A DNA stretch of 64,000 nt from Bradyrhizobium sp. 186 (GTDB lineage Bacteria > Pseudomonadota > Alphaproteobacteria > Rhizobiales > Xanthobacteraceae). Within the stretch, counting starts at the first letter, position 1. Each line of letters starts with the position of its first letter. A model generated the notes under the pieces. The model worked only from the letters and a program-made list of their open reading frames with translations. It was not told where the DNA came from and did no database searches. A program made the translations under genes and the position numbers. Shown here one piece after another: positions 1-64,000 of this stretch. The stretch covers positions 2,046,001-2,110,000 of the forward strand of contig NZ_CP082164.1 of assembly GCF_023101685.1 (NCBI RefSeq). The letters run 5' to 3'.

Positions 1-377
1 GCAAATGCGGCTTCACGCCGCAATATCGCGGGCTCGAGGATCTGCATCGCGACCTGTCCCCGCGGGGCTTCTCGGTGCTCGGCTTTCCCTGCAACCAGTT
101 CGGCGCGCAGGAGCCGGGGCAGGCGAGCGAGATCCAGGCGTTCTGCTCGACCAATTACGATGTCACCTTTCCGCTGTTCGAGAAGGTCGACGTCAACGGC
201 AGCAATGCGCATCCTTTGTACGAGTACCTGAAACGCCAGCAACCCGGCTTGCTCGGCGCCTCCATCAAATGGAATTTCACGAAGTTCCTGGTGGATCGCA
301 CTGGCAAGGTGATCGCGCGCTACGCGCCGACCGCGCGGCCCGAAGGATTGCGGCAGCAAATCGAGACCCTGTTATGA
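1..377 (+). CDS. Glutathione peroxidase, C-terminal part (5' end outside window)
   Basis: The frame is open from base 3 and runs to TGA at 375-377; the N-terminus lies upstream of the window. The first residues KCGFTPQY match the peroxidatic site of the family (usually NVASxCGxT), with Cys as the catalytic residue. The second signature FPCNQFGAQEPG and the WNFTKFLVD block of the thioredoxin-like fold follow. Members reduce hydrogen peroxide or lipid hydroperoxides with glutathione or thioredoxin. The stop overlaps the start of the next gene (ATGA), so the two are probably translationally coupled. Confidence 0.9.
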   Translation, partial: KCGFTPQYRGLEDLHRDLSPRGFSVLGFPCNQFGAQEPGQASEIQAFCSTNYDVTFPLFEKVDVNGSNAHPLYEYLKRQQPGLLGASIKWNFTKFLVDRTGKVIARYAPTARPEGLRQQIETLL

Positions 378-637
378 GCGAGACAATCATGAGCGACGAA
401 TTTCCGGACCGTCTGTCGGTCGATCCGAACAGCCCCTACTACAACGCGGACATCCTGGCGCGCGACGTCGGCATCCGCTTCAAGGGCGTCGAGAAAACCA
501 ATGTCGAAGAATACTGCATCAGTGAAGGCTGGGTCCGCGTCACCGCAGGCAACGCCAAGGATCGTCACGGCAATCCGCTGACCATCAAGGTGCACGGGCC
601 GGTCGAGCCGTATTTCAGGGACAAGAAGGAGTCGTAG
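374..637 (+). CDS. DUF3297 family protein
   Basis: This 87-residue protein carries the DUF3297 pattern: SVDPNSPYYN near residue 20, then DVGIRFKG, and HGPVEPYF near the C-terminus. The function is unknown. It starts at ATG 374, inside the stop codon of the peroxidase gene; a second ATG at 389 would remove five residues. It has no signal peptide or membrane segment. The coupling to glutathione peroxidase suggests co-expression, but a link to oxidative stress is inference only. Confidence 0.8.
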   Translation: MSETIMSDEFPDRLSVDPNSPYYNADILARDVGIRFKGVEKTNVEEYCISEGWVRVTAGNAKDRHGNPLTIKVHGPVEPYFRDKKES

Positions 638-662
638 AGCCCGAGCGTGCCGTAAGGTGCGC

Positions 663-745
663 CGTCATGCCCGGGCTTGTCCCGGGCATCCACGTTCTTC
701 GAGGCGGCCAAGACGTGGATGGCCGGGTCAAGCCCGGCCATGACG
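663..745 (+). repeat. Intergenic palindrome (class A: CGTCATGCCCGGG...)
   Basis: Two arms, CGTCATGCCCGGGCTTGTCC at the left and an inverted GGCCGGGTCAAGCCCGGCCA-TGACG at the right, can fold into a long imperfect hairpin. Related copies lie at 5392, 25107, 32661 and 63951. It fills the spacer just upstream of tarD, so it may end transcription from the upstream pair. Confidence 0.8.
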
Positions 746-776
746 AAAGGAGAGAGCCCGCGAGAAAGCCACACCC

Positions 777-1946
777 ATGTCCGTCCGCATCGTCGACGTT
801 CGCGAAATCACAAAACCGATCTCCTCGCCGATCCGCAACGCCTATATCGACTTCACCAAGATGACGACGAGCCTTGTCGCCGTCGTCACGGATGTCGTGC
901 GCGACGGCAAGCGCGTCGTCGGCTACGGCTTCAACTCCAACGGCCGCTACGGGCAGGGCGGCCTGATCCGCGAGCGTTTTGCGTCGCGCATTCTCGAAGC
1001 CGATCCGAAGTCGCTGCTGAACGCGGCCGCCGACAACCTCGAGCCCGACAAGGTCTGGGCCGCGATGATGACCAATGAGAAGCCGGGCGGCCATGGCGAG
1101 CGCTCGGTCGCGGTCGGCACCATCGACATGGCGGTGTGGGATGCGGTGGCAAAGATTGCGGGCAAGCCGCTGTTTCGCCTGCTCGCCGAGCGGCACGGCC
1201 TCACGGCAAATCCGCGTGTCTTCGTCTACGCCGCCGGCGGCTACTACTATCCCGGCAAGGATCTCTCGATGCTGCGCGGCGAGATGCGCGGCTATCTCGA
1301 TCGCGGCTACAACGTCGTAAAGATGAAGATCGGCGGCGCATCGCTCGAGGACGACCGTACCCGCATCGAGGCGGTGCTGAAGGAGATCGGCAAGGACGCG
1401 CAACTCGCCGTCGACGCCAACGGCCGCTTCGATCTCGAGACCGGGATCGCATACGCAAAAATGCTGCGGGACTATCCCTTGTTCTGGTACGAGGAGGTCG
1501 GCGATCCCCTCGACTACGCGCTCCAGGCCGCACTCGCCGAATTCTATCCGGGCCCGATGGCGACCGGCGAAAATCTGTTCAGCCACCAGGACGCCCGCAA
1601 TTTGATCCGCTATGGCGGCATGCGATCGGATCGCGACTGGCTGCAATTCGACTGCGCGCTGTCCTACGGCCTGTGCGAATATCAGCGCACGCTGGAAGTG
1701 CTGAAGACCTGCGGCTGGTCGCCGAGCCGCTGCATCCCGCATGGCGGCCACCAGATGTCGCTCAACATCGCGGCCGGCCTCGGCCTCGGCGGCAATGAGA
1801 GCTATCCCGACCTGTTCCAGCCCTATGGCGGCTTCCCCGACGGCGTCCGCGTCGAGAACGGCCACATCACTATGCCGGACCTGCCGGGCATCGGCTTTGA
1901 GGGCAAGTCGGATCTCTATACAGAGATGAAGGCGCTGGCGGAGTAG
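777..1946 (+). CDS. tarD: D(-)-tartrate dehydratase (enolase superfamily)
   Basis: This 389-residue enolase-superfamily (MR/MLE) protein matches the length and active-site numbering of the characterised Bradyrhizobium D-tartrate dehydratase. The residues can be counted directly: Lys182 and Lys184 in VVKMKIGG, metal ligands Asp213, Glu239 and Glu265, and the Asp292-His322 pair (FDCALSYG and PHGGHQM). The enzyme dehydrates D-tartrate to oxaloacetate with Mg2+. It stands alone in the cytoplasmic gene order here, with no adjacent transporter or regulator. A palindromic repeat lies upstream, and an IS element begins about 40 bp after its stop. Confidence 0.95.
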   Translation: MSVRIVDVREITKPISSPIRNAYIDFTKMTTSLVAVVTDVVRDGKRVVGYGFNSNGRYGQGGLIRERFASRILEADPKSLLNAAADNLEPDKVWAAMMTNEKPGGHGERSVAVGTIDMAVWDAVAKIAGKPLFRLLAERHGLTANPRVFVYAAGGYYYPGKDLSMLRGEMRGYLDRGYNVVKMKIGGASLEDDRTRIEAVLKEIGKDAQLAVDANGRFDLETGIAYAKMLRDYPLFWYEEVGDPLDYALQAALAEFYPGPMATGENLFSHQDARNLIRYGGMRSDRDWLQFDCALSYGLCEYQRTLEVLKTCGWSPSRCIPHGGHQMSLNIAAGLGLGGNESYPDLFQPYGGFPDGVRVENGHITMPDLPGIGFEGKSDLYTEMKALAE

Positions 1947-1967
1947 CCCGGCTGCGGCAACATTCTC

Positions 1968-1989
1968 CGTCATTGCGAGCGCAGCGAAG
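1968..1989 (+). repeat. Left half of class C palindrome split by the IS
   Basis: CGTCATTGCGAGCGCAGCGA followed by AG is the left arm of the common class C palindrome. Its right part resumes at 3761 after the IS. Rejoining 1968-1989 with 3763-3819 restores a complete palindrome ending CGCAATGACG, which fixes the IS boundaries. Confidence 0.85.
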
Positions 1990-2064
1990 ATTCCATGGGG
2001 AGTGGATAGCGACCAGGTCTGAGGCCAGACTGAGGTTGCTGAACCCCTCAACCTGGAGACGACG

Positions 2065-3246
2065 ATGTTGCTCGATCATCCTTCCGACGGACCGACCGCT
2101 ATCCGGACGCAGTTTGGCGCAATTTTTGTGTCTTTGGAACTGAGCCGTTCGACGTGGGTGATTACGTCACTTTCGCCTGGTACGGGCGAGAAGATGTCCA
2201 GGCACAGCGTCACGGCCGGCGATACGGCTGAGCTGATGAAGCTGTTTGCGGAACTCAGGCGCAAGGCGGAGGCCAGGACCCGCGAGAGCTATCCGATCAT
2301 CACGATCCAGGAAGCTGGGCTGGACGGGTTCTGGCTGCACCGTGTTCTGCAACAGAACGGCATTGAGAGCCACGTGGTCGATCCCGCCTCGATTGCGACG
2401 TCGCGACGGCGGCGGCGGGCCAAGACTGACAGGCTCGATGGCGAGGCGCTGTTGCGGGCGCTTCTGGCCTACAAGCGCGGCGAGCCGCGGGTCTGTGCGA
2501 TGGTGGTTGCGCCCTCGCCTGAAGAGGAGGACCGGCGCAGGCTGTGTCGCGAACGAGCGACGCTGATCGCCGAGCGCATCACGCATGTGAACCGGATCAA
2601 GGGTCTTCTGTTCGCGCAGGGGATATCCGACTACGTGCCGCTGCGGCGCAATCGGCGGGCGCGGCTTGAGGCCTTGCGCACGGGCGACGGGCGGGAGCTG
2701 CCTTCGCATTTGAAGGCGCAGATCGGCCGCGAGCTCGATCGGGTCGAACTGCTTCTGGAACAGATCAAGGCGGTCGAGGCCGCGCGAGATGCTCTGCTGG
2801 CCGCAGCCCGGAAGCCTGCAGACAAGAACGCTGCAGACAAGGTCGCGCCGGATCCGGTGGCGATGCTGCTGGCCTTGAAAGGGCTCGGCGCCAACTTTGC
2901 GGCCGTGCTCTGGTCGGAGGCGTTCTACCGGCAGTTCTCCAACCGCCGCCAGGTCGCCGCCTATGCGGGGCTTGCGGCGACGCCGTGGCAAAGCGGAGGC
3001 ATCCGGCACGAGCAGGGCGTGTCGAAGGCCGGCAATCCCAGGCTGCGGACCACAATGATCCAGCTCGCCTGGCTGTGGATACGTCACCAGCCGCAGTCGG
3101 CCCTGACGCGCTGGTTCAAGGAGCGAAGCCCGCAAGGCCGCAAGCGCGCGATCGTGGCGCTGGCGCGCAAGCTTCTCGTGACCTTGTGGAAGTATGTCAC
3201 CGCGGGCGAGACCATCGAGGGGGCCGTGATGAAGCCCGCCGCCTGA
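2065..3246 (+). CDS. IS110-family DEDD transposase/recombinase, copy 1
   Basis: The protein is 393 residues. The N-terminal RuvC-like domain shows TIQEAG (Glu) near residue 90 and AKTDRLDG (the D-x-x-D pair) near 120. A coiled central region follows, and a C-terminal Transposase_20 domain (LLALKGLGANFA, then AAYAGLAATPWQSGG and SKAGNPRLR) holds the likely nucleophilic serine. The first acidic residue of the usual GIDVSK motif is Glu25 here (VSLELS). ATG 2065 has GGAGA about 7 bases upstream. Identical to the product at 8164-9345. Acts as an RNA-guided recombinase in related elements. Confidence 0.93.
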   Translation: MLLDHPSDGPTAIRTQFGAIFVSLELSRSTWVITSLSPGTGEKMSRHSVTAGDTAELMKLFAELRRKAEARTRESYPIITIQEAGLDGFWLHRVLQQNGIESHVVDPASIATSRRRRRAKTDRLDGEALLRALLAYKRGEPRVCAMVVAPSPEEEDRRRLCRERATLIAERITHVNRIKGLLFAQGISDYVPLRRNRRARLEALRTGDGRELPSHLKAQIGRELDRVELLLEQIKAVEAARDALLAAARKPADKNAADKVAPDPVAMLLALKGLGANFAAVLWSEAFYRQFSNRRQVAAYAGLAATPWQSGGIRHEQGVSKAGNPRLRTTMIQLAWLWIRHQPQSALTRWFKERSPQGRKRAIVALARKLLVTLWKYVTAGETIEGAVMKPAA

Positions 3247-3310
3247 TCCGGACCGCACCAAGCGGCGTGCTTCGCCGCCCGCGCGCAACGAAAGAACCAT
3301 AACCCATCTG

Positions 3311-3503
3311 CCGAGGCCCGATCAGTCTCGGAAGATCCGGGTGGACGAACCGATGGATTGCATGGCTTCAAACGCCGCAACGAAGAATGGCCTCGTCCTC
3401 TCGAGCCTGCCCGCCGCAAGCGGAATCGTGGTGCAGTCGCCTTGTGCGACGACCGAATGTGAGTTTGATCTGGCAAGCAACCCAGATCGTCGAACCGGCT
3501 CGA
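3311..3503 (+). ncRNA. Candidate bridge (seeker) RNA of the IS, copy 1
   Basis: Three helices lie in order downstream of the transposase. The first is CCGAG/CTCGG at 3311-3315/3327-3331. The second is GGACGA/TCGTCC at 3343-3348/3393-3398, and the third TCGAGCC/GGCTCGA at 3401-3407/3497-3503. Loop 2 holds TGGATTGC (3354-3361), complementary to the right side of the insertion target, and CGCAACGAAG (3376-3385), a 9/10 match to its left side. Loop 3 holds GGAATC (3422-3427) and ATGTGAG (3457-3463), matching the left and right IS ends, with small hairpins at 3436-3450 and 3467-3488. This is the hairpin, target-loop, donor-loop order described for IS110-family RNAs. The RNA ends are not known; its presence is inferred. 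Confidence 0.6.
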
Positions 3504-3760
3504 CCCTTGGATCGCAAATGCGAGGATGGCAGATGCCCTGACAGAACCGCCAACGCGAGGAGCTCCTATCGGCCCAACGCACCAAGCATGATGGCGTGCT
3601 CGCTCAACTCAAGGCCAAGCCGCTTCGCGGCGGCCCTAACAGGCCGGCCTTGACTTGATCTGCGCGCGCCATCCTGCAGAACCCGCGGTCGGGACGAAGA
3701 GGTGGCTGCAGTCGAACAAAAAGGTGACTGCTCATCCTTGACACACACATTCCCCATGTG

Positions 3761-3819
3761 AGCAATCCAGAATCTTTCCGCGGGGCAGACTGGATTGCTT
3801 CGCTTCGCTCGCAATGACG
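3761..3819 (+). repeat. Right part of class C palindrome split by the IS
   Basis: AGCAATCCAGAATC through CTGGATTGCTTCGC to CGCAATGACG completes the palindrome begun at 1968. The insertion point lies between the GCGA and CAATCC parts, with AG shared by both junctions. Confidence 0.85.
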
Positions 3820-3843
3820 ATATGGCGGCGAGCCGGCTGTCCC

Positions 3844-5196
3844 TTACGACAGCCTCATATCCAGCAACCGTCGCCCTTCGCCCTTCAGCAGCTTCTTCAC
3901 CGCGCTCGAGGCGACGACCTCGCCGTCATTGGCATAGGCTTCGTGATTCTTCTCGATGTCGTCGAGGCGATAGAGGTAGTTGACCATGACGCCGGCCGAC
4001 TCGCGCACGCCCTTCTGCGAGAGATCGCCGAGCCAGTTGATGCGTTCGAGCCGCGCACCGTTGCCGAGATGGAAGCGCGCAACGGAGTCGATCAGCCGTC
4101 CCTTTGGCGTGCGCGCCTTCAGGAAATAGTGGGCGGCGAGCGGCTCCAACACGGCGCGCAGTTGCGCGGTTGTCTCCGCAGTCTCGAACCATTTCGGCTC
4201 GTCGAGATGTTTCAGCATCTCGCGATCCTCGTCCGACAGCGGCAGGTCCTTGTCCTGCTTCACCCACTGCATGAACCCGGGCACCGGCGACAACGTCACG
4301 AAAGTGTCGAGCTTCGGCGTTTCGCGGCGCAGCTCCTCGACCACCTGCTTGATCAGGAAGCTGCCGAACGAGATGCCGCCCAACCCGCGCTGGGTGTTGG
4401 AGATCGAATAGAACACGGCGGTGCGCGCCCGCTCGATCGGCAGGTGCTGGCGGTCGACCGCGAGCAGCGGCGCGATCGCGCCGGGAATGGTCTCGGTCAG
4501 CGCCACCTCGACGAAGATCAGGGGCTCGTCCACCATCGCCGGATGGAAGAAGGCATAGCAGCGGCGGTCGACCGGATCGAGGCGGCGGCGCAAATCGTCC
4601 CAGTCGCTGATCTCGTGCACGGCCTCGTAACGGATGATCTTTTCGAGGATGTTGGCCGGGGTCGACCAGTCGATCCTGCGCAGCACGAGAAATCCCCTGT
4701 TGAACCACGAAGAAAGCAGATGCGACACGTCGCGGTCGAGCGCGGCGAGATCGGTGTGCCCGTTCATCATGCCGAGCAAATCGGCGCGCATCTTCACGAG
4801 GTCGCCGGTCCCGCCGGGGGCGCGGTTGAGGCGGCGGATCAGTTCCTGCCGCCGCGGCTCGGAGGCGAAATGCAGCGAACTGGCATCCTCGTCACCGGGC
4901 TTGGCGCGCCATTTTTCGATCGCCTTCGACAGTCGCTCCCGGTCCGGGCCGAAATCGCGCACCAGTGCTTCGAAGAAGGCGCGGCGTCCCGCCGCATCCA
5001 GGTCCTGGTAGAGATCGAGCACTTCGCGCGCCATCGCGGTGCCGGAGGCTTCGCCCCGGCCCGACAGCAGCGCGCCGCAGAGCTCGATCAGGCCGTCGGC
5101 GTCCTGTTTGGTGTCCGAGCCATCGCCGCGGCGAAGCAGTGTGCGGCCGCGCTCGGAGATGGTGGCGAGCAGGTCGGAGAAGAAGGCATTGGCCAT
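3844..5196 (-). CDS. Malonyl-CoA decarboxylase
   Basis: The protein is 450 residues from ATG 5196 (MANAFFSDLL); longer upstream reading frames run through a repeat and lack family similarity. Malonyl-CoA decarboxylase converts malonyl-CoA to acetyl-CoA and CO2. Visible family blocks are YAFFHPAM, then FYSISNTQRGLGGISFG with the conserved Ser and the IKQVVEEL segment, and RFHLGNGA with the conserved His of the active site. No malonyl-CoA synthetase or malonate carrier of the matABC type is adjacent, so the malonyl-CoA source is not evident. It is the first of three genes caged between the inverted IS copies. The AraC gene upstream is co-directional but separated by a 330-bp spacer containing a repeat. 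Confidence 0.92.
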   Translation of the reverse strand: MANAFFSDLLATISERGRTLLRRGDGSDTKQDADGLIELCGALLSGRGEASGTAMAREVLDLYQDLDAAGRRAFFEALVRDFGPDRERLSKAIEKWRAKPGDEDASSLHFASEPRRQELIRRLNRAPGGTGDLVKMRADLLGMMNGHTDLAALDRDVSHLLSSWFNRGFLVLRRIDWSTPANILEKIIRYEAVHEISDWDDLRRRLDPVDRRCYAFFHPAMVDEPLIFVEVALTETIPGAIAPLLAVDRQHLPIERARTAVFYSISNTQRGLGGISFGSFLIKQVVEELRRETPKLDTFVTLSPVPGFMQWVKQDKDLPLSDEDREMLKHLDEPKWFETAETTAQLRAVLEPLAAHYFLKARTPKGRLIDSVARFHLGNGARLERINWLGDLSQKGVRESAGVMVNYLYRLDDIEKNHEAYANDGEVVASSAVKKLLKGEGRRLLDMRLS

Positions 5197-5391
5197 CTGG
5201 GTTTTTCGAGTCCGGTGTGTGCGGTGCGGGAAGCTTACACGGGATTTAGGCGGAAGCCGATCACAATCAAGCGGAGGATTCTGCATCTTAGCTGTGCCAT
5301 GCGTCCTAAGAAGGCTGTCATGCCCTGCGAAAACGGGCCGCCGGGGCAAACGCATATGACGCTTAGCGCTTGGGCGCTGAAGCCTCCACAT

Positions 5392-5477
5392 CGTCATGGC
5401 CGGGCTTGTCCCGGCCATCCACGCCTTGCCGCAGGCGCGAAAGAACGTGGATGCCCGGGACGAGCCCGGGCATGACG
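5392..5477 (+). repeat. Intergenic palindrome (class A)
   Basis: CGTCATGGCCGGGCTTGTCC on the left and GACGAGCCCGGGCATGACG on the right can pair into a long hairpin. It lies in the 330-bp spacer between the araC-type gene and the malonyl-CoA decarboxylase gene. The remainder of the spacer (5197-5391) shows no gene. Confidence 0.8.
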
Positions 5478-5526
5478 ACCTCCTGCATGCGGATATGCGC
5501 TTGCCATCGGGATGACAGAGGCTGCC

Positions 5527-6333
5527 TCAGCTCTTCCCCGCAAACGCCGTCGGCGTCCGGCCCGTGACCTGGCGGAAGGCGGCCGAGAAAGCGGGCACGC
5601 TGGCATAGCCGAGCTGGGCGGCGAGCTGCTTGACCGAGACATTGGCTTCGGTCGACAGCCTTTCCATCGCCGCCGCGATGCGGGCGCGCTGGCACCAGCT
5701 TTTGAAGCTCAATTGTGTCTGCGTGGAGAATAGCCGCGACAGCGTGCGTGCGGAGGTTCCGACCTCGCGCGCCAGCGTGTCGATGTCGTGCAGCCCGGTG
5801 GGATCGTCGAGCACGATCATCGCGGCGCGGCGGCAGCGCGGCTCGCGCGGCAGCGGCACGAAGGTCGCGGAATCCTCGGCCTGGTGCAATTCCAGCATCA
5901 CCAGGCGCACCAGGAGCTCGGTACGCTCTTGCGTATTGCTGGGATCAAATAGCGCGAGGATCGCCTGGTGCAGCAGCGGCGACACCCTCACCACGAACTC
6001 CTTGGTCAGGCCTTGATAGCGCTGCCCGCTTTTCAGCCAGGGTAGGTCGAAATACAGCGTGCGCATCTCGATATCGGCGAGCACGTCGATGGCGTGCTCG
6101 AGCCCGGCCGGAACCCAGACCGCGCGGTCCGGCGGCACCAGCCAGCGGCCCTTGGGCGTCGTCACCTGCATGGTGCCCTTGGCGGCATAGACCAGCTGCG
6201 CCTCGCGATGCATGTGCGGGTCGAGCCGCAAGCCTTTGGGGTAGTCGCGCGCGACCAGGTGTACGCCCGCGGTCGAGCGGTGGTTTCCCTGAACCTTCCG
6301 GATTGGCGTTTCGACGACACTCATTGGCAGCAT
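5527..6333 (-). CDS. AraC-family transcriptional regulator with cupin sensor domain
   Basis: The protein is 268 residues. The N-terminal half is a cupin-like sensor (HMHREAQLVYAAKGTMQV around residues 40-60, then PPDRAVWVPAGLEHAI). The C-terminal ~100 residues form the two-helix-turn-helix AraC domain (LAREVGTSARTLSRLF, then LAAQLGYASVPAFSAAFRQ, TGRTP). It is divergent from the MFS gene with a 50-bp spacer, the usual layout for a regulator controlling its neighbour transporter. The effector cannot be read from the sequence. A second in-frame ATG lies at 6324. Confidence 0.9.
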   Translation of the reverse strand: MLPMSVVETPIRKVQGNHRSTAGVHLVARDYPKGLRLDPHMHREAQLVYAAKGTMQVTTPKGRWLVPPDRAVWVPAGLEHAIDVLADIEMRTLYFDLPWLKSGQRYQGLTKEFVVRVSPLLHQAILALFDPSNTQERTELLVRLVMLELHQAEDSATFVPLPREPRCRRAAMIVLDDPTGLHDIDTLAREVGTSARTLSRLFSTQTQLSFKSWCQRARIAAAMERLSTEANVSVKQLAAQLGYASVPAFSAAFRQVTGRTPTAFAGKS

Positions 6334-6383
6334 CCCATCATTGCTCCGACATATAACCGATTTTGGAACAGGAGAGGATTCGG

Positions 6384-7556
6384 ATGAACAGCCCCAGCCG
6401 GGTGATCGGCTTCGTCAACACAGGCCATTTCATCGACCATTATGCGATGCTGATCTTTGCCGCCGCCGTGATCATCATGGGGCCGGCGCTCGGCATGGCT
6501 TATTCGGAGCTGCTGCCTTACGCGACGCCGGGTTTTATCGCCTTCGGCGCAGGATCGCTGCTTACTGGCTGGCTTGGCGACCGCTGGAGCCGCCGCCACA
6601 TGATGCTGATCTTCTTCATCGGCATTGGCGCAGCCATGATCTCGGTCGGCTTCGTGCAGACGCCGCCGCAGCTCGGCGCCGCGTTGTTTGCGATCGGCAT
6701 CTTCGCCTCGATCTACCACCCCGTCGGCACTGCGATGATCGTGTCCTATGCCGACAAGCTCGGCCGCGAGATGGGGCTGAACGGCGTCTGGGGCAATCTC
6801 GGCGTTGCCTCCTCGGCGCTGGTCACCGGCGTGATCGGCCAATATTTCGGCTGGCGCTTTGCCTTCATCGTTCCCGGAATCGTCACGATCCTGATCGGCA
6901 TCGCTTTTGCGATGATGATCGTGCATGAGGATCGCAAGGGCTCGAAGCAGGCGGCGGCGCAGGCACGCGTGGCGAAGCAGGATATGTGGCGCGTGATCCT
7001 GGCCTTGCTGATCGTGGTGATCGCGATCTCCACGACCTTCAACGCGGTCACCGTCGCGCTGCCAAAACTGTTCGCGGAGCGGCTTGCCGATCTCACCAAA
7101 AGCCCGGCGCTGCTCGGCGTGATCGCCGCCTGCGTCTACGTGTTCGGTGCGATGACGCAGTATACGATCGGCCGGCTGCTCGACCACTATTCGCTCAAGG
7201 TGGTGGCGCTGCCGCTGTCCTTCATGCTGGCGCCGTTCCTGTATCTTGCGGCGAGCCTGTCCAATCTGCCGTTGATCCTGGTCTCGATCGGCATCGTCAT
7301 GGGCGCGTTCGGACAGGTCACGGTCAACGATGCCATGGTCGGCAAATACACCACCGAAGAATGGCGCTCGCGCGCCTATGCGGTGCGCTACTTCGTCGGC
7401 TTCACCGCAGCCGGTGCTTCGGTTGGCCTGGTCGCCTGGCTCTACGAGCAGGGCGGCTTCGTCACCATGCTGCACGCCTTCGCCGCGCTCTGCCTGCTCG
7501 CGATCGCAGCCGCGATCATCCTGCCGCGCGAGATCAGGACGCCACAGCCGGCCTGA
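6384..7556 (+). CDS. MFS transporter
   Basis: The protein is 390 residues with about 12 hydrophobic segments. The cytoplasmic loop motif between TM2 and TM3 is GDRWSRRHMM, a G-D-R-x-G-R/K-type signature of the major facilitator superfamily. ATG 6384 was chosen because AGGAGAGG lies 6-8 bases upstream; a start at 6363 would add MEQERIR. It is divergent from the AraC-type regulator and ends about 35 bp before the palindrome that holds IS copy 2. The substrate is not determinable; export of a small organic compound under AraC control is an inference. Confidence 0.88.
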   Translation: MNSPSRVIGFVNTGHFIDHYAMLIFAAAVIIMGPALGMAYSELLPYATPGFIAFGAGSLLTGWLGDRWSRRHMMLIFFIGIGAAMISVGFVQTPPQLGAALFAIGIFASIYHPVGTAMIVSYADKLGREMGLNGVWGNLGVASSALVTGVIGQYFGWRFAFIVPGIVTILIGIAFAMMIVHEDRKGSKQAAAQARVAKQDMWRVILALLIVVIAISTTFNAVTVALPKLFAERLADLTKSPALLGVIAACVYVFGAMTQYTIGRLLDHYSLKVVALPLSFMLAPFLYLAASLSNLPLILVSIGIVMGAFGQVTVNDAMVGKYTTEEWRSRAYAVRYFVGFTAAGASVGLVAWLYEQGGFVTMLHAFAALCLLAIAAAIILPREIRTPQPA

Positions 7557-7591
7557 CCGGTTTGTCGTGAGGTAGTCGGCTCGCCCCACAT

Positions 7592-7649
7592 CGTCATTGC
7601 GGGCAGCGCAGCAATCCAGAATCTTTCCGCGGCGGCAGTCTGGATTGCT
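7592..7649 (+). repeat. Class C palindrome, target of IS copy 2
   Basis: CGTCATTGCGGGCAGCGCAG, then CAATCCAGAATC and a mirrored CTGGATTGCT lead straight into the IS right end (CACATGGGG). On the bottom strand the target reads CGCAGCGAAGCAATCCAGA, the same as for copy 1. After the IS, only TCGCTGCGCT of the outer arm (to 9432) remains before unrelated sequence. Confidence 0.85.
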
Positions 7650-7906
7650 CACATGGGGAATGTGTATGTCAAGGATGAGCAGTCACCTTTTTGTTCGACT
7701 GCAGCCACCTCTTCGTCCCGACCGCGGGTTCTGCAGGATGGCGCGCGCAGATCAAGTCAAGGCCGGCCTGTTAGGGCCGCCGCGAAGCGGCTTGGCCTTG
7801 AGTTGAGCGAGCACGCCATCATGCTTGGTGCGTTGGGCCGATAGGAGCTCCTCGCGTTGGCGGTTCTGTCAGGGCATCTGCCATCCTCGCATTTGCGATC
7901 CAAGGG

Positions 7907-8099
7907 TCGAGCCGGTTCGACGATCTGGGTTGCTTGCCAGATCAAACTCACATTCGGTCGTCGCACAAGGCGACTGCACCACGATTCCGCTTGCGGCGGG
8001 CAGGCTCGAGAGGACGAGGCCATTCTTCGTTGCGGCGTTTGAAGCCATGCAATCCATCGGTTCGTCCACCCGGATCTTCCGAGACTGATCGGGCCTCGG
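7907..8099 (-). ncRNA. Candidate bridge (seeker) RNA of the IS, copy 2
   Basis: This is the minus-strand equivalent of 3311-3503. The 5' hairpin maps to 8079-8099, the target loop to 8012-8067 with the guide match at 8049-8056 (TGGATTGC on the minus strand), and the donor loop to 7907-8009. The guide segments read the same as in copy 1, consistent with both copies having chosen the same target sequence. Confidence 0.58.
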
Positions 8100-8163
8100 C
8101 AGATGGGTTATGGTTCTTTCGTTGCGCGCGGGCGGCGAAGCACGCCGCTTGGTGCGGTCCGGA

Positions 8164-9345
8164 TCAGGCGGCGGGCTTCATCACGGCCCCCTCGATGGTC
8201 TCGCCCGCGGTGACATACTTCCACAAGGTCACGAGAAGCTTGCGCGCCAGCGCCACGATCGCGCGCTTGCGGCCTTGCGGGCTTCGCTCCTTGAACCAGC
8301 GCGTCAGGGCCGACTGCGGCTGGTGACGTATCCACAGCCAGGCGAGCTGGATCATTGTGGTCCGCAGCCTGGGATTGCCGGCCTTCGACACGCCCTGCTC
8401 GTGCCGGATGCCTCCGCTTTGCCACGGCGTCGCCGCAAGCCCCGCATAGGCGGCGACCTGGCGGCGGTTGGAGAACTGCCGGTAGAACGCCTCCGACCAG
8501 AGCACGGCCGCAAAGTTGGCGCCGAGCCCTTTCAAGGCCAGCAGCATCGCCACCGGATCCGGCGCGACCTTGTCTGCAGCGTTCTTGTCTGCAGGCTTCC
8601 GGGCTGCGGCCAGCAGAGCATCTCGCGCGGCCTCGACCGCCTTGATCTGTTCCAGAAGCAGTTCGACCCGATCGAGCTCGCGGCCGATCTGCGCCTTCAA
8701 ATGCGAAGGCAGCTCCCGCCCGTCGCCCGTGCGCAAGGCCTCAAGCCGCGCCCGCCGATTGCGCCGCAGCGGCACGTAGTCGGATATCCCCTGCGCGAAC
8801 AGAAGACCCTTGATCCGGTTCACATGCGTGATGCGCTCGGCGATCAGCGTCGCTCGTTCGCGACACAGCCTGCGCCGGTCCTCCTCTTCAGGCGAGGGCG
8901 CAACCACCATCGCACAGACCCGCGGCTCGCCGCGCTTGTAGGCCAGAAGCGCCCGCAACAGCGCCTCGCCATCGAGCCTGTCAGTCTTGGCCCGCCGCCG
9001 CCGTCGCGACGTCGCAATCGAGGCGGGATCGACCACGTGGCTCTCAATGCCGTTCTGTTGCAGAACACGGTGCAGCCAGAACCCGTCCAGCCCAGCTTCC
9101 TGGATCGTGATGATCGGATAGCTCTCGCGGGTCCTGGCCTCCGCCTTGCGCCTGAGTTCCGCAAACAGCTTCATCAGCTCAGCCGTATCGCCGGCCGTGA
9201 CGCTGTGCCTGGACATCTTCTCGCCCGTACCAGGCGAAAGTGACGTAATCACCCACGTCGAACGGCTCAGTTCCAAAGACACAAAAATTGCGCCAAACTG
9301 CGTGCGGATAGCGGTCGGTCCGTCGGAAGGATGATCGAGCAACAT
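8164..9345 (-). CDS. IS110-family DEDD transposase/recombinase, copy 2
   Basis: The 393-residue product is identical to that of 2065-3246, with an intact RuvC-like N-terminal domain and C-terminal Transposase_20 domain. Both copies therefore look active at the protein level. The start ATG at 9345 has the same GGAGA ribosome binding site. The element lies between the MFS gene and a fragment of a different IS110-family transposase. Confidence 0.93.
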   Translation of the reverse strand: MLLDHPSDGPTAIRTQFGAIFVSLELSRSTWVITSLSPGTGEKMSRHSVTAGDTAELMKLFAELRRKAEARTRESYPIITIQEAGLDGFWLHRVLQQNGIESHVVDPASIATSRRRRRAKTDRLDGEALLRALLAYKRGEPRVCAMVVAPSPEEEDRRRLCRERATLIAERITHVNRIKGLLFAQGISDYVPLRRNRRARLEALRTGDGRELPSHLKAQIGRELDRVELLLEQIKAVEAARDALLAAARKPADKNAADKVAPDPVAMLLALKGLGANFAAVLWSEAFYRQFSNRRQVAAYAGLAATPWQSGGIRHEQGVSKAGNPRLRTTMIQLAWLWIRHQPQSALTRWFKERSPQGRKRAIVALARKLLVTLWKYVTAGETIEGAVMKPAA

Positions 9346-9458
9346 CGTCGTCTCCAGGTTGAGGGGGTCAGCAACCTCAGTCTGGCCTCAGACCTGGTCG
9401 CTATCCACTCCCCATGGAATCTTCGCTGCGCTAGGAAGAAACTGCTGGAGAACTGGCG

Positions 9459-9795
9459 TCAGGCGGCCTCTGGCGTTGGCTGGAGTTGGACGGAGAAGCC
9501 GAGCTTTTTGAGGCCAGCGACCAGTCGGTTCGCTTTGACCTCGTTGGGCCGGCGATCGAAGTGGGCGGCGCCGAGGTCACGATGCTCGGTGCCGTCCTTG
9601 AGGATGTGGTAGATGGCGGTGAGGAGCGAGGCGGCGACGGCGCAGATGGCTTTTTGTGGCCCGCGTCTGGCCTGTAATCGGTAGAATTGAGCTCGATAGT
9701 AGCTGTTCTTGGTGCGCTTGGCGGCCCAGGCACATTGAACAAGCATCGTCTTGAGCCACGGTGCTCCCTTGCGCAGGCGCGAGGACTTGCATTTG
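9459..9795 (-). pseudogene. IS110-family transposase fragment (C-terminal ~110 residues)
   Basis: Read on the minus strand, the fragment encodes SSRLRKGAPWLKTMLVQCAW, then YYRAQFYRLQARRGPQKA and a tail ending LQPTPEAA. This is the C-terminal Transposase_20 region of IS110-family enzymes, but a different lineage from the two intact copies. The N-terminal two-thirds are missing and no start is available. It begins right where the outer arm of the target palindrome of IS copy 2 is cut off (9433) and ends beside another palindrome at 9819, so it marks an old deletion junction. Confidence 0.8.
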
Positions 9796-9818
9796 CGCAC
9801 TTGCGCACTGGGGCGGGC

Positions 9819-9898
9819 GATCCAGTATTCTAGAGGCGGTTGTGATTCAGCCGAGAGGCCGCGGCGTACTGGATTCCCCGCTTTCGCGGGAAATGACG
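9819..9898 (+). repeat. Partial intergenic palindrome at the end of the transposase fragment
   Basis: GATCCAGTATTCTAG on the left pairs partly with GTACTGGATTCCCC on the right, followed by the arm CGCTTTCGCGGGAAATGACG. The matching left outer arm is missing, so the repeat looks truncated at the transposase fragment. Confidence 0.6.
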
Positions 9899-9943
9899 GC
9901 GGAGGTTGGGGCGGCAGCAGTGCGCCGACGCAAAGGCCGCCGC

Positions 9944-10786
9944 CTACACTTCCCGCCGGCTCAAAAACGCCAGCCGCTCGAACAGATGCACGTCCTGCTC
10001 GTTCTTGAGCAGCGCGCCGTGCAGCGGCGGGATCAGTTTTCGCGGGTCGCGCTCGCGGAGCTGTTCCGGGGTCATCTCTTCGTTGAGCAGCAGCTTCAGC
10101 CAATCGAGCAGCTCGGAGGTCGACGGCTTCTTCTTCAAGCCGGGCACCTCGCGCACCTCGAAGAAGATGCGCAGCGCTTCTTCGACCAGGCGCTTCTTGA
10201 TGTTGGGGAAGTGGACGTCGACGATGCGCCCCATGGTGTCAGCGTCGGGGAATTTGATGTAGTGGAAGAAGCAGCGGCGCAGGAACGCGTCCGGCAGCTC
10301 CTTCTCGTTGTTGGAGGTGATCATCATGATCGGGCGCTGCTGCGCCTTGATCGTCTCGCCGGTCTCGTAGACATGGAATTCCATGCGGTCGAGCTCGAGC
10401 AGAAGGTCGTTGGGAAACTCGATGTCGGCCTTGTCGATCTCGTCGATCAAGAGCACCGGGCGCTGCTCGGCGGTGAAGGCGTCCCACAGCTTGCCGCGCT
10501 TGATGTAGTTCTTGATGTCGGACACCCGCGCGTCGCCGAGCTGGCTGTCACGCAGGCGCGACACCGCGTCATATTCGTAGAGGCCCTGCTGCGCCTTGGT
10601 GGTGGACTTGATGTGCCAGGTCAGAAGCGGCGCGTTCAGCGCCTTCGCCACTTCCTCGGCCAGCACCGTCTTGCCGGTGCCGGGCTCACCCTTGATGAGC
10701 AGCGGGCGCTCCAGCACGATCGAGGCGTTGACCGCGACCTTGAGATCGTCGGTCGCAACATAGTCCTTGGTGCCGGTAAATTTCAT
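9944..10786 (-). CDS. MoxR-family AAA+ ATPase
   Basis: The protein is 280 residues. Walker A is GEPGTGKT near residue 34, Walker B is VLLIDEIDKAD near 111, and sensor 1 is ITSNNEKELPDAFLRRC near 156. MoxR ATPases act as chaperone-like factors that mature or load metal-containing or multi-subunit proteins, usually with a VWA-domain partner. The VWA gene at 11251 is that likely partner; here it lies divergently, with a small membrane protein gene between. ATG 10786 is the only reasonable start. Confidence 0.93.
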   Translation of the reverse strand: MKFTGTKDYVATDDLKVAVNASIVLERPLLIKGEPGTGKTVLAEEVAKALNAPLLTWHIKSTTKAQQGLYEYDAVSRLRDSQLGDARVSDIKNYIKRGKLWDAFTAEQRPVLLIDEIDKADIEFPNDLLLELDRMEFHVYETGETIKAQQRPIMMITSNNEKELPDAFLRRCFFHYIKFPDADTMGRIVDVHFPNIKKRLVEEALRIFFEVREVPGLKKKPSTSELLDWLKLLLNEEMTPEQLRERDPRKLIPPLHGALLKNEQDVHLFERLAFLSRREV

Positions 10787-10881
10787 CGCACGTCCTTGTT
10801 GGTCGTCGGCACGAGGCGCTGCCCCGGTCGCGACATGGGAACGGCCGCGCGAGGCGGCCGTTCCTGGGTTCGGTCAGGCTT

Positions 10882-11127
10882 TCAGGCTCGTTTTATCAGC
10901 GAAAGGATGACGAGCACAATCACCGCGCCGATGGTGGCGCTGAGGATGTCGCGGATCATGCCGCCGCCGAGGCTGACGCCGAGCTGAGGCAGCACCCAGC
11001 CTGCGACGAGCGCGCCGATGATGCCGACCACGATATTGCCGATCAGTCCAAATCCCGCCCCGTGGACAATCTTGCCCGCGAGCCACCCAGCGATCGCGCC
11101 GATGATCAGTGCCGCGATAATTCCCAT
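10882..11127 (-). CDS. GlsB/YeaQ/YmgE-type stress-associated membrane protein
   Basis: The protein is 81 residues with three short hydrophobic segments and glycine-rich packing (MGIIAALIIGAIAGWLAGKI, then GLIGNIVVGIIGA). This is typical of the transglycosylase-associated/YeaQ family of inner-membrane stress proteins. ATG 11127 follows a G-rich GGGGGCG stretch; a TTG at 11142 would add five residues. It sits between the MoxR and VWA genes. Confidence 0.85.
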   Translation of the reverse strand: MGIIAALIIGAIAGWLAGKIVHGAGFGLIGNIVVGIIGALVAGWVLPQLGVSLGGGMIRDILSATIGAVIVLVILSLIKRA

Positions 11128-11250
11128 CGAAAACGCCCCCAAAAGAAAGTCACAAGTCCGGCAATTCTAGAGCAAAAACCCTCCCGGTCCAGGGCTCCGC
11201 CGTCGCTGGCGCCCCTTGACGCGGGCCATCCGACGGGCAATCTGTCACCC

Positions 11251-12426
11251 ATGTTCCTGCAATTCTTCACCTCTCTGCGCGATGCGCAGGTCCCCGTGAC
11301 GCTGCGCGAATACCTCACGCTGATGGAGGCGCTGGACGCCGACCTCGCGGACTACACCGTCGAGAATTTCTACTACCTATCGCGCACCTCGCTGGTGAAG
11401 GACGAGCGCAACCTCGACAAGTTCGACCGCGTGTTCGGCACCGTGTTCAAGGGGCTGGAAAGCCTGCTCGACGCGATGGAGGGGGCCGAGATCCCCGAGG
11501 AGTGGCTGAAGAAGCTCGCCGAGAAATACCTCACCGAGGAAGAGAAGAAGCAGATCGAGGCCATGGGCTGGGACAAGCTCATGGAGACGCTGAAGAAGCG
11601 GCTTGAGGAGCAGAAGGGCCGGCACCAGGGCGGCAGCAAATGGATCGGCACGGCCGGCACCTCGCCGTTCGGCGCCCATGGCTACAATCCCGAAGGCGTC
11701 CGCATCGGCCAGGAGAAGAACCGCAACAACCGCGCCGTGAAGGTGTGGGACAAGCGCGAGTTCAAGGATCTCGACGGCAATGTCGAGCTCGGCATCCGCA
11801 ACATCAAGGTGGCGCTGCGCCGCCTGCGCAAGTTCGCACGCACCGGCGCGCCGGACGAGCTCGATCTCGACACCACCATCCGCGAGACCGCCAATCACGG
11901 CTATCTCGACGTCCACATGCGCCCCGAGCGGCGCAACGCGGTGAAGCTCCTGGTGTTCTTCGACATCGGCGGCTCGATGGACGCGCATATCGAGCAGGTC
12001 GAGGAATTGTTCTCGGCGGCGAAGAGCGAGTTCAAGCACATGGAGTATTTCTACTTCCACAACTGCCTCTATGAAGGCGTGTGGAAGCAGAACAAGCGGC
12101 GCTTCACCGACCGCACGCCGACCTGGGACGTGCTGCACAAATACCCGCACGACTACAAGATCGTGTTCGTCGGCGATGCCTCGATGAGCCCTTACGAGAT
12201 CATGGTGCCCGGTGGCTCGGTCGAGCATGTCAACGAGGAGCCGGGCTCGGTCTGGCTCGATCGCATCATCCGCACCTATCCGCATTCGGTGTGGCTCAAC
12301 CCGGTCGCTCAGAAACACTGGGACTATTCGGAATCCACTACCATCATCCGCCGCATCTTCGCCAACCGCATGTTCCCGATCACCATCGAGGGGCTTGAGG
12401 GCGCGATGAAGGAATTGACGCACTAG
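11251..12426 (+). CDS. VWA domain protein (CoxE-like), probable MoxR partner
   Basis: The protein is 391 residues, starting MFLQFFTSLRDAQVPVTLRE, a start shared by many alphaproteobacterial VWA proteins. Residues 75-125 are charged and probably coiled (EEEKKQIEAM, KKRLEEQKGR). The C-terminal VWA domain has a MIDAS-like FFDIGGSMD near residue 240, i.e. D-x-G-G-S instead of D-x-S-x-S, and VGDASMSPYE near 310. It has no signal peptide. Together with the MoxR ATPase it probably forms a two-component maturation or quality-control system; the client is unknown. Confidence 0.9.
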   Translation: MFLQFFTSLRDAQVPVTLREYLTLMEALDADLADYTVENFYYLSRTSLVKDERNLDKFDRVFGTVFKGLESLLDAMEGAEIPEEWLKKLAEKYLTEEEKKQIEAMGWDKLMETLKKRLEEQKGRHQGGSKWIGTAGTSPFGAHGYNPEGVRIGQEKNRNNRAVKVWDKREFKDLDGNVELGIRNIKVALRRLRKFARTGAPDELDLDTTIRETANHGYLDVHMRPERRNAVKLLVFFDIGGSMDAHIEQVEELFSAAKSEFKHMEYFYFHNCLYEGVWKQNKRRFTDRTPTWDVLHKYPHDYKIVFVGDASMSPYEIMVPGGSVEHVNEEPGSVWLDRIIRTYPHSVWLNPVAQKHWDYSESTTIIRRIFANRMFPITIEGLEGAMKELTH

Positions 12427-12431
12427 CTCCT

Positions 12432-12471
12432 CGTCATTCCGGGCTCGCGCTTCGCGTGCCCCGGAATGACG
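12432..12471 (+). repeat. Short perfect hairpin (class B: CGTCATTCCGGG)
   Basis: CGTCATTCCGGG and CCCGGAATGACG form a perfect 12-bp stem around a 16-base loop, 5 bp after the VWA stop codon. It may terminate transcription, although no T-run follows. Confidence 0.8.
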
Positions 12472-12489
12472 AAAGAGAAGGGAAGAACC

Positions 12490-12900
12490 ATGCCCCAGAC
12501 CATCACCCGCGGCATCAAGGCGCTGATCGACGAGGCCAATGCCGAGATCGAGACGCTCACCGCCAAGGACGCCATCGAAATCTCAAAGAACGGCGACGTC
12601 GTTATCGTCGACATCCGCGACCCCCGCGAGATCGAGCGCGACGGCCGCATCCCCGGTGCGTTCGCCTGCACCCGCGGCATGCTCGAATTCTGGATTGATC
12701 CGCAGAGCCCGTATGCGAAGCCGGTGTTCCAGGAGGACAAGAAGTTCGTATTCCACTGCGCCGGGGGCTTGCGCTCCGCGCTCGCCGCCAAGACCGCGCA
12801 GGACATGGGCCTCAAGCCCGTTGCCCACATCGCCGGCGGCTACGCCGCCTGGCGCGATGCCGGCGGCCCGGTCGAGCAGTGGGAGCCGAAGAAAAAGTAA
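12490..12900 (+). CDS. Rhodanese-like domain protein
   Basis: The protein is 136 residues and forms a single rhodanese domain. VVIVDIRDPREIERDGRIPG is the N-terminal CH2A-like block, and FHCAGGLRSALA carries the active-site loop with Cys at the start of CAGGLRS. HIAGGYAAWRDAGGPV closes the fold. Such proteins carry persulfide sulfur. ATG 12490 is preceded by an AG-rich stretch (GAGAAGGGAAG). A second sulfurtransferase gene follows after a 144-bp spacer filled by a palindrome. Confidence 0.92.
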   Translation: MPQTITRGIKALIDEANAEIETLTAKDAIEISKNGDVVIVDIRDPREIERDGRIPGAFACTRGMLEFWIDPQSPYAKPVFQEDKKFVFHCAGGLRSALAAKTAQDMGLKPVAHIAGGYAAWRDAGGPVEQWEPKKK

Positions 12901-12923
12901 GGATTGCGCTTAGCTTCCACCGC

Positions 12924-13028
12924 TGTCATTCCGGGACGCGACGAAGTCGCGAACCCGGAATCCATTGTGCGGCGGAGTTGGTGGATGAATGGATTCCGGG
13001 CTCGCGCTGCGCGCGCCCCGGAATGACG
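12924..13028 (+). repeat. Intergenic palindrome (class B, long form)
   Basis: The outer arms GTCATTCCGGG and CCCCGGAATGAC pair, as do the inner GAACCCGGAATCCATT and AATGGATTCCGGGCTC. It occupies nearly the whole spacer between the two sulfurtransferase genes. Confidence 0.8.
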
Positions 13029-13044
13029 ACAAGGAGTTGCTTGA

Positions 13045-13905
13045 ATGACTACCACCCCCACCGATCCCCTCGTCTCCACCGAATGGCTCGCCGCCCACTT
13101 CAACGACGCCAACGTGAAGGTGCTCGACGCCAGCTTCAAGCTGCCTGGCGTGCTGCCGCTGCCGAAGGACGACTATCTCGCCGCGCATCTGCCGGGCGCC
13201 GTGTTCTTCGACGTCGACGTAGTGTCGGATCATTCCAACCCGCTGCCTCACATGTTTCCGAGCGCCGAGCAGTTTGGCCGCGACGCCGGCCATCTCGGCA
13301 TCTCCAATGCCGACACCGTCGTGATCTACGATGCCGGCGGCTGGGTCGCCGCTCCGCGCGCGTGGTGGATGTTCCTGTCCTATGGCCACAGCGATGTCCG
13401 TATCCTCAATGGCGGCCTGAAGAAGTGGCGCAGTGAGGGCCGTCCCGTCGACAGCGGCGAGGTGAATGCGAAGCCGGCGACATTCAAGGCGAACTACGAT
13501 GCCAAGCGCGTGCGCAACATCGAACAGATGATCGCGAATGTCGAAAGCCGCGCCGAGCAGGTGATCGACGCGCGCGCCGGCGATCGCTTCGAGGGCCGTG
13601 CGCCCGAGCCGCGGCCGGGCATCCGTTCCGGCCACATCCCCGGCGCCTGCAACGTGCCCTACAATCTGCTGTTCGATGCCGCGACAGGGACGATGAAGCC
13701 GCTCGACGATCTGCGGGCCGCCTTCACCGGGGCCGGCGTCAAGCTCGATGCGCCGATCGTGACGAGCTGCGGCTCCGGCGTCTCGGCCGGCGTGCTGACG
13801 CTCGCGCTCTATCGCCTCGGCATCACCGACACCGCGCTCTATGACGGCTCCTGGTCGGAATGGGGCCAGGCCGGCGGCCCGCCGGTCGCGACGGGGCCGG
13901 CGTAG
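13045..13905 (+). CDS. sseA: 3-mercaptopyruvate sulfurtransferase
   Basis: The protein is 286 residues with two tandem rhodanese domains. The inactive N-terminal domain has HLPGAVFFDVD and the catalytic C-terminal one has HIPGACNVPYN. The active-site loop TSCGSGVSAGV matches the CG(S/T)GVxA consensus of mercaptopyruvate sulfurtransferases rather than the CRKGVT of thiosulfate enzymes. The enzyme transfers sulfur from 3-mercaptopyruvate to an acceptor such as thioredoxin or cyanide. ATG 13045 has AAGGAG about 8 bases upstream. Confidence 0.93.
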   Translation: MTTTPTDPLVSTEWLAAHFNDANVKVLDASFKLPGVLPLPKDDYLAAHLPGAVFFDVDVVSDHSNPLPHMFPSAEQFGRDAGHLGISNADTVVIYDAGGWVAAPRAWWMFLSYGHSDVRILNGGLKKWRSEGRPVDSGEVNAKPATFKANYDAKRVRNIEQMIANVESRAEQVIDARAGDRFEGRAPEPRPGIRSGHIPGACNVPYNLLFDAATGTMKPLDDLRAAFTGAGVKLDAPIVTSCGSGVSAGVLTLALYRLGITDTALYDGSWSEWGQAGGPPVATGPA

Positions 13906-13906
13906 C

Positions 13907-14650
13907 CTACTGCCGAGCGCGCGCGGTTGCTGTCGCCGCGAGCGCCGGCTGCTGCGGCGCGAACGGATCGTAGGTCTGTTGAACAGGAGGCGGCGGGCGC
14001 CGCACGATCCGGTGCCGCTTCTTCGCGCGGTGCGCGCGCGGCTTGTCGGCCTTCTCTGGCGCAATGCTGGCGGCCTTGGCCTTCGCGGGCGGATCCTTCC
14101 AGGCCATCGTCGCGGGATCGTTCAGCGCGGCGACCCTCGCGTTCGCGATCTCGAGCGCCGACGATGCCAGGGCAGCGCCGGTCGCAGCCGACGGCGGTTC
14201 GCCGACGGCGGCAGCCTTGTCCGCGGGAACGGATGCCGTGGTGTCGGCCGTGGTGAGCGTGTCGGTGGAAGCTGACGCGGTGGTCTCCGTGTTTGCTGGT
14301 TCGGCCGGCGGCGCGGCCTCAGTGACCTGCGGCTCGGCCTGTGCACGCGTCTCGCTCGTCACGGCCATCTCCTCAGGCTCGCTTGCCGGCAGCGCGATGG
14401 TCGGAACCTGATCCCGCAGCGACGGCGCGGGCTCCGCCGCCTCCGGTTCGGCGCGCAGTGCCGCGAGCACCGGCTGCGCCGGTTCGGACGCCTGCGCGAA
14501 CACCTGCTCCTGCGGACCGTTCCGCCAGGAGGGGGTGCTGACATACTGCTCATGGGTCGCCCGCAGCAGCGCGGCGGCGCCGAGACCGAACACCAGGATG
14601 GAGGTTGACAGCAGGATCGCGGCAAGCAGGAAGCGAAAGCCGGGAAGCAT
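13907..14650 (-). CDS. Membrane-anchored Ala/Pro-rich hypothetical protein
   Basis: From ATG 14650 the protein is 247 residues. A single N-terminal hydrophobic segment (FRFLLAAILLSTSILVFGLG) is followed by a long disordered Ala/Pro/Glu/Thr-rich region, then a basic patch near residue 205 (PRAHRAKKRHRIVRRPPPP) and a polar end. In-frame codons continue upstream; GTG 14743 would add a cytoplasmic stretch (RWLKGPGDH), so the true start may be there. It reads as a membrane-anchored periplasmic stalk protein. The function is unknown. Its stop is one base after the stop of sseA (convergent). Confidence 0.65.
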   Translation of the reverse strand: MLPGFRFLLAAILLSTSILVFGLGAAALLRATHEQYVSTPSWRNGPQEQVFAQASEPAQPVLAALRAEPEAAEPAPSLRDQVPTIALPASEPEEMAVTSETRAQAEPQVTEAAPPAEPANTETTASASTDTLTTADTTASVPADKAAAVGEPPSAATGAALASSALEIANARVAALNDPATMAWKDPPAKAKAASIAPEKADKPRAHRAKKRHRIVRRPPPPVQQTYDPFAPQQPALAATATARARQ

Positions 14651-15014
14651 CGACGGGTTACGAATTTCCGCCCCGGCAGTGTGGTCGCCCGGGCCCTTGA
14701 GCCATCTGAACGCGGTGACGGTACTGACTGCCGCGTTCGCCACGCGGGATCGGAGCTCAAAGCGGTGGCGAATCAGGCTGATTCGACCATATCGCAACGC
14801 TTTCGCGCCGTTCTGTAAAATTCGGGGCCGACGACTCCGGCAATCTACGGCGTGATGCGATTTCCGCCCCGTGATGCAACGGAGCAACGGTGCCTCAGGG
14901 GATCACAAATTGGCAAATCGGGCGCAAATCAGCCTGTGATGTCTTGAATGTGCCGCTATCTTCGGTCATGTGCCGTTAACGGTCCGGTTGGGCCCGGGGA
15001 CTTATACAAGAGCG
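14651..15014. other. Divergent spacer of 364 bp, no gene seen
   Basis: This stretch separates the Ala/Pro-rich gene (minus) from the L,D-transpeptidase gene (plus) and must hold both promoters. The minus-strand frame remains open through part of it (to about 14743), so the left 90 bp may be coding. No palindromic repeat or clear operator was found. Confidence 0.5.
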
Positions 15015-16229
15015 ATGATGATCAAACATTTTCTGACGATATGCGCTGCCGCAACAGTCGCTGCGGCGGGAACCTCGCTCGTACACGCCCAGAGCTATCC
15101 GGTGCAGCAGGCGCCGGGCTATGGCGCCCCGGCCGAATATCGCCCCGGCGACCGCACGCCGAACTTCGACGCGCTGGAAGATGACGACGACGGCATGCCG
15201 CCGGCTTCCGCGGCGCTGCCGCCGCCCGGTCCGGGCGGCCCGATGATGTCGCCGAATGATCCGCGCTACGGCCGTCCGGCTGGCGCGCCAGTCTATTCCG
15301 CTGCCCCGCCGCAGGGCCCGGTGATGTCGCCGGACGATCCCCGTTATGGCCGTCCTGCTGGCGCCCCGGTCTACTCGGCCGCTCCGCCGCAGGGCCCGGT
15401 GGTGTCGCCCGACGATCCTCGCTATGGCCGTCCCGCCGGCCCGCCGGCGGTGATCTATGCCGACCGTCCGGCCCAGGCGCCCGCCGGCGACGGCCTGCGT
15501 CCCCCGGAGGCGGTCGGTGGCCCGGCCGCGACCGGAGCCGTCTCGCAGCAGCCCGCCCTCGGTGCCGATGGCCGGCCGATGTCGATCGCCTCGCTGCCGC
15601 CCGAGGAGCAGCCCGACGCCGCTCCGGCGCAGTTGCCACAGAACCTGCGCCGTCAGGAAGTCTCGCTGGCTACCAAGGAGCCGGCCGGAACGCTCATCGT
15701 CGATACCCCGAACACCTACCTCTATTACGTCCTCGGCAATGGCCGTGCGATCCGCTACGGCGTTCGCGTCGGCCGCGACGGCTTCACCTGGACCGGCGTG
15801 CAGAAGATCACGCGGAAGGCCGAGTGGCCGGATTGGCATCCGCCGACGGAAATGATCGAGCGCCAGCCCTATCTGCCGCGCTTCATGGCCGGTGGCCCCG
15901 GCAATCCGCTCGGCGCTCGCGCGATGTATCTCGGCTCGACCGTCTACCGCATCCACGGCACCAATCAGCCCTCGACGATCGGCAAGTTCGTCTCCTCCGG
16001 CTGCATCGGCATGCTGAACGATGACGTCTCTGACCTCTTTGATCGGGTCAAGGTCGGCACCCGCGTGGTGGTGATGCCGGGTGGTCCGTCGCCGGGAACC
16101 GCAACCGCATCCGCAGCGCCCATCCCCGGCGCCGCTGGTCCGGCTCCGATGGCCGCCCAGGCCGGTCCGGTCGGGGGCACCCAGCCGACGGTGGTGCCGC
16201 CGCTGCCCGCGCCGGTCACCGTGCGCTGA
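15015..16229 (+). CDS. L,D-transpeptidase (YkuD) with Pro-rich repeats
   Basis: The protein is 404 residues. A signal peptide ends at about residue 25 (SLVHA-QS). A Pro-rich linker follows, containing a 26-residue tandem repeat (SPxDPRYGRPAGAPVY...) at residues 79, 105 and 131, the third partial. The YkuD catalytic domain starts near residue 210 (TLIVDTPNTYLYYVLGNGRA) and includes YRIHGTNQPSTIG and SSGCIGM with the catalytic Cys. These periplasmic enzymes make 3-3 peptidoglycan cross-links or attach proteins to the wall. The usual Arg after SxGCI is Gly here; the paralogue at 60366 has the normal SSGCIRL. ATG 15015 starts the signal peptide. Confidence 0.9.
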   Translation: MMIKHFLTICAAATVAAAGTSLVHAQSYPVQQAPGYGAPAEYRPGDRTPNFDALEDDDDGMPPASAALPPPGPGGPMMSPNDPRYGRPAGAPVYSAAPPQGPVMSPDDPRYGRPAGAPVYSAAPPQGPVVSPDDPRYGRPAGPPAVIYADRPAQAPAGDGLRPPEAVGGPAATGAVSQQPALGADGRPMSIASLPPEEQPDAAPAQLPQNLRRQEVSLATKEPAGTLIVDTPNTYLYYVLGNGRAIRYGVRVGRDGFTWTGVQKITRKAEWPDWHPPTEMIERQPYLPRFMAGGPGNPLGARAMYLGSTVYRIHGTNQPSTIGKFVSSGCIGMLNDDVSDLFDRVKVGTRVVVMPGGPSPGTATASAAPIPGAAGPAPMAAQAGPVGGTQPTVVPPLPAPVTVR

Positions 16230-16390
16230 ACCGGCCTTGCAGGAATTGATCTGATTGCGGCGCGTGAACTTCGGTCACGCGCCGTAGTCATTTGACGCAT
16301 GCGCGCATGTCTTACTTGCGCATGCCTTACTTGAACGGCTCCGCACCTCGATTACGTCCAAGATGATTGCAACGAATTGAGGAGCACAGG

Positions 16391-17359
16391 ATGCGCGTCT
16401 TTGTTGCGGGCGCGACCGGCGCGGTCGGTCAATATCTTGTTCCGGCGCTGGTCGCCGCGGGTCATTCCGTGATTGGCACGACACGGAGTGCCGCAAAAAC
16501 AGACTTTGTGCGTCGATTGGGTGCGGAGCCGGTCGTCGCCGACGGCCTCGATGCCGACAGCATGCGCGCTGCGGTGATTGCGGCAAAGCCCGATGCGGTC
16601 ATCCACCAGATGACAGATCTCGCGGGCGCCACGGACCTCCGTCATTTCGATCGGGCTTTCGCGCGAACCAACGAGCTCCGCACGCGCGGAACCGACATTC
16701 TGCTCACTGCCGCACGCGAGGCCGGCGCCAAGCGCTTCATCGCGCAAAGCTTCTGCGGCTGGACCTTCAGTCGCGCCGGGGGAACGGTGAAGACCGAGAC
16801 CGATGAACTCGACCCGCATCCGCCGCAAGAGCTGCGACGCACGCTCGAGGCAATCCAGTATCTGGAGCGAAGCGTCACCGCATCAACGACGCCAGAGGGC
16901 ATCGTGCTGCGCTATGGATTCTTCTATGGACCTGGCACCGGCACGCTCTCGCCGGCGATGATCGACCAGCTGCGCCACCGGCGTGTGCCAGTGATCGGCG
17001 ATGGCGGCGGCATGTGGTCGTTCATTCACACCGAAGATGCCGCCTCTGCCACGCTTGCCGCGGTTGAACACGGACGCGCTGGCAGCATCTACAACATCGT
17101 CGACGATCATCCGGCGCAGGTGAAGGATTGGTTGCCCGCGCTGGCCGAACTGCTTGGTGCCAAGCCGCCGCGTCACATTCCCGCTTGGCTCGGGCGCCTG
17201 CTTGCGGGCGAGCATATGGTTGCGATGATGACAGAGGTGCGCGGGGCATCCAACGACAAGGCAAAGCGCGAACTCGGCTGGCTGCCGGCGCATGCCTCCT
17301 GGCGCGACGGCTTTGCCGATGCGGCAAGGCAGCCCACCAGCCACCGCTCGGCGGCCTGA
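16391..17359 (+). CDS. NAD-dependent epimerase/dehydratase family protein
   Basis: The protein is 322 residues of the extended SDR type. The nucleotide-binding motif GATGAVGQ lies at residues 7-14, and LRYGFFYGPGTGT marks the middle of the fold. The usual catalytic YxxxK is not clear, which makes it an atypical member. The extended SDR fold is certain, the substrate is unknown. ATG 16391 follows GAGGAGCACAGG. It converges with the hydroxyacid dehydrogenase gene, 4 bp stop to stop. Confidence 0.82.
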   Translation: MRVFVAGATGAVGQYLVPALVAAGHSVIGTTRSAAKTDFVRRLGAEPVVADGLDADSMRAAVIAAKPDAVIHQMTDLAGATDLRHFDRAFARTNELRTRGTDILLTAAREAGAKRFIAQSFCGWTFSRAGGTVKTETDELDPHPPQELRRTLEAIQYLERSVTASTTPEGIVLRYGFFYGPGTGTLSPAMIDQLRHRRVPVIGDGGGMWSFIHTEDAASATLAAVEHGRAGSIYNIVDDHPAQVKDWLPALAELLGAKPPRHIPAWLGRLLAGEHMVAMMTEVRGASNDKAKRELGWLPAHASWRDGFADAARQPTSHRSAA

Positions 17360-17363
17360 GGCA

Positions 17364-18326
17364 TCAGGCCAGCTTACGCGGCAGCTCGCTGCCCTTGGTC
17401 CAGGCGTCGATCGCCTCGACCATCTGGCCGTAATGGATGCGCAATCCGTCCTCGGTCGCGTAGCCGAGATGCGGCGTCAGCACGATGTTGTCGAGCTTGC
17501 GGAAGGGATGATCGACAGGCAGTGGTTCGACCGAGAACACGTCGATGCCGGCGCCCGCAATCTTCTTCTGCTGCAGCACTTCGAGCAGCGCGGCCTCATC
17601 GACGATCGGCCCGCGCGCGGTGTTGACGAGGAAGGCCGTGGGCTTCATCCGCGCGAGATCGTCGCGGCCGACCAGCCCCCGCGAGCGTTCGCTCAGCACC
17701 ACGTGGATGGTGATGATGTCTGCCTTGGCGAACAGCTCTTCCTTGCTGGCGTAGCCGACACCAGCCTCCTTGCACTTCTCGGGCGTCAGGTTCGGACTCC
17801 AGGCGATCACGTTCATGCCGAACGCTTTCGCTATGCCCGCCATCTTGCTGCCGAGCTTGCCGAGTCCGATGATGCCGAGCGTGCGACCCTCGATCTCGAT
17901 TCCCGCAAAGGTCTGCCAGGGCTCGCCGGCATGCATGCGCGCATTCTCGCGCCCGATGCCGCGGGTCAGTTCAAGGATCAGGCCCATGGCGAGCGGGGCG
18001 GTGGGATCGCGGGAATATTGCGTGCCGCCGATGGCTACGTTGCGCGCCTTCGCGGCCTCCATGTTGATCGACGCATTGCGCATGCCGGACGTCAGCAGCA
18101 GCTTCAGCTTCGGCAGCGCCTCGAACAGGCTCTTCGGGAATGCGGTGCGTTCGCGCATCGCGCAGATGATCTCGAAATCACCGAGCGCGTCGGCCGCAGC
18201 CCGCTCCGATGCAAAGGGATGGCTGAACATGGTGACGTCGATGCGGTCGGCGAGTTTTTGCCAGTCGGCGACGTCGAGGGCGAGGTTGAAATAGTCGTCG
18301 AGAATTGCACAGCGCAGCCGCGTCAT
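17364..18326 (-). CDS. D-2-hydroxyacid dehydrogenase family protein
   Basis: The protein is 320 residues. The NAD-binding motif is GRTLGIIGLGKLGSKMAGIA near residue 145. Family catalytic positions are visible: Arg in VNTARGPIVDE, Glu in FSVEPLP, and His in LTPHLGYAT. This matches D-isomer-specific 2-hydroxyacid dehydrogenases (phosphoglycerate/hydroxypyruvate type); the exact substrate is unknown. ATG 18326 has GGATGAAG upstream; ATG 18335 (MKL) is an equally possible start. Confidence 0.88.
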   Translation of the reverse strand: MTRLRCAILDDYFNLALDVADWQKLADRIDVTMFSHPFASERAAADALGDFEIICAMRERTAFPKSLFEALPKLKLLLTSGMRNASINMEAAKARNVAIGGTQYSRDPTAPLAMGLILELTRGIGRENARMHAGEPWQTFAGIEIEGRTLGIIGLGKLGSKMAGIAKAFGMNVIAWSPNLTPEKCKEAGVGYASKEELFAKADIITIHVVLSERSRGLVGRDDLARMKPTAFLVNTARGPIVDEAALLEVLQQKKIAGAGIDVFSVEPLPVDHPFRKLDNIVLTPHLGYATEDGLRIHYGQMVEAIDAWTKGSELPRKLA

Positions 18327-18455
18327 CAGCTTCATCCATGGCGAGTGGTGGCGGCGCAGGCGGGGCGCCATCGTCGGAACCGGGCCATGGTTGCGCGCAA
18401 TCAGAGCCGCGCGCAAGCCGCTCGCGCCTTCAAAGATCCGATAGGGGAGAAGGGC

Positions 18456-18671
18456 TCAGAGGTCGCGGGCCTTCAGGCGGAACGGCGCATCCATGCCGTG
18501 CTTGGCGCGCCAGGCGGGGCCGGGCCCGCGCATGTAGTGGAGTTCCGGGCGATAGGGGTTGAACGCGGTGGCGAAGCAGCGCTTCCAGAAGCCCGTGATC
18601 TCCGTGACGAGTCCGGAAGCGCTGGCGGCTTGTGCCGGAACGGCGATGGAAGTGGTCTCGATCATAGCCAT
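18456..18671 (-). CDS. Small hypothetical protein
   Basis: The protein is 71 residues (MAMIETTSIAVPAQAAS...). Its second half is rich in aromatic and basic residues (GFWKRCFATAFNPYRPELHY). It has no recognised domain, signal peptide or transmembrane helix. It precedes the hydroxyacid dehydrogenase gene on the same strand with a 120-bp gap. Codon use resembles its neighbours. The function is unknown. Confidence 0.55.
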   Translation of the reverse strand: MAMIETTSIAVPAQAASASGLVTEITGFWKRCFATAFNPYRPELHYMRGPGPAWRAKHGMDAPFRLKARDL

Positions 18672-18905
18672 GATACGGCCTCGCTGTTCTCCCCGCCCGT
18701 TCTGCGCGGGTGGCGCTTTTTTCAGCGCTGAGGCGAGCTTTGGCCTGATTTATTAAAAGATGGTTTCAATTGTCCGGATCGGCGGCGGGATGGTGTCCGT
18801 TCCGTATTCATCCGTGGTGAACGGAGGGAAAACATTGCCCTTTGGGGGCGGGATCGCTACATCGGCGGCAAGCAAATTTCCTCAAATCGAAGGTTTTCGG
18901 GACCG

Positions 18906-20555
<1,650 letters not shown>

Positions 20556-20825
20556 TCAGCCGGCCTCGCAGGTTGCCAAACCTGTCGAGGAAAGCGTGGG
20601 CGCGGGGCGTCGCGTGATGAATGAATTGCTTTGCCTCGTGTAGCCGAAGCCCTTCGAATTGACGGGAGCGCTGTTCCGAGATCAGCGCGCCTCCGCGGGC
20701 AGATCGACGAGCGTTGCGACCGTCCGCGACGAAGATGTGGTTGCCGAAATAGTCTTTGGTCGGTTTGATCCAGCGAGCACGGAAGCCGAGGTCAGCGTAT
20801 ACCCGCGATTGGCTGTAAGGTTCGG

Positions 20826-21083
20826 TTACTTCACCTTCTCCGCCAACCACATCTTGATCAGCGACTGATACGGGACGTCGCGCTTGTTGGCGGCCACTTT
20901 GATCTGCTCAAGCAGACCCAGCGGCAGTCGAATTGAAATCGCTGTCGTCGAAGGCTTGAGATTTGGAAAGCGCACGCGTTCTGCCTTGCTCCAATCGACG
21001 TAATCGGCGGAGTCATGCGTTTCCCAGAACTTGCGTTCCTCGGCTTCGGTCTTGAAGGCGGGAATTGATTTAAGCTTGATCAT
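20826..21083 (-). CDS. brnA: BrnA-family antitoxin
   Basis: The protein is 85 residues. Family blocks are AEERKFWETHDSADYVDW and ISIRLPLGLLEQIKVAANKR, the latter a ribbon-helix-helix segment, ending VPYQSLIKMWLAEKV. It is the DNA-binding antitoxin of the type II BrnTA system. Its start overlaps the end of the toxin gene by 14 bp, toxin first, as is typical. Spacer 20556-20825 beyond its stop contains an antisense reading frame without recognisable similarity. Confidence 0.9.
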   Translation of the reverse strand: MIKLKSIPAFKTEAEERKFWETHDSADYVDWSKAERVRFPNLKPSTTAISIRLPLGLLEQIKVAANKRDVPYQSLIKMWLAEKVK

Positions 21084-21369
21084 AAGCCTTCTTCTCCTTT
21101 CGGTGCATGTCTCGCGCCGATATTATCCGGATCAAGGTTCCATCCTGTCGGAGAGTGAAAGTGATATGCAGCGGACGGTTTTGCGCTGTTTTTCCCAACG
21201 CATTGAAACGCGTCTCTGTTGCACTATGCTTTGAATCCTCGACAACGATCAGCGGATCGTTGAAGAAGACCCCTTCCGCTTCAGCTTGACTGACGTCATG
21301 CTTATCCGCGCTCTTGCGGCTGTTGCCGTCGTCCCAGTCAAAACCTGCGATCTGGTCAAGGTCGATCAT
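21070..21369 (-). CDS. brnT: BrnT-family toxin
   Basis: The protein is 99 residues. FDWDDGNSRKSADKHDVS matches the F-x-W-D-x-x-K/R...KHGV start of BrnT, DPLIVVEDS follows, and it ends IRIISARDMHRKEKKAYDQA. BrnT is a small RNase with a RelE-like fold, neutralised by BrnA. The gene is intact. A perfect palindrome lies directly upstream of its ATG at 21369. Confidence 0.9.
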   Translation of the reverse strand: MIDLDQIAGFDWDDGNSRKSADKHDVSQAEAEGVFFNDPLIVVEDSKHSATETRFNALGKTAQNRPLHITFTLRQDGTLIRIISARDMHRKEKKAYDQA

Positions 21370-21370
21370 A

Positions 21371-21391
21371 TGTATATATTCAATATATACA
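21371..21391. promoter_or_regulatory. brnT: Perfect palindrome, probable BrnA operator
   Basis: TGTATATAT, TCA, ATATATACA form a perfect 9-bp inverted repeat with a 3-bp spacer, starting 2 bp before the brnT start and ending 7 bp before the divergent transglycosylase start. The size suits a ribbon-helix-helix tetramer. It probably covers the brnTA promoter and might also affect the divergent gene. Confidence 0.75.
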
Positions 21392-21398
21392 GAGTGAG

Positions 21399-22658
21399 AT
21401 GTCGATGCAATATCGCTCCTTGTTCGGACGTTGGGAAAGCGCGCTAGGCTGGTTCTTGCTCGCGGCGGCCGTGATGCTGCCTTTTCCCGCCCGCGCCGCC
21501 GACGCCGCCTTCACGCAGTTCATCGCCACGCTTTGGCCGGAGGCGCAAGCCGCCGGCGTGTCGCGCGCGACGTTTGACGAACAGACGCGCGGACTCGAGC
21601 CCGATTACAAGCTGCCCGATCTGATCTTGCCGGGACGGCCCGCGACCGGTGCGCCGTCGCAGGCCGAGTTCGTGCAGGTGCCCGCCGACTACGTCAAGGA
21701 GACGTCGATCGCGCGCCTTGCCGGCGAGGGACAGCGGCTGCTGCAAAAATATCGCCCTGCGCTGACCCAAATCGAGAAGAGCTCGGGGGTGCCCGCGACC
21801 GTGATGCTCGCGATCTGGGGCCGCGAAACCGACTACGGCCGCTACACGCTGCCTTATGATCTGGTGCGCGTGCTGGCGACGCAGGCCTATGTCGGCCGCC
21901 GCAAGGACACGTATCGCAACGAGTTCATCCTCGCGCTGAAGATCCTGGGTGAGGGCGTGGTGACCCGCAAGGACATGCGCTCGTCCTGGGCCGGCGCCAC
22001 CGGGCTCACGCAATTTTTGCCGTCGGAGTACTACAAGCACGGCGTCGATTTCGACGGTGACGGCCGCATCGATATCTGGCACTCGGTGCCGGACGCGCTG
22101 GCGTCAGCCGCGCAGCAGCTCGTCAACAAAGGCTGGCAGAGCGGCGTGCGCTGGGCCTATGAGGTGCAGGCGCCGGCGAAGGTCGATTGCACGACCGGCG
22201 TTCCGGAAGTGACGAAGCCGATCGGCCAATGGTTGCGCGAGGGCTTCGTGCCGGTGCGCGGGCAACGCCTGAGCGCCGCCGAACAGGCGCAGCCTGCCTC
22301 ACTGTTGCAGCCGGAAGGCATCTACGGCCCGTCGTTCCTGACCACCAAGAACTACTTCGTCATCAAGGAATACAATTTCTCCGACCTCTACGTGCTGTTC
22401 GTGGGTCATCTCGGCGACCGCATGATGAGTCCGCTGCCGTTCGCCACGCCGTGGTCGACCTCGAAGCAATTGCGAACGAAGGATGTCGAGACCATGCAGC
22501 GTGGGCTCACGCGCATCGGGCTCTACAAGGACAAGCTCGACGGCAAGGCCGGCATGCAAACCCGCGCCGCGCTCGGCGCCTATCAGAAGTCGGCCGGCCT
22601 GAAGGTCGATTGCTGGCCGAGCGAAGAGGTGCTGCGTTCGATCCAGGCCGCGCGATAG
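21399..22658 (+). CDS. Lytic murein transglycosylase, MltB family, with peptidoglycan-binding domain
   Basis: The protein is 419 residues. A signal peptide ends after FPARA-A. The catalytic MltB-type domain has WGRETDYGRY with the catalytic Glu near residue 145, and AGATGLTQFLPSEYY. A loop DFDGDGRIDIW follows, like an EF-hand. The C-terminal ~60 residues (TMQRGLTRIGLYKDKLDG) form a peptidoglycan-binding domain. It cleaves MurNAc-GlcNAc bonds to 1,6-anhydro products in the periplasm. ATG 21399 lies just beyond the brnT palindrome; ATG 21405 is an alternative. Confidence 0.92.
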   Translation: MSMQYRSLFGRWESALGWFLLAAAVMLPFPARAADAAFTQFIATLWPEAQAAGVSRATFDEQTRGLEPDYKLPDLILPGRPATGAPSQAEFVQVPADYVKETSIARLAGEGQRLLQKYRPALTQIEKSSGVPATVMLAIWGRETDYGRYTLPYDLVRVLATQAYVGRRKDTYRNEFILALKILGEGVVTRKDMRSSWAGATGLTQFLPSEYYKHGVDFDGDGRIDIWHSVPDALASAAQQLVNKGWQSGVRWAYEVQAPAKVDCTTGVPEVTKPIGQWLREGFVPVRGQRLSAAEQAQPASLLQPEGIYGPSFLTTKNYFVIKEYNFSDLYVLFVGHLGDRMMSPLPFATPWSTSKQLRTKDVETMQRGLTRIGLYKDKLDGKAGMQTRAALGAYQKSAGLKVDCWPSEEVLRSIQAAR

Positions 22659-22673
22659 CGCGCGCCAAAGAAA

Positions 22674-22704
22674 AAGCCCGGCCGAGAGGCTCTCGGCCGG
22701 GCTT
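22674..22704. terminator. Rho-independent terminator hairpin between convergent genes
   Basis: AAGCCCGGCCGAGA and TCTCGGCCGGGCTT form a perfect 14-bp stem with a GGC loop. It lies between convergent stop codons (22658 and 22737) and can serve both strands, with an A-run on the left side. Confidence 0.85.
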
Positions 22705-22736
22705 CGATCGCGGCGCATATGCGCCGTGCAATCGGA

Positions 22737-23021
22737 TCAGTAGCAGACGCGAACCGGGCGAACGACCCAGCCGTAGCCGTCCCAGTAACGCTGACGCTGC
22801 CAGTAGCAGGGCGGGGGCGGCGGGCCGGGCTCGGCCACATAAACCGGGCCGCCATAGGCGGGACGGCTCGACGCGATGGCGCCGCCGACGATCGCGCCGC
22901 CGATCAGGCCAGCCGCGATGCCGACGCCGACGCCGTCATGGGCCTGGGCCGACGGTGTGGCGGTGACCAGCGAACCGGCGACCGTCGCAACCGTGAGGGC
23001 GGCAATTAAAGTCTTCTTCAT
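22737..23021 (-). CDS. Small secreted Gly-rich protein (YW...V-R-V-C end)
   Basis: The protein is 94 residues. A signal peptide is cleaved after TPSAQA. A glycine-rich hydrophobic segment (GVGIAAGLIGGAIVGGAIAS) follows, then a Pro-rich linker and the C-terminal block CYWQRQRYWDGYGWVVRPVR-VC with two cysteines. It is a paralogue of the next gene (23233-23589). This is a common rhizobial cell-envelope family of unknown function. ATG 23021 was chosen for the signal peptide. Confidence 0.78.
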   Translation of the reverse strand: MKKTLIAALTVATVAGSLVTATPSAQAHDGVGVGIAAGLIGGAIVGGAIASSRPAYGGPVYVAEPGPPPPPCYWQRQRYWDGYGWVVRPVRVCY

Positions 23022-23232
23022 GCTCTTGGCTCTCCTGAGAGATGGACGCACCTTGTTAGGAGCGCCCGGGGTTCAAAGGTTCACGCACACTCTGATGGAA
23101 TTGGCCTTGCAGCTAGGAAGCGCGCAAATGGTCAATCCACGGTAAACGCACACGGAGCTGTGACGAGAAAAAGCGGTCTTTTTCGGGCCCCGAGATGAAC
23201 AGCGCTTCCGTAGTGAACCGGTCTACGGCGTC

Positions 23233-23589
23233 TTAGCCACAGACTCTGACGCGACGGACGCGCCAGGCGTAGCCGTCCCAGAAGCGTTGCTTCTGCCAGA
23301 CGCAGCTGCTGCCGTAGTCATCGTCGGCGACGTAGCCGGGGCCCGGCGCGTAGTAGCGGGGCGGATAGTAGCCGGGGCCATAGGAGTAACCCGGACCATA
23401 GGAGTAGCCCGGACCATAGGCGTAGCCGGGTCCGTAATTATACGGAGAAGCCAGTGCGCCGCCGACAATGGCGCCGCCGATAATACCGGCGGCCACGCCC
23501 GCAGCGACGCCGCGCTGCGCGTGGGCGGGCCCCGCGGCCGAGAGGGCCAGCACGACGGCGGCAGCGGCTGTCAGGAGCGATTTCTTCAT
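23233..23589 (-). CDS. Small secreted protein with YGPGY repeats, paralogue of previous gene
   Basis: The protein is 118 residues. It has a signal peptide (to PAHAQ), the same Gly-rich segment (GIIGGAIVGGALAS), then tandem YGPGYAYGPGYSYGPGYSYG repeats. The C-terminal block CVWQKQRFWDGYAWRVRRV-RVC is shared with the upstream paralogue. The repeats are encoded by 18-bp units around 23385-23435. It is probably exported to the periplasm or cell surface; the function is unknown. Confidence 0.78.
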   Translation of the reverse strand: MKKSLLTAAAAVVLALSAAGPAHAQRGVAAGVAAGIIGGAIVGGALASPYNYGPGYAYGPGYSYGPGYSYGPGYYPPRYYAPGPGYVADDDYGSSCVWQKQRFWDGYAWRVRRVRVCG

Positions 23590-23734
23590 AGGCTCGACCT
23601 TTCACACACGAGAACACGGAACTCCTGCGGCTAAGGTTCCATACTTCGTTTGAATGATCAATGAACGGCACCTTTGCCGGGGGCGACCAATTGAACCAAT
23701 TGATATGGGAAGTAGCTCCGCCACGGAGGCGATG

Positions 23735-24022
23735 ATGGGCAGTACGCTGATGAACACCCTGATTGCGGCTGGGATCGTCTTCGCGATTGGTTATGGCTGG
23801 ATCACCCATGTCCAGAACCGCGGCCAGCGGCGCTCGCGCGCCGGCGCGGGCGGGGATAGCGACAGCTATTCGGCGACGAGTGATGGCTTTTCGCTGGGAA
23901 GCTGGTTTTCGAGCGATAGCTCGAGCAGCTCGATCGACAGCGGAAGCTGCTCCGGCGGCGATAGCGGCGGAGGTGGGGATTGCGGAGGCGGCGACGGTGG
24001 TGGGGGCGGTGGCGGCGACTAG
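23735..24022 (+). CDS. Single-TM protein with Ser- and Gly-rich tail
   Basis: The protein is 95 residues from ATG 23735 (MGSTLMNTLIAAGIVFAIGY), with GGAGG five bases upstream. ATG 23732 is adjacent, and an upstream ATG at 23654 lacks a clear site. One N-terminal transmembrane helix is followed by a basic patch (RGQRRSR), a Ser-rich stretch (SSDSSSSSIDSGS) and a Gly/Asp/Cys-rich end. No domain is known. The composition suggests an envelope-anchored low-complexity protein. Confidence 0.6.
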   Translation: MGSTLMNTLIAAGIVFAIGYGWITHVQNRGQRRSRAGAGGDSDSYSATSDGFSLGSWFSSDSSSSSIDSGSCSGGDSGGGGDCGGGDGGGGGGGD

Positions 24023-24063
24023 TAGTCTTTGGCGCGGCCACTTGATCCAACGCAACGCTGCAT

Positions 24064-24080
24064 TTTAGAGCCGTTCTAGG
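24064..24080. promoter_or_regulatory. bfd: Irr-type iron control element upstream of bfd
   Basis: TTTAGAG-CCG-TTCTAGG is a near-palindrome with the same spacing as the perfect box at 24535. It matches the Irr-bound iron control element of rhizobia at most positions and lies 110 bp before the bfd start. Confidence 0.65.
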
Positions 24081-24190
24081 CTGGTTCCGGGCCAGTTTGG
24101 AATAGCTTCAAATATCGGTTTTTCCTTTTGCATCCGGCCGGGCCCTTAAATATCGATACTGGCGCATCACCAAAGGGCCCGCCGCTTTCC

Positions 24191-24460
24191 ATGATCGTCT
24201 GTTCCTGTAACGTGCTGAGCGATGACGACATCCGCGCCGCCGTCGCCGAGTCCGACGACGCCATGCGCCATGCCAAGCAGGTCTATGGATGCCTCGGCTG
24301 TAGCGCCGAATGCGGTCGCTGCGCGCGCACGATCAAGACCATCATCGACGAAGCGCTTGGCCCCTGCGCCAGGTCCTGCTGTTCCGGTTGCCCGCACGGC
24401 CAGGTGGCGGCGAACGACGAAACGGCCGAGCCCGCTGAATTCGCCCTCGCGGCCTGCTGA
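24191..24460 (+). CDS. bfd: Bacterioferritin-associated ferredoxin
   Basis: The protein is 89 residues. The [2Fe-2S] ligands can be counted: Cys4 and Cys6 (MIVCSC) and Cys41 and Cys44 (ECGRC). The fold matches Bfd, which docks on bacterioferritin and delivers electrons to release iron. It is longer than the usual ~64 residues, with extra cysteines at 34, 37, 59, 63, 64, 67 and 89 (CARSCCSGC near the end). bfr follows on the same strand, each gene with its own Irr-type box. Confidence 0.93.
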   Translation: MIVCSCNVLSDDDIRAAVAESDDAMRHAKQVYGCLGCSAECGRCARTIKTIIDEALGPCARSCCSGCPHGQVAANDETAEPAEFALAAC

Positions 24461-24534
24461 AATTCCTCCGTACCGTCGGCTGAGCTTATCCCCGGCGGCG
24501 TCCCCGTAGGCCGTTGCCCTCGTCCGCAAACTGT

Positions 24535-24551
24535 TTTAGAAGCGTTCTAAA
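24535..24551. promoter_or_regulatory. bfr: Perfect Irr-type iron control element upstream of bfr
   Basis: TTTAGAA-GCG-TTCTAAA is a perfect 7+3+7 inverted repeat 43 bp before the bfr start, in the range where a bound repressor would cover the promoter. Irr is known to repress iron-storage genes under iron limitation in Bradyrhizobium; its action here is inferred from the motif. Confidence 0.8.
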
Positions 24552-24594
24552 TTCGGTCTCCGGCCGGATTGGACTGCAAGAGCTGGAGTGAACC

Positions 24595-25083
24595 ATGCAG
24601 GGCGACGCAAAAGTCATCGACTATCTCAACAAGTCACTGCGTCACGAGCTGACTGCAATCAACCAGTACTGGCTGCACTATCGCTTCCTCGACAATTGGG
24701 GCCTCCGGGACATGGCCAAGGTCTGGCGCAAGGAGTCCATCGAGGAGATGGAGCACGCCGACAAGCTCACCGAGCGCATCCTGTTCTTCGACGGTTTTCC
24801 GAACATGCAGGTGCTCGATCCCCTGCGCATCGGCCAGAACGTCAAGGAGATCATCGAGTGCGATCTCGCCGCCGAGATGAGCGCGCGCGCGCTCTACCAG
24901 GAAGCGGCGACCTACTGCCACAGCGTCAAGGACTATGTCACGCGCGACTTGTTCGAGAAGCTGATGAGCGACGAGGAGCACCACATCGACTTCCTCGAAA
25001 CCCAGCTCGATTTGATCGGCCGCATCGGCCTCGAGCTCTACACCCAGAAGCACGTCGGTGGGCTCGAGGGCGAGGGGCATTAA
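24595..25083 (+). CDS. bfr: Bacterioferritin
   Basis: The protein is 162 residues, full length. Ferroxidase ligands are all in place by direct count: Glu18, Glu51, His54, Glu94, Glu127 and His130. Met52, the haem axial ligand between subunits, is present (EEMEHAD), so this is a haem-containing bacterioferritin rather than a plain ferritin. It forms a 24-mer shell that oxidises and stores iron. It follows bfd and a perfect Irr box. Confidence 0.96.
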   Translation: MQGDAKVIDYLNKSLRHELTAINQYWLHYRFLDNWGLRDMAKVWRKESIEEMEHADKLTERILFFDGFPNMQVLDPLRIGQNVKEIIECDLAAEMSARALYQEAATYCHSVKDYVTRDLFEKLMSDEEHHIDFLETQLDLIGRIGLELYTQKHVGGLEGEGH

Positions 25084-25106
25084 GCCCTGGCTGCGCTCTC
25101 TCCATT

Positions 25107-25190
25107 CGTCATGGCCGGGCTTGTCCCACGGCTGTCCACGTGCTGCCCCCAACGAAGACGTGGATGCCCGGGACCAAGCCCGGGCGCCGG
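25107..25190 (+). repeat. Intergenic palindrome (class A, imperfect)
   Basis: CGTCATGGCCGGGCTTGTCC on the left and GGGACCAAGCCCGGG on the right pair imperfectly, with inner arms TCCACGT and ACGTGGA. It fills the spacer between the convergent bfr and flavoprotein genes. Confidence 0.7.
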
Positions 25191-25213
25191 TCTGTTTGCG
25201 GCACGAAGCCCGC

Positions 25214-25815
25214 CTACAGCTGCGTCCTATAGCGCGCTTCCACCACGTCCTGGCCGTCGGGCTCGCCCAGGCTGGTCTGCTGGTGGATGACCTCGGTGAT
25301 GCTCGGCATCACCGAGCGCGGCACCTTGTCCGGCGACCACAGCTTCGAGCGCATCAGCGCCTTGCCGCAGTGGAAATAGACTTCGCTGACGGCGACGCTC
25401 AACACCGCGCGCGGCGGCTTGCCGAATTCCACCATGGAGGCGAGCAGATCCGGATCGGCCGACAGCGTGGCGCGTCCGCCCACGCGCAACGTCTCGTCGA
25501 TGCCGGGCACGAAGAATAGCAGATGCACGAAGCCCGAGCCTTCGACGACGTTCCGAAAACTGTCGATCCGGTTGTTGCCGGAGCGGTCGGGCATCAGCAG
25601 GCGGTTGGGGTCGGCGACATGAACGAAGCCCGTACTGCCGCCGCGCGGCGATGCGTCGACGCTGCCATCGGTGCCCGAGGTCGCGAGCACGCAGAACGGC
25701 GACATCTCGATGAATCTCTTCGCATGCGCATCGATCGCGGGACGCGCCTTCGCGATACGCGCGGGCTCGGCTTTGCATAGATGGTGGCGAGGTCTTCGGC
25801 GCAAAGGTCGGTCAA
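25214..25815 (-). pseudogene. PPOX-type FMN-binding protein gene with apparent frameshift
   Basis: The main frame gives a pyridoxamine 5'-phosphate oxidase-like protein: RPAIDAHAKRFIEMSPFCVL, then ASPRGGSTGFVHV, NNRIDSFRN and VYFHCGKALMRSKLW. The natural N-terminus is in another frame: TTG 25815 with GGAGG seven bases upstream, reading TDLCAEDLATIYAKPSPRV. The two join only if one base is added around 25756-25762. The alternative start in the main frame (ATG 25831) reads across the N-terminus in the wrong frame. So the gene is either broken or carries a sequencing error. The family is probably redox-active with FMN; its substrates are unknown. Confidence 0.72.
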
Positions 25816-25897
25816 CGGCGTGCCTCCACATCAGCTTCGCGTCAAACTATCTGATCTGCCCGTCTCCAGCCAACGAAATCGGGTCTGCCGCCGTCTG

Positions 25898-26251
25898 CTA
25901 CACCGCGTCCGCCGGTACGAAGCAGCTGATGATGATGGCGCCGCGGTGATGGACGTACCACACCACGGCCTGGCCGACGGGATTGCCGCGATCGCGGATG
26001 ATGGCGCGGTCGGGCACCGCCATCCACTGTCCCTCGATCGGCACCCAATAGGCGCCGTTGCGTACGTCATACTCGGTGCGATGGCCGTCGGAGATGTCGC
26101 AGCAGGGCACGCCGTTCGGCGCCATCACGCTCTTGAACCAGGCGCGGATGTCGGGCGGAACGTTGTCGTATTGGCCGTTGTCGAACGCGAACGCGGCGCT
26201 CGTCAGCGCCGTCGTCGCGGCCAGCCAAACGCACAGTGCGAGCCTGTGCAT
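25898..26251 (-). CDS. Secreted hypothetical protein
   Basis: The protein is 117 residues. A signal peptide (MHRLALCVWLAATTALTSAA-FA) is followed by a compact domain with two adjacent cysteines (VPCCDISDGHRTEYDV) and a third near the end (IIISCFVPA). No family was recognised. It probably lies in the periplasm. It is upstream of the flavoprotein gene on the same strand, 82 bp apart. Confidence 0.72.
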   Translation of the reverse strand: MHRLALCVWLAATTALTSAAFAFDNGQYDNVPPDIRAWFKSVMAPNGVPCCDISDGHRTEYDVRNGAYWVPIEGQWMAVPDRAIIRDRGNPVGQAVVWYVHHRGAIIISCFVPADAV

Positions 26252-26423
26252 GCGATCCTCCTCATCGCGTGTCGTGCCATTGGCGCGCGATTGTCCCGCG
26301 CGTCGATTCGTATCGCTGATGCGATTAAGCCCGAGCTGTCAGCGCATTGCATGCTCAAATAATATGCGGCGTGGAGGCGCCACATATGATGCATTGCGAT
26401 ATGAGAACGTGGAGTCCGTCGTC

Positions 26424-27500
26424 CTACATCGTTCGCTGCGGCGCGGTTTGCAGCAATTGCCGGATCTGCTCGCTGTAGAATTTTGCGTTTCCAGTGGTGC
26501 CGTGGCCGCGCGTCTCGGTGCTCGCCTGGATCAGGTAAAGGCGTCCGTTCTTGACGCGCTTCATCGCAGCTTCCGTGATGCCGGTCTCGGGCGGGTTGCG
26601 CTCGTCGTCGGCGGAATTCATCAGCAGCAGCGACGCCTCGATCCGCTCCAGGCTATCAGCGGCATTGTAGTCGTGCGAGGCCTCCCACTGATAGATGAAG
26701 TCGTTGGCATCCGCCGTGACGGGTGTCGCGAGCCGCTCGTCGACGATCTTGTCGGCCTTGGCGGCCGTCGGTGCCTGCGACTGGTAGGCGAGTGTTCCGC
26801 CGATGCTCGCGATGCCGTAGGCGGTGATGGCGTACTTCATCGTGCGCGGCTGGCTCGTATAGTTGCCGCCGTTGTAGTCGGGATCGTTGCGGATGGTGTC
26901 GAGCATGATCCGGCGCAGCATCCAGTTGCGCGATGCCATCTCGGTCGGCTGCGAGGCCATCGGGATCAGAGCGTCCATCGCCTTCGGATATTTCTCCCCC
27001 CACAGCCAGGTGTGCATGCCGCCCATGGAATTGCCGATGACGAGCCGCAAATGCTTGACGCCGAGGCCTTCCGTCACCAGCCGGTATTGCGCCTCGACCA
27101 TGTCGTCGTAGTCGTATTTGGGAAAGCTCGTCTTCATCCCGTCGGAGGGTTTTGACGATTTGCCGTGGCCGACGCCATCGGGAATGATGATGTAGTATTT
27201 GGACGCATCGAGCGGCTGGCCGGCTCCGAACAGCTCGCCGCCAAAGCTGGCGGCCAGCATGCTCGTGGCTGAGCCGCCAGATCCGTGCAGCACCAGCACG
27301 GGCTGGCCGCTCGGCTCGCCTACGGTGGTGTAGTGCAGCCGCAGCTCCGGCATGACCTCACCGGTGTGGAATTTGAAATCCCTGGCGATCCAGTCGCCCT
27401 GCTTGGGCGCCGGATAATCGGCAGCCGTCGCTGATATCGAGATGGCCGGCAATGAGATGGACAGCAGAACCGCCGACAGCACCGCGCAACAAGTCTTCAT
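26424..27500 (-). CDS. Alpha/beta hydrolase, homoserine acetyltransferase-like, exported
   Basis: The protein is 358 residues. A signal peptide ends near SISATAA. Next come the oxyanion region LVLHGSGGSA, the nucleophile elbow IGNSMGGMHTW (Ser near residue 165), and the likely acid and base in NSADDERNPPETG and RGHGT. The layout with the long cap resembles homoserine O-acetyltransferase relatives, but a signal peptide argues for a periplasmic esterase or hydrolase. The substrate is unknown. Confidence 0.85.
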   Translation of the reverse strand: MKTCCAVLSAVLLSISLPAISISATAADYPAPKQGDWIARDFKFHTGEVMPELRLHYTTVGEPSGQPVLVLHGSGGSATSMLAASFGGELFGAGQPLDASKYYIIIPDGVGHGKSSKPSDGMKTSFPKYDYDDMVEAQYRLVTEGLGVKHLRLVIGNSMGGMHTWLWGEKYPKAMDALIPMASQPTEMASRNWMLRRIMLDTIRNDPDYNGGNYTSQPRTMKYAITAYGIASIGGTLAYQSQAPTAAKADKIVDERLATPVTADANDFIYQWEASHDYNAADSLERIEASLLLMNSADDERNPPETGITEAAMKRVKNGRLYLIQASTETRGHGTTGNAKFYSEQIRQLLQTAPQRTM

Positions 27501-27624
27501 GTTCCTCTCCCCAAGCGACTCGTAATCTGCGGCCGCATAGCGGGAACTTTAGCAGAACCGTCCGGAACGATGTAGGATTTCGGCTCCGCCGATCGTCTTT
27601 GAGGGAAACATCGGGAGAGACTGC

Positions 27625-27891
27625 ATGTGCCGTAACATCAAGACGCTGTTCAACTTCGAGCCGGCGGCGACGGAGGACGAGATTCATGCCAGCGCGCTCC
27701 AGTTCGTGCGCAAGCTGTCCGGCTTCAACAGGCCGTCGCAGGCCAACGAGGCGGCCTTCGACCGCGCGGTCGCCGAGGTGTCTGAGGCCGCGCGCCGGCT
27801 GCTAACCTCGCTGCACACTCACGCGCCGGCGCGCGACCGCGAAACCGAGGCGGAAAAGGCGAAGGAGCGCTCGCGGCTGCGCTTCGGTTAG
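27625..27891 (+). CDS. DUF2277 family protein
   Basis: The protein is 88 residues, starting MCRNIKTLFNFEPAATEDEI, the signature of DUF2277. A helical ALQFVRKLSGF and a highly charged C-terminus (RETEAEKAKERSR) follow. It is a small cytoplasmic protein of unknown function. Codon use is ordinary. It stands alone. Confidence 0.85.
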   Translation: MCRNIKTLFNFEPAATEDEIHASALQFVRKLSGFNRPSQANEAAFDRAVAEVSEAARRLLTSLHTHAPARDRETEAEKAKERSRLRFG

Positions 27892-27988
27892 TCAGCGCTC
27901 GCGTAAGCTCCGTGATCTGGCTCACGGTCAGAGCGGCGTTAACGCGCGATGGTGTTCGCCGGGGTTTTGACAACCCGGGAGCACGACC

Positions 27989-28210
27989 ATGAGCCGCCCC
28001 CTTCTTCCGCTGAAAGCAGGTGCCCTCGTCTTCACGATGCTGTGGACGGCATGGATGATGTGGTGGAGCGGCTCGTTCAGCAGCGCCAACGTCGTCATCC
28101 TGGCCTTGTGCGGCACGGTGGTCGGCTATCTCTGGTATCGCGCCATGCGCTGGCAGTTCGAGCGCATGGGTATGGTGCCGCGCAAGGATGACTCCTCAAG
28201 CGCTTCCTGA
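27989..28210 (+). CDS. Small two-TM membrane protein
   Basis: The protein is 73 residues. Two hydrophobic segments (ALVFTMLWTAWMMWW and VVILALCGTVVGYLWY) are followed by a basic C-terminus. It has no recognised domain. ATG 27989 comes after a GGGAG stretch. The function is unknown. Confidence 0.65.
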   Translation: MSRPLLPLKAGALVFTMLWTAWMMWWSGSFSSANVVILALCGTVVGYLWYRAMRWQFERMGMVPRKDDSSSAS

Positions 28211-28295
28211 AACAGACGCATGTCCCGCACGCGCGCGCCGCTAGTTCCGCCGGCGCATCGCGCCGGGCTTGATCAACATCAATCGGCGGGACGCG

Positions 28296-28544
28296 CTAGT
28301 CCTGATATGCGGGCACGTCGATGCCGGAAGCGGCGTAGAGCCTGATCTTGTTGCGCAGCGTTCGCACCGACAGACCGAGCACGCGCGCCGCGCGCGTGCG
28401 GTTGCCGTCGCAGCGAAGCAGCGTCTGGAGCACCAGCTCGCGCTCGATCTCGTCGACGGTCGCGCCGATCAGAAGCGGAACGATCTGGCTGGGAGCAAGG
28501 AATTGTGCGCCCTCTTCGGGCGCCGCGACATGAACAGTGGTCAT
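28296..28544 (-). CDS. Fis/FlbD-type helix-turn-helix protein
   Basis: The protein is 82 residues from ATG 28544, with GGGGAG eight bases upstream. VDEIERELVLQTLLRCDGNR, then TRAARVLGLSVRTLRNKIRL is the C-terminal Fis-like DNA-binding domain of NtrC/FlbD regulators, closest in wording to the flagellar regulator FlbD. Receiver and ATPase domains are absent and no flagellar gene is near. It may be a stand-alone DNA-binding protein or an orphaned piece. ATG 28550 is an alternative start. Confidence 0.78.
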   Translation of the reverse strand: MTTVHVAAPEEGAQFLAPSQIVPLLIGATVDEIERELVLQTLLRCDGNRTRAARVLGLSVRTLRNKIRLYAASGIDVPAYQD

Positions 28545-28791
28545 CAACATAACTCCCCGATCAACGCCCGCTTCCATCGTTGGAAGCGGATCGAGAACAG
28601 ACGACCCCCAAGCCGTAGATCTACGGTGAGCGGGTTTGGTTAATGAAAGGTTAACCGCCGGCGAATGCGCGAATTGACCTTGGGATTGCCGCGAAGTCGT
28701 CGCGATTGGCACGGTTTGCATAGTGTTGCGGCCCGATCTCGCTCCACAAATTCACTGTCATCGCGCATGTGGAGAGAGCATCGCGCTTCGG

Positions 28792-29559
28792 TCACACCGT
28801 GCGATAGCCGCCGTCCACCATCACGATCGTTCCCGTGACGTAGGACGACAGATCCGACGCGAGGAAGATCGCGGGGCCTACGATATCGTCGGGCTTGCCG
28901 GTGCGCGCGAGCGGGGTGTGGTCGACGAAGGCCTGCACCAGCGCCGGATTGGTGGCGCGCACATTGGCGTTGATGTTGGTCTCGATGAAGCCGGGCCCGA
29001 TCGCATTGACGCGCACGCCCTCCTTGCCGAGTTCGACCGCGAGCGCCTTGGTGAAGCCGAGCACGCCGTGCTTCGAGGTCGTGTACGCGGCCGAGCTTGG
29101 CGTGCGCAGATGCACGAAGGACTGGATCGAGCCGATATTGACGATGCGGCCCTTGCTCGCGCGCAAGGGAGCCAGGAACGCCTGCGTCATGTTGAAGACG
29201 CCGTTGAGATTGAGCGAGATGATGTCGTTCCAGTCCTTTGCCACCGTCTCCGTATCCGCGGTGAAGGCGTTGCGGCGGGTGATGCCGGCATTGTTGACGA
29301 GGATCGAGACCTGTCCGACCTTGTCGGCGACCTGCTTGGCCAGCGCGAAACAATCGTCACGCTTGGTCACGTCGAGCGCGAAGCTCTCGGCCTTACCGCC
29401 GGCCTTGCGGATCTCCAGGGCGGCTTCCGCCACCGTGTCGGCATTGACGTCGAGCAGCACGATCTGCGCGCCCTCGCGTGCGTAGCCTGCCGCGATCGCC
29501 CGGCCGATGCCGGAACCGGCGCCCGTGACGACAGCGATGTGGTTTGCGAGCAACGCCAT
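28792..29559 (-). CDS. SDR-family oxidoreductase (glucose/gluconate dehydrogenase type)
   Basis: The protein is 255 residues. The cofactor motif is GAGSGIGRA (residues 13-21), followed by NNAG, the catalytic IGSIQS serine region, and YTTSK (Tyr-x3-Lys) near residue 157. The C-terminal VTGTIVMVDGGY is typical of classical SDRs. The Asp after strand 2 (LLDVNAD) favours NAD(H). The substrate is undetermined; sugar or polyol oxidation is a guess from general similarity. Confidence 0.88.
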   Translation of the reverse strand: MALLANHIAVVTGAGSGIGRAIAAGYAREGAQIVLLDVNADTVAEAALEIRKAGGKAESFALDVTKRDDCFALAKQVADKVGQVSILVNNAGITRRNAFTADTETVAKDWNDIISLNLNGVFNMTQAFLAPLRASKGRIVNIGSIQSFVHLRTPSSAAYTTSKHGVLGFTKALAVELGKEGVRVNAIGPGFIETNINANVRATNPALVQAFVDHTPLARTGKPDDIVGPAIFLASDLSSYVTGTIVMVDGGYRTV

Positions 29560-29670
29560 GACATTTTCCTCCCGGATTCGTTTCGAAGTTTCATGAAAGG
29601 CTAACTCGAAATTAAGGGGTCGGAAACGGCGGCCTTGGCATACTGATCTTGATTGCTAAACGTTGCGCGC

Positions 29671-30156
29671 ATGATGGAACGGCTTGAATCCTGGAAACTG
29701 GCGCTCGAGCGCCTGCGGTCGGCGGAGTCCGCCGACTGGGCCGAGGCTGGCCGGGTCGTGGCCGAGATCGTGCGGATGAGCACCGATGCCACGCTGCGGC
29801 AGGCGGCCGGCCAGGCGCTTCCCGTGCTGCGCCAGGCCGTCGACAATGACGATCGCAGCGTCACGCTGGCGGCGCAGCGCCGCATCTGTGTGATCCTCGA
29901 GGTCATCCACGACCTGACCGCGCCGCGCTTCGGCCGCCGCAACGCCATGCCGAAGAAGCTTTCCGGCGAGGATCGCGCGCGCAGGATGCTTGGCCTGCCA
30001 CTGGCGGTGCAGCTCACCTGCGACGACATCAATCAGGCTTATCGCCGTGCCGCCAAGGGCAAGCATCCCGACCAGGGCGGCAGCGCGCAAGCCTTCATCG
30101 ACCTCGCCGCCGCGCGCGACATCCTCATTCATCCCGGCGCCCACAAGGACGCGTGA
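29671..30156 (+). CDS. Protein with C-terminal J-domain-like segment
   Basis: The protein is 161 residues from ATG 29671. The N-terminal two-thirds are helical and unrecognised. The C-terminus (RMLGLPLAVQLTCDDINQAY, then RRAAKGKHPDQGG) contains the HPD tripeptide and helix II/III pattern of a J domain, ending FIDLAAARDILI. It could be a specialised DnaK co-chaperone. An upstream TTG at 29653 is possible but has no ribosome site. Confidence 0.68.
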   Translation: MMERLESWKLALERLRSAESADWAEAGRVVAEIVRMSTDATLRQAAGQALPVLRQAVDNDDRSVTLAAQRRICVILEVIHDLTAPRFGRRNAMPKKLSGEDRARRMLGLPLAVQLTCDDINQAYRRAAKGKHPDQGGSAQAFIDLAAARDILIHPGAHKDA

Positions 30157-30174
30157 GAGCACATATGCTATCCT

Positions 30175-30206
30175 GTAGCCCGGATGAGCGAAGCGATATC
30201 CGGGAC
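30175..30206 (+). repeat. REP hairpin, left of RAYT gene
   Basis: GTAGCCCGGATGAGCGAAGC then GATATCCGGGAC forms an imperfect hairpin (CCCGGAT...ATCCGGG). The inverted counterpart is at 30774-30803. Together they bracket the transposase gene. Confidence 0.85.
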
Positions 30207-30217
30207 AGGTCTAGCCC

Positions 30218-30760
30218 ATGGTTCTGTACCGCAGAAATTTTCTTCCCGGCGGCACTTATTTCTTCACCGTGACACTTTCGGATCGCCGGTCAAGTCTACT
30301 GGTCGAGAACATTGATGCGCTACGCGCCGCCTTTCGGACGGCTCGAAAGGAGCGTCCGTTCGAGATTGAAGCAGTCGTAATCCTTCGGGATCATCTGCAT
30401 GCCATCATGAAACTTCCGGTCGATGACTCCGACGTCGCAGGACGCTGGCGCAGGATCAAGGGGCATTTCAGCAGCGCGCTACTCCATGTCGGTGCTGATA
30501 TTGCGCGTCACGCCAATGGGGAACTGGCGCTATGGCAGCGTCGCTACTGGGAGCATACGATCCGCGACGAAGATGACTTCGCGCGCCATGTCGACTATGT
30601 TCACTTCAACCCGGTCAAACACGGCTACGTTCGCCGCGTGGCTGACTGGCCCCATTCGTCCTTTCACCGCCATGTGCGGGCAGGGTTGCTTCCTGAAGAT
30701 TGGGCCGGTGATGCCGGCGAAGGTGCGGGTGCGTTCGGGGAGCCTGCGGAGGGGACTTGA
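30218..30760 (+). CDS. REP-associated tyrosine transposase (RAYT)
   Basis: The protein is 180 residues of the Transposase_17/IS200-like Y1 family. The start VLYRRNFLPGGTYFFTVTL is typical of RAYTs, the HUH-type motif is LRDHLHAIM near residue 60, and RYWEHTIRDEDDFARHVDYV and HFNPVKHGY are the second signature. These domesticated Y1 enzymes cut and move REP hairpins. The gene is flanked by inverted REPs whose family recurs at 33346, 36316 and 38515. The start codon could be ATG 30218. Confidence 0.93.
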   Translation: MVLYRRNFLPGGTYFFTVTLSDRRSSLLVENIDALRAAFRTARKERPFEIEAVVILRDHLHAIMKLPVDDSDVAGRWRRIKGHFSSALLHVGADIARHANGELALWQRRYWEHTIRDEDDFARHVDYVHFNPVKHGYVRRVADWPHSSFHRHVRAGLLPEDWAGDAGEGAGAFGEPAEGT

Positions 30761-30773
30761 TTCGGGACGAAGA

Positions 30774-30803
30774 CCCGGATGTCGCTTCGCTCATCCGGGC
30801 TAC
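30774..30803 (-). repeat. REP hairpin, right of RAYT gene (inverted)
   Basis: CCCGGATGTCGCTTCGCTCA then TCCGGGCTAC is the inverted counterpart of the left REP. It lies 13 bp after the RAYT stop codon. Confidence 0.85.
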
Positions 30804-30825
30804 AAGGAACTTCAAGAGGTGGGCC

Positions 30826-31464
30826 TCAGCTCTTATTCACGCAGCTCGGATAGGGCGCGGCTTCGCCCGACACGATCGGGCAGAGATCGATCGGGCGCAG
30901 CTCGCGCAGGCGCGTCTGCCAGCGCTCGTCGTTGACCTGCGGCTCGTCGCTTTCCGCGCCGCGTTCGGCCCATTGGATGGTGTAGTAGTCGGTCGCGCCC
31001 TTCAGCGTGATCAAGAGCGCGGTCTCGCTGTGCCGGGTCGGTCCGCTGTCGACCCTGCCGCAGCCGATGACGGCGACGAAGCCTTCGAAGCGGCCGAAGG
31101 TCGTGGCGCCGAGCGGCTTCGCCGCAAAACTGTCGGGGCAGGCCGACTTGAAGCCGCCCGCGATCGAGCCTGCGAGCTTCTCCGGCGATGCATCGGGATT
31201 TGAAGTCAGGCCCTTCTCGCCGGTCACCGTGATCATCTGGGTCCAGCGTTCGGGCGTCTCGCCCTTCAGCACGGCTTCGCGGATGTAGTGGCCGCCCTTG
31301 GTGTTCTCGAACACCACGACGAAATTCGACGGCATCGAGAAGGAGACGAGCTGGCCGAAGATCGGCGAGATCACGCGGAACGATTGCGGGGCCTGCGCCT
31401 GCGCCACGCAGGCGAGCGCGAACGATGCGGCCAGCAGGGTTGCCTTCGTCGTCGACGCGCGCAT
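30826..31464 (-). CDS. Secreted hypothetical protein
   Basis: The protein is 212 residues from ATG 31464. A signal peptide (TTKATLLAASFALACVAQA-QA) is followed by a soluble domain with three cysteines after the signal peptide (SACPDSF, VIGCGRV, LCPIVSG). No family was recognised. It is probably periplasmic. The reading frame extends upstream to 31548 but without a signal-peptide-compatible start. Confidence 0.72.
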   Translation of the reverse strand: MRASTTKATLLAASFALACVAQAQAPQSFRVISPIFGQLVSFSMPSNFVVVFENTKGGHYIREAVLKGETPERWTQMITVTGEKGLTSNPDASPEKLAGSIAGGFKSACPDSFAAKPLGATTFGRFEGFVAVIGCGRVDSGPTRHSETALLITLKGATDYYTIQWAERGAESDEPQVNDERWQTRLRELRPIDLCPIVSGEAAPYPSCVNKS

Positions 31465-31635
31465 CGATCGAAATCCTGCCAGGTGCAGTGGGAGGGGTGG
31501 GTGGGACGCTTGGGGGTGCGCCCCGGACAAGATGTGAGTAGGGCGCAAGTTGCGACAGGTTCAAAATGGGCAAGCGAAAATACTGGAATTTCGCTGAAAA
31601 ATAAGGGCCGCGCCGCCGCGGGCCCCCGAAAAAGC

Positions 31636-31665
31636 GAAGGCGGGCTGCCTGCGCAACCCGCCTTC
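31636..31665. terminator. Hairpin terminator
   Basis: GAAGGCGGG and CCCGCCTTC form a 9-bp stem around a 12-base loop, 25 bp after the stop of the minus-strand gene at 31690. Upstream on the minus strand lies a second G/C-rich hairpin (GGGCCGCG...). No strong T-run is present on the minus strand. Confidence 0.6.
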
Positions 31666-31689
31666 AAATCCGTTCTGCTGTGAACCAGC

Positions 31690-31950
31690 TCAGAGCGTGC
31701 AGCGGCGCTCCGCGCGCAGCTTGATCTGGAGATCCGAAGCCGCGGTGAAGGTCGGGAGCGGCTTGCTGACGATCTTGTAGGTCGAAGCTCCCCACTGGAA
31801 CGGCTTGTACTTGAGGTCCTCGTTCCAGACCTGGCAGATGCCGGTGTTGTCCCAGCGGATCACGTAATAGCCGACCGCCGCCGACGCCGGCACGGCAAAC
31901 ACGGAGGTGGCGATGCCGGCAACGGCACAGAGGGCGAGAACGCGACGCAT
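31690..31950 (-). CDS. Small secreted hypothetical protein
   Basis: The protein is 86 residues. The signal peptide is MRRVLALCAVAGIATSVFA-VPASA. The mature part contains YYVIRWDNTGICQVWNED and a C-terminal RAERRCTL, so two cysteines could form a disulfide. ATG 31950 has AGGAG about 9 bases upstream. Periplasmic location is likely, function unknown. Confidence 0.75.
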   Translation of the reverse strand: MRRVLALCAVAGIATSVFAVPASAAVGYYVIRWDNTGICQVWNEDLKYKPFQWGASTYKIVSKPLPTFTAASDLQIKLRAERRCTL

Positions 31951-32064
31951 GAAATATCTCCTGATGGGGAACGTGACCGGAAACTGGTGCGGCAAAACTG
32001 CGCGGCTGGCAAGCCGGGGCGCCGGCCGATCACGGATATGTCAGCCGGCAGCCTGTCCCGCGGA

Positions 32065-32451
32065 TCATCCCTTCGCCAGCGATGCCACCGCCTCGATCTC
32101 GATCAGCATCTTCGGGTCGGGCAGCGCCTGCACCACGCAGGTGGTGCGCGCGGGGTAGGGCGGCGGGCCGAACGCGCCGGCATAGAGCGCGTTCATCGCG
32201 GCAACGTCGGAGGTGCGGGTCAAGAGCACGTTGACCTTGACGAGATCGCGCGTGGTGGCGCCGGCTTCGTCGAGTACGCGCTTGATGTTGACGACGACAT
32301 TGGCGAACTGCGCGTCGAAGCCATCAGGCAGCGCGCCGCCGGCATCGAAGCCGGGAATGCCGGAGATGAACAGGAGGTCGCCGACGCGCGCGGCAAAGGA
32401 CAGCGGCGGCGCCTTCACGTGCGGCGGGGGCGCAAAATGCTGGATCGGCAT
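32065..32451 (-). CDS. RidA/YjgF family protein
   Basis: The protein is 128 residues. GDLLFISGIPGFDAGG is the N-terminal block, VKVNVLLTRTSDVAAMN the middle, and YPARTTCVVQALPDPKMLIE the active-site block with the conserved Arg (ART) and the final IEIEAVA. RidA proteins hydrolyse reactive enamines and imines from PLP enzymes; this one is a divergent subfamily member. It is monocistronic. Confidence 0.9.
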   Translation of the reverse strand: MPIQHFAPPPHVKAPPLSFAARVGDLLFISGIPGFDAGGALPDGFDAQFANVVVNIKRVLDEAGATTRDLVKVNVLLTRTSDVAAMNALYAGAFGPPPYPARTTCVVQALPDPKMLIEIEAVASLAKG

Positions 32452-32889
32452 GGGTCACCTCGGATGGGACGGTGGCGTCGCTCGCATCAACGTAGCGACA
32501 TGCGGGACCCGCTCCAACAAAAAACGCGAAAACAACCCCATGCAAAGTAGAAATCGCTAGCCTTTTTCGCCTCCAGCAACGCCGCGAATACATTTGACTC
32601 GTCGGGCAAAACACCAGCACAATTGCATCGTAGGCGTGGCGTGGTTTGCGGCACCACCGGCGTCATGCCCCGGCTTGACCGGGGCATCCAGTACGCCGCG
32701 GCGCCTCGGTTCAATCGTTGATGTCTGGAATACTGGATCGCCCGGTCAAGCCGGGCGATGACAGTTGAACGCGCCGCTGCACCTCACGTCTCACGTCCGC
32801 TTCATCATTTTGCCGCCGCGATCGATCGGATAAATTCACTTCGTCTGATTCGATTCCACCCTTGAAAAAATAGCCCCCGGAGACGCCCC
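32452..32889. other. 438-bp spacer without a gene; holds a palindrome
   Basis: The left 200 bp contain no reading frame with recognisable content. At 32661-32762 there is a palindrome, and the last 100 bp must hold the promoter of the gene at 32890. Confidence 0.5.
32661..32762 (+). repeat. Intergenic palindrome (class A variant)
   Basis: CGTCATGCCCCGGCTTGACC on the left and TCGCCCGGTCAAGCCGGGCG-ATGAC on the right are inverted; inner arms GCATCCAGTA and ATACTGGATC also pair. Confidence 0.75.
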
Positions 32890-33324
32890 ATGAAGATCGC
32901 TTCCACCTTGCGCGCCGCGCTGGTCGCCATTGCCGCTCTCGCCGGCCTCTCGACCGCGGCGCAGGCCGACGGCGGCACCGTGGTGCTGACGATCTACAAG
33001 GCGGGCTGGTTCATCGGCGGCTCGGGCGGGAGCGGCGTGCTCAACTTCCGCGGCCGCTCCTATTCGCTCTCCACCGGCGGGCTCGACTACGGCCTCGTGT
33101 TCGGCGGCTCCAAGACCGTGCTGCGCGGCCGCGTCTCCAACATCAACCGTCCCTCCGATGTCGCCGGCGTCTACGGCGCCGCCGGTGCCGGCCTCGCGAT
33201 CGGCCGCGGCGCCCGCGCCATCGTGCTCACCAATCAGAAGGGCGCGGTGCTGGAATTGACGGGTACGCAGGTCGGGTTGATGGCGAACGCCGATCTGAGC
33301 GGGTTGGCGATCACGATGCGGTAG
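32890..33324 (+). CDS. Secreted Gly-rich hypothetical protein
   Basis: The protein is 144 residues. A signal peptide ends at AAQA-DG. The mature part (GGSGGSGVLNFRGRSYSLST, then GLVFGGSKTVLRGRV and YGAAGAGLAIGRGARA) is Gly-rich with repeated beta-type strands, resembling the envelope-integrity DUF1134-like domains; that link is weak. ATG 32890 is preceded by GGAG. Confidence 0.72.
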   Translation: MKIASTLRAALVAIAALAGLSTAAQADGGTVVLTIYKAGWFIGGSGGSGVLNFRGRSYSLSTGGLDYGLVFGGSKTVLRGRVSNINRPSDVAGVYGAAGAGLAIGRGARAIVLTNQKGAVLELTGTQVGLMANADLSGLAITMR

Positions 33325-33345
33325 GGGCGCCTCGAATCTCAATTC

Positions 33346-33419
33346 GTAGCCCGCATGAGCGTTTGCGACATGCGGGGGCAACTCTCGGCCCCGGATGTCG
33401 CTTCGCCCATCCGGGCTAC
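33346..33419 (+). repeat. REP pair (BIME-like)
   Basis: GTAGCCCGCATGAGCGTTTG, CGACATGCGGG on the left and CCCGGATGTCGCTTCGCCCA, TCCGGGCTAC on the right are two inverted REP hairpins of the RAYT-linked family. Confidence 0.82.
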
Positions 33420-33426
33420 GCTCCCG

Positions 33427-34122
33427 TCACGCTCCACCGACCGCCGCATGAATCGTCTCGCAATGCGTGACGAGATTTTCGTGCGTATCGACGAACGCCT
33501 TGATCGGCGTCGGGATCGGCAGGAAATAGATGTTGGCGATGAAGCCGTAGACGCCGGCGTCGATGCTGGTCGGCCCCTCACCATGCACAAAACCCTCCGC
33601 AGGCACGATCTCGGCCAGAACCTGGAGGTCGGCGAGTCCCCGCGCGTAGGCCTGTTCGGGCGTGTAGCGACCGATGCCCTGGAAATGATAGCGCTGCGCG
33701 TTGTAGGCTTTTGCCTTGTCCAGCCCTGCCGCGTCGATCTGCTTGTGCTGTGCCATGAAGGCATCGCGAAACGCCGGATAATAGCGCTCGTCCTTCCAGC
33801 GCGAATACGACATCACCCAGTAGAGATCGTCGAGCATGCGCGTGACGAGGTGATTGGTCCGGCGCTCGGCCGCCGACAGCCCCGCGTCGATAGTCAGGCG
33901 GTATTTTGCGATTGCGTGCGCGATGATCGTCTCGCTGTCGCCGATGGTCTCGCCGTCATCCATAATATAAGGAAGCTGCCCGCGCGGCGCAGCGGAGGCA
34001 TCGAACAGGTGCTTGTGCATGAACGAAACGCCCGCGAACCTGAGGAAGGCGTAGACTTTCAGGCCATATCCGTTGTTGTCTGCGACACCGAACAATTCCG
34101 GGTAGGAATAGAGGGTCAGCAT
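33427..34122 (-). CDS. Glutathione S-transferase family protein
   Basis: The protein is 231 residues. The N-terminal thioredoxin-like domain (TLYSYPELFG, then GQLPYIMDDGETIGDSETII) fits the GSH site motif P-x-x-x-D-S-x-x-I. The C-terminal helical domain follows (VTRMLDDLYWV, SIDAGVYGFIANI). It is a divergent member of the class with an N-terminal GST_N_4-like domain. GGGAGCG precedes ATG 34122. It lies 11 bp after the next upstream gene, so both form an operon. Confidence 0.85.
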   Translation of the reverse strand: MLTLYSYPELFGVADNNGYGLKVYAFLRFAGVSFMHKHLFDASAAPRGQLPYIMDDGETIGDSETIIAHAIAKYRLTIDAGLSAAERRTNHLVTRMLDDLYWVMSYSRWKDERYYPAFRDAFMAQHKQIDAAGLDKAKAYNAQRYHFQGIGRYTPEQAYARGLADLQVLAEIVPAEGFVHGEGPTSIDAGVYGFIANIYFLPIPTPIKAFVDTHENLVTHCETIHAAVGGA

Positions 34123-34133
34123 CGTCGCTCCCT

Positions 34134-34526
34134 TTAGCGAGCCGGCATCTTGGCTCGTTGTTCGGTGATGAGTGCTTGCGCACGCTTTGCGGAGCGGATC
34201 ATCAGAAACGATCCCGAGTTGCCCGGCAGCCGCCAGCGCCCGTCGATCTCGGTCGCCTCCGCATTCACCACGCCTTCGTAATGGACCGTGTCGAAGCCGT
34301 AGCCGGGCGGCTCGTAACGCTTGACGAACGAGACCGCGCTGCCGGAGCGGTGCCCCGCGATCGAAGCGTGGTGGGTGCTCAGCGGGCAATGCGGGTTGGT
34401 GCAAGGCTCGCTCACGCTCCCGCCGAGCGCGCCACCGGCCTCGACGAGTGTCGCGGTGAATGTGACCATTCCCGTGCCCGGTTGAATGTAGGTGCCGTCC
34501 CAAACACCGGAGAGATCATCGCTCAT
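34134..34526 (-). CDS. Hypothetical protein
   Basis: The protein is 130 residues, with N-terminal SDDLSGVWDGTYIQPGTG and a block TNPHCPLSTHHASIAGHRSG with several His. No signal peptide or transmembrane helix. It reads as a small beta-barrel-like cytoplasmic protein of unknown function. It is the first gene of a two-gene operon with the GST. Confidence 0.7.
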   Translation of the reverse strand: MSDDLSGVWDGTYIQPGTGMVTFTATLVEAGGALGGSVSEPCTNPHCPLSTHHASIAGHRSGSAVSFVKRYEPPGYGFDTVHYEGVVNAEATEIDGRWRLPGNSGSFLMIRSAKRAQALITEQRAKMPAR

Positions 34527-34712
34527 TGCGGCGGCTTCCTGGAGTGACGCGAGCCGGTCGCCCCGGCTGTTCCATCTGGAGTCGTATCGCCGCAGTGACG
34601 CGCTTGCAACAGTCCGGCCAATTGTGCGCGATGTCGTTCGATCGGAGGACGATGGGCGTCGTCTGTTCGAAGTATGGGATTCGGGCTGAATATCTCATCA
34701 CCAAGGTCCGAC

Positions 34713-36293
34713 ATGCAACGTTCATTGACCCGCCGAAAGATGCCGTCCTTGTGGGGTGGCGCGGCGCTTCTGGCCGGAATGGCGCTCGCCGGACCGGCGC
34801 TGGCCGCGGATATTGCGCCAAAACCGTTCACCAAGGCGGCGCCGCTCGTGGCGTCGTCGTGGACCGGCTTCTACGCCGGGCTTGGCCTCGGCTTTCGATC
34901 GACGCGAGCCGATCTCACCACAACGTCGGTGCTGTTCGACGGCGTTCCCCGTGACCTGAGCCAGAGCGTCGTCAACCAGCCGTTCAACGGCACCGGTTTT
35001 CGCGCCAGTCCCTATGCCGGCTTCAACTGGCAGGTGGCACCACACTGGGTCGTCGGTGTCGAAGGCGACGTCGGATTCGGCGACCAGACCACCGTACTCC
35101 CCGGGTTCCGCTCCTCGCCCCGGTTCGGCTCGTCCACTTTCGTGATTGACAGCCTCTCGGTCAAAGCCGGCTGGGACGCAAGCGTGCGCGGCCGCATGGG
35201 CTATCTCCTGACGCCGGCGACGCTGGTCTATGCCACCGGCGGCCTGGCCTGGCAGCACTATGACATCACCTCGGTCTGCGTCAGCGGCATCTGCACCGGC
35301 AACGGTGTGGCGCCTGCCGTGGTGTCGAACTCCGTCACCAAAACAGGCTGGACGCTCGGCGGCGGCATCGAGACCGCGCTGTGGGGCAACTGGCTGCTGC
35401 GTGCCGAATACCGCTATGCCGATTTCGGCACCGCGCCGTTCACCATCACGCGCACCGCGACCGCAGGCACGGCGCTCACGATCGACAATTTCGATGCCAA
35501 GCTCAGAACGCATACTGCGAGCGTCGGCCTCGCCTACAAGTTCGGCGAACCCGTCATCGGCCGTTCGCATCCGCTATCCGCGCAGGCCGCAATCCTGCCG
35601 TCCTGGACCGGCGCCTATGCCGGCTTCGGCCTCGGCGCCCGCGCCGCGCAAACCGATCTCACCGCGACGACGGAAACGCGCGCCGGCTTTGCCACCGATC
35701 TCACCGGGCGCGCCAACTCTCGCCCGTTCGACAACACCGCGTTCCGCGCCAACCCCTATGTCGGCTATCTCTGGCAGTTCGCCCCGCAATGGACCGCAGG
35801 CGTCGAGGGCGATTTTGGTTTTGCCGACCGCACCACCACGCGCAGCGGCTTCACCAACATATCGCTCGCCGATTCCCAGTCGCCCGGCGAGAGCACGGCG
35901 ATCCGCAGCAAATGGGACGCCAGCCTGCGGGGCCGGCTCGGCTATCTCGTGACACCGCAGACGCTGCTCTACGCGACCGGCGGCGTGGCCTGGCAGAATT
36001 TCCAGCTGACCTCGACCTGCGTCAGCGTCGTCTGCGGCCTTTTCGGGTTGGCGCCGGCAATCATCACGGGGTCGACCACAAAAGCAGGGTGGACGGCCGG
36101 CGGCGGCATCGAAACTGCGCTCTTCGGCCACTGGCTGGCGCGTGCCGAATACCGTTATGCCGACTACGGCAGTTCGTCCTTCACCGTCGCGCGATCCGCC
36201 ACCGACGCCGGGCGCAATCCGACCGTCAACACCTACGACGTGACGATGCGGACGCATCTGGCGACGTTCGGGGTGACCTATCGGTTTGAGTGA
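34713..36293 (+). CDS. Outer membrane protein with two tandem Omp25/RopB-like barrels
   Basis: The protein is 526 residues. A signal peptide (to GPALAADI) is followed by two homologous halves. Half 1 (about 45-280) and half 2 (about 295-526) each start WTG-YAGxGLG, contain GVEGD-GF and ATGG-AWQ, then GWT-GGGIETAL-G-W-RAEYRYAD, and finish with an aromatic-ended strand (YKF, YRF). Each matches one 8-stranded Omp25-type barrel, normally a whole protein. It is probably two fused barrels in the outer membrane. ATG 34740 is an alternative start. Confidence 0.88.
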   Translation: MQRSLTRRKMPSLWGGAALLAGMALAGPALAADIAPKPFTKAAPLVASSWTGFYAGLGLGFRSTRADLTTTSVLFDGVPRDLSQSVVNQPFNGTGFRASPYAGFNWQVAPHWVVGVEGDVGFGDQTTVLPGFRSSPRFGSSTFVIDSLSVKAGWDASVRGRMGYLLTPATLVYATGGLAWQHYDITSVCVSGICTGNGVAPAVVSNSVTKTGWTLGGGIETALWGNWLLRAEYRYADFGTAPFTITRTATAGTALTIDNFDAKLRTHTASVGLAYKFGEPVIGRSHPLSAQAAILPSWTGAYAGFGLGARAAQTDLTATTETRAGFATDLTGRANSRPFDNTAFRANPYVGYLWQFAPQWTAGVEGDFGFADRTTTRSGFTNISLADSQSPGESTAIRSKWDASLRGRLGYLVTPQTLLYATGGVAWQNFQLTSTCVSVVCGLFGLAPAIITGSTTKAGWTAGGGIETALFGHWLARAEYRYADYGSSSFTVARSATDAGRNPTVNTYDVTMRTHLATFGVTYRFE

Positions 36294-36315
36294 AGGGGGC
36301 GGCGAAGGAAGTCTT

Positions 36316-36384
36316 GTAGCCCGCAAGAGCGCAGCGACATGCGGGAACCGTGGCCCCGGATATCGCTGCGCTCATCCGGGCTAC
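36316..36384 (+). repeat. REP pair (BIME-like)
   Basis: GTAGCCCGCAAGAGCGCAGC, GACATGCGGG and CCCGGATATCGCTGCGCTCA, TCCGGGCTAC make two inverted REP hairpins just after the barrel gene. Confidence 0.82.
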
Positions 36385-36539
36385 GCTACTGTGGTGCCCG
36401 GCGGCCCCGGGTGGCCCAATCTGGCGGGCCGGAACCGGACAAAAATGATACGCCTCTGTCGGATCGCCGGCCTCCCGTTCGTCCTTCGAGCGACCGCCAC
36501 GCCTGCGCGTCTCGTTTCCAAGTCCAAGGATACCGGCCC

Positions 36540-36977
36540 ATGACCTCCATCACGCCGTTCCTCTGGTTCGACAACAACGTTGCCGAGGCCGTCGCCTTCT
36601 ACAAATCGGTGTTTCCCAACGCCAAAATCGAGACCGTCAGCGACTTCATGGCGGTGTTCGAGCTCGAAGGGCAGCGCTTCAATGCGCTCAACGGCGGGCC
36701 GCAATACCGCTTCAACGAGGCGGTGTCGTTCTTCATCAGTGTCGAGACCCAGGAGGAGGTGGACTATTTCTGGACCAGGCTCACCGCCGACGGCGGCGCG
36801 GAATCCAGATGCGGCTGGCTCAAGGACAAGTTCGGCCTGTCCTGGCAGGTGATCCCCGCCGCGCTTAGCCGCTATCTCGGCGACCCCGACCGCACCAAGG
36901 CCAATCGCGTCATGCAGGCCATGATGCAGATGGGGAAGCTCGTGATTGCGGATCTGGACAAGGCGTATGCGGGGTGA
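36540..36977 (+). CDS. VOC-superfamily protein, PhnB/3-demethylubiquinone methyltransferase-like
   Basis: The protein is 145 residues. ITPFLWFDNNVAEAVAFYKS at the N-terminus and FNALNGGPQYRFNEAVSFFI in the middle are the signature of the PhnB-like VOC family, with CGWLKDKFGLSWQVIP. The name used for the family is historic; activity is not proven. It is a cytoplasmic single-domain protein. Confidence 0.88.
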   Translation: MTSITPFLWFDNNVAEAVAFYKSVFPNAKIETVSDFMAVFELEGQRFNALNGGPQYRFNEAVSFFISVETQEEVDYFWTRLTADGGAESRCGWLKDKFGLSWQVIPAALSRYLGDPDRTKANRVMQAMMQMGKLVIADLDKAYAG

Positions 36978-37073
36978 GGGGCGGGGAGAACGGCGGCGCT
37001 CGTTTGTCCCCGACAACCTCGCCCGGGATCGCTATACTCCGGATCCTGGTGACCTCGGCAAGATGGGGATCCT

Positions 37074-37802
37074 ATGGCGAGAGAATTGGATGGCAAGGTT
37101 GCGGCCGTGACCGGGGCCGCGTCGGGCATCGGATTGGCGAGTACCGAGGCGATGCTGGCCGCGGGCGCGCGCGTGGTGATGGTCGACCGTGACGAGGCCG
37201 CGCTGAAGGCGCTCTGCAACAAGCATGGCGACGCAGTGATCCCGCTGCTCGTCGACCTGCTGGACCCGAAAGACTGCGCAACGCTGCTGCCGCGCGTTTT
37301 GGAGAAGGCAGGCCAGCTCGACATCCTGCATGCGAATGCGGGGACGTATGTCGGCGGCGATTTGGTCGATGCCGACACTATGGCTATCGACCGGATGCTG
37401 AACCTGAATGTCAACGTCGTGATGAAAAATGTGCACGACGTGCTGCCTCACATGATCGAGCGCCGGACCGGCGACATCATCGTCACGAGTTCCCTGGCGG
37501 CCCATTTTCCGACGCCGTGGGAACCGGTCTATGCGTCGTCCAAATGGGCGATCAACTGCTTTGTCCAGACGGTGCGGCGCCAGGTCTTCAAGCACGGCAT
37601 CCGCGTCGGCTCGATCTCGCCCGGCCCGGTGGTCAGCGCACTGCTCGCGGACTGGCCACCCGAGAAGCTCAGGGAAGCCCGGGAGTCGGGAAGCCTGCTG
37701 GAGGCCAGCGAAGTGGCCGACGTGGTGATGTTCATGTTGACGCGGCCACGTGGCATGACAATACGTGACGTGGTGATGCTGCCGACCAATTTCGATCTTT
37801 AG
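37074..37802 (+). CDS. Ribitol 2-dehydrogenase-like SDR
   Basis: The protein is 242 residues. GAASGIGLAS gives the cofactor site, HANAGTYVGGDL replaces the usual NNAG by HANAG as in ribitol dehydrogenase, and VYASSKWAINCFVQTVRRQV holds Tyr-x3-Lys. GSISPGPVVSALLADWPPEK and the final VVMLPTNFDL also match the ribitol 2-dehydrogenase family. It would oxidise ribitol to D-ribulose with NAD; no polyol transporter is close. Confidence 0.8.
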   Translation: MARELDGKVAAVTGAASGIGLASTEAMLAAGARVVMVDRDEAALKALCNKHGDAVIPLLVDLLDPKDCATLLPRVLEKAGQLDILHANAGTYVGGDLVDADTMAIDRMLNLNVNVVMKNVHDVLPHMIERRTGDIIVTSSLAAHFPTPWEPVYASSKWAINCFVQTVRRQVFKHGIRVGSISPGPVVSALLADWPPEKLREARESGSLLEASEVADVVMFMLTRPRGMTIRDVVMLPTNFDL

Positions 37803-37835
37803 GGCGCTCCACGCGTGCTGACGGTGCCAACTCCT

Positions 37836-37963
37836 CATGGCAAGGAGGCGCGCAAGCGCCGTCTCCGGACGATGCTTTGCATCGCTCGGAGAACCATGAA
37901 GGCCCGTATCTCGCCCGCGGTCATCCTTCGAGACGACCGCTTCGCGGTCTCCTCAGGATGAGG
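37836..37963 (+). repeat. Intergenic palindromic repeat
   Basis: Two hairpins can be seen. GAGGCGCGCAAGCGCCGTCTC is followed by CATCCTTCGAGACGACCGCT then CGCGGTCTCCTCAGGATGA, a typical rhizobial repeat. The right end reaches into the last codons of the mismatch glycosylase gene. Confidence 0.7.
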
Positions 37964-38504
37964 TCTGTACGCGTTGAGCGTCCTGCACAGTGATCCATGC
38001 CGCAAGCTCGCGCCACGGCTCAAATGTCCAGTGACCGGACGCGGCGCCGGACGGCGAGGGGAGCACGAATATGTCCGGCAAGCTCCCGTCTGATTGCTGC
38101 CGGCCGAGCGAAATTACACTGGACAGCCTGCCGTAGAACAGGCTCGCCGCCTTCTTGCTCGTGAACGCAATCGCCCTCGGGCGATACGTTTCGATCTTGG
38201 CCTTGAAGCCCGGCACGTCGATCGAATGCGCGGGGATCTGGTGATCCATCCCGGCGCCCGACTTGGAGAGATCGGTGAAGCCGATCCCGAGCTCAAGCAG
38301 CGCGGCGAACTCGCTCGGCTGGTAGCGCCGCGGCGTGATGCCTGCCTCATGGATCGCGCGCCAGAAGCGGTTGCCGGGATGGGCGTAGTAGTGCCCGACG
38401 GCGGCCGAGCGCGTGCTGGCGGCGGTGCCGACGAAGATGAGGCGGAGGTTGGGGCGGAACTGGTCGGGGAGGCGGTGGAGGGACGTTTCGGGCAAATCAA
38501 TCAT
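37953..38504 (-). CDS. Mismatch-specific DNA glycosylase (MUG/TDG family)
   Basis: The protein is 183 residues. LRLIFVGTAASTRSA is the motif I region, GHYYAHPGNRFWRAIHEAGI follows, and LPSPSGAASGH matches the NPSG-type loop of MUG enzymes. It removes uracil or thymine opposite guanine. The last residues (DAQRVQTSS) are encoded by an intergenic repeat, so the C-terminus is variable. ATG 38504 is the plausible start. Confidence 0.85.
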   Translation of the reverse strand: MIDLPETSLHRLPDQFRPNLRLIFVGTAASTRSAAVGHYYAHPGNRFWRAIHEAGITPRRYQPSEFAALLELGIGFTDLSKSGAGMDHQIPAHSIDVPGFKAKIETYRPRAIAFTSKKAASLFYGRLSSVISLGRQQSDGSLPDIFVLPSPSGAASGHWTFEPWRELAAWITVQDAQRVQTSS

Positions 38505-38514
38505 CCTGAGCGTT

Positions 38515-38588
38515 GTAGCCCGCATGAGCGTCAGCGACATGCGGGTCAACTGTCAGTCCCGGACGTCGCTTCGCTCATCCAGGCTGCG
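38515..38588 (+). repeat. REP pair (BIME-like)
   Basis: GTAGCCCGCATGAGCGTCAG, CGACATGCGGG and TCCCGGACGTCGCTTCGCTC, ATCCAGGCTGC form two inverted REPs, directly upstream of the glycosylase start. Confidence 0.8.
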
Positions 38589-38680
38589 CTTCCCCGTAAG
38601 ACCAATGAGCGCGTTGGAAGACCATTGCGGATTGAGTATTGCCGAATAGGATGGCGTCAACCGCTCTGTCGGAGGTCAGG

Positions 38681-38905
38681 ATGGCCATCAACAAGGACAA
38701 GGTCGACGACGCAGCGCTGGCCCTACTCTATCTGACCCTGCACGATCAATATCGGGCATGGAAGGGATTCGATTGGGATGTGCTGGGCCGCCTGCATGAC
38801 AAGGGCATGATTCACGATCCCGTTGGCAAGGTAAAGTCGGTGGTGTTCACGCCTGAGGGACTTGAACGCGCGAAGACACTGTTCAAGGAGTTGTTCGAGG
38901 AATAA
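38681..38905 (+). CDS. DUF6429-like small protein
   Basis: The protein is 74 residues. DKVDDAALALLYLTLHDQYR, then AWKGFDWDVLGRLHDKGMI and KSVVFTPEGLERAKTLFKEL match the DUF6429 family. GGAGG lies five bases before ATG 38681. It is a small helical cytoplasmic protein, function unknown. Confidence 0.8.
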   Translation: MAINKDKVDDAALALLYLTLHDQYRAWKGFDWDVLGRLHDKGMIHDPVGKVKSVVFTPEGLERAKTLFKELFEE

Positions 38906-38929
38906 AAGGCCGGGCGCGAACCCGGCCTT
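38906..38929. terminator. Terminator hairpin between convergent genes
   Basis: AAGGCCGGG and CCCGGCCTT form a perfect 9-bp stem with a 6-base loop, starting at the stop codon of the DUF6429 gene and 31 bp from the end of thiC. Confidence 0.8.
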
Positions 38930-38959
38930 GCTTGGAATGAGCTACCGAACGCCAAGTTC

Positions 38960-40870
<1,911 letters not shown>

Positions 40871-40918
40871 TTAATTCCTGGGCGCGAGCGCCGGAACGAC
40901 GCCGGTGAAGTTTTGCTC

Positions 40919-40982
40919 CGTCATTGCGAGGAGCGCTTGCGACAAAGCAATCCAGACTGTCTTCGCTGCGCTCGCAATGACG
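40919..40982 (+). repeat. Class C palindrome between thiE and thiC
   Basis: CGTCATTGCGAGGAGCGCTT on the left and TTCGCTGCGCTCGCAATGA-CG on the right surround CAATCCAG. It is an uninterrupted relative of the palindromes that hold the IS copies, but its GACAAAG left arm differs from the GCGAAG target. Confidence 0.82.
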
Positions 40983-40999
40983 AGTGGAGAAAGCGCACA

Positions 41000-41608
41000 T
41001 CACGCCGCCTCCGCGGACACGCCGAGCCATTGCCGCACTCGCGCATCCGGGTCGGCATTTTGCGTGACGTCGCTGACGACGGCGATGGAATCCGCGCCGG
41101 CGGCAAAAATCTCCGCGGCGTGCTCGAACTTGATACCGCCGATCGCGACCAGCGGGATGTGGCCTAAGAGCTTCTTCCACTCCGTGATTTTTGGAATGCC
41201 CTGCGGCGCAAAGCGCATCGACTTCAGTGTGGTGAAGAAGATCGGCCCGAGCGCGACGTAGTCGGGCTTTGCCGCCAGCGCGGTCGCGAGCTCGTCCTCG
41301 TCATGGGTGGAGATCCCGAGCGACAGGCCGGCCTCGCGGATGGATTTGAGGTCCGCGTCCGCAAGGTCCTCCTGGCCGAGATGCAGGTATTTTGCACCCG
41401 CGACAATTGCCGCGCGCCAGTAGTCGTTGACGACGAGCTTCGTCTGCGTGCCGTGCGTGATCGCCAGCGCATCGGTGACCATCTGGAGCGACTGCGAGTC
41501 GTCGAGGTCTTTGGCGCGCAGCTGGATGGTGCCGACGCCGAGCTTGGTCAGGCGCTCGACCCAGGCGAGGCTGTCGACGACGGGGTAGAACGGATCAGGA
41601 TACGGCAT
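41000..41608 (-). CDS. thiE: Thiamine phosphate synthase ThiE
   Basis: The protein is 202 residues. [12 protein letters not shown] (substrate-binding), [41 protein letters not shown] and PLVAIGGIK follow the ThiE order. It couples HMP-PP with the thiazole phosphate. ATG 41608 overlaps the thiG stop by 14 bp, an operon sign. Confidence 0.95.
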
Positions 41609-42377
41609 GCCAGAACGGGGTCCCAACGACAGGGGTGGAGGGGGAAGCGAAGTCGCGGGCGTTCATCAGTCCGGCTTCGTAAGCGGTGCGACCGGCCTCG
41701 ACGCCGAGGCGGAAGGCGTTGGCCATGGCGACGGGATCGGCGGCTTTTGCGATGGCCGTGTTGAGCAGCACGGCGTCATAGCCGAGCTCGAGCGCCTCAG
41801 CCGCATGCGAGGGCGCGCCGATGCCGGCGTCCACCACCAGCGTGATGTCCGGCAGCCGCTCGCGCAAAAGTTTCAGCGCATCGCGGTTGGTGATGCCCTT
41901 GGCGCTGCCGATCGGCGCGGCCCACGGCATCACCACCTTGCAGCCGGCGTCGACCAGGCGGTTCGCGACCGAGAGATCCTCGGTGCAATAGGGGAACACC
42001 TCAAAGCCGTCCTTGATCAGGATGGCGGCGGCTTCGACGAGGCCGACGACGTCGGGCTGGAGCGTGTCGTTGTCGGCGATGACTTCGAGCTTGATCCAGC
42101 TGGTGCCGAACAATTCGCGCGCGAGCTTTGCGGTCGTCACCGCCTCGCGCACGCTGCGGCAGCCGGCGGTGTTCGGCAGCACCGTGACGTCGAGCGCGCG
42201 GATCAGATTCCAGAACGCGTCGCCAGTCTTGCCGCCGGCGGCTTCGCGGCGCAGCGACACCGTGACGATGTTCGAGCCGGAGGCGCGGATCGCCGTCTGC
42301 ATGATCGCGGGCGAGGGATACAGCGCGCTGCCGATCAGCAGGCGGGAGGGGAAGGATTTGCCGTAGAAGGTCACCAT
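41595..42377 (-). CDS. thiG: Thiazole synthase ThiG
   Basis: The protein is 260 residues. LNTAGCR-like [13 protein letters not shown], then [16 protein letters not shown] with the Schiff-base Lys, [14 protein letters not shown], and [19 protein letters not shown] are typical. It makes the thiazole phosphate from DXP, ThiS thiocarboxylate and the glycine imine. It overlaps thiE; a palindrome separates it from thiS. Confidence 0.96.
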
Positions 42378-42403
42378 GTCGAAGGTGTCTCCTCAGATTC
42401 AGC

Positions 42404-42524
42404 CGTCGTCCCGGCGAAGGCCGGGACCCATACCGCGTGATTTCTCTTGAGGCGCTCTGGCAGAGACCTTTCGCCACAACGACGGCCTGTGGTTATGGGT
42501 CCCGGCCTTCGCCGGGACGACGAC
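42404..42524 (+). repeat. Intergenic palindrome inside the thi operon
   Basis: CGTCGTCCCGGCGAAGGCCG on the left and CGGCCTTCGCCGGGACGACG on the right are a perfect 20-bp inverted pair. It lies between thiS and thiG on a transcript that must cross it. Confidence 0.85.
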
Positions 42525-42548
42525 GAGAGAGAATGTGCCATCATCATC

Positions 42549-42746
42549 TCACCCTCCCTGCCGCGGTGTGATGATCTCGATTTCGTCGCCGGCCTTCAGC
42601 GCGGTTTCGGCCCAGCGGCTCTTCGGCACCACGTCGTAGTTCAGCGCGATCGCGAAATGCGTGCCCTCGTAGTCGAGCTCGCTGAGCAGCGCGTCCACGC
42701 GCGCCGAACTCACCTCGCGTTGCTCGCCATTAACGATCACGCGCAT
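42549..42746 (-). CDS. thiS: Sulfur carrier protein ThiS
   Basis: The protein is 65 residues, starting VIVNGEQREV and ending ITPRQGG. The C-terminal Gly-Gly is the site that becomes the thiocarboxylate. FAIALNYDVVPKSRW is the beta-grasp middle. It overlaps thiO by 10 bp. No thiF is in the window. Confidence 0.93.
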   Translation of the reverse strand: MRVIVNGEQREVSSARVDALLSELDYEGTHFAIALNYDVVPKSRWAETALKAGDEIEIITPRQGG

Positions 42747-43747
42747 TGCATCACCTCGTTGTCGATCTGGCCGCGCTCGACATATTGCAGCGTCAGCTCG
42801 GCCAGCGCCGGCGCGATCAGGAAGCCGTGGCGGTAGAGCCCGTTGACGGCGATCCTGTCGCCGCGAACGCCGATGCGCGGCAGATTGTCGGGGTAGGCGG
42901 GGCGAAGGCCCGAGCCGAATTCGACGATGCGGGCCTCGCCGAAGGCCGGATGCACGGCATAGGCCGCGCCCAACAGCTCCAACGCGGAGCGCACGCTGAC
43001 GCCGGTGTCCTCGGCCTCGATCGAGGTCGCGCCCAGCATGAACAGGTTTTGCTCGCGCGGGATCACGTAGAGCGGCCAGCGCGGATGGATCAGCCGCACC
43101 GGGCGGGCAAGCTGCACCTCGCTGGTCTCGATCAGGATCATCTCGCCCTTGACGCCGCGCAGATCCGGCTGCTCGTCGCGCGCGCCGAGGCCGCGGCAGT
43201 CGATCACGATGCCGTCGAGGTCGGCGACGGCTACATCGCTTCCAAACCTGATGGTGCCGCCGGCGGCGCGGATGCGCTCGTGCAGTTTCGGCAGCACGCG
43301 GCGCGGCTCGACATGGCCCTCGGTCGGGAAAAACAGCGCGTCGCGGAAGCGGCCCTCCAGCGACGGTTCGAGCTGCGCGAGGCCGGCGGCATCGAGCCGG
43401 CGGTGGCCCTCGGTCATCCCCGCAAAACGCTCAAAGTCGTTGCGCTCGCGCGGATGGGCGACGACGAGCGAGCCGTTGAACGGGGTGTCTGGCAATTCGC
43501 GCCGCCAAATGTCGAGCGAGCGCAGGCCGAGCCGGCTGATGATGGGTTCGGAAACTTCCGCCTCGCACCGGGGCGCCAGCATGCCGCCGGCCCAATGGCT
43601 GGTGGCATCGGTCATCCCTGCGTCACCGCGCTCGTGCAGGGTCACGGCGTGGCCGGCCTGCGCGAACAGCAGCGCCTGCCAGGCTCCTGCGATGCCTGCG
43701 CCGATGATGGATATCGAGGAATCCGGTCGCTTGGTCGTCTGCAACAT
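42737..43747 (-). CDS. thiO: Glycine oxidase ThiO
   Basis: The protein is 336 residues. The FAD motif is IIGAGIAGAWQALLFAQAG at the N-terminus; HWAGGMLAPRCEAE, EGHVEPRRVLPKL, DCRGLGARDEQPDLRGVKGE and the C-terminal GLYRHGFLIAPALAEL are ThiO/DadA-type blocks. It oxidises glycine to the imine used by ThiG. It is the first gene after the TPP riboswitch. Confidence 0.93.
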   Translation of the reverse strand: MLQTTKRPDSSISIIGAGIAGAWQALLFAQAGHAVTLHERGDAGMTDATSHWAGGMLAPRCEAEVSEPIISRLGLRSLDIWRRELPDTPFNGSLVVAHPRERNDFERFAGMTEGHRRLDAAGLAQLEPSLEGRFRDALFFPTEGHVEPRRVLPKLHERIRAAGGTIRFGSDVAVADLDGIVIDCRGLGARDEQPDLRGVKGEMILIETSEVQLARPVRLIHPRWPLYVIPREQNLFMLGATSIEAEDTGVSVRSALELLGAAYAVHPAFGEARIVEFGSGLRPAYPDNLPRIGVRGDRIAVNGLYRHGFLIAPALAELTLQYVERGQIDNEVMQCA

Positions 43748-43752
43748 CCCTG

Positions 43753-43857
43753 TCCCTTCGCCGGCATGACCCGGATCAGGTTCAAAGGGTCACCGCGGTC
43801 CCGGGCCTTCTGACCCATTTAGCGGTATCTCAGCTCCTCCTCGGAGCACCCCTCGGA
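43753..43857 (-). promoter_or_regulatory. thiO: TPP riboswitch (THI element) upstream of thiO
   Basis: On the minus strand the leader reads GAGGGGTGCTCCGAGG, then AGCTGAGATACCGC with the conserved GCTGAGA, and ACCCTTTGAACCTGATCC, GGGTCATGCCGGCGAAGGGA. These are the P1-P5 core signatures of the thiamine pyrophosphate aptamer. It ends about 6 bp before the thiO start, so control of translation initiation is likely. Confidence 0.95.
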
Positions 43858-43911
43858 ACGGCTCTAATGTAGGCCAGTGGGGCTGTGTGTCAACGCGTTA
43901 GCCACAGAGCA

Positions 43912-43993
43912 GTCATTCCGGGGCGGTCCATAGGGACCGAACCCGGAATCTCGAACTTCCGGGTTCGATGCTTCGCACCGCCCCGGAACGACG
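43912..43993 (+). repeat. Intergenic palindrome (class B, long form)
   Basis: GTCATTCCGGGGCGGTC and GCACCGCCCCGGAACGAC are inverted, with inner arms GAACCCGGAA and TTCCGGGTTC. It adjoins the end of the transglycosylase gene and the thi leader. Confidence 0.8.
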
Positions 43994-43994
43994 A

Positions 43995-44540
43995 TCAATC
44001 GTGGGGAACCTGCGCCCGCGCGTTGCGGACGCGCTGGGCCAGCTTCCGGTGCGGCACGGTGCCGAACACAGGCTGCGGATTGCCGTTCGGCTCGAGCCAG
44101 GGCTGGGTACTGGTGTCGGCACTGGCCTGTTGCACCGTCTCCTGGCGCTGCCGCTTTGCGGCGTAGTAATAGCCGCCTGCATAATAACGAATGGCTCGGG
44201 CATGGTCGCCATTGGCGGCGTGATAGGCGCCGGCGAGATACTTCACCGCATAGGTGAGGTTGGTGTCGGGATCGCGCAGGCCGGCGGCATCGCCGGTGTA
44301 GCCGAGCCCGCGGGCGGTCGCGAGCTTGATCTGCATCAGGCCGATCGTGCCGCCATGGCCGATCAGCTGCGGCTGATAGCGGCTCTCGCGCATGATGACG
44401 CGATGCACCAGCGTCTCCGGCACGCCGTTGGCGCGCGCGTGCGCGGCGACCACTTCGGCGTAGTCGGCTTCGCCCGCGAATGCAGCCGGCGGCAATATCA
44501 GCCCGGCCGCAACGAGCGCGGCAACACGTAAAGTTTTCAT
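43995..44540 (-). CDS. Lytic transglycosylase (SLT domain), small
   Basis: The protein is 181 residues with a signal peptide (to AAFA-GEA). VHRVIMRESRYQPQLIG has the catalytic Glu, GTIGLMQIKLATARGLGY is the GLMQ block, and DPDTNLTYAVKYLAGAY closes the domain. It is probably a periplasmic peptidoglycan lytic enzyme. Compared with MltB above, it is of the family-1 SLT type. Confidence 0.9.
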   Translation of the reverse strand: MKTLRVAALVAAGLILPPAAFAGEADYAEVVAAHARANGVPETLVHRVIMRESRYQPQLIGHGGTIGLMQIKLATARGLGYTGDAAGLRDPDTNLTYAVKYLAGAYHAANGDHARAIRYYAGGYYYAAKRQRQETVQQASADTSTQPWLEPNGNPQPVFGTVPHRKLAQRVRNARAQVPHD

Positions 44541-44777
44541 CGAATGTCCCTGGGTCCCCGAGTGACCTGCGTCCGGGCTGTTAGGCCTCCGGAACGCGGC
44601 GATGATGTGACCAAACGCCGCCGATCACGATTTTGCGGCGCCGAGCCGCTGTTACGACTCAATGCTGGCGCAAGGGGGTCCTTAGGTGGAAAAACCGCAA
44701 CTCGCGACAACGAGCCTGTCTATTCGCGCGCAGACGCGAAAGCGAGTATGAAAACGCTGCAAATCGGGAGAGGTGCC

Positions 44778-44993
44778 ATGACAAGAGCAGACATGGCCAA
44801 GGCACATATCGGCGATATCCCCAGACAGAACCCCTGTGCCCAATGCGGCACGCCGATCCCGCAGCCCGACTGGATCGAGCCGGGCGAGGGGCGCATTTCC
44901 TATCTCTGGACATGCCGCGTCTGCAACTATCGCTTCGAGGCCGTGGCGATCTTCGATTCTGCAGCGGTCGAGCACCCGCCGCTCGCGGCCTGA
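44778..44993 (+). CDS. Small zinc-ribbon-like hypothetical protein
   Basis: The protein is 71 residues from ATG 44778 with GGGAGAGG 5 bases upstream. Two CxxC pairs (PCAQCG and TCRVCNY) about 27 residues apart suggest one Zn2+ site. The middle WIEPGEGRISYLW is typical of short rhizobial proteins without a known role. ATG 44748 would add ten residues. Confidence 0.72.
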   Translation: MTRADMAKAHIGDIPRQNPCAQCGTPIPQPDWIEPGEGRISYLWTCRVCNYRFEAVAIFDSAAVEHPPLAA

Positions 44994-45008
44994 GCCGTTC
45001 TCTTTAGG

Positions 45009-45053
45009 GCATGATCTCTTCGGAAAACCGCTGCACACTTTTCCGGATCATGC
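45009..45053. repeat. Short palindrome (class D)
   Basis: GCATGATCTCTTCGGAAAAC and TTTTCCGGATCATGC pair. A second copy is at 48797-48841. It lies next to the end of the histidine kinase gene and may act as a terminator. Confidence 0.8.
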
Positions 45054-45054
45054 C

Positions 45055-46380
45055 TTACGCCGCGAGCCGCGGCTGTTGCCACACCGGTAACTGCATCCGC
45101 ACGATTAGCCCGTGCGGCTCGCGGTCGTGCAGCGACAGCTCGCCGCCATGGGCGAGCGCGATCGCATGCGCGATCGACAGGCCGAGCCCGAAGCCGGTGG
45201 AGTCGTCCATGGTGCGCGCGTCGTCGCCGCGCACGAACGGCTCCAGCATCTCCTGCTTGCGCGCGTCGGAAATGCCGGGACCGTCGTCCTCGACGTCGAT
45301 AATCAGCTTGGTGCCGGCGACGTCGAGGCGGATCGTCACCTCGGCGCCGAAGCGCACGGCATTCTCGACGAGGTTGGTGATGCCGCGATGCAGATCGTCG
45401 GGACGCGCCGCCGCGGTCGCCGATATCGGTCCCTCATAGTGCACGACATGGCCCATGTCGCCGAACTGGTCGGCGATCAGTTGCAGCGTGCTCGCGATGT
45501 CGACCAGCGTCACCGCCTCGACCTTGCGGTCGTTGCGCAGCAGCGACAGCACGGATTCCAGCATCGAGCGCATCTGGTCGAGATCGATCAGCATGCGCTT
45601 GCGATTGCCTTCGTCCTCGATGAACTCGGCGCGTAAGCGAAGCCGCGTGATCGGGGTGCGCAGATCGTGGCTGATCGCAGCGAGCATCCTGGTGCGATCC
45701 GACATCAGCCGCGCGATCCGCTCATGCATGCGGTTGAGCGCGCGCGCGACCGAGCGGATCTCTTCCGGGCCGCGCTCGGGCAGCGGATCTGCGGTGCCGT
45801 CGAGGCTGAAGCTTTCGGCCGCCTTTGCAAACGACGACAGCGGCGCGGCGAGCGCATGCGCGGCCCATACGCCGAGCAGCGTCACGCTGATCACGGCGGA
45901 TAGCAGCGTCGATATCCAGGGATTGCCCCAGAACCAGCCCGGCCGCCCCCGTTCAACATGGCCAGCGATCGTCGTGCCGTCGGGCAGTTGGATGCCGATC
46001 CGGGACGAGCCGCCGTTCGGCGCCAGCGTGACGACCTTGTAGCCCTCGCCGAGATGGCGGCGCATTCCGCGCAGGTGCGGGCCCTCGATGTCGCCGACGG
46101 CCGTCAAGGAGCCGGGCGCGATCTCTTCGACCCCCAGATCCGGAAAGGCGCGCGCGATGTCGGCGAGAAGGCGCGGCCGCTCGCTCACGCCGGCCGCGGA
46201 CAGCAGCAGCGCGGCATTAGCCAGTTCATGCTCGCTGTCGGGCGGCGCCGCCGCGCGGTCCGGCCGCGTAATCAGAAAACCCGCCGTGATGATGAGATGA
46301 AGCGCGACGATTGAAACCACGACGAGCGCAGCGATCTGGCCGCTGATGCTCCTGAGATGGAAAAATCCGAAAAGCCGCAT
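45055..46380 (-). CDS. Sensor histidine kinase, EnvZ-like
   Basis: The protein is 441 residues. Two TM helices (about residues 15-37 and 160-180) flank a periplasmic domain of ~120 residues. A HAMP region follows (SSFAKAAESFS), the H-box is AAISHDLRTPITRLRLR with the phosphorylated His, the N-box is LVENAVRFG, and the G-boxes are DDGPGI and FGLGLSIA. It lies one base after the regulator's stop codon. The signal is unknown. Confidence 0.93.
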   Translation of the reverse strand: MRLFGFFHLRSISGQIAALVVVSIVALHLIITAGFLITRPDRAAAPPDSEHELANAALLLSAAGVSERPRLLADIARAFPDLGVEEIAPGSLTAVGDIEGPHLRGMRRHLGEGYKVVTLAPNGGSSRIGIQLPDGTTIAGHVERGRPGWFWGNPWISTLLSAVISVTLLGVWAAHALAAPLSSFAKAAESFSLDGTADPLPERGPEEIRSVARALNRMHERIARLMSDRTRMLAAISHDLRTPITRLRLRAEFIEDEGNRKRMLIDLDQMRSMLESVLSLLRNDRKVEAVTLVDIASTLQLIADQFGDMGHVVHYEGPISATAAARPDDLHRGITNLVENAVRFGAEVTIRLDVAGTKLIIDVEDDGPGISDARKQEMLEPFVRGDDARTMDDSTGFGLGLSIAHAIALAHGGELSLHDREPHGLIVRMQLPVWQQPRLAA

Positions 46381-46381
46381 G

Positions 46382-47137
46382 TCAGCTGCCCAAGGCTGCC
46401 GCGACTGCTTCCGTCCTCATTGCTTCAGTTCTGGGCGTAAACAAATAGCCGCCGGATCGCACCGTCTTGATGATGGTCGGATCCTGCGGATTGGGCTCGA
46501 TCTTGCGCCGGATACGGCTGACCAGCACGTCGATGGAGCGCTCGAACGAGCCGGTGTTGCGCCCCTGCGTGAGGTCGAGCAGGCTGTCGCGCGACAGCAC
46601 GCGGCCGGGGCGTTCGCAGAACGTCCTGAGCAGATCGAACTCGGCGCTGGTCACCGCGACGCGCGCGCCTTCCGGATTGCGCAGCTCGCGCAGGCGCAGG
46701 TCGATGCGCCAGCCCTCGAAGGCGAGCGTGCTGGCACCCTCGATCGAGCTTGCGGCCTGTGCGGACGCCTGCCGGCGCAGCACTGCGTTGATGCGCGCGA
46801 GCAGCTCGCGCGGGTTGAACGGTTTCGACAAATAGTCGTCCGCGCCCATCTCGAGGCCGACGATGCGGTCGACGTCCTCGCCGCGCGCGGTCAGCATGAT
46901 GATCGGCGTCTGAGTCTCCGAGCGCACCTTGCGGCACAGGCTGAGGCCGTCTTCGCCGGGCAGCATGACGTCGAGGATGATGAGGTCGACGCGATGATCG
47001 GCCATGGCGCGCGACATCTCGCGGCCGTCGCTCACGGCGGTGACGTTGCAGGCGTTGTTGCGCAGGTATTTTGCGATCAACGTCCGCGTTTCGCGGTCGT
47101 CCTCGACAACCAGGATGTTGGGATTGGAAATGGCCAT
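46382..47137 (-). CDS. OmpR-family response regulator
   Basis: The protein is 251 residues. The receiver has acidic VVEDD, the phosphorylated Asp in LIILDVMLPGEDG, and Lys in LSKPFNP. The winged-helix DNA-binding domain has VAVTSAEFDLLRTFCERPGR and SIDVLVSRIRRKIE. It is followed with no gap by its kinase gene. The promoter lies in 47138-47317, shared with the divergent Ser-rich gene, which is a plausible target. Confidence 0.94.
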   Translation of the reverse strand: MAISNPNILVVEDDRETRTLIAKYLRNNACNVTAVSDGREMSRAMADHRVDLIILDVMLPGEDGLSLCRKVRSETQTPIIMLTARGEDVDRIVGLEMGADDYLSKPFNPRELLARINAVLRRQASAQAASSIEGASTLAFEGWRIDLRLRELRNPEGARVAVTSAEFDLLRTFCERPGRVLSRDSLLDLTQGRNTGSFERSIDVLVSRIRRKIEPNPQDPTIIKTVRSGGYLFTPRTEAMRTEAVAAALGS

Positions 47138-47317
47138 GAGCTTTGTTTGTCCAAGATTCGGGCCAAATGGCGAAGATTTTTGTTTCAGATTGTTTCTGGA
47201 TGGCCTCTCGCAACACCCCGCAATAGCCGGGCAGTGGAGCGGCAAGGTCTCGTTAAGACGGTTAACCATACCGTGGCGTGGTCGCGCAAGAAACCCCGCA
47301 AAACCCACGGAGCCATC

Positions 47318-47890
47318 ATGACCTCGATTTCGGCGGCCTCCGCCGGCAACTACCAGTCGCCGTTGCAGCGGCTGCAGCAGGAATTGCAATCGGAAGTCTC
47401 CGCCGGCACGATCTCGTCGTCGGACCAGTCCGCGCTCTCGACGGCGCTGACCGACATCGACACGGAGCTCCAGCAGAGCCGATCGAGCGACCAGTCGAGC
47501 GGTACGCGCCCCTCGAAGGACGACATGAAGTCGAAGATCGACGACCTCATCTCCAATGAGGTCTCGAACGGAACGCTGACCTCGGACCAGGCCGACGAGC
47601 TCAAGGGCGTGTTTCAGTCCGCCTTCGCCAACGGTCCCGGCGGCACAGGTGGCGCCGGTGGGCCCCCACCCGGTCCGCCGCCGGATGACAGTTCTTCGGA
47701 TTCGTCGTCCTCCACGGACTCGACGAGCAGCACGTCGAGCGATTCCACCACCGCTGAGATCCTCCAGCAGTTCCTCCAGGCGCTCCAGCAGTCGCAGTCG
47801 TCGAATTCGTCCTACGGCGCTAACGGCAGTGCGGCGAGCTCGTCGGCCAGCTTGGGCTTCTCCGCGCTTCTGATCGACTACAAGAGCTGA
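47318..47890 (+). CDS. Ser-rich hypothetical protein
   Basis: The protein is 190 residues. An N-terminal helical part (LQRLQQELQSEVSAGTISSS, DQSALSTALTDIDTELQ) includes two related alpha-helical segments with S-D/D-Q spacing, then Pro/Gly-rich GGPPPGPPPDDSSS and a Ser/Thr-rich tail. It has no signal peptide. It is divergent from the two-component system. The function is unknown. Confidence 0.75.
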   Translation: MTSISAASAGNYQSPLQRLQQELQSEVSAGTISSSDQSALSTALTDIDTELQQSRSSDQSSGTRPSKDDMKSKIDDLISNEVSNGTLTSDQADELKGVFQSAFANGPGGTGGAGGPPPGPPPDDSSSDSSSSTDSTSSTSSDSTTAEILQQFLQALQQSQSSNSSYGANGSAASSSASLGFSALLIDYKS

Positions 47891-48115
47891 CCTGAGCGAC
47901 GCGGGTCGGCGCGTTCCTCGCCGCGATGATGCGTCTTCCCAGAGCGCATCGTCGCCGGCGGGGAACTGTGCGCTGCAAAATGTTCCTGAGTGACTTAGGA
48001 ACAATCGCCGGTGAAGTGCTCCCCCCATCGCGCAACGAAATTCCAGCACGCATGGAACTGCGAGTGATCAGCGCTGTTTTCTCCGCACGAGTTTTCTGCT
48101 GAAGGAGAGGACGAC

Positions 48116-48640
48116 ATGTTGACGAAATCAATCGTGGCCGGCCTTGCCGGCACCGCGCTGCTTGCAACGGTTGCGTTTGCGCAATCGCCGACCGCCACCA
48201 CCGACAAGGCCCCGACTGCGGCCACCGCCACGACGACGACCGCCTCGGGCGAGTGGCGTGCGTCGAAGATGCCGGGCCTGAAGGTCTATAACGAAGCCAA
48301 CGAGAACATCGGCTCGATCAACGAGCTCTTGATGGACAAGAACGGCAACGTCAAGATCGCCGTGATCGGCGTCGGCGGCTTCCTCGGCATGGGCGAGCAT
48401 CTGGTAGCCGTGCCCTATGAGAAGCTGAAGTTCGCCAATGAGGCCATCGCCTATACCGACACCGGCGCGACCAACCCGCCCGGCCGGCCCGCCACGACCA
48501 CGACGACGGGTGCCGCGACCGGTATCGACAAGACTGCGACGACCGCGTCATCCTCGTCGAAGTGGTATCCGGACCACGCCGTGTTCAGCGCGAGCAAGGA
48601 CGAGCTGAAGAAGATGCCCGAGTTCAAGTACTCGGAGTAA
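48116..48640 (+). CDS. Exported PRC-barrel domain protein
   Basis: The protein is 174 residues. A signal peptide ends at AFAQS, a Thr/Ala-rich linker follows, then a PRC-barrel (ASKMPGLKVYNEANENIGSI, NELLMDKNGNVKIAVIGVGG, and HLVAVPYEKLKF). The second half is again Thr/Ala-rich with a C-terminal YPDHAVFSASKDELKKMPEF. This matches rhizobial stress-associated periplasmic PRC proteins. GGAGAGGACGAC precedes ATG 48116. Confidence 0.88.
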   Translation: MLTKSIVAGLAGTALLATVAFAQSPTATTDKAPTAATATTTTASGEWRASKMPGLKVYNEANENIGSINELLMDKNGNVKIAVIGVGGFLGMGEHLVAVPYEKLKFANEAIAYTDTGATNPPGRPATTTTTGAATGIDKTATTASSSSKWYPDHAVFSASKDELKKMPEFKYSE

Positions 48641-48742
48641 TGCGGCTCGCGTGACCATCTAAACGAAGCGCGCCTGGTTTTCACCGGGCGCGCTGTCATG
48701 TGTTTTTCACCTCGCCCCGCTTGCGCGGAGAGGGAGAGACCT

Positions 48743-48841
48743 TAAAGCGCGATGAGATGAGGATGAATCATCATCGCGCTTTAGGTTGTTGTTTGAGCAT
48801 GATCTTTTCGGAAAACCGCTTCGCACTTTTCCGGATCATGC
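48743..48841. repeat. Two short hairpins (classes D and related)
   Basis: TAAAGCGCGATGA pairs with TCATCATCGCGCTTTA at 48743-48783, and GCATGATCTTTTCGGAAAAC pairs with TTTTCCGGATCATGC at 48797-48841. They lie between convergent genes and probably serve as bidirectional terminators. Confidence 0.75.
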
Positions 48842-48850
48842 TTTAGTTAG

Positions 48851-50062
48851 TTAGTGCGTCACCAGCGGGCAACCGCCCTTGTCGAGCGGGCGGAAGGCGT
48901 CGTCGCCGGGGACGGTGGCGATCAGCTTGTAGAGGTCCCACTCGCCCTTGGACTCCTCGGGCTTCTTCACCTCGAACAGATACATGTCGTGGATCATGCG
49001 GCCATCGATGCGGATCTTGCCATTCTTGGCGAAGAAGTCGTTGACCGGCGTGGCGCGCATCTTTTCCATCACCTTCGGCGCTTCGTCGGTCTTGATGTCT
49101 TCGATCGCCTTCAGATAGTGCATGGTCGCTGAATAGAGGCCGGCCTGGATCATGGTCGGCATGTGGCCGACCTTCTCGTTGAAGCGCTTCGAGAAAGCGC
49201 GCGTCTCCTCGTTCATGTCCCAGTAGAACGCGTCGGTGACGATCAGGCCCTGCGTCGCCTCGATGCCCAGCGAATGCGTATCGGTGATCTCCTGCAACAG
49301 CGCGATCATCTTCTGGCCGCCCTGCGTCAGACCAAACTCGGCCGCCTGCTTCAAGGCATTGGTGGTGTCGCCGCCGGCATTGGCCAGCGCGACCACCTTG
49401 GCCTTGGAGGCCTGGGCCTGGAGCAGGAAGGAGGAGAAGTCCGACGAGTTGAGGGGATGGCGGACGTCGCCGAGCACCTTGCCGCCGCTTTCCTTGACGA
49501 CGTTGGCGGCGTCGCGCTGAAGCGCCATGCCGAAGGCGTAGTCGGCAGTGACGAAGAACCAGGTGTCCTCGCCGCGCTTCACCATTGCCTTGCCGGCGAC
49601 GTTCGACAGCGAATAGGTGTCGTAGGTCCAGTGCACGGTGTTGGGCGAGCATTGCGCGCCGGTGATGTCGGACGAGCCGCCGCCGGAATTGATGTGGATC
49701 TTGTTCTTCTCGCGCGTCAGCGCCGAGATCGGCAGCGCCACCGAGGAGGTGGGCACGTCGAAGATCGCGTCGACCTTGTCGTTGTCATACCAGTTCCGGG
49801 CGATATTGACGCCGACGTCGGGCTTATTCTGGTGGTCAGCGGCGACCACTTGCACGGGCTTGCCGGCGACCTTGGCGCCGTAATCGGCGACGGCCATCTC
49901 GACGGCGGCAAGCGAGCCCTTGCCGGTCGCGTCCGCATAGAGGCTCGACATGTCCGTGAGCACACCGATCTTGACCACGTCGTCGGAAATCTGCGCCTGC
50001 GCCGTGCCGCAGGTTGCGGCGAGGGCGAGGCCGGCCGCGACGGCGGCGATGAGTTTGGGCAT
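48851..50062 (-). CDS. ABC transporter substrate-binding protein (branched-chain amino acid type)
   Basis: The protein is 403 residues from ATG 50062 with GGGAGAAC upstream. A signal peptide ends TAQA-Q. The mature protein (DDVVKIGVLTDMSSLYAD, then GKGSLAAVEMAV and NWYDNDKVDAIFDVP) matches the Peripla_BP_6 (LivK-like) family. No permease or ATPase of the liv type is adjacent, so it works with a transporter elsewhere. The ligand is not known. Confidence 0.9.
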   Translation of the reverse strand: MPKLIAAVAAGLALAATCGTAQAQISDDVVKIGVLTDMSSLYADATGKGSLAAVEMAVADYGAKVAGKPVQVVAADHQNKPDVGVNIARNWYDNDKVDAIFDVPTSSVALPISALTREKNKIHINSGGGSSDITGAQCSPNTVHWTYDTYSLSNVAGKAMVKRGEDTWFFVTADYAFGMALQRDAANVVKESGGKVLGDVRHPLNSSDFSSFLLQAQASKAKVVALANAGGDTTNALKQAAEFGLTQGGQKMIALLQEITDTHSLGIEATQGLIVTDAFYWDMNEETRAFSKRFNEKVGHMPTMIQAGLYSATMHYLKAIEDIKTDEAPKVMEKMRATPVNDFFAKNGKIRIDGRMIHDMYLFEVKKPEESKGEWDLYKLIATVPGDDAFRPLDKGGCPLVTH

Positions 50063-50193
50063 GGTTGTTCTCCCTTTGCGTTTGTTATTGGGCTTAATTG
50101 ACGAGAGCCGTTTTAGCGACAATCGGCGCAGACAGCTAAGCGATCCGCGCCATAGCAGAATGCAAAATGGGAAGGGACGAGCGGTGTTCCTAA

Positions 50194-50334
50194 CCCTCGC
50201 CCCTTGTGGGCCCCCTTGTGGGAGAGGGTGGCTCGGCGCGTAGCGGCGAGACGGGTGAGGGGGTTCTCTCCGCGCGTAATCGTCTCGCAGCGTGTACACC
50301 GAGAGAACCCCTCATCCGGCGCTTCGCGCCACCG
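50194..50334 (+). repeat. Intergenic inverted repeat
   Basis: ACGGGTGAGGGGTTCTCT on the left and AGAGAACCCCTCATCC on the right are a strong inverted pair, with CCCTCGCCCC and GGAGAGGG forming an additional hairpin at the start. It fills the spacer between the two transport loci. Confidence 0.7.
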
Positions 50335-50338
50335 TCGG

Positions 50339-51169
50339 TCAGGCGCTGCTGCCCTTGAGCCGTTCGTTGCGTCGGCGCAAGCCTTCCAGAGTGGCGAGCA
50401 GGATGACCGATACCGTCGTCAGAATCACCGCCGCTGCCGTGATGGTCGGGCTGATGTTCTCGCGGATGCCGCTGAACATCTCGCGTGGCAGCGTGCGCTG
50501 CTCGGGACCTGCCATGAACAGCACGATCACCACCTCATCGAAGCTGGTCGCGAAGGCGAACAGCGCGCCCGATGCCAGGCCGGGCAGGATCAGCGGCAGG
50601 ATCACGCGGCGGAACGCGTAGAGCGGCGAGGCGCCGAGTGAGGCAGCGGCGCGTGCCAGGTTGGTGTCGAAGCTTTGCAGCGTCGCGCCGACCGTGATCA
50701 CCACAAAGGGCGTCGCCAGCGCGGTGTGGGCCAGGATCAAGCCGAGATAGCTGCCGGTCAGTCCGATCGGCGCGAAGAAGAAATACAGACCGACCGCGGT
50801 AATGACACCGGGCACGACGACCGGGGACAGCACGAAAGCCAGCACGAGCGGTTTGAACCGGCTCTTCCACTGCGCCAGCCCCAGCGCGGCCAGCGTGCCA
50901 AGAACCATGGACAGCAGGGTCGAGGCGACGCCGATGATCATGCTGTTCTTCAGAGACGTCATCCACCGCGGCGAATTGATGAAGTCGTCGTACCAGCGCA
51001 AGGAGAGGCCCGGCAGCGGATAGGTCAAGTACGAACCTGAGCTGAAGGACAGCGGCATGATCGCAAGGATTGGCGCGATCAGGAAGATGAATACCAGCGC
51101 GGAGATAACGATGGTCGCGGTCCACGCGATGCGCTGGCTGGGCGTGCGGAGGGAGGGACTATCGCTCAA
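50339..51169 (-). CDS. ABC transporter permease (spermidine/putrescine type, PotC-like)
   Basis: The protein is 276 residues with about six TM helices. The EAA-type loop is AAASLGASPLYAFRRVILPL. The start is TTG 51169 inside TTGA, overlapping the upstream stop by 4 bp and 9 bases after GGAGG. It is the second permease of a complete importer encoded on the minus strand. The polyamine substrate is predicted from the family only. Confidence 0.88.
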   Translation of the reverse strand: MSDSPSLRTPSQRIAWTATIVISALVFIFLIAPILAIMPLSFSSGSYLTYPLPGLSLRWYDDFINSPRWMTSLKNSMIIGVASTLLSMVLGTLAALGLAQWKSRFKPLVLAFVLSPVVVPGVITAVGLYFFFAPIGLTGSYLGLILAHTALATPFVVITVGATLQSFDTNLARAAASLGASPLYAFRRVILPLILPGLASGALFAFATSFDEVVIVLFMAGPEQRTLPREMFSGIRENISPTITAAAVILTTVSVILLATLEGLRRRNERLKGSSA

Positions 51170-52428
51170 TTCTTCATTCCTCCCGTGACCTGCTGGCCAT
51201 GCACCAGCTTTCCGTAGACGAGAGCGAGCAGAAGAGTGGCCAGCAGCAGCACCGCACCCAACGCCGAAGCAAGGCCCCAGTTGGCCGTCTCGGTTGTGTA
51301 GAGCGCGATGAAATAGCTGATCATCTGGTCGGCGGCGCCCCCGACAAGTGCCGGCGTGATGTAGTACCCGAGCGCCAGGATGAAGACGAGCAGGCTTCCC
51401 GCGCCGATGCCGGGCAGGGTCTGGGGCAGGTAGATCCGCAGGAAGGCGGTGACCGGTGGCGCACCGAGCGAGGCGGCGGCACGCATGTAAGCGGGCGAGA
51501 TCGCCTTCATGCTGCTGTACAGCGGCAGGATCATGAACGGCAAGAGAACGTGGGTCATGGCCACGCAGACACCGAAGCGGTTGTAGATCAGGCGCAACGG
51601 CTCGTCGATGATGCCAAGCCAGTGCAGGCTGTCGTTCACGACGCCTTTGCTCTGCAACAACACGATCCAGGCGCATGTGCGGACCAGAAGCGAAGTCCAG
51701 AACGGCAGCAGGACGAAGATCATCAGCAGATTCGATCGGCCCGGCGGCAGCGTCGCCAGCAGGTAAGCGACCGGAAAGCCAAGGATCAGGCAGAGTGCCG
51801 TGACGCTGAGGCTGATGATGAAGGTGCGGGCGAAAACGTTGCGGTAGATGGCCTGATCCGGCGGGGCTGCGACGATGGCGCCGTCCACGTTCCGCGTCAG
51901 GTCGAGCGCCGCCAGAAGGTAGAAGCCGGTCATTGGGCCACTGGCGTCCTTGATCGTCGTCCAGGTGGTGCGTTCGCGCCAGGCCAGGTTGATCTTGCCC
52001 AGCGCCTCCTTGGCCGTGCCGGGCTCCGGCATCGCCTTCAGATTGCGCGCAGTGCTGGTCAGGATCGTGCGGAAGCCGTTCAGCGCGTAGTTGAGCCGCT
52101 TCGCCGCGATGGCGATGGTGCCGGAGGTGCGCGCTGCCAGGATGTCGCTTGCCAGCGCCGCGTAGGCCTTTTCGTCCGGCAGGTCCTTGCCGTCCCAGCT
52201 GGCGAGAGCAACGACGGTTTGAGGCAGAGCCTGACGCACCTCCCTGTCATCGACCGAGCGCCACAGCATGCCGGCGATCGGGCCTGCGAAGGTGAAGAGC
52301 AGAAACAGCAGAAGAGGCAGCACCAGTGCCAACGCCTTGATCTGGCGCGCTCGCTCCGCCTGCTTCAGGCGGCGCTTGAGCGGCACCTCGGTCCGGGTAT
52401 CGGCGCCGGTCAGGAACGCGGCTGTCAT
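51166..52428 (-). CDS. ABC transporter permease (spermidine/putrescine type, PotB-like) with long periplasmic insert
   Basis: The protein is 420 residues, about 130 longer than usual. The N-terminal TM helix (LALVLPLLLFLLFTFAGPIA) is followed by a ~135-residue insert (about 60-195: LASWDGKDLPDEKAYAALAS to AAPPDQAIYRNV), then the regular six helices with the loop MRAAASLGAPPVTAFLRIYL. The insert lies outside the membrane and may help dock the binding protein. Its stop overlaps the next gene by 4 bp. Confidence 0.88.
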   Translation of the reverse strand: MTAAFLTGADTRTEVPLKRRLKQAERARQIKALALVLPLLLFLLFTFAGPIAGMLWRSVDDREVRQALPQTVVALASWDGKDLPDEKAYAALASDILAARTSGTIAIAAKRLNYALNGFRTILTSTARNLKAMPEPGTAKEALGKINLAWRERTTWTTIKDASGPMTGFYLLAALDLTRNVDGAIVAAPPDQAIYRNVFARTFIISLSVTALCLILGFPVAYLLATLPPGRSNLLMIFVLLPFWTSLLVRTCAWIVLLQSKGVVNDSLHWLGIIDEPLRLIYNRFGVCVAMTHVLLPFMILPLYSSMKAISPAYMRAAASLGAPPVTAFLRIYLPQTLPGIGAGSLLVFILALGYYITPALVGGAADQMISYFIALYTTETANWGLASALGAVLLLATLLLALVYGKLVHGQQVTGGMKN

Positions 52429-52537
52429 GGCTTGAGCCTCTTTGGCCGGAAATCCCCCGCCATTTCAGGCAAGGGGTGCGGCCCAGGCGAAGGGGTATCG
52501 ACCCCCTGCCTGCGCCGTATGCCGGTTCGGTCGCGCG

Positions 52538-53596
52538 CTATTTCGCTGCCCATTTGTTGAAGCGCTCGGTCAGGCGGTCGATGTTCTCGAGCCAGAAGGC
52601 AACGTTGATCTCGACCGCGTTCTTGATGTTGTCCGGCGCTGTCGGCAGGTCCTTCAAAATGGCGGGCTGCAGCCGGGCGGCTGCGTCCTTGTTCGAAGTG
52701 CCATAGGCGATGTTCTCCGACAGCTTGGACTGGTTCTCCGCTTTGCCTGCGAAGTCCAGGAACTTGTAGGCCGCGTCCTTGTTTGGGCTACCCTTCAGGA
52801 TGACCCAACTGTCGAGGGTGAAGAGCGCTCCGTCCCACACCATGCCAAAATTCTTCTTCTCGTTCTTGTTCGCGGTGTCGATGCGGCCATTGTAGACCGA
52901 GGTCATCGCCACCTCGCCGGAGGCGAGCAATTGCGGCGGCTGGGCGCCGGCCTTCCACCAGACGATGTCGCTCTTGATGGTGTCGAGCTTCTTGAACGCG
53001 CGCTCGACGCCTTCGTCGGTCGCCAGCACCTTGTAGACATCCTTCGGTGCGACGCCGTCGGCCATCAGGGCGATCTCCAGCGTGGTCTTCGGGCCCTGAC
53101 GCAAGGCGCGCTTGCCCGGAATCTTTCTGGTGTCGAAGAAGTCGGCCCAGCCCGTAGGCGCGTCCTTCAGCCTGTCCTTGTCGTAGCCGAGAACAAAATC
53201 GTAGACGATGGCACCGACGCCGCAGGGATTGACTGACGGCGGCATGTACGCGGCCTCGCCGCCGATCCTGGAATAATCCATCTTCTCGAACAGGCCTTCC
53301 TCGCAGCCGACCGCCAGTTCGTCGCTCTCGACCTGGACGACGTCCCAGGTGGCGGCACCACCCTGCACCTTGGCGCGCAACACGCCGACGCCGCCGTCCC
53401 AGGACTCGTCGTTCATCGGAGCACCAGCTGCCTTCTTAAACGGCTCGAAATAGACCTTCTTCTGGGCATCCTGATACGCGCCGCCCCACGACACGACGGT
53501 GAGGTCACGCGCCTGCGCGACCGTGGCCAGCGCAGCGCTGGCGCTGAACGCCGCGGCGAAACCCAGAGCAATCTTGCCAGTCTTGCGCTTCAGCAT
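52538..53596 (-). CDS. ABC transporter substrate-binding protein (polyamine type)
   Basis: The protein is 352 residues. A signal peptide ends TVAQA-RD. DLTVVSWGGAYQDAQKKVYF is the SBP_bac_8 start. Further blocks are YNGRID, LFTLDSWVILKGSPNKDAAY and CGVGAIVYDFVLGYDKD. It is the periplasmic receptor for the two permeases and ATPase around it. The ligand is probably a polyamine or related compound. Confidence 0.9.
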   Translation of the reverse strand: MLKRKTGKIALGFAAAFSASAALATVAQARDLTVVSWGGAYQDAQKKVYFEPFKKAAGAPMNDESWDGGVGVLRAKVQGGAATWDVVQVESDELAVGCEEGLFEKMDYSRIGGEAAYMPPSVNPCGVGAIVYDFVLGYDKDRLKDAPTGWADFFDTRKIPGKRALRQGPKTTLEIALMADGVAPKDVYKVLATDEGVERAFKKLDTIKSDIVWWKAGAQPPQLLASGEVAMTSVYNGRIDTANKNEKKNFGMVWDGALFTLDSWVILKGSPNKDAAYKFLDFAGKAENQSKLSENIAYGTSNKDAAARLQPAILKDLPTAPDNIKNAVEINVAFWLENIDRLTERFNKWAAK

Positions 53597-53680
53597 GGTC
53601 TTTGTTCCTTCTTCATGTGAGTGGCGTTGAGGTCGATCATTGCCGGTCCGCTTGCGTTGGAGACGTGCTGCAGGATTGGA

Positions 53681-54820
53681 TCAGACGGGATCGAGGGCCA
53701 GGCAGTCCTCTGGGCGGAACGTGATGAATACGCTTTCGCCAGGTCTTAGGCTGCCATGTCTTAGGCTGTCATGTCTCAGGCTGTCATGCGCCCCCGGCTG
53801 AAGCTTGACCATGAACTCCCGGTTGCCGGCGACATCGAGCAGGGCCAGCGCGTGGTCGCCGAGATAGATGGTGTTCTGCACCCTGGCCGGCAGGCGGTTA
53901 GGTCCCTCGCCGGAGGTGCCATCCGGGATAATGGCGATCCGCTCCGGCCGCACCGAGAGGGAGGTCGATGCGCCGGCGCCTGATACATTGACCGCCCGTG
54001 CGGTCACGGCACCGCCGCCAGCCAGCGCGACGCGGCAATATTCCTTTTCGACGGTCTCGACGGTGCCGGCCAGCACGTTGTTCTCGCCGATGAAGTGGGC
54101 GACGAAGCTGTTCACCGGATGCTCATACAGCGCATCGGGTCTGTCGACCTGCTGCACGATGCCGTCGTTGAACACGACAATGCGGTCCGACATGGTGAGC
54201 GCTTCACCCTGATCGTGGGTGACGTAGACGACCGTGATGCCCATCGTCTCGTGCAGTTGCTTGATCTCCAGTTGCATCTGCTCCCGCAGGCGCTTGTCCA
54301 GGGCGCCCAGGGGCTCGTCCATCAGTACGAGTTGCGGATTGAAAACCAGCGCGCGGGCCAGCGCCACGCGCTGCTGCTGACCGCCGGACAGCTGCCCGGG
54401 CCGCCGGTGTGCCAGGGTTTCCATCTTGATCATGCGCAACGCCGCCCTTACGCGCTCCTGCGCTTCCGCCTTGTTCGTCTTGCGAACGGATAGCGGGAAG
54501 GCGATATTCTCCGCGATCGTTAGGTGCGGAAACAAGGCATAGTTTTGGAACACCATGCCGATGTCGCGCTTATGCGGCGGCACGTTCTTGATGGGCCGGT
54601 CAGCGAGGTAGATTTCGCCATGGGTCGGAACCTCGAAGCCAGCCAGCATCATCAGCGTGGTCGTCTTGCCCGAGCCCGACGGGCCAAGCAGGGTGATGAA
54701 CTCGCCCTTCCTGATTTCGAGATCGAGGTTCTTCACCACGAGGTGCTCGCCATCGTAGGTCTTCTGAATGCCGGAAAAGCGCACCAGCGCCGGTGCGGGC
54801 GTGACCATGCCGGCTTCCAT
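53681..54820 (-). CDS. ABC transporter ATP-binding protein (PotA-like)
   Basis: The protein is 379 residues. Walker A is GPSGSGKTTT, the signature LSGGQQQRVALARAL, Walker B LVLMDEPLGALD and the H-loop VTHDQGEA. A C-terminal TOBE-type domain (RPERIAIIPDGT) follows. Three tandem 15-bp repeats encode a LRHDS/LRHGS stretch near residue 350, on an exposed loop of the TOBE domain. It is the first gene of the importer operon. Confidence 0.93.
   Translation of the reverse strand: MEAGMVTPAPALVRFSGIQKTYDGEHLVVKNLDLEIRKGEFITLLGPSGSGKTTTLMMLAGFEVPTHGEIYLADRPIKNVPPHKRDIGMVFQNYALFPHLTIAENIAFPLSVRKTNKAEAQERVRAALRMIKMETLAHRRPGQLSGGQQQRVALARALVFNPQLVLMDEPLGALDKRLREQMQLEIKQLHETMGITVVYVTHDQGEALTMSDRIVVFNDGIVQQVDRPDALYEHPVNSFVAHFIGENNVLAGTVETVEKEYCRVALAGGGAVTARAVNVSGAGASTSLSVRPERIAIIPDGTSGEGPNRLPARVQNTIYLGDHALALLDVAGNREFMVKLQPGAHDSLRHDSLRHGSLRPGESVFITFRPEDCLALDPV
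53743..53787 (+). repeat. Three 15-bp tandem repeats inside the ATPase gene
   Basis: The units are GTCTTAGGCTGCCAT, GTCTTAGGCTGTCAT and GTCTCAGGCTGTCAT. They are in frame and keep the ABC protein intact; copy number could vary between strains. Confidence 0.85.
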
Positions 54821-54955
54821 GTCGTCCTCGCGTTGCCCGCTACAGTGCTGTCAGCACCTCGTCCGAGGTTGCGAAGAACAGCTTAGCATCCTCCGACGAG
54901 AATGCCAGCGGCGCAGGCGACGAAGACGCGCGCGAGCCCGGTGAGTGAAGGCGCG

Positions 54956-56527
54956 CTACATTCCCTGCAGCTTCGTCACAGACACGTTCAGGGTGCCGCC
55001 GGCTTCCGCGACGATGCGCAGCGTCTTCGAATCGAAGGCGATGTCGGCGAGCGTCAGGCGCTGGATGTTGGCCTCGACCTTGAGGCCGTCCTCGCTCTTC
55101 TGGAAGTCGGCGATCGCGGCCGCGATCTTCTCGCGCGCATTGGTCGCGATCGGCTTCAGGTCGAGCGTCGCCTTCTGCACCAGCGCCTGCTGCATCTGCG
55201 GCACCACCGCGCGCGCCGCGGCCCCTAGCAGGCCGAACGCCGCCTCGGATTCCACCGCGAGCTGGATGTCGGCGAGCCGCAGCGTCTGCTGCGCCTGGTC
55301 GAGCATCGGCCGGCCCCAGATGTGCACGGTCGCCTCGGCGCCGAGGCCAAGCCAGCTCTTCTTCTCCTTGGCGCGCACCAGAAGCGAGATCAGCAGCCGG
55401 CCACCCGACGGGATCACGTTGACGCTCTTCACGGCGACGTCGACCGGGCCGGAGCCATCCTCGGGATAGGTGTGGCCGACCATCTGCGCCGCGATGAGCT
55501 TGTTGATCTCGGTGAAGGGCACGTCGATCGGCACGCCGATGTTCACGCCGGTGCCGGTCGGCGGCACGATCGATATCTTGTCGGGAAACGGGCAGTCCGG
55601 ATTGGTTTGCGTGGTCGTGACGCGCGTCTCAGCCTCCAGGCCCATCAGCAGCGTCACGGCCTGCGCGTCGACGCGCGGCTGCGCGGCGATCGCCCGCACC
55701 GGCTTCATCTCGAGCCAGAGCGGCGGCAGCGAGGCCGAGGCGCCCGCGCCTTGCAGCGGGATCGAGCGGCACGCCTTGGCCCATTGCACCTTTGCATTCT
55801 CCCGTAGCGACGGATCGTTGCGGATGCGTTCGGAGGCGGCGTTGAGCTGTTCGCCGACGGTCTTGTCGATCAGCGGCTTGACCTGCGCCGGGACGTTGAC
55901 CTTGGCGCCGGCAACCGAGAGGTTGGTGTCGCCGAGATTGACCTGGGCGCCAAGATTGGGCTCGAGGTGCCAGTTCGCCGCGAGCTTCGGACGCGAGGTG
56001 ACGACCACGTTGCCCTTGATCTCGGCGCTGGCATTCAGGTTCTTGATGTTGACCGCGCCGATCTGTTTCGCGGCATTGCCGCCGAGCACGTTGCCCAGAG
56101 CCTCGCCGAGCGCGCCGGTGGCCTTCGACGACAGTGACCCCGTCACATTCAGCTTGCCGGTGAGCGGCGTCGACAGCGTCAGCACGTCCTTGTCGCCGAC
56201 AGCCGACATCGGCCCGCGCATGGCGGACCAGCCGATGTCGGCGTTTTGGAGGATCTGCGAGATCGGGTTGTCGGCCTTCCCGGCGAAATTGCGCGGCGCG
56301 GCCTTCTCGGCCTGCTCGCGGATCGCCGACAGTGCGATCGACACCGGCGCCACCACGATCGAGCTCTTCGCGACCGGCGGCAGCGGCGGCAGTTGCGCAA
56401 CCGGTGGGGCGGTTATCGTCCCGCGCGGCGACAGCCAGTCCATCGCCTTCAAGCTGATGAAAAACGACGCCGCGATCACCGCGACGGCGATCAAAATAGT
56501 CTTCAAGTTCAACGTCAGACGCATCAT
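54956..56527 (-). CDS. DUF4403 family protein
   Basis: The protein is 523 residues. One N-terminal TM anchor (TILIAVAVIAASFFISLKA) is followed by a Pro-rich linker and a large periplasmic region. LWLEMKPVRAIAAQPRVDAQ, and VHIWGRPMLDQAQQTLRLAD lie in DUF4403, which resembles lipid-binding tubular domains. The C-terminus is helical (EANIQRLTLADIAFD). It is a probable envelope lipid-handling protein; that is inference. Confidence 0.85.
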   Translation of the reverse strand: MMRLTLNLKTILIAVAVIAASFFISLKAMDWLSPRGTITAPPVAQLPPLPPVAKSSIVVAPVSIALSAIREQAEKAAPRNFAGKADNPISQILQNADIGWSAMRGPMSAVGDKDVLTLSTPLTGKLNVTGSLSSKATGALGEALGNVLGGNAAKQIGAVNIKNLNASAEIKGNVVVTSRPKLAANWHLEPNLGAQVNLGDTNLSVAGAKVNVPAQVKPLIDKTVGEQLNAASERIRNDPSLRENAKVQWAKACRSIPLQGAGASASLPPLWLEMKPVRAIAAQPRVDAQAVTLLMGLEAETRVTTTQTNPDCPFPDKISIVPPTGTGVNIGVPIDVPFTEINKLIAAQMVGHTYPEDGSGPVDVAVKSVNVIPSGGRLLISLLVRAKEKKSWLGLGAEATVHIWGRPMLDQAQQTLRLADIQLAVESEAAFGLLGAAARAVVPQMQQALVQKATLDLKPIATNAREKIAAAIADFQKSEDGLKVEANIQRLTLADIAFDSKTLRIVAEAGGTLNVSVTKLQGM

Positions 56528-56655
56528 CCCCCCAAACGGGCCCCGGAGCGGATTCTACAGGGCGGCAGACGGGGGCGCTAGAGCGCACCGATGGGGTGGA
56601 ATTGGGGCGAACGGGTTAACGGCTGTAGCCGCGCCGTTGCCGCGTATTCAGACCG

Positions 56656-57303
56656 TCATCGCGGGGCGGCGCGCCTGGGACGGCGGACCGTTCTCACGTT
56701 TCCGCGACTTCCGCCACCGCAGAAGAAGCGATCGCCGCCATCGGACTCCAATCCCGAGACCATCGTCCCGGCGGGCAGGTCGAGTTGCTCCAGCACCTTC
56801 CCGGTTTCGGGATCAATCCGCCGCACGTCGCTTTCGTCGCCTTCCCAGGTGCCATGCCAGAGCTCGCCGTCCACCCAGGTGACGCCGGTGACGAAGCGCT
56901 TGCTTTCGATGGTGCGAAGAACCTTCCCCGTCTGGGGATCGACCTGATGGATCTTGCGCGCCCGATATTCTCCGACCCAAAGCGAGCCTTCGGCCCAGGC
57001 AAGTCCGGAATCGCCTCCGCCGCCGGGCGCCGGAATGGTGGTGAGCACCTGGCCGGTCGCGGCGTCGATCTTCTGGATGCGATCCTCGGCGATCTGGAAA
57101 AGATGCCGGCCGTCGAACGCCGTTCCCGCATGGGCGGCGACATTGATGGAGCGTGCGATCTTGCCGTTTGCCGGATCGACCGCATTCAGCTTGTCGCCGG
57201 ATGCGAACCAGACATGCGTGCCGTCATAGGTGACGCCATGCACGCTCTCGACGCCCGCAAAAGGCCCATACTCCCTGACAATCTCGGCCGCTGAACGCTT
57301 CAT
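56656..57303 (-). CDS. Beta-propeller protein (glutamine cyclotransferase-like)
   Basis: The protein is 215 residues with repeated blades: GVTYDGTHVWFASGDKLNAV, then DPANGKIARSI, DAATGQVLTTI, DPQTGKVLRTI and DPETGKVLEQL. Such repeats are found in PQQ-like propellers and streptogramin lyase relatives. No catalytic residues were identified. It lacks a signal peptide. The C-terminus is basic (VRTVRRPRRAAPR). Confidence 0.75.
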   Translation of the reverse strand: MKRSAAEIVREYGPFAGVESVHGVTYDGTHVWFASGDKLNAVDPANGKIARSINVAAHAGTAFDGRHLFQIAEDRIQKIDAATGQVLTTIPAPGGGGDSGLAWAEGSLWVGEYRARKIHQVDPQTGKVLRTIESKRFVTGVTWVDGELWHGTWEGDESDVRRIDPETGKVLEQLDLPAGTMVSGLESDGGDRFFCGGGSRGNVRTVRRPRRAAPR

Positions 57304-57332
57304 GTGCTTGATCCCTGTGAGGTCATTCCATC

Positions 57333-58553
57333 CTACGTCTTCAGGAGCGGTCCGGGGAGTAACAACCCTGTCGGGAAACCCGGGACAGGCGGCGTCAACC
57401 AGCGGCGCGCCCGTCCGTGTCCGAAGGACTGCACCTTGTTCGACCGCGCGAGCTCTTCGAGGGCCCGCTGCACCGTGCGCGGGCTCATGTCAAGCGCGAG
57501 CGCGAGCGCCGAGCTCGACCACGGCTCGCCATCGGAGAGGAAGGCGAGCACATTGGCGTGCTTCTCCTCGACTGGCCGCGCCAGCACGATGACGTCGCGC
57601 GTCTTCCGCGGCGCCAGCACAAAACCCTGCTTCGTCGCGCTGACATCGGCCAGCGGTTTGAGCTTGGTGCGGAGCCGCCCGATCTCGACGCGCAATCGCG
57701 CGCGGTGCGACTCATCGACGTGCTTCGCTTGAAACGCACCAGCAATCAACGCCTCTCGCGAGACATCCGCGGGCCATGCCTGCGCCAGAAGACGGGCGAG
57801 CGCGAACAGCACTGGCCGTGTTCCGAACGACACGACAGTGCCTTGCCTGCGCACAACATGATGGAAGGTGTCCACGACGAGCGCTGTCGAGGTTGCCAGT
57901 CTTTCGACCTCCCCGAGCAACAACGGATGTTCGCTGCCGCGCGCGATCAGGCGCGCCGCGGGCGTGTCGAGGATGAGGTTCGTGCTGTAGACTTCGGCCG
58001 TCAGTGCCGGGATCCCGGCCAGCCGCGCTGCCTTGGCCGCGCGGTCGAGCGCCGCGCGCGCGGCTTCCGTCCTGAGCCGCCGTATCGCGATGCCCGCGAC
58101 CACCAGTTCGCGGGCCACCTGAGACGCAGGCGGGAGCGATGCGGTGCTGACCTCGGCGAGCGTGCGCTCTGCCTCGTCGATGCGTCCGACGAGGAGAAGG
58201 CGGCGCGCCTCGATGTGGCCCGCATGGGCGGCATTGGCGAGATCGCCGTGGTTTTCGAGCGTCGCCCGCGCGGCCGCGAGTGTCTTGACCGGCCAATTCA
58301 GGTCGCGGGAGACGAGCGCGATCTCGGCCTCGGCCACCACGCACCTGGCGCGCGCCACTGCCTCTCTCGGACCGAAGGCGCGGGCGGCGCTTCGCAGCAA
58401 TGTCTTTGCCCGAGCGAGATCGCCGAGCTGTGCCATCGCGATGCCGCGCAGCGCGAGCGAGGGTGCATCGTTGCGCAACGCGACGCGGTTCAAGGCGCCG
58501 AGCGGATCGCCCGCTTCGAGCGCGCGTGCCGCGGCCGTGATCAGCGACTCCAT
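57333..58553 (-). CDS. Transcriptional regulator, helix-turn-helix with TPR-like N-terminus
   Basis: The protein is 406 residues. The N-terminal ~250 residues are Ala/Arg-rich helical repeats (TPR-like: GDLARAKTLLRSAARAFGPR, HAGHIEARRLLLVGRIDEAE). The middle holds a winged-helix-like segment (ADVSREALIAGAFQAKHVDE, SHRARLRVEIGRLRTKLKPL), and a second HTH (SALALALDMSPRTVQRALEE) is at the C-terminus. It is divergent from the DUF899 gene and may control it. Confidence 0.78.
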   Translation of the reverse strand: MESLITAAARALEAGDPLGALNRVALRNDAPSLALRGIAMAQLGDLARAKTLLRSAARAFGPREAVARARCVVAEAEIALVSRDLNWPVKTLAAARATLENHGDLANAAHAGHIEARRLLLVGRIDEAERTLAEVSTASLPPASQVARELVVAGIAIRRLRTEAARAALDRAAKAARLAGIPALTAEVYSTNLILDTPAARLIARGSEHPLLLGEVERLATSTALVVDTFHHVVRRQGTVVSFGTRPVLFALARLLAQAWPADVSREALIAGAFQAKHVDESHRARLRVEIGRLRTKLKPLADVSATKQGFVLAPRKTRDVIVLARPVEEKHANVLAFLSDGEPWSSSALALALDMSPRTVQRALEELARSNKVQSFGHGRARRWLTPPVPGFPTGLLLPGPLLKT

Positions 58554-58697
58554 GAAAATCCCGCCACACTTGTTACTCCCACCGCGCGATCGTCCGGTGC
58601 GAGAACTGACTCACGACCGACGATGTGCGGTGAGACGCGAGCGGATCTGTGCCGGTGCGGCGCAGGACGATCGCCCAAGCAAGAGGTTTGGAGAGCC

Positions 58698-59492
58698 ATG
58701 ACGACAGCCACTAAATCAGCCCAGGACGAACGGAACAACGGACAGCCCGCCATGCAAACACCGCCAGTGGTGTCGCCGCAAGACTGGGAGGCAGCCCGTC
58801 AGCAACTGCTCGTGAAGGAAAAGGCGCATACCCGCGCCCGCGACGCTCTCGCCGCTGAACGCCGGCGCATGCCGTGGATGGAAGTGGACAAAACCTACGC
58901 ATTCGAGGCGCCTTCGGGCAAGGCCAGTCTGCTCGATCTGTTCCAGGGTCGGCCGCAGCTCATCCTCTACCGGGCCTTCTTCGAGCCAGGCGTGTTCGGC
59001 TGGCCCGACCATGCGTGCCGGGGCTGCTCCATGGTGGCTGACCAGGTTGCCCATGTCTCCCATCTGAACGCCCGTGACACCACGCTCGTCTTCGCCTCGC
59101 GCGCGCCCCAGGCGGATATCGCGCGGCTGAAGCAGCGGATGGGCTGGACGATCCCGTGGGTCACCATCACCGACAGCTTCGATGCCGATTTCGGTGTGGG
59201 CGAATGGCACGGGACGAACGTGTTCTATCGCGACGGCGACCGCATCTTCCGCACCTATTTGATCAAGAGCCGTGGCGACGAGCAGATGGGCGGCACCTGG
59301 AACTATCTCGACATCACACCGCTCGGCCGCCAGGAGCCCTGGGAGGATTCACCGGAAGGCTATCCGCAGAGCCCGACCTACAAATGGTGGAACTGGAACG
59401 ACAGCTACGCCGAAGGCTCGGCACCCGACAAGAAATGGGTCGAGGTGTCGGACGCCGGAGAGAAGGCGCTCCGCGAGGCAGGCGCGCAGTGA
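58698..59492 (+). CDS. DUF899 family thioredoxin-like protein
   Basis: The protein is 264 residues. MPWMEVDKTYAFEAPSGKAS, LILYRAFFEPGVFGWPDHAC, RGCSMVADQVAHVSHLNARD and SFDADFGVGEWHGTNVFYRD are DUF899 blocks, with a CxxC (ACRGCS). The family resembles thioredoxin-like enzymes of unknown activity. ATG 58698 follows GGAGAG. It is the first of a two-gene operon with the next gene (GTGA overlap). Confidence 0.9.
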   Translation: MTTATKSAQDERNNGQPAMQTPPVVSPQDWEAARQQLLVKEKAHTRARDALAAERRRMPWMEVDKTYAFEAPSGKASLLDLFQGRPQLILYRAFFEPGVFGWPDHACRGCSMVADQVAHVSHLNARDTTLVFASRAPQADIARLKQRMGWTIPWVTITDSFDADFGVGEWHGTNVFYRDGDRIFRTYLIKSRGDEQMGGTWNYLDITPLGRQEPWEDSPEGYPQSPTYKWWNWNDSYAEGSAPDKKWVEVSDAGEKALREAGAQ

Positions 59493-59779
59493 CCGAGACC
59501 CATTCCGCCAGCGTGGCCGCCGACGCCGGCCGTGATGGCGGAGAGGTCGTGGCCGCATCTCACCTCGCCAGATGGCTGGGTCTTGCGGCTACGCCGACCT
59601 TCGCGGTCATGGCCGTGCTGACCGCCGCCCTCGGCGGCGGTCCGGCGGACATGCTCTGCTCCTCCGGCCACGAGGCGCTCGTCGGCGGGATGGTGCCGAT
59701 GTATCTGCTGATGAGCGCGTTTCATGCTTCGGCGTGGCTGAGGCTGATCTCGGAGCGGCGGGACGCCGCCCGCCGGTAA
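59489..59779 (+). CDS. Small two-TM membrane protein
   Basis: The protein is 96 residues from GTG 59489 in a GTGA overlap with the DUF899 stop. Two TM segments (TPTFAVMAVLTAALGG and LVGGMVPMYLLMSAFH) are followed by a short basic end. It has no known family. Coupling to DUF899 suggests a shared task. Confidence 0.75.
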   Translation: MTETHSASVAADAGRDGGEVVAASHLARWLGLAATPTFAVMAVLTAALGGGPADMLCSSGHEALVGGMVPMYLLMSAFHASAWLRLISERRDAARR

Positions 59780-59807
59780 GCGCAGGACGGCCACCGGCAC
59801 GAACGAA

Positions 59808-59834
59808 AGCGGCCCCGCTGTCGGCGGGACCGCT
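59808..59834. terminator. Hairpin between convergent genes
   Basis: AGCGG, CCCGC on the left pair with GCGGG, CCGCT on the right (one mismatch). It overlaps the end of the cytochrome gene. Confidence 0.6.
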
Positions 59835-60246
59835 ACTGCGAACCCGACGCCGATTGCAGATAGGCAATCACTTTGGCCGCTTCGTCCGGCGAGACGCCGC
59901 CATAGGGCTGCATCTTGTTGCCTGATACGACCTCGTCCGGCTTGACCATGAAGCGCGTGAGCTTGTCCTGGTCCCAGACGAAGTCCGCATCTTTCATTGC
60001 GGGAGAATAGTTGTAGTTCGGCAGCGAGCCTGCCTTCCGTCCGACAATCTTGCTGAGGTTGGGACCCAGACGATTGTCGCCCTCCCTCACGGAGTGGCAG
60101 GTGCGGCATGAATTATTGAAGGCTTGTTGAGCCGCGTCGTCGCTCGCCGGCTGCTGCGCGAGAGAAGAGGGCGCAGAGATAAACCACAACAATGCTCCTG
60201 CGCTGGCGAGCCATTTGCTTCGCGACGCTTTCCGGTCCGCTTGCAT
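59833..60246 (-). CDS. Class I c-type cytochrome
   Basis: The protein is 137 residues from ATG 60246, with GGAG 6 bases upstream; ATG 60273 and 60258 are alternatives. A signal peptide ends SSLAQQ. The haem motif is CRTCH, with the distal Met probably in GNKMQPYGG. The layout matches c2/c550-like periplasmic electron carriers. No oxidase gene is adjacent, so its partner is unknown. Confidence 0.92.
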   Translation of the reverse strand: MQADRKASRSKWLASAGALLWFISAPSSLAQQPASDDAAQQAFNNSCRTCHSVREGDNRLGPNLSKIVGRKAGSLPNYNYSPAMKDADFVWDQDKLTRFMVKPDEVVSGNKMQPYGGVSPDEAAKVIAYLQSASGSQ

Positions 60247-60317
60247 CTGCGTCTCCATAAGGATCGCGCTCATGCTTCTCAGAGCAAGGTGGCTTGGAGA
60301 GCATCATGCAAACGAAA

Positions 60318-60343
60318 ACGGCCCCGGAGGGTTCCGGGGCCGT
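60318..60343. terminator. Terminator hairpin
   Basis: ACGGCCCCGGA and TCCGGGGCCGT form a perfect 11-bp stem with a 4-base loop, 22 bp beyond the stop of the L,D-transpeptidase gene (minus strand). Confidence 0.82.
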
Positions 60344-60365
60344 CTGCGTTACGATGTCCTGTCGC

Positions 60366-61073
60366 TTACCGCGTAGCGCTGCCGAGATCCGCGCGCCGCT
60401 CCGTCATCGGCATCACGATGACCTTGGTGCCGACGTTGACGCGGGAGTAGAGGTCGGAGACGTCCTCATTGGTCAGGCGGATGCAACCGGAGGAGACGTG
60501 CTTGCCGATCGTGTCGGGGGCGTTGGTGCCGTGGATGCGGTAGATGGTGCCGCCGAGATACATGGCGCGGGCGCCGAGCGGGTTGCCGGGGCCGCCGGCC
60601 ATGTGGCGCGGCAAATAGGGCTGGCGGGCGATCATTTCCGGCGGCGGGGTCCAGTCCGGCCACTCGGCCTTCTTGGTCACCGACTGCACGCCGGACCAGG
60701 TGAAGCCGTCACGGCCGACGCCGATGCCATAGCGAACGGCCTGGCCGCCTCCGAGCACGTAATAGAGATAGGTGTTGGGCGTATCGATGATGATGGTGCC
60801 CGGCGCCTCGCGCGTCGCGTAGGAGACGGTCTGGCGGCGGAAGCGGGCCGGCATCTCGACCGCGTCCTGATCCTCGGACGGCGCGGCCTGGTAAGGCGTC
60901 GCCTGGTAGGGCTGGATCGGCTGCGGCGCAGCCATCGGCGGCAGCGGCTGGAAGAAGGGGAAAAGCTGCACGGGCGCGGCGTTGGCCGGGCCTACGAATG
61001 CGATCGCGGTAACAGCCACTGCAGTGAACGCGACGGCGCGCGAACACGGCTTGAACGTGCCCAGATTGAACAT
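60366..61073 (-). CDS. L,D-transpeptidase (YkuD), short paralogue
   Basis: The protein is 235 residues. A signal peptide ends GPANA-AP. A short Pro-rich linker (FPFFQPLPPMAAPQPIQP) is followed by the YkuD domain (TIIIDTPNTYLYYVLGGGQA, YRIHGTNAPDTIG, SSGCIRL with catalytic Cys). The catalytic domain is very close to that at 15015, but without the 26-residue repeats. It acts in the periplasm on peptidoglycan. Confidence 0.93.
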   Translation of the reverse strand: MFNLGTFKPCSRAVAFTAVAVTAIAFVGPANAAPVQLFPFFQPLPPMAAPQPIQPYQATPYQAAPSEDQDAVEMPARFRRQTVSYATREAPGTIIIDTPNTYLYYVLGGGQAVRYGIGVGRDGFTWSGVQSVTKKAEWPDWTPPPEMIARQPYLPRHMAGGPGNPLGARAMYLGGTIYRIHGTNAPDTIGKHVSSGCIRLTNEDVSDLYSRVNVGTKVIVMPMTERRADLGSATR

Positions 61074-61273
61074 TTGATCGCCCCTGTTTGCTCGGTGTTT
61101 TTGATCACCGCGGCACCGCTACCGGTGCTCCGTTGCGTAGATCACTAACGGCAAAAAGTTTCGGGACGTTTGCGCGGAAAACCGAAAACGGTTTCGTCGC
61201 GTCAAGGATTGTTTCATGACAGTTTCGTGGCCTCGCCAGCGCGTTAACGAACAAAACAGCCCGCGGACATTTA

Positions 61274-61285
61274 TGTGACGTCACA
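61274..61285. promoter_or_regulatory. Perfect 12-bp palindrome upstream of the glycosyltransferase gene
   Basis: TGTGACGTCACA is self-complementary and lies 64 bp before ATG 61349. It may be an operator. The factor is unknown; in sequence it resembles half-sites of Crp/FNR-type or bZIP-like symmetric sites, which proves nothing. Confidence 0.4.
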
Positions 61286-61348
61286 CGCCTGAAATATCCA
61301 TGGTTGATGGTCGAAAGCCGAGAATCATCAAACTCTCGGGATTTCCCC

Positions 61349-62401
61349 ATGCGGGTATTAATCGCGACTGACGCCTGGCATCCGCAGGTTAACGGTGTGG
61401 TCCGGACGCTGACCTCGCTCGCGGGCGCCGCCAAGGCCCTCGACGTCGAGATCGACTTCCTGACGCCGGACGGCTTTCCGTCATGGCCGCTGCCGACCTA
61501 TCCGGGCCTGCGCATCGCGCTGCCAAGGGCTAAGGAGATCGCGCGGCGGATCGAGAAGGCGGCGCCGGAAGCCCTGCACATCGCGACCGAAGGGCCGATC
61601 GGTTGGGCCGCGCGGGCCTATTGCCGCCGCAACCGCCTGGCCTTCACGACCTCCTACACCACGCGCTTTCCGGAATACGTCTCGGTGCGGACCGGTATCC
61701 CTGAGAGCGTCGGCTATGCCGTGCTGCGCCATTTCCACGATGCCGCCGCCATGACCATGGTGGCGACGCCGTCGCTGCGGCAGGAGCTCTCCGAGCGCGG
61801 CTTCAAGCGGCTCGGCTTCTGGACGCGCGGCGTCAACACCGAGCTGTTCCATCCTGACTCTCCGGCAACGCTCGATCTGCCGCGGCCGATCTTCATGACG
61901 ATGGGGCGCGTGGCGGTGGAGAAGAATCTCGAAGCATTCCTCTCACTCGACCTGCCCGGCACCAAGGTCGTCGTCGGCGACGGCCCGCAGAAGACGCAGC
62001 TCGAAAAGATGTATCCGGACGCCGTCTTCCTCGGCGAGAAGAAGGGCGCGGATCTCACCGCCCATCTCGCTGCCGCCGACGTCTTCGTGTTCCCGAGCCT
62101 GACCGATACGTTCGGCGTGGTGCAGCTCGAAGCGCTCGCCTGCGGCACGCCGGTTGCGGCGTTTCCGGTGACCGGACCAAAGGACGTCATTGCCGATCAT
62201 CCGATCGGCGCGATCGACCACGATTTGCGTACGGCCTGTCTGCGCGCGCTCACGATGTCGCGCGAGACCTGCCGCAACTTCGCGCTCGAGCGTTCCTGGG
62301 AGAACAGCGCACGCCAGTTCGTCGGCAATCTTACGTCACTTCAGCCCAGCCGTTCGCTGCGCGCTTCGCCGGTCATGGCGCGGCGGCCGGTGCGCGGTTG
62401 A
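61349..62401 (+). CDS. GT4-family glycosyltransferase
   Basis: The protein is 350 residues. RVLIATDAWHPQVNGVVRTL is the N-terminal domain start. IFMTMGRVAVEKNLEAFLSL gives the sugar-nucleotide-binding R/K region, and FPSLTDTFGVVQLEALACGT the E-x7-E motif of retaining GT4 enzymes. It resembles GDP-mannose-dependent alpha-mannosyltransferases acting on lipids. It lies 35 bp upstream of the methyltransferase. Confidence 0.88.
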   Translation: MRVLIATDAWHPQVNGVVRTLTSLAGAAKALDVEIDFLTPDGFPSWPLPTYPGLRIALPRAKEIARRIEKAAPEALHIATEGPIGWAARAYCRRNRLAFTTSYTTRFPEYVSVRTGIPESVGYAVLRHFHDAAAMTMVATPSLRQELSERGFKRLGFWTRGVNTELFHPDSPATLDLPRPIFMTMGRVAVEKNLEAFLSLDLPGTKVVVGDGPQKTQLEKMYPDAVFLGEKKGADLTAHLAAADVFVFPSLTDTFGVVQLEALACGTPVAAFPVTGPKDVIADHPIGAIDHDLRTACLRALTMSRETCRNFALERSWENSARQFVGNLTSLQPSRSLRASPVMARRPVRG

Positions 62402-62436
62402 TCCGAACGTTTTGAACCACAGCGAGAACCTCACCG

Positions 62437-63126
62437 ATGGCTAAGATCATGAACCTTGACGGCACCCAGCAGCTTGACCTCGACCGTGGCACGGTCGAGC
62501 AGGCCTATGACCGCTGGGCGCCGGTTTACGACCTCGTGTTCGGAGGCGTGTTCGCCAAGGGCCGGCAGGCGGCGATCGCGGCCACCAACAAGATCGGCGG
62601 TCGCGTGCTCGAGGTCGGTGTCGGCACCGGCATTTCGCTGCCGATGTACGCGCCGCATCTGCGCATCTTCGGCACTGACATTTCGGAAGCGATGCTGGAC
62701 AAGGCGCGCCAGCGCGTCACCGACGGCAAGCTGAAGAACGTCGAGGGGCTCGCGGTGATGGACGCCGAGAAGCTCGAATTCCCCGACAACTCGTTCGACG
62801 TCGTGATGGCGCAATATGTCGTCACTGCGGTGCCGAATCCGGAAGTCGCGCTCGACGAATTCGCCCGCGTGCTGCGTCCCGGCGGCGAGCTGATCATTCT
62901 CACCCGCGTCAGCGCCGATGCCGGCATGCGCCGTTTCATCGAGCAGAAGCTCCAGCCGGTGGTGCGTCCGCTCGGCTTCCGCACCGCCGAGTTCGCCTGG
63001 TCGCGCTATGCGAAATGGCTGGCCGGTGCCAACGGCATCGAGCTCGCCGAGCGCCGCCTGATTCCGCCGCTCGGCCATTTCTCGCTGGTGCGCTTCCGCA
63101 AGGTCGACGTCGCCAAGGCGGCGTGA
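62437..63126 (+). CDS. pmtA: Phosphatidylethanolamine N-methyltransferase, Rhodobacter type
   Basis: The protein is 229 residues. YDRWAPVYDLVFGGVFAKGR is the typical PmtA start; the SAM motif is VLEVGVGTGISLPMY and TDISEAMLDKARQRV follows. It methylates phosphatidylethanolamine to phosphatidylcholine in the membrane, as in Bradyrhizobium PmtA of the R. sphaeroides type. It forms a probable operon with the glycosyltransferase gene 35 bp upstream. The gene symbol is assigned by family. Confidence 0.78.
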   Translation: MAKIMNLDGTQQLDLDRGTVEQAYDRWAPVYDLVFGGVFAKGRQAAIAATNKIGGRVLEVGVGTGISLPMYAPHLRIFGTDISEAMLDKARQRVTDGKLKNVEGLAVMDAEKLEFPDNSFDVVMAQYVVTAVPNPEVALDEFARVLRPGGELIILTRVSADAGMRRFIEQKLQPVVRPLGFRTAEFAWSRYAKWLAGANGIELAERRLIPPLGHFSLVRFRKVDVAKAA

Positions 63127-63168
63127 GTCGCCATTCGCGTGAGCGTGCGTCATCGCGTCGCTGCACAC

Positions 63169-63180
63169 TGTCATATGACA
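63169..63180. promoter_or_regulatory. Perfect 12-bp palindrome upstream of the last gene
   Basis: TGTCATATGACA, self-complementary, lies 72 bp before ATG 63252. The flanking C gives CTGTCAT, a half-site-like hexamer of phosphate-type boxes, but a second matching half-site is not seen. Confidence 0.35.
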
Positions 63181-63251
63181 AAATGATGATGTCACACGGC
63201 GTACATCGAATCCCTGTAAATCCCGTACCCGAAAGCATTTTGGGGGAGAGC

Positions 63252-63911
63252 ATGATCAAGAATTATCTCGAGCAGCTGCGGATCCAGCGCTGGGACGACC
63301 ATCGCTACTATCACCACAGCCGCATCAATCAGAGCCTGCACTTCGTCAGCGCGCTGAGCTTCCTGTTCGCCTATGTCTGGCTGTTCGTCGATCCCATGAT
63401 CTCCGCGCTGGTCGGCTGGCTGGTCTCGATGACCTCGCGCCAGGCCGGTCACTTCTTCTTCGAGCCGCACGGCTACGACCACATCAACCAGGCGACGCAC
63501 GAGCACAAGGAAGAGATCAAGGTCGGCTACAATCTTCAGCGCAAGGTGGTGCTGATGTCGATCTGGGCGCTGTCGCCGCTGGTGCTGTTCCTCGATCCGA
63601 CGCTGTTCGGCCTGTTCCAGCCCTGGGCGGGTGCGACCGATTTCCTGCGGCAGGTTGCCAAGATCTGGCTGGCGGTCGGGATCGGCGGTCTTCTGTTCCG
63701 CACCGTGCATCTGTTCTTCATTCGCGACGTCGAGACCGGCCTCGTCTGGATGTCCAAGATCCTGACCGACCCCTTCCACGATCTGATGCTCTACCGCAAC
63801 GCGCCGCTGGCGCTGCTGCGCGGCGAGCTGATGGACCCCGGCCTGCATCTCAACCCCGAGCACACGCTGGGCTTGATCTCCGAGCCCAATTTCGAAGAGC
63901 AGCACGCCTGA
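63252..63911 (+). CDS. Membrane protein with His-rich motifs
   Basis: The protein is 219 residues. Three or four TM segments (SALSFLFAYVWLFVD, SALVGWLVSM, VVLMSIWALSPLVLF, IGGLLFRTVHLFF). His-rich blocks RYYHHSRINQSLHF and HFFFEPHGYDHINQATHEH resemble metal-binding or fatty-acid-hydroxylase-type boxes, though spacing is not canonical. GGGGGAGAGC precedes ATG 63252. It lies 125 bp after pmtA, so lipid-related function is a guess. Confidence 0.7.
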   Translation: MIKNYLEQLRIQRWDDHRYYHHSRINQSLHFVSALSFLFAYVWLFVDPMISALVGWLVSMTSRQAGHFFFEPHGYDHINQATHEHKEEIKVGYNLQRKVVLMSIWALSPLVLFLDPTLFGLFQPWAGATDFLRQVAKIWLAVGIGGLLFRTVHLFFIRDVETGLVWMSKILTDPFHDLMLYRNAPLALLRGELMDPGLHLNPEHTLGLISEPNFEEQHA

Positions 63912-63950
63912 GCGCGCCGCTTCGACCAAGCACTCCGATGTCTGATGGTT

Positions 63951-64000
63951 GCGTTATGCCCGGGCTGGTCCCGGGCATCCACGTCTTGGGGGCCTCTTCG
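63951..64000 (+). repeat. Class A palindrome, cut by the window end
   Basis: GCGTTATGCCCGGGCTGGTC, CCGGGCATCCACGTCTTGG is the left half of a class A repeat. Confidence 0.7.

Follow-up and report, generated by a model that had tools for sequence, protein, structure and literature searches.

As described in the available excerpts of PMC11208160 and PMC11208158, the bridge RNAs of IS621 and ISCro4 consist of a 5′ stem-loop, a target loop and then a donor loop, with two guides per loop. For many IS1111 RNAs the donor guides lie in a multiloop (excerpt of PMC11208160). According to the available part of PMC11187229, the seekRNAs of the IS1111 elements ISEc11, ISPa11 and ISKpn4 are encoded in the downstream non-coding region; the methods of that paper state that the selected sequences were those containing the DEDD motif. 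Targeting of REPs by the IS110 family is known as well: ISPa11, ISPpu9, ISPpu10 and ISRm19 are always found in REPs (excerpt of PMC1525189), and REPs of Bradyrhizobium are described in PMC5082802 and PMC3733652, each seen in part.

We analysed a window, the whole stretch of 64,000 nucleotides, belonging to a host genome of 10.77 Mb. Positions 1988 to 3762 (+ strand) hold an IS110/IS1111-type element inserted in REP palindromes, and the 3′ non-coding region of this element very probably encodes a bridge (seeker) RNA. Stem covariation, agreement of the guides with targets and with donor ends, a constant target within the genome and the predicted fold of the recombinase were all observed here. 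Comparison of the flanks of copies in 23 loci showed that the element measures 1,773 bp, to which a 2-bp overlap, AG, can be added at either end. As read from the sequence, its left end carries a 7-bp extension, AGATTCC (1988–1994), outside a subterminal inverted repeat ATGGGGA (1995–2001; 8 bp, CATGGGGA, with the adjacent C counted). The right repeat TCCCCAT (3751–3757) is followed by the 3-bp extension GTG, up to 3760. The repeat length is at the lower end of the IS1111 range of 7–17 bp, and the extensions are those of IS1111 elements provided that AG is assigned to the left side and the repeat counted as 7 bp. Another IS1111 trait is the distribution of non-coding DNA, with 514 nt 3′ of the transposase gene, as the earlier note had counted, versus about 76 nt upstream. 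The right end of most relatives contains a −35-like motif, CTTGACA (3737–3743 here), which plausibly belongs to a circle-junction promoter; no convincing −10 was seen for this candidate.

The sole long gene of the element (2065–3246, + strand) encodes a 393-residue IS110-type transposase. The RuvC-like domain PF01548 together with PF02371 places the protein in the IS110 family sensu lato; it also matches NF033542 ('IS110 family RNA-guided transposase'), and its predicted fold matches that of the IS621/ISCro4 recombinase. Assignment to IS1111 proper, defined by 330–350 residues, a GL-P----S(T)G motif and closeness to IS1111 members, did not hold. The protein has 393 residues, its motif reads GLAATPWQSG, without Pro at the GL-P position, and it is 26% identical to the transposase of IS4321 (IS1111-type), as compared to 43% for another transposase of the same genome. 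The DEDD motif is also incomplete. Its first Asp is replaced by Glu25, and E83, D122, D125 and S310 are all present. Residue 19 of the model falls on residue 5 of IS621, which puts E25 at the position of D11 if there is no gap between them. Glu in place of the first Asp in this transposase lineage looks new; no description of the variant was found in the open-licence PMC literature, which is weak evidence of absence. Such a bridge recombinase, in which Glu stands for the first Asp, would offer a direct test of the metal-site requirement. The replaced catalytic Asp, together with two copies that have lost their right end (L020, L021), could also mean that the copies in the genome are inactive relics whose guides merely record past targeting. 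We consider this unlikely, since E25 is invariant in the 33 of 33 aligned sequences and since 21 full-length transposase genes, besides two partial ones, encode an identical protein (393 residues, 100%), which points to recent movement. One further full copy of the element is found within the window itself (7648–9422, − strand).

The flanks of the element read GCAGCGAAG followed by ATTCC on the left, and ATGTGAG followed by CAATCCA on the right. This layout implies an overlap AG, that is CT on the other strand, in agreement with the core CT that the earlier note had read from the bottom strand. The left target half, CGCAGCGAAG (1980–1989, + strand), lies in a REP, the right half is CAATCCA (3763–3769, + strand), and the target sequence is GCGAAGCAATCCA. 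The sequence CGAAGCAATCCA has 69 exact sites in the genome, as compared to none for its reversed control. Copies of the element sharing the same guides stand at the same target: CGAAG ends the left flank in 22 of 22 junctions from the 23 loci, and CAATCCA starts the right flank in 20 of 23 rows (19 of 21 when the junctions shared by two overlapping loci are counted once). The exceptions are L018, with the near-match CAAATCCA, and a tandem junction present in both L019 and L022. At this tandem (G000:C1:1280578-1283874), a full copy is directly followed by a 5′-truncated one, the right end being joined to internal transposase sequence. In L020 and L021 (G000:C1:7320578, 6809580), the right end is gone and the REP remnant beyond it is still there.

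The predicted RNA extends from about 3306 to 3503 (+ strand), as delimited by alignment A1 and pair counts. It comprises a 5′ hairpin (3308–3334), a target-binding loop (3343–3398) with the closing stem GGACGA/TCGTCC and an apical hairpin at 3363–3377, and a donor-binding multiloop (3401–3503) closed by TCGAGCC/GGCTCGA; the hairpin and both stems are present as the earlier note had proposed. A1 was built from 56 distinct non-coding regions of related loci (at least 250 nt, no N), paralogues of the same genome (L054–L059) and truncated loci (L096, L122, L124) having been excluded beforehand. Removal of the misaligned L079, L104, L119 and L133 left 52 regions; L118, L123, L127, L129 and L130 (distant or extended) and the near-copies L099, L116 and L117 were then dropped, leaving 44. 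RNAalifold found 32 pairs in A1, with double changes in 18 of them. The structure that was scored was handwritten from this result with the donor stem and a 3′ hairpin added. In A1, 90.1% of its cells are paired, as compared to at most 43.4% for slid versions, a comparison biased towards the structure because the latter, like the guide registers, was derived from these same sequences. Changes on both sides of a pair occur in 166 cells versus 59.6 after shuffling, which relatedness survives. Double changes affect 8 of 9 pairs of the 5′ hairpin and 5 of 8 closing pairs of the target loop, and the donor stem covaries too, so that the covariation check put forward in the earlier note gave a positive answer. 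The 3′ hairpin is only 73% paired in A1, and an alternative pairing of columns 34–37 with 105–111 competes with the donor stem. When folded as a single sequence, the window RNA was no better than shuffles (z −0.58). Across the window, Rfam gave a single match at gathering level, a TPP riboswitch, and the best weak match within 3200–3800 had an E-value of 5.4. The riboswitch itself lies at 43735–43863 on the − strand.

All four guides were found where the earlier note had located its motifs (TGGATTGC at 3354, CGCAACGAAG at 3376–3385, GGAATC at 3422 and ATGTGAG at 3457). The right-target guide TGGATTG (3354–3360, + strand) is complementary to top-strand CAATCCA (3763–3769). The left-target guide with the AG core, CAACGAAG (3378–3385, + strand), resembles top-strand CAGCGAAG (1982–1989). 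The ten positions initially proposed for it are too many, since the part that follows the targets comprises some 5 nt together with AG. In the donor loop, GGAATC (3422–3427, + strand) is complementary to GATTCC of the left end, and ATGTGAG (3457–3463, + strand) is identical to the right end (3756). The top-strand match precedes the bottom-strand match as in IS1111 elements; this order and the downstream position agree with the IS1111 seekRNAs in the part of PMC11187229 available.

The earlier note had allowed that these short matches might be partly chance. In dinucleotide shuffles of the non-coding region, an exact 7-mer complement of the right flank occurred in 3.0% of cases, a left 8-mer with one mismatch in 36%, and both target matches in 1.1%. 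Judged from the sequences, the matches appear as moderate evidence in the window element alone and as decisive evidence across relatives, where the comparison speaks against chance. Registers were set from the window element and from relatives read by eye and then applied to all. The right-target guide, tested on 22 distinct guides with one element each (38 elements with a usable right flank), showed Watson-Crick pairing at 123 of 154 positions, as compared to a mean of 43.7 and a maximum of 74 in 20,000 shuffles, and to 28–54 at 11 other offsets. The left-target guide (40 elements, 28 distinct guides) was paired at 130 of 168 positions (shuffled mean 48.5, maximum 80 in 20,000 shuffles; other offsets 33–56), with agreement at positions −6 to −1 in 10, 28, 32, 38, 38 and 37 of the 40 elements. 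Guides and flanks are thus seen to change together, for instance AGTGCAA/TTGCACT in L078, CTCAAAG/CTTTGAG in L101 and ACAAGAA/TTCTTGT in L072. Some fits are poor, on the right in L083 (3/7), L094 (0/7), L098 (3/7), L107 (4/7) and L126 (1/7), and on the left in L076 and L138 (3/6); in L094 and L126 the right guide seems to be displaced by a single base. Donor guides also follow the ends across relatives, as the matches of GGAATC and ATGTGAG to the ends of the window element had suggested. The right end equals its guide in 39 of 39 rows where it was found with a search pattern permitting few variants; on the left, GGAAT faces ATTCC in 11 of 11 cases and GGGA faces C there in 29 of 31. The RNA therefore has the covariation of guides with both target and donor by which a bridge/seeker RNA is recognised. 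One may still imagine that the region is a mere 3′ UTR with stem-loops, the protein alone recognising REP palindromes and the guide matches being fortuitous. Both target matches do arise in some shuffles, the single-sequence fold is unremarkable and several IS families target REPs (excerpt of PMC1525189). That guides follow targets across relatives in one fixed register, with 22 distinct guides on the right and 28 on the left, makes this explanation highly improbable.

With a bridge RNA as the preferred reading, a mechanism can be proposed. By analogy with published work on IS621 and on IS1111 members, the RNA would be expressed and would form a complex, and a circle and similar chemistry would be expected. 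The IS110-type recombinase would bind the 5′ hairpin, target loop and donor loop. Two pairings in the target loop, that of TGGATTG with the top strand on the right side of AG and that of CAACGAAG with the bottom strand on its left side, would together select REP sites GCGAAG/CAATCCA. In the donor loop, GGAATC and ATGTGAG would pair with the left and right ends of the element joined in the circular form. Strand exchange would then occur at AG, using the RuvC-like site and Ser310.

The same 3′ region contains a second structured module (3589–3731, + strand), made of a long hairpin followed by GGTCGGGACGAAGAGGTGG...CGAACAAAAAGGTGAC, a pair of direct repeats with concerted variation. In alignment A4 (46 loci), double changes occur in 142 cells versus 44.7 after shuffling, a figure helped by the fitting of the alignment to the model. 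The longest word shared by the repeats has a mean length of 6.52 (27 distinct pairs) versus 4.16 in shuffles (maximum 5.3), the motif finder having failed in 11 of 46 loci; in L209 the repeats share only 3 bases. G-U cells outnumber A-C cells (152 versus 31), which fits an RNA on the + strand, but the structure was predicted on that same strand. The repeats were considered as protein and as target-site duplications, and both ideas were dropped by eye, given differing frames and the presence of the same repeat in several element types. No Rfam match was obtained for the module, which lies beside the bridge RNA and looks new; the open-licence PMC literature yielded no description of it, which is weak evidence of absence.

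The module is common to several unrelated mobile elements (that of the window; L054, L058, L189, L195, L202, L208, L221). The covariance model R1 matches 42 of 60 genomes of the genus, the window's own included. A draw of 190 genomes from the class gave at least four with a match, again including that of the window; with no more than 16 candidates scored in each genome, others were probably missed. In the window's genome, 42 matches had E-values below 1e-4, 41 of them on contig 1. All but one of these 41 (40 matches) follow a PF02371 gene on its 3′ side, in the same orientation and at fixed spacings; the match on contig 2 is likewise 3′ of a PF02371 gene. The module is found again in L054–L058, Bradyrhizobium elements with transposases of about 39–41% identity. 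Searched with two reference transposases, a related gene was found upstream on the same strand in 25 of 46 loci. Elsewhere the module lies antisense right behind IS110-type genes (L195 and L214 from Pfam; L196, L203, L205 and L210 from near-identical N-termini) or within the terminal part of the ORF of an ISNCY transposase (L202, NF033594 335.9 bits, cut-off 250; L194 by likeness). A further setting is the interval separating a gene for an SLT transglycosylase from one for an S26 peptidase, the latter with TraF as its best NCBIfam match, below cut-off (S26 in L204, L208, L211, L215, L217 and L218; SLT in L204, L208, L211, L217 and L218; L220 by likeness). Among ten annotated plasmid regions, an IS110-type gene stands beside the match in six (L189, L190, L243–L246); the four others are L239 (ISL3), L240, L241 (integrase) and L242, with matches covering 52–57% of the query. 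Phage records gave no match to the module. When R1 was run on 25 viral-contig motif-scan loci and nine relatives' loci, none of the 13 matches was better than E 0.051.

Lying in the same 3′ region, the module could share a transcript with the bridge RNA and be part of it, for example as a processing or protein-binding tail. This is doubtful. By blastn, nothing was found in the examined relatives of about 46–72% identity (mostly other genera; one, L073, Bradyrhizobium), except in L095 and L137, two Bradyrhizobium copies in which the gene is broken (identity of the best segment 76% and 59%); nine of the relatives gave no good model match. The antisense positions and the neighbouring genes of other kinds argue in the same direction, as does another IS of the same genome, in which the module comes before the bridge RNA. 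This element, with seven copies (L221–L227) and a 12-bp inverted repeat, has the order transposase, module, RNA region. It is IS1111-type (43% to IS4321), and its guides TGACCCGAAT and GTCCGCTAAT match its own flanks by eye. We think that the likeliest role of the module is that of a portable RNA which regulates or stabilises the transcripts of mobile elements. We lean towards the broader view that an undescribed structured RNA-like module is passed between unrelated alphaproteobacterial mobile elements, its orientation and its side relative to the bridge RNA being variable. It would serve as a portable accessory RNA or regulator, here in company with a bridge recombinase whose 'EEDD' residues are a natural variant of the family-defining catalytic motif. 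If this is true, the module would add a new component shared among mobile elements. The locus would also make available a series of guide/target pairs that nature has reprogrammed; they belong to an IS1111-like RNA whose transposase lineage is distant from both solved recombinases. Should the guide series, the Glu variant and the module not hold, the RNA would be an unremarkable addition to a class that has been known since 2024.

Compared through its transposase alone, the element belongs by identity to the same subfamily as ISRel9 (69.6%), the only ISfinder-style name among the 60 listed of 447 records. With the IS1111 seekRNA elements, within the part of PMC11187229 available, it shares an RNA in the downstream non-coding region, a top-strand match 5′ of the bottom-strand match, 7-bp and 3-bp extensions and, with ISPa11, REPs as targets. 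It differs from that group by its 393-residue transposase (26% to IS4321), its inverted repeat of 7–8 bp, Glu for the first Asp and the extra module. In contrast to IS621/ISCro4, its RNA is downstream and not upstream, the guide order is reversed relative to the transposase strand and the donor guides lie in a multiloop. With these two elements, as far as the excerpts of PMC11208160 and PMC11208158 go, it has in common the 5′ stem-loop, the target loop followed by the donor loop, two guides per loop, a CT core seen from the bottom strand and, as predicted here, the same recombinase fold.
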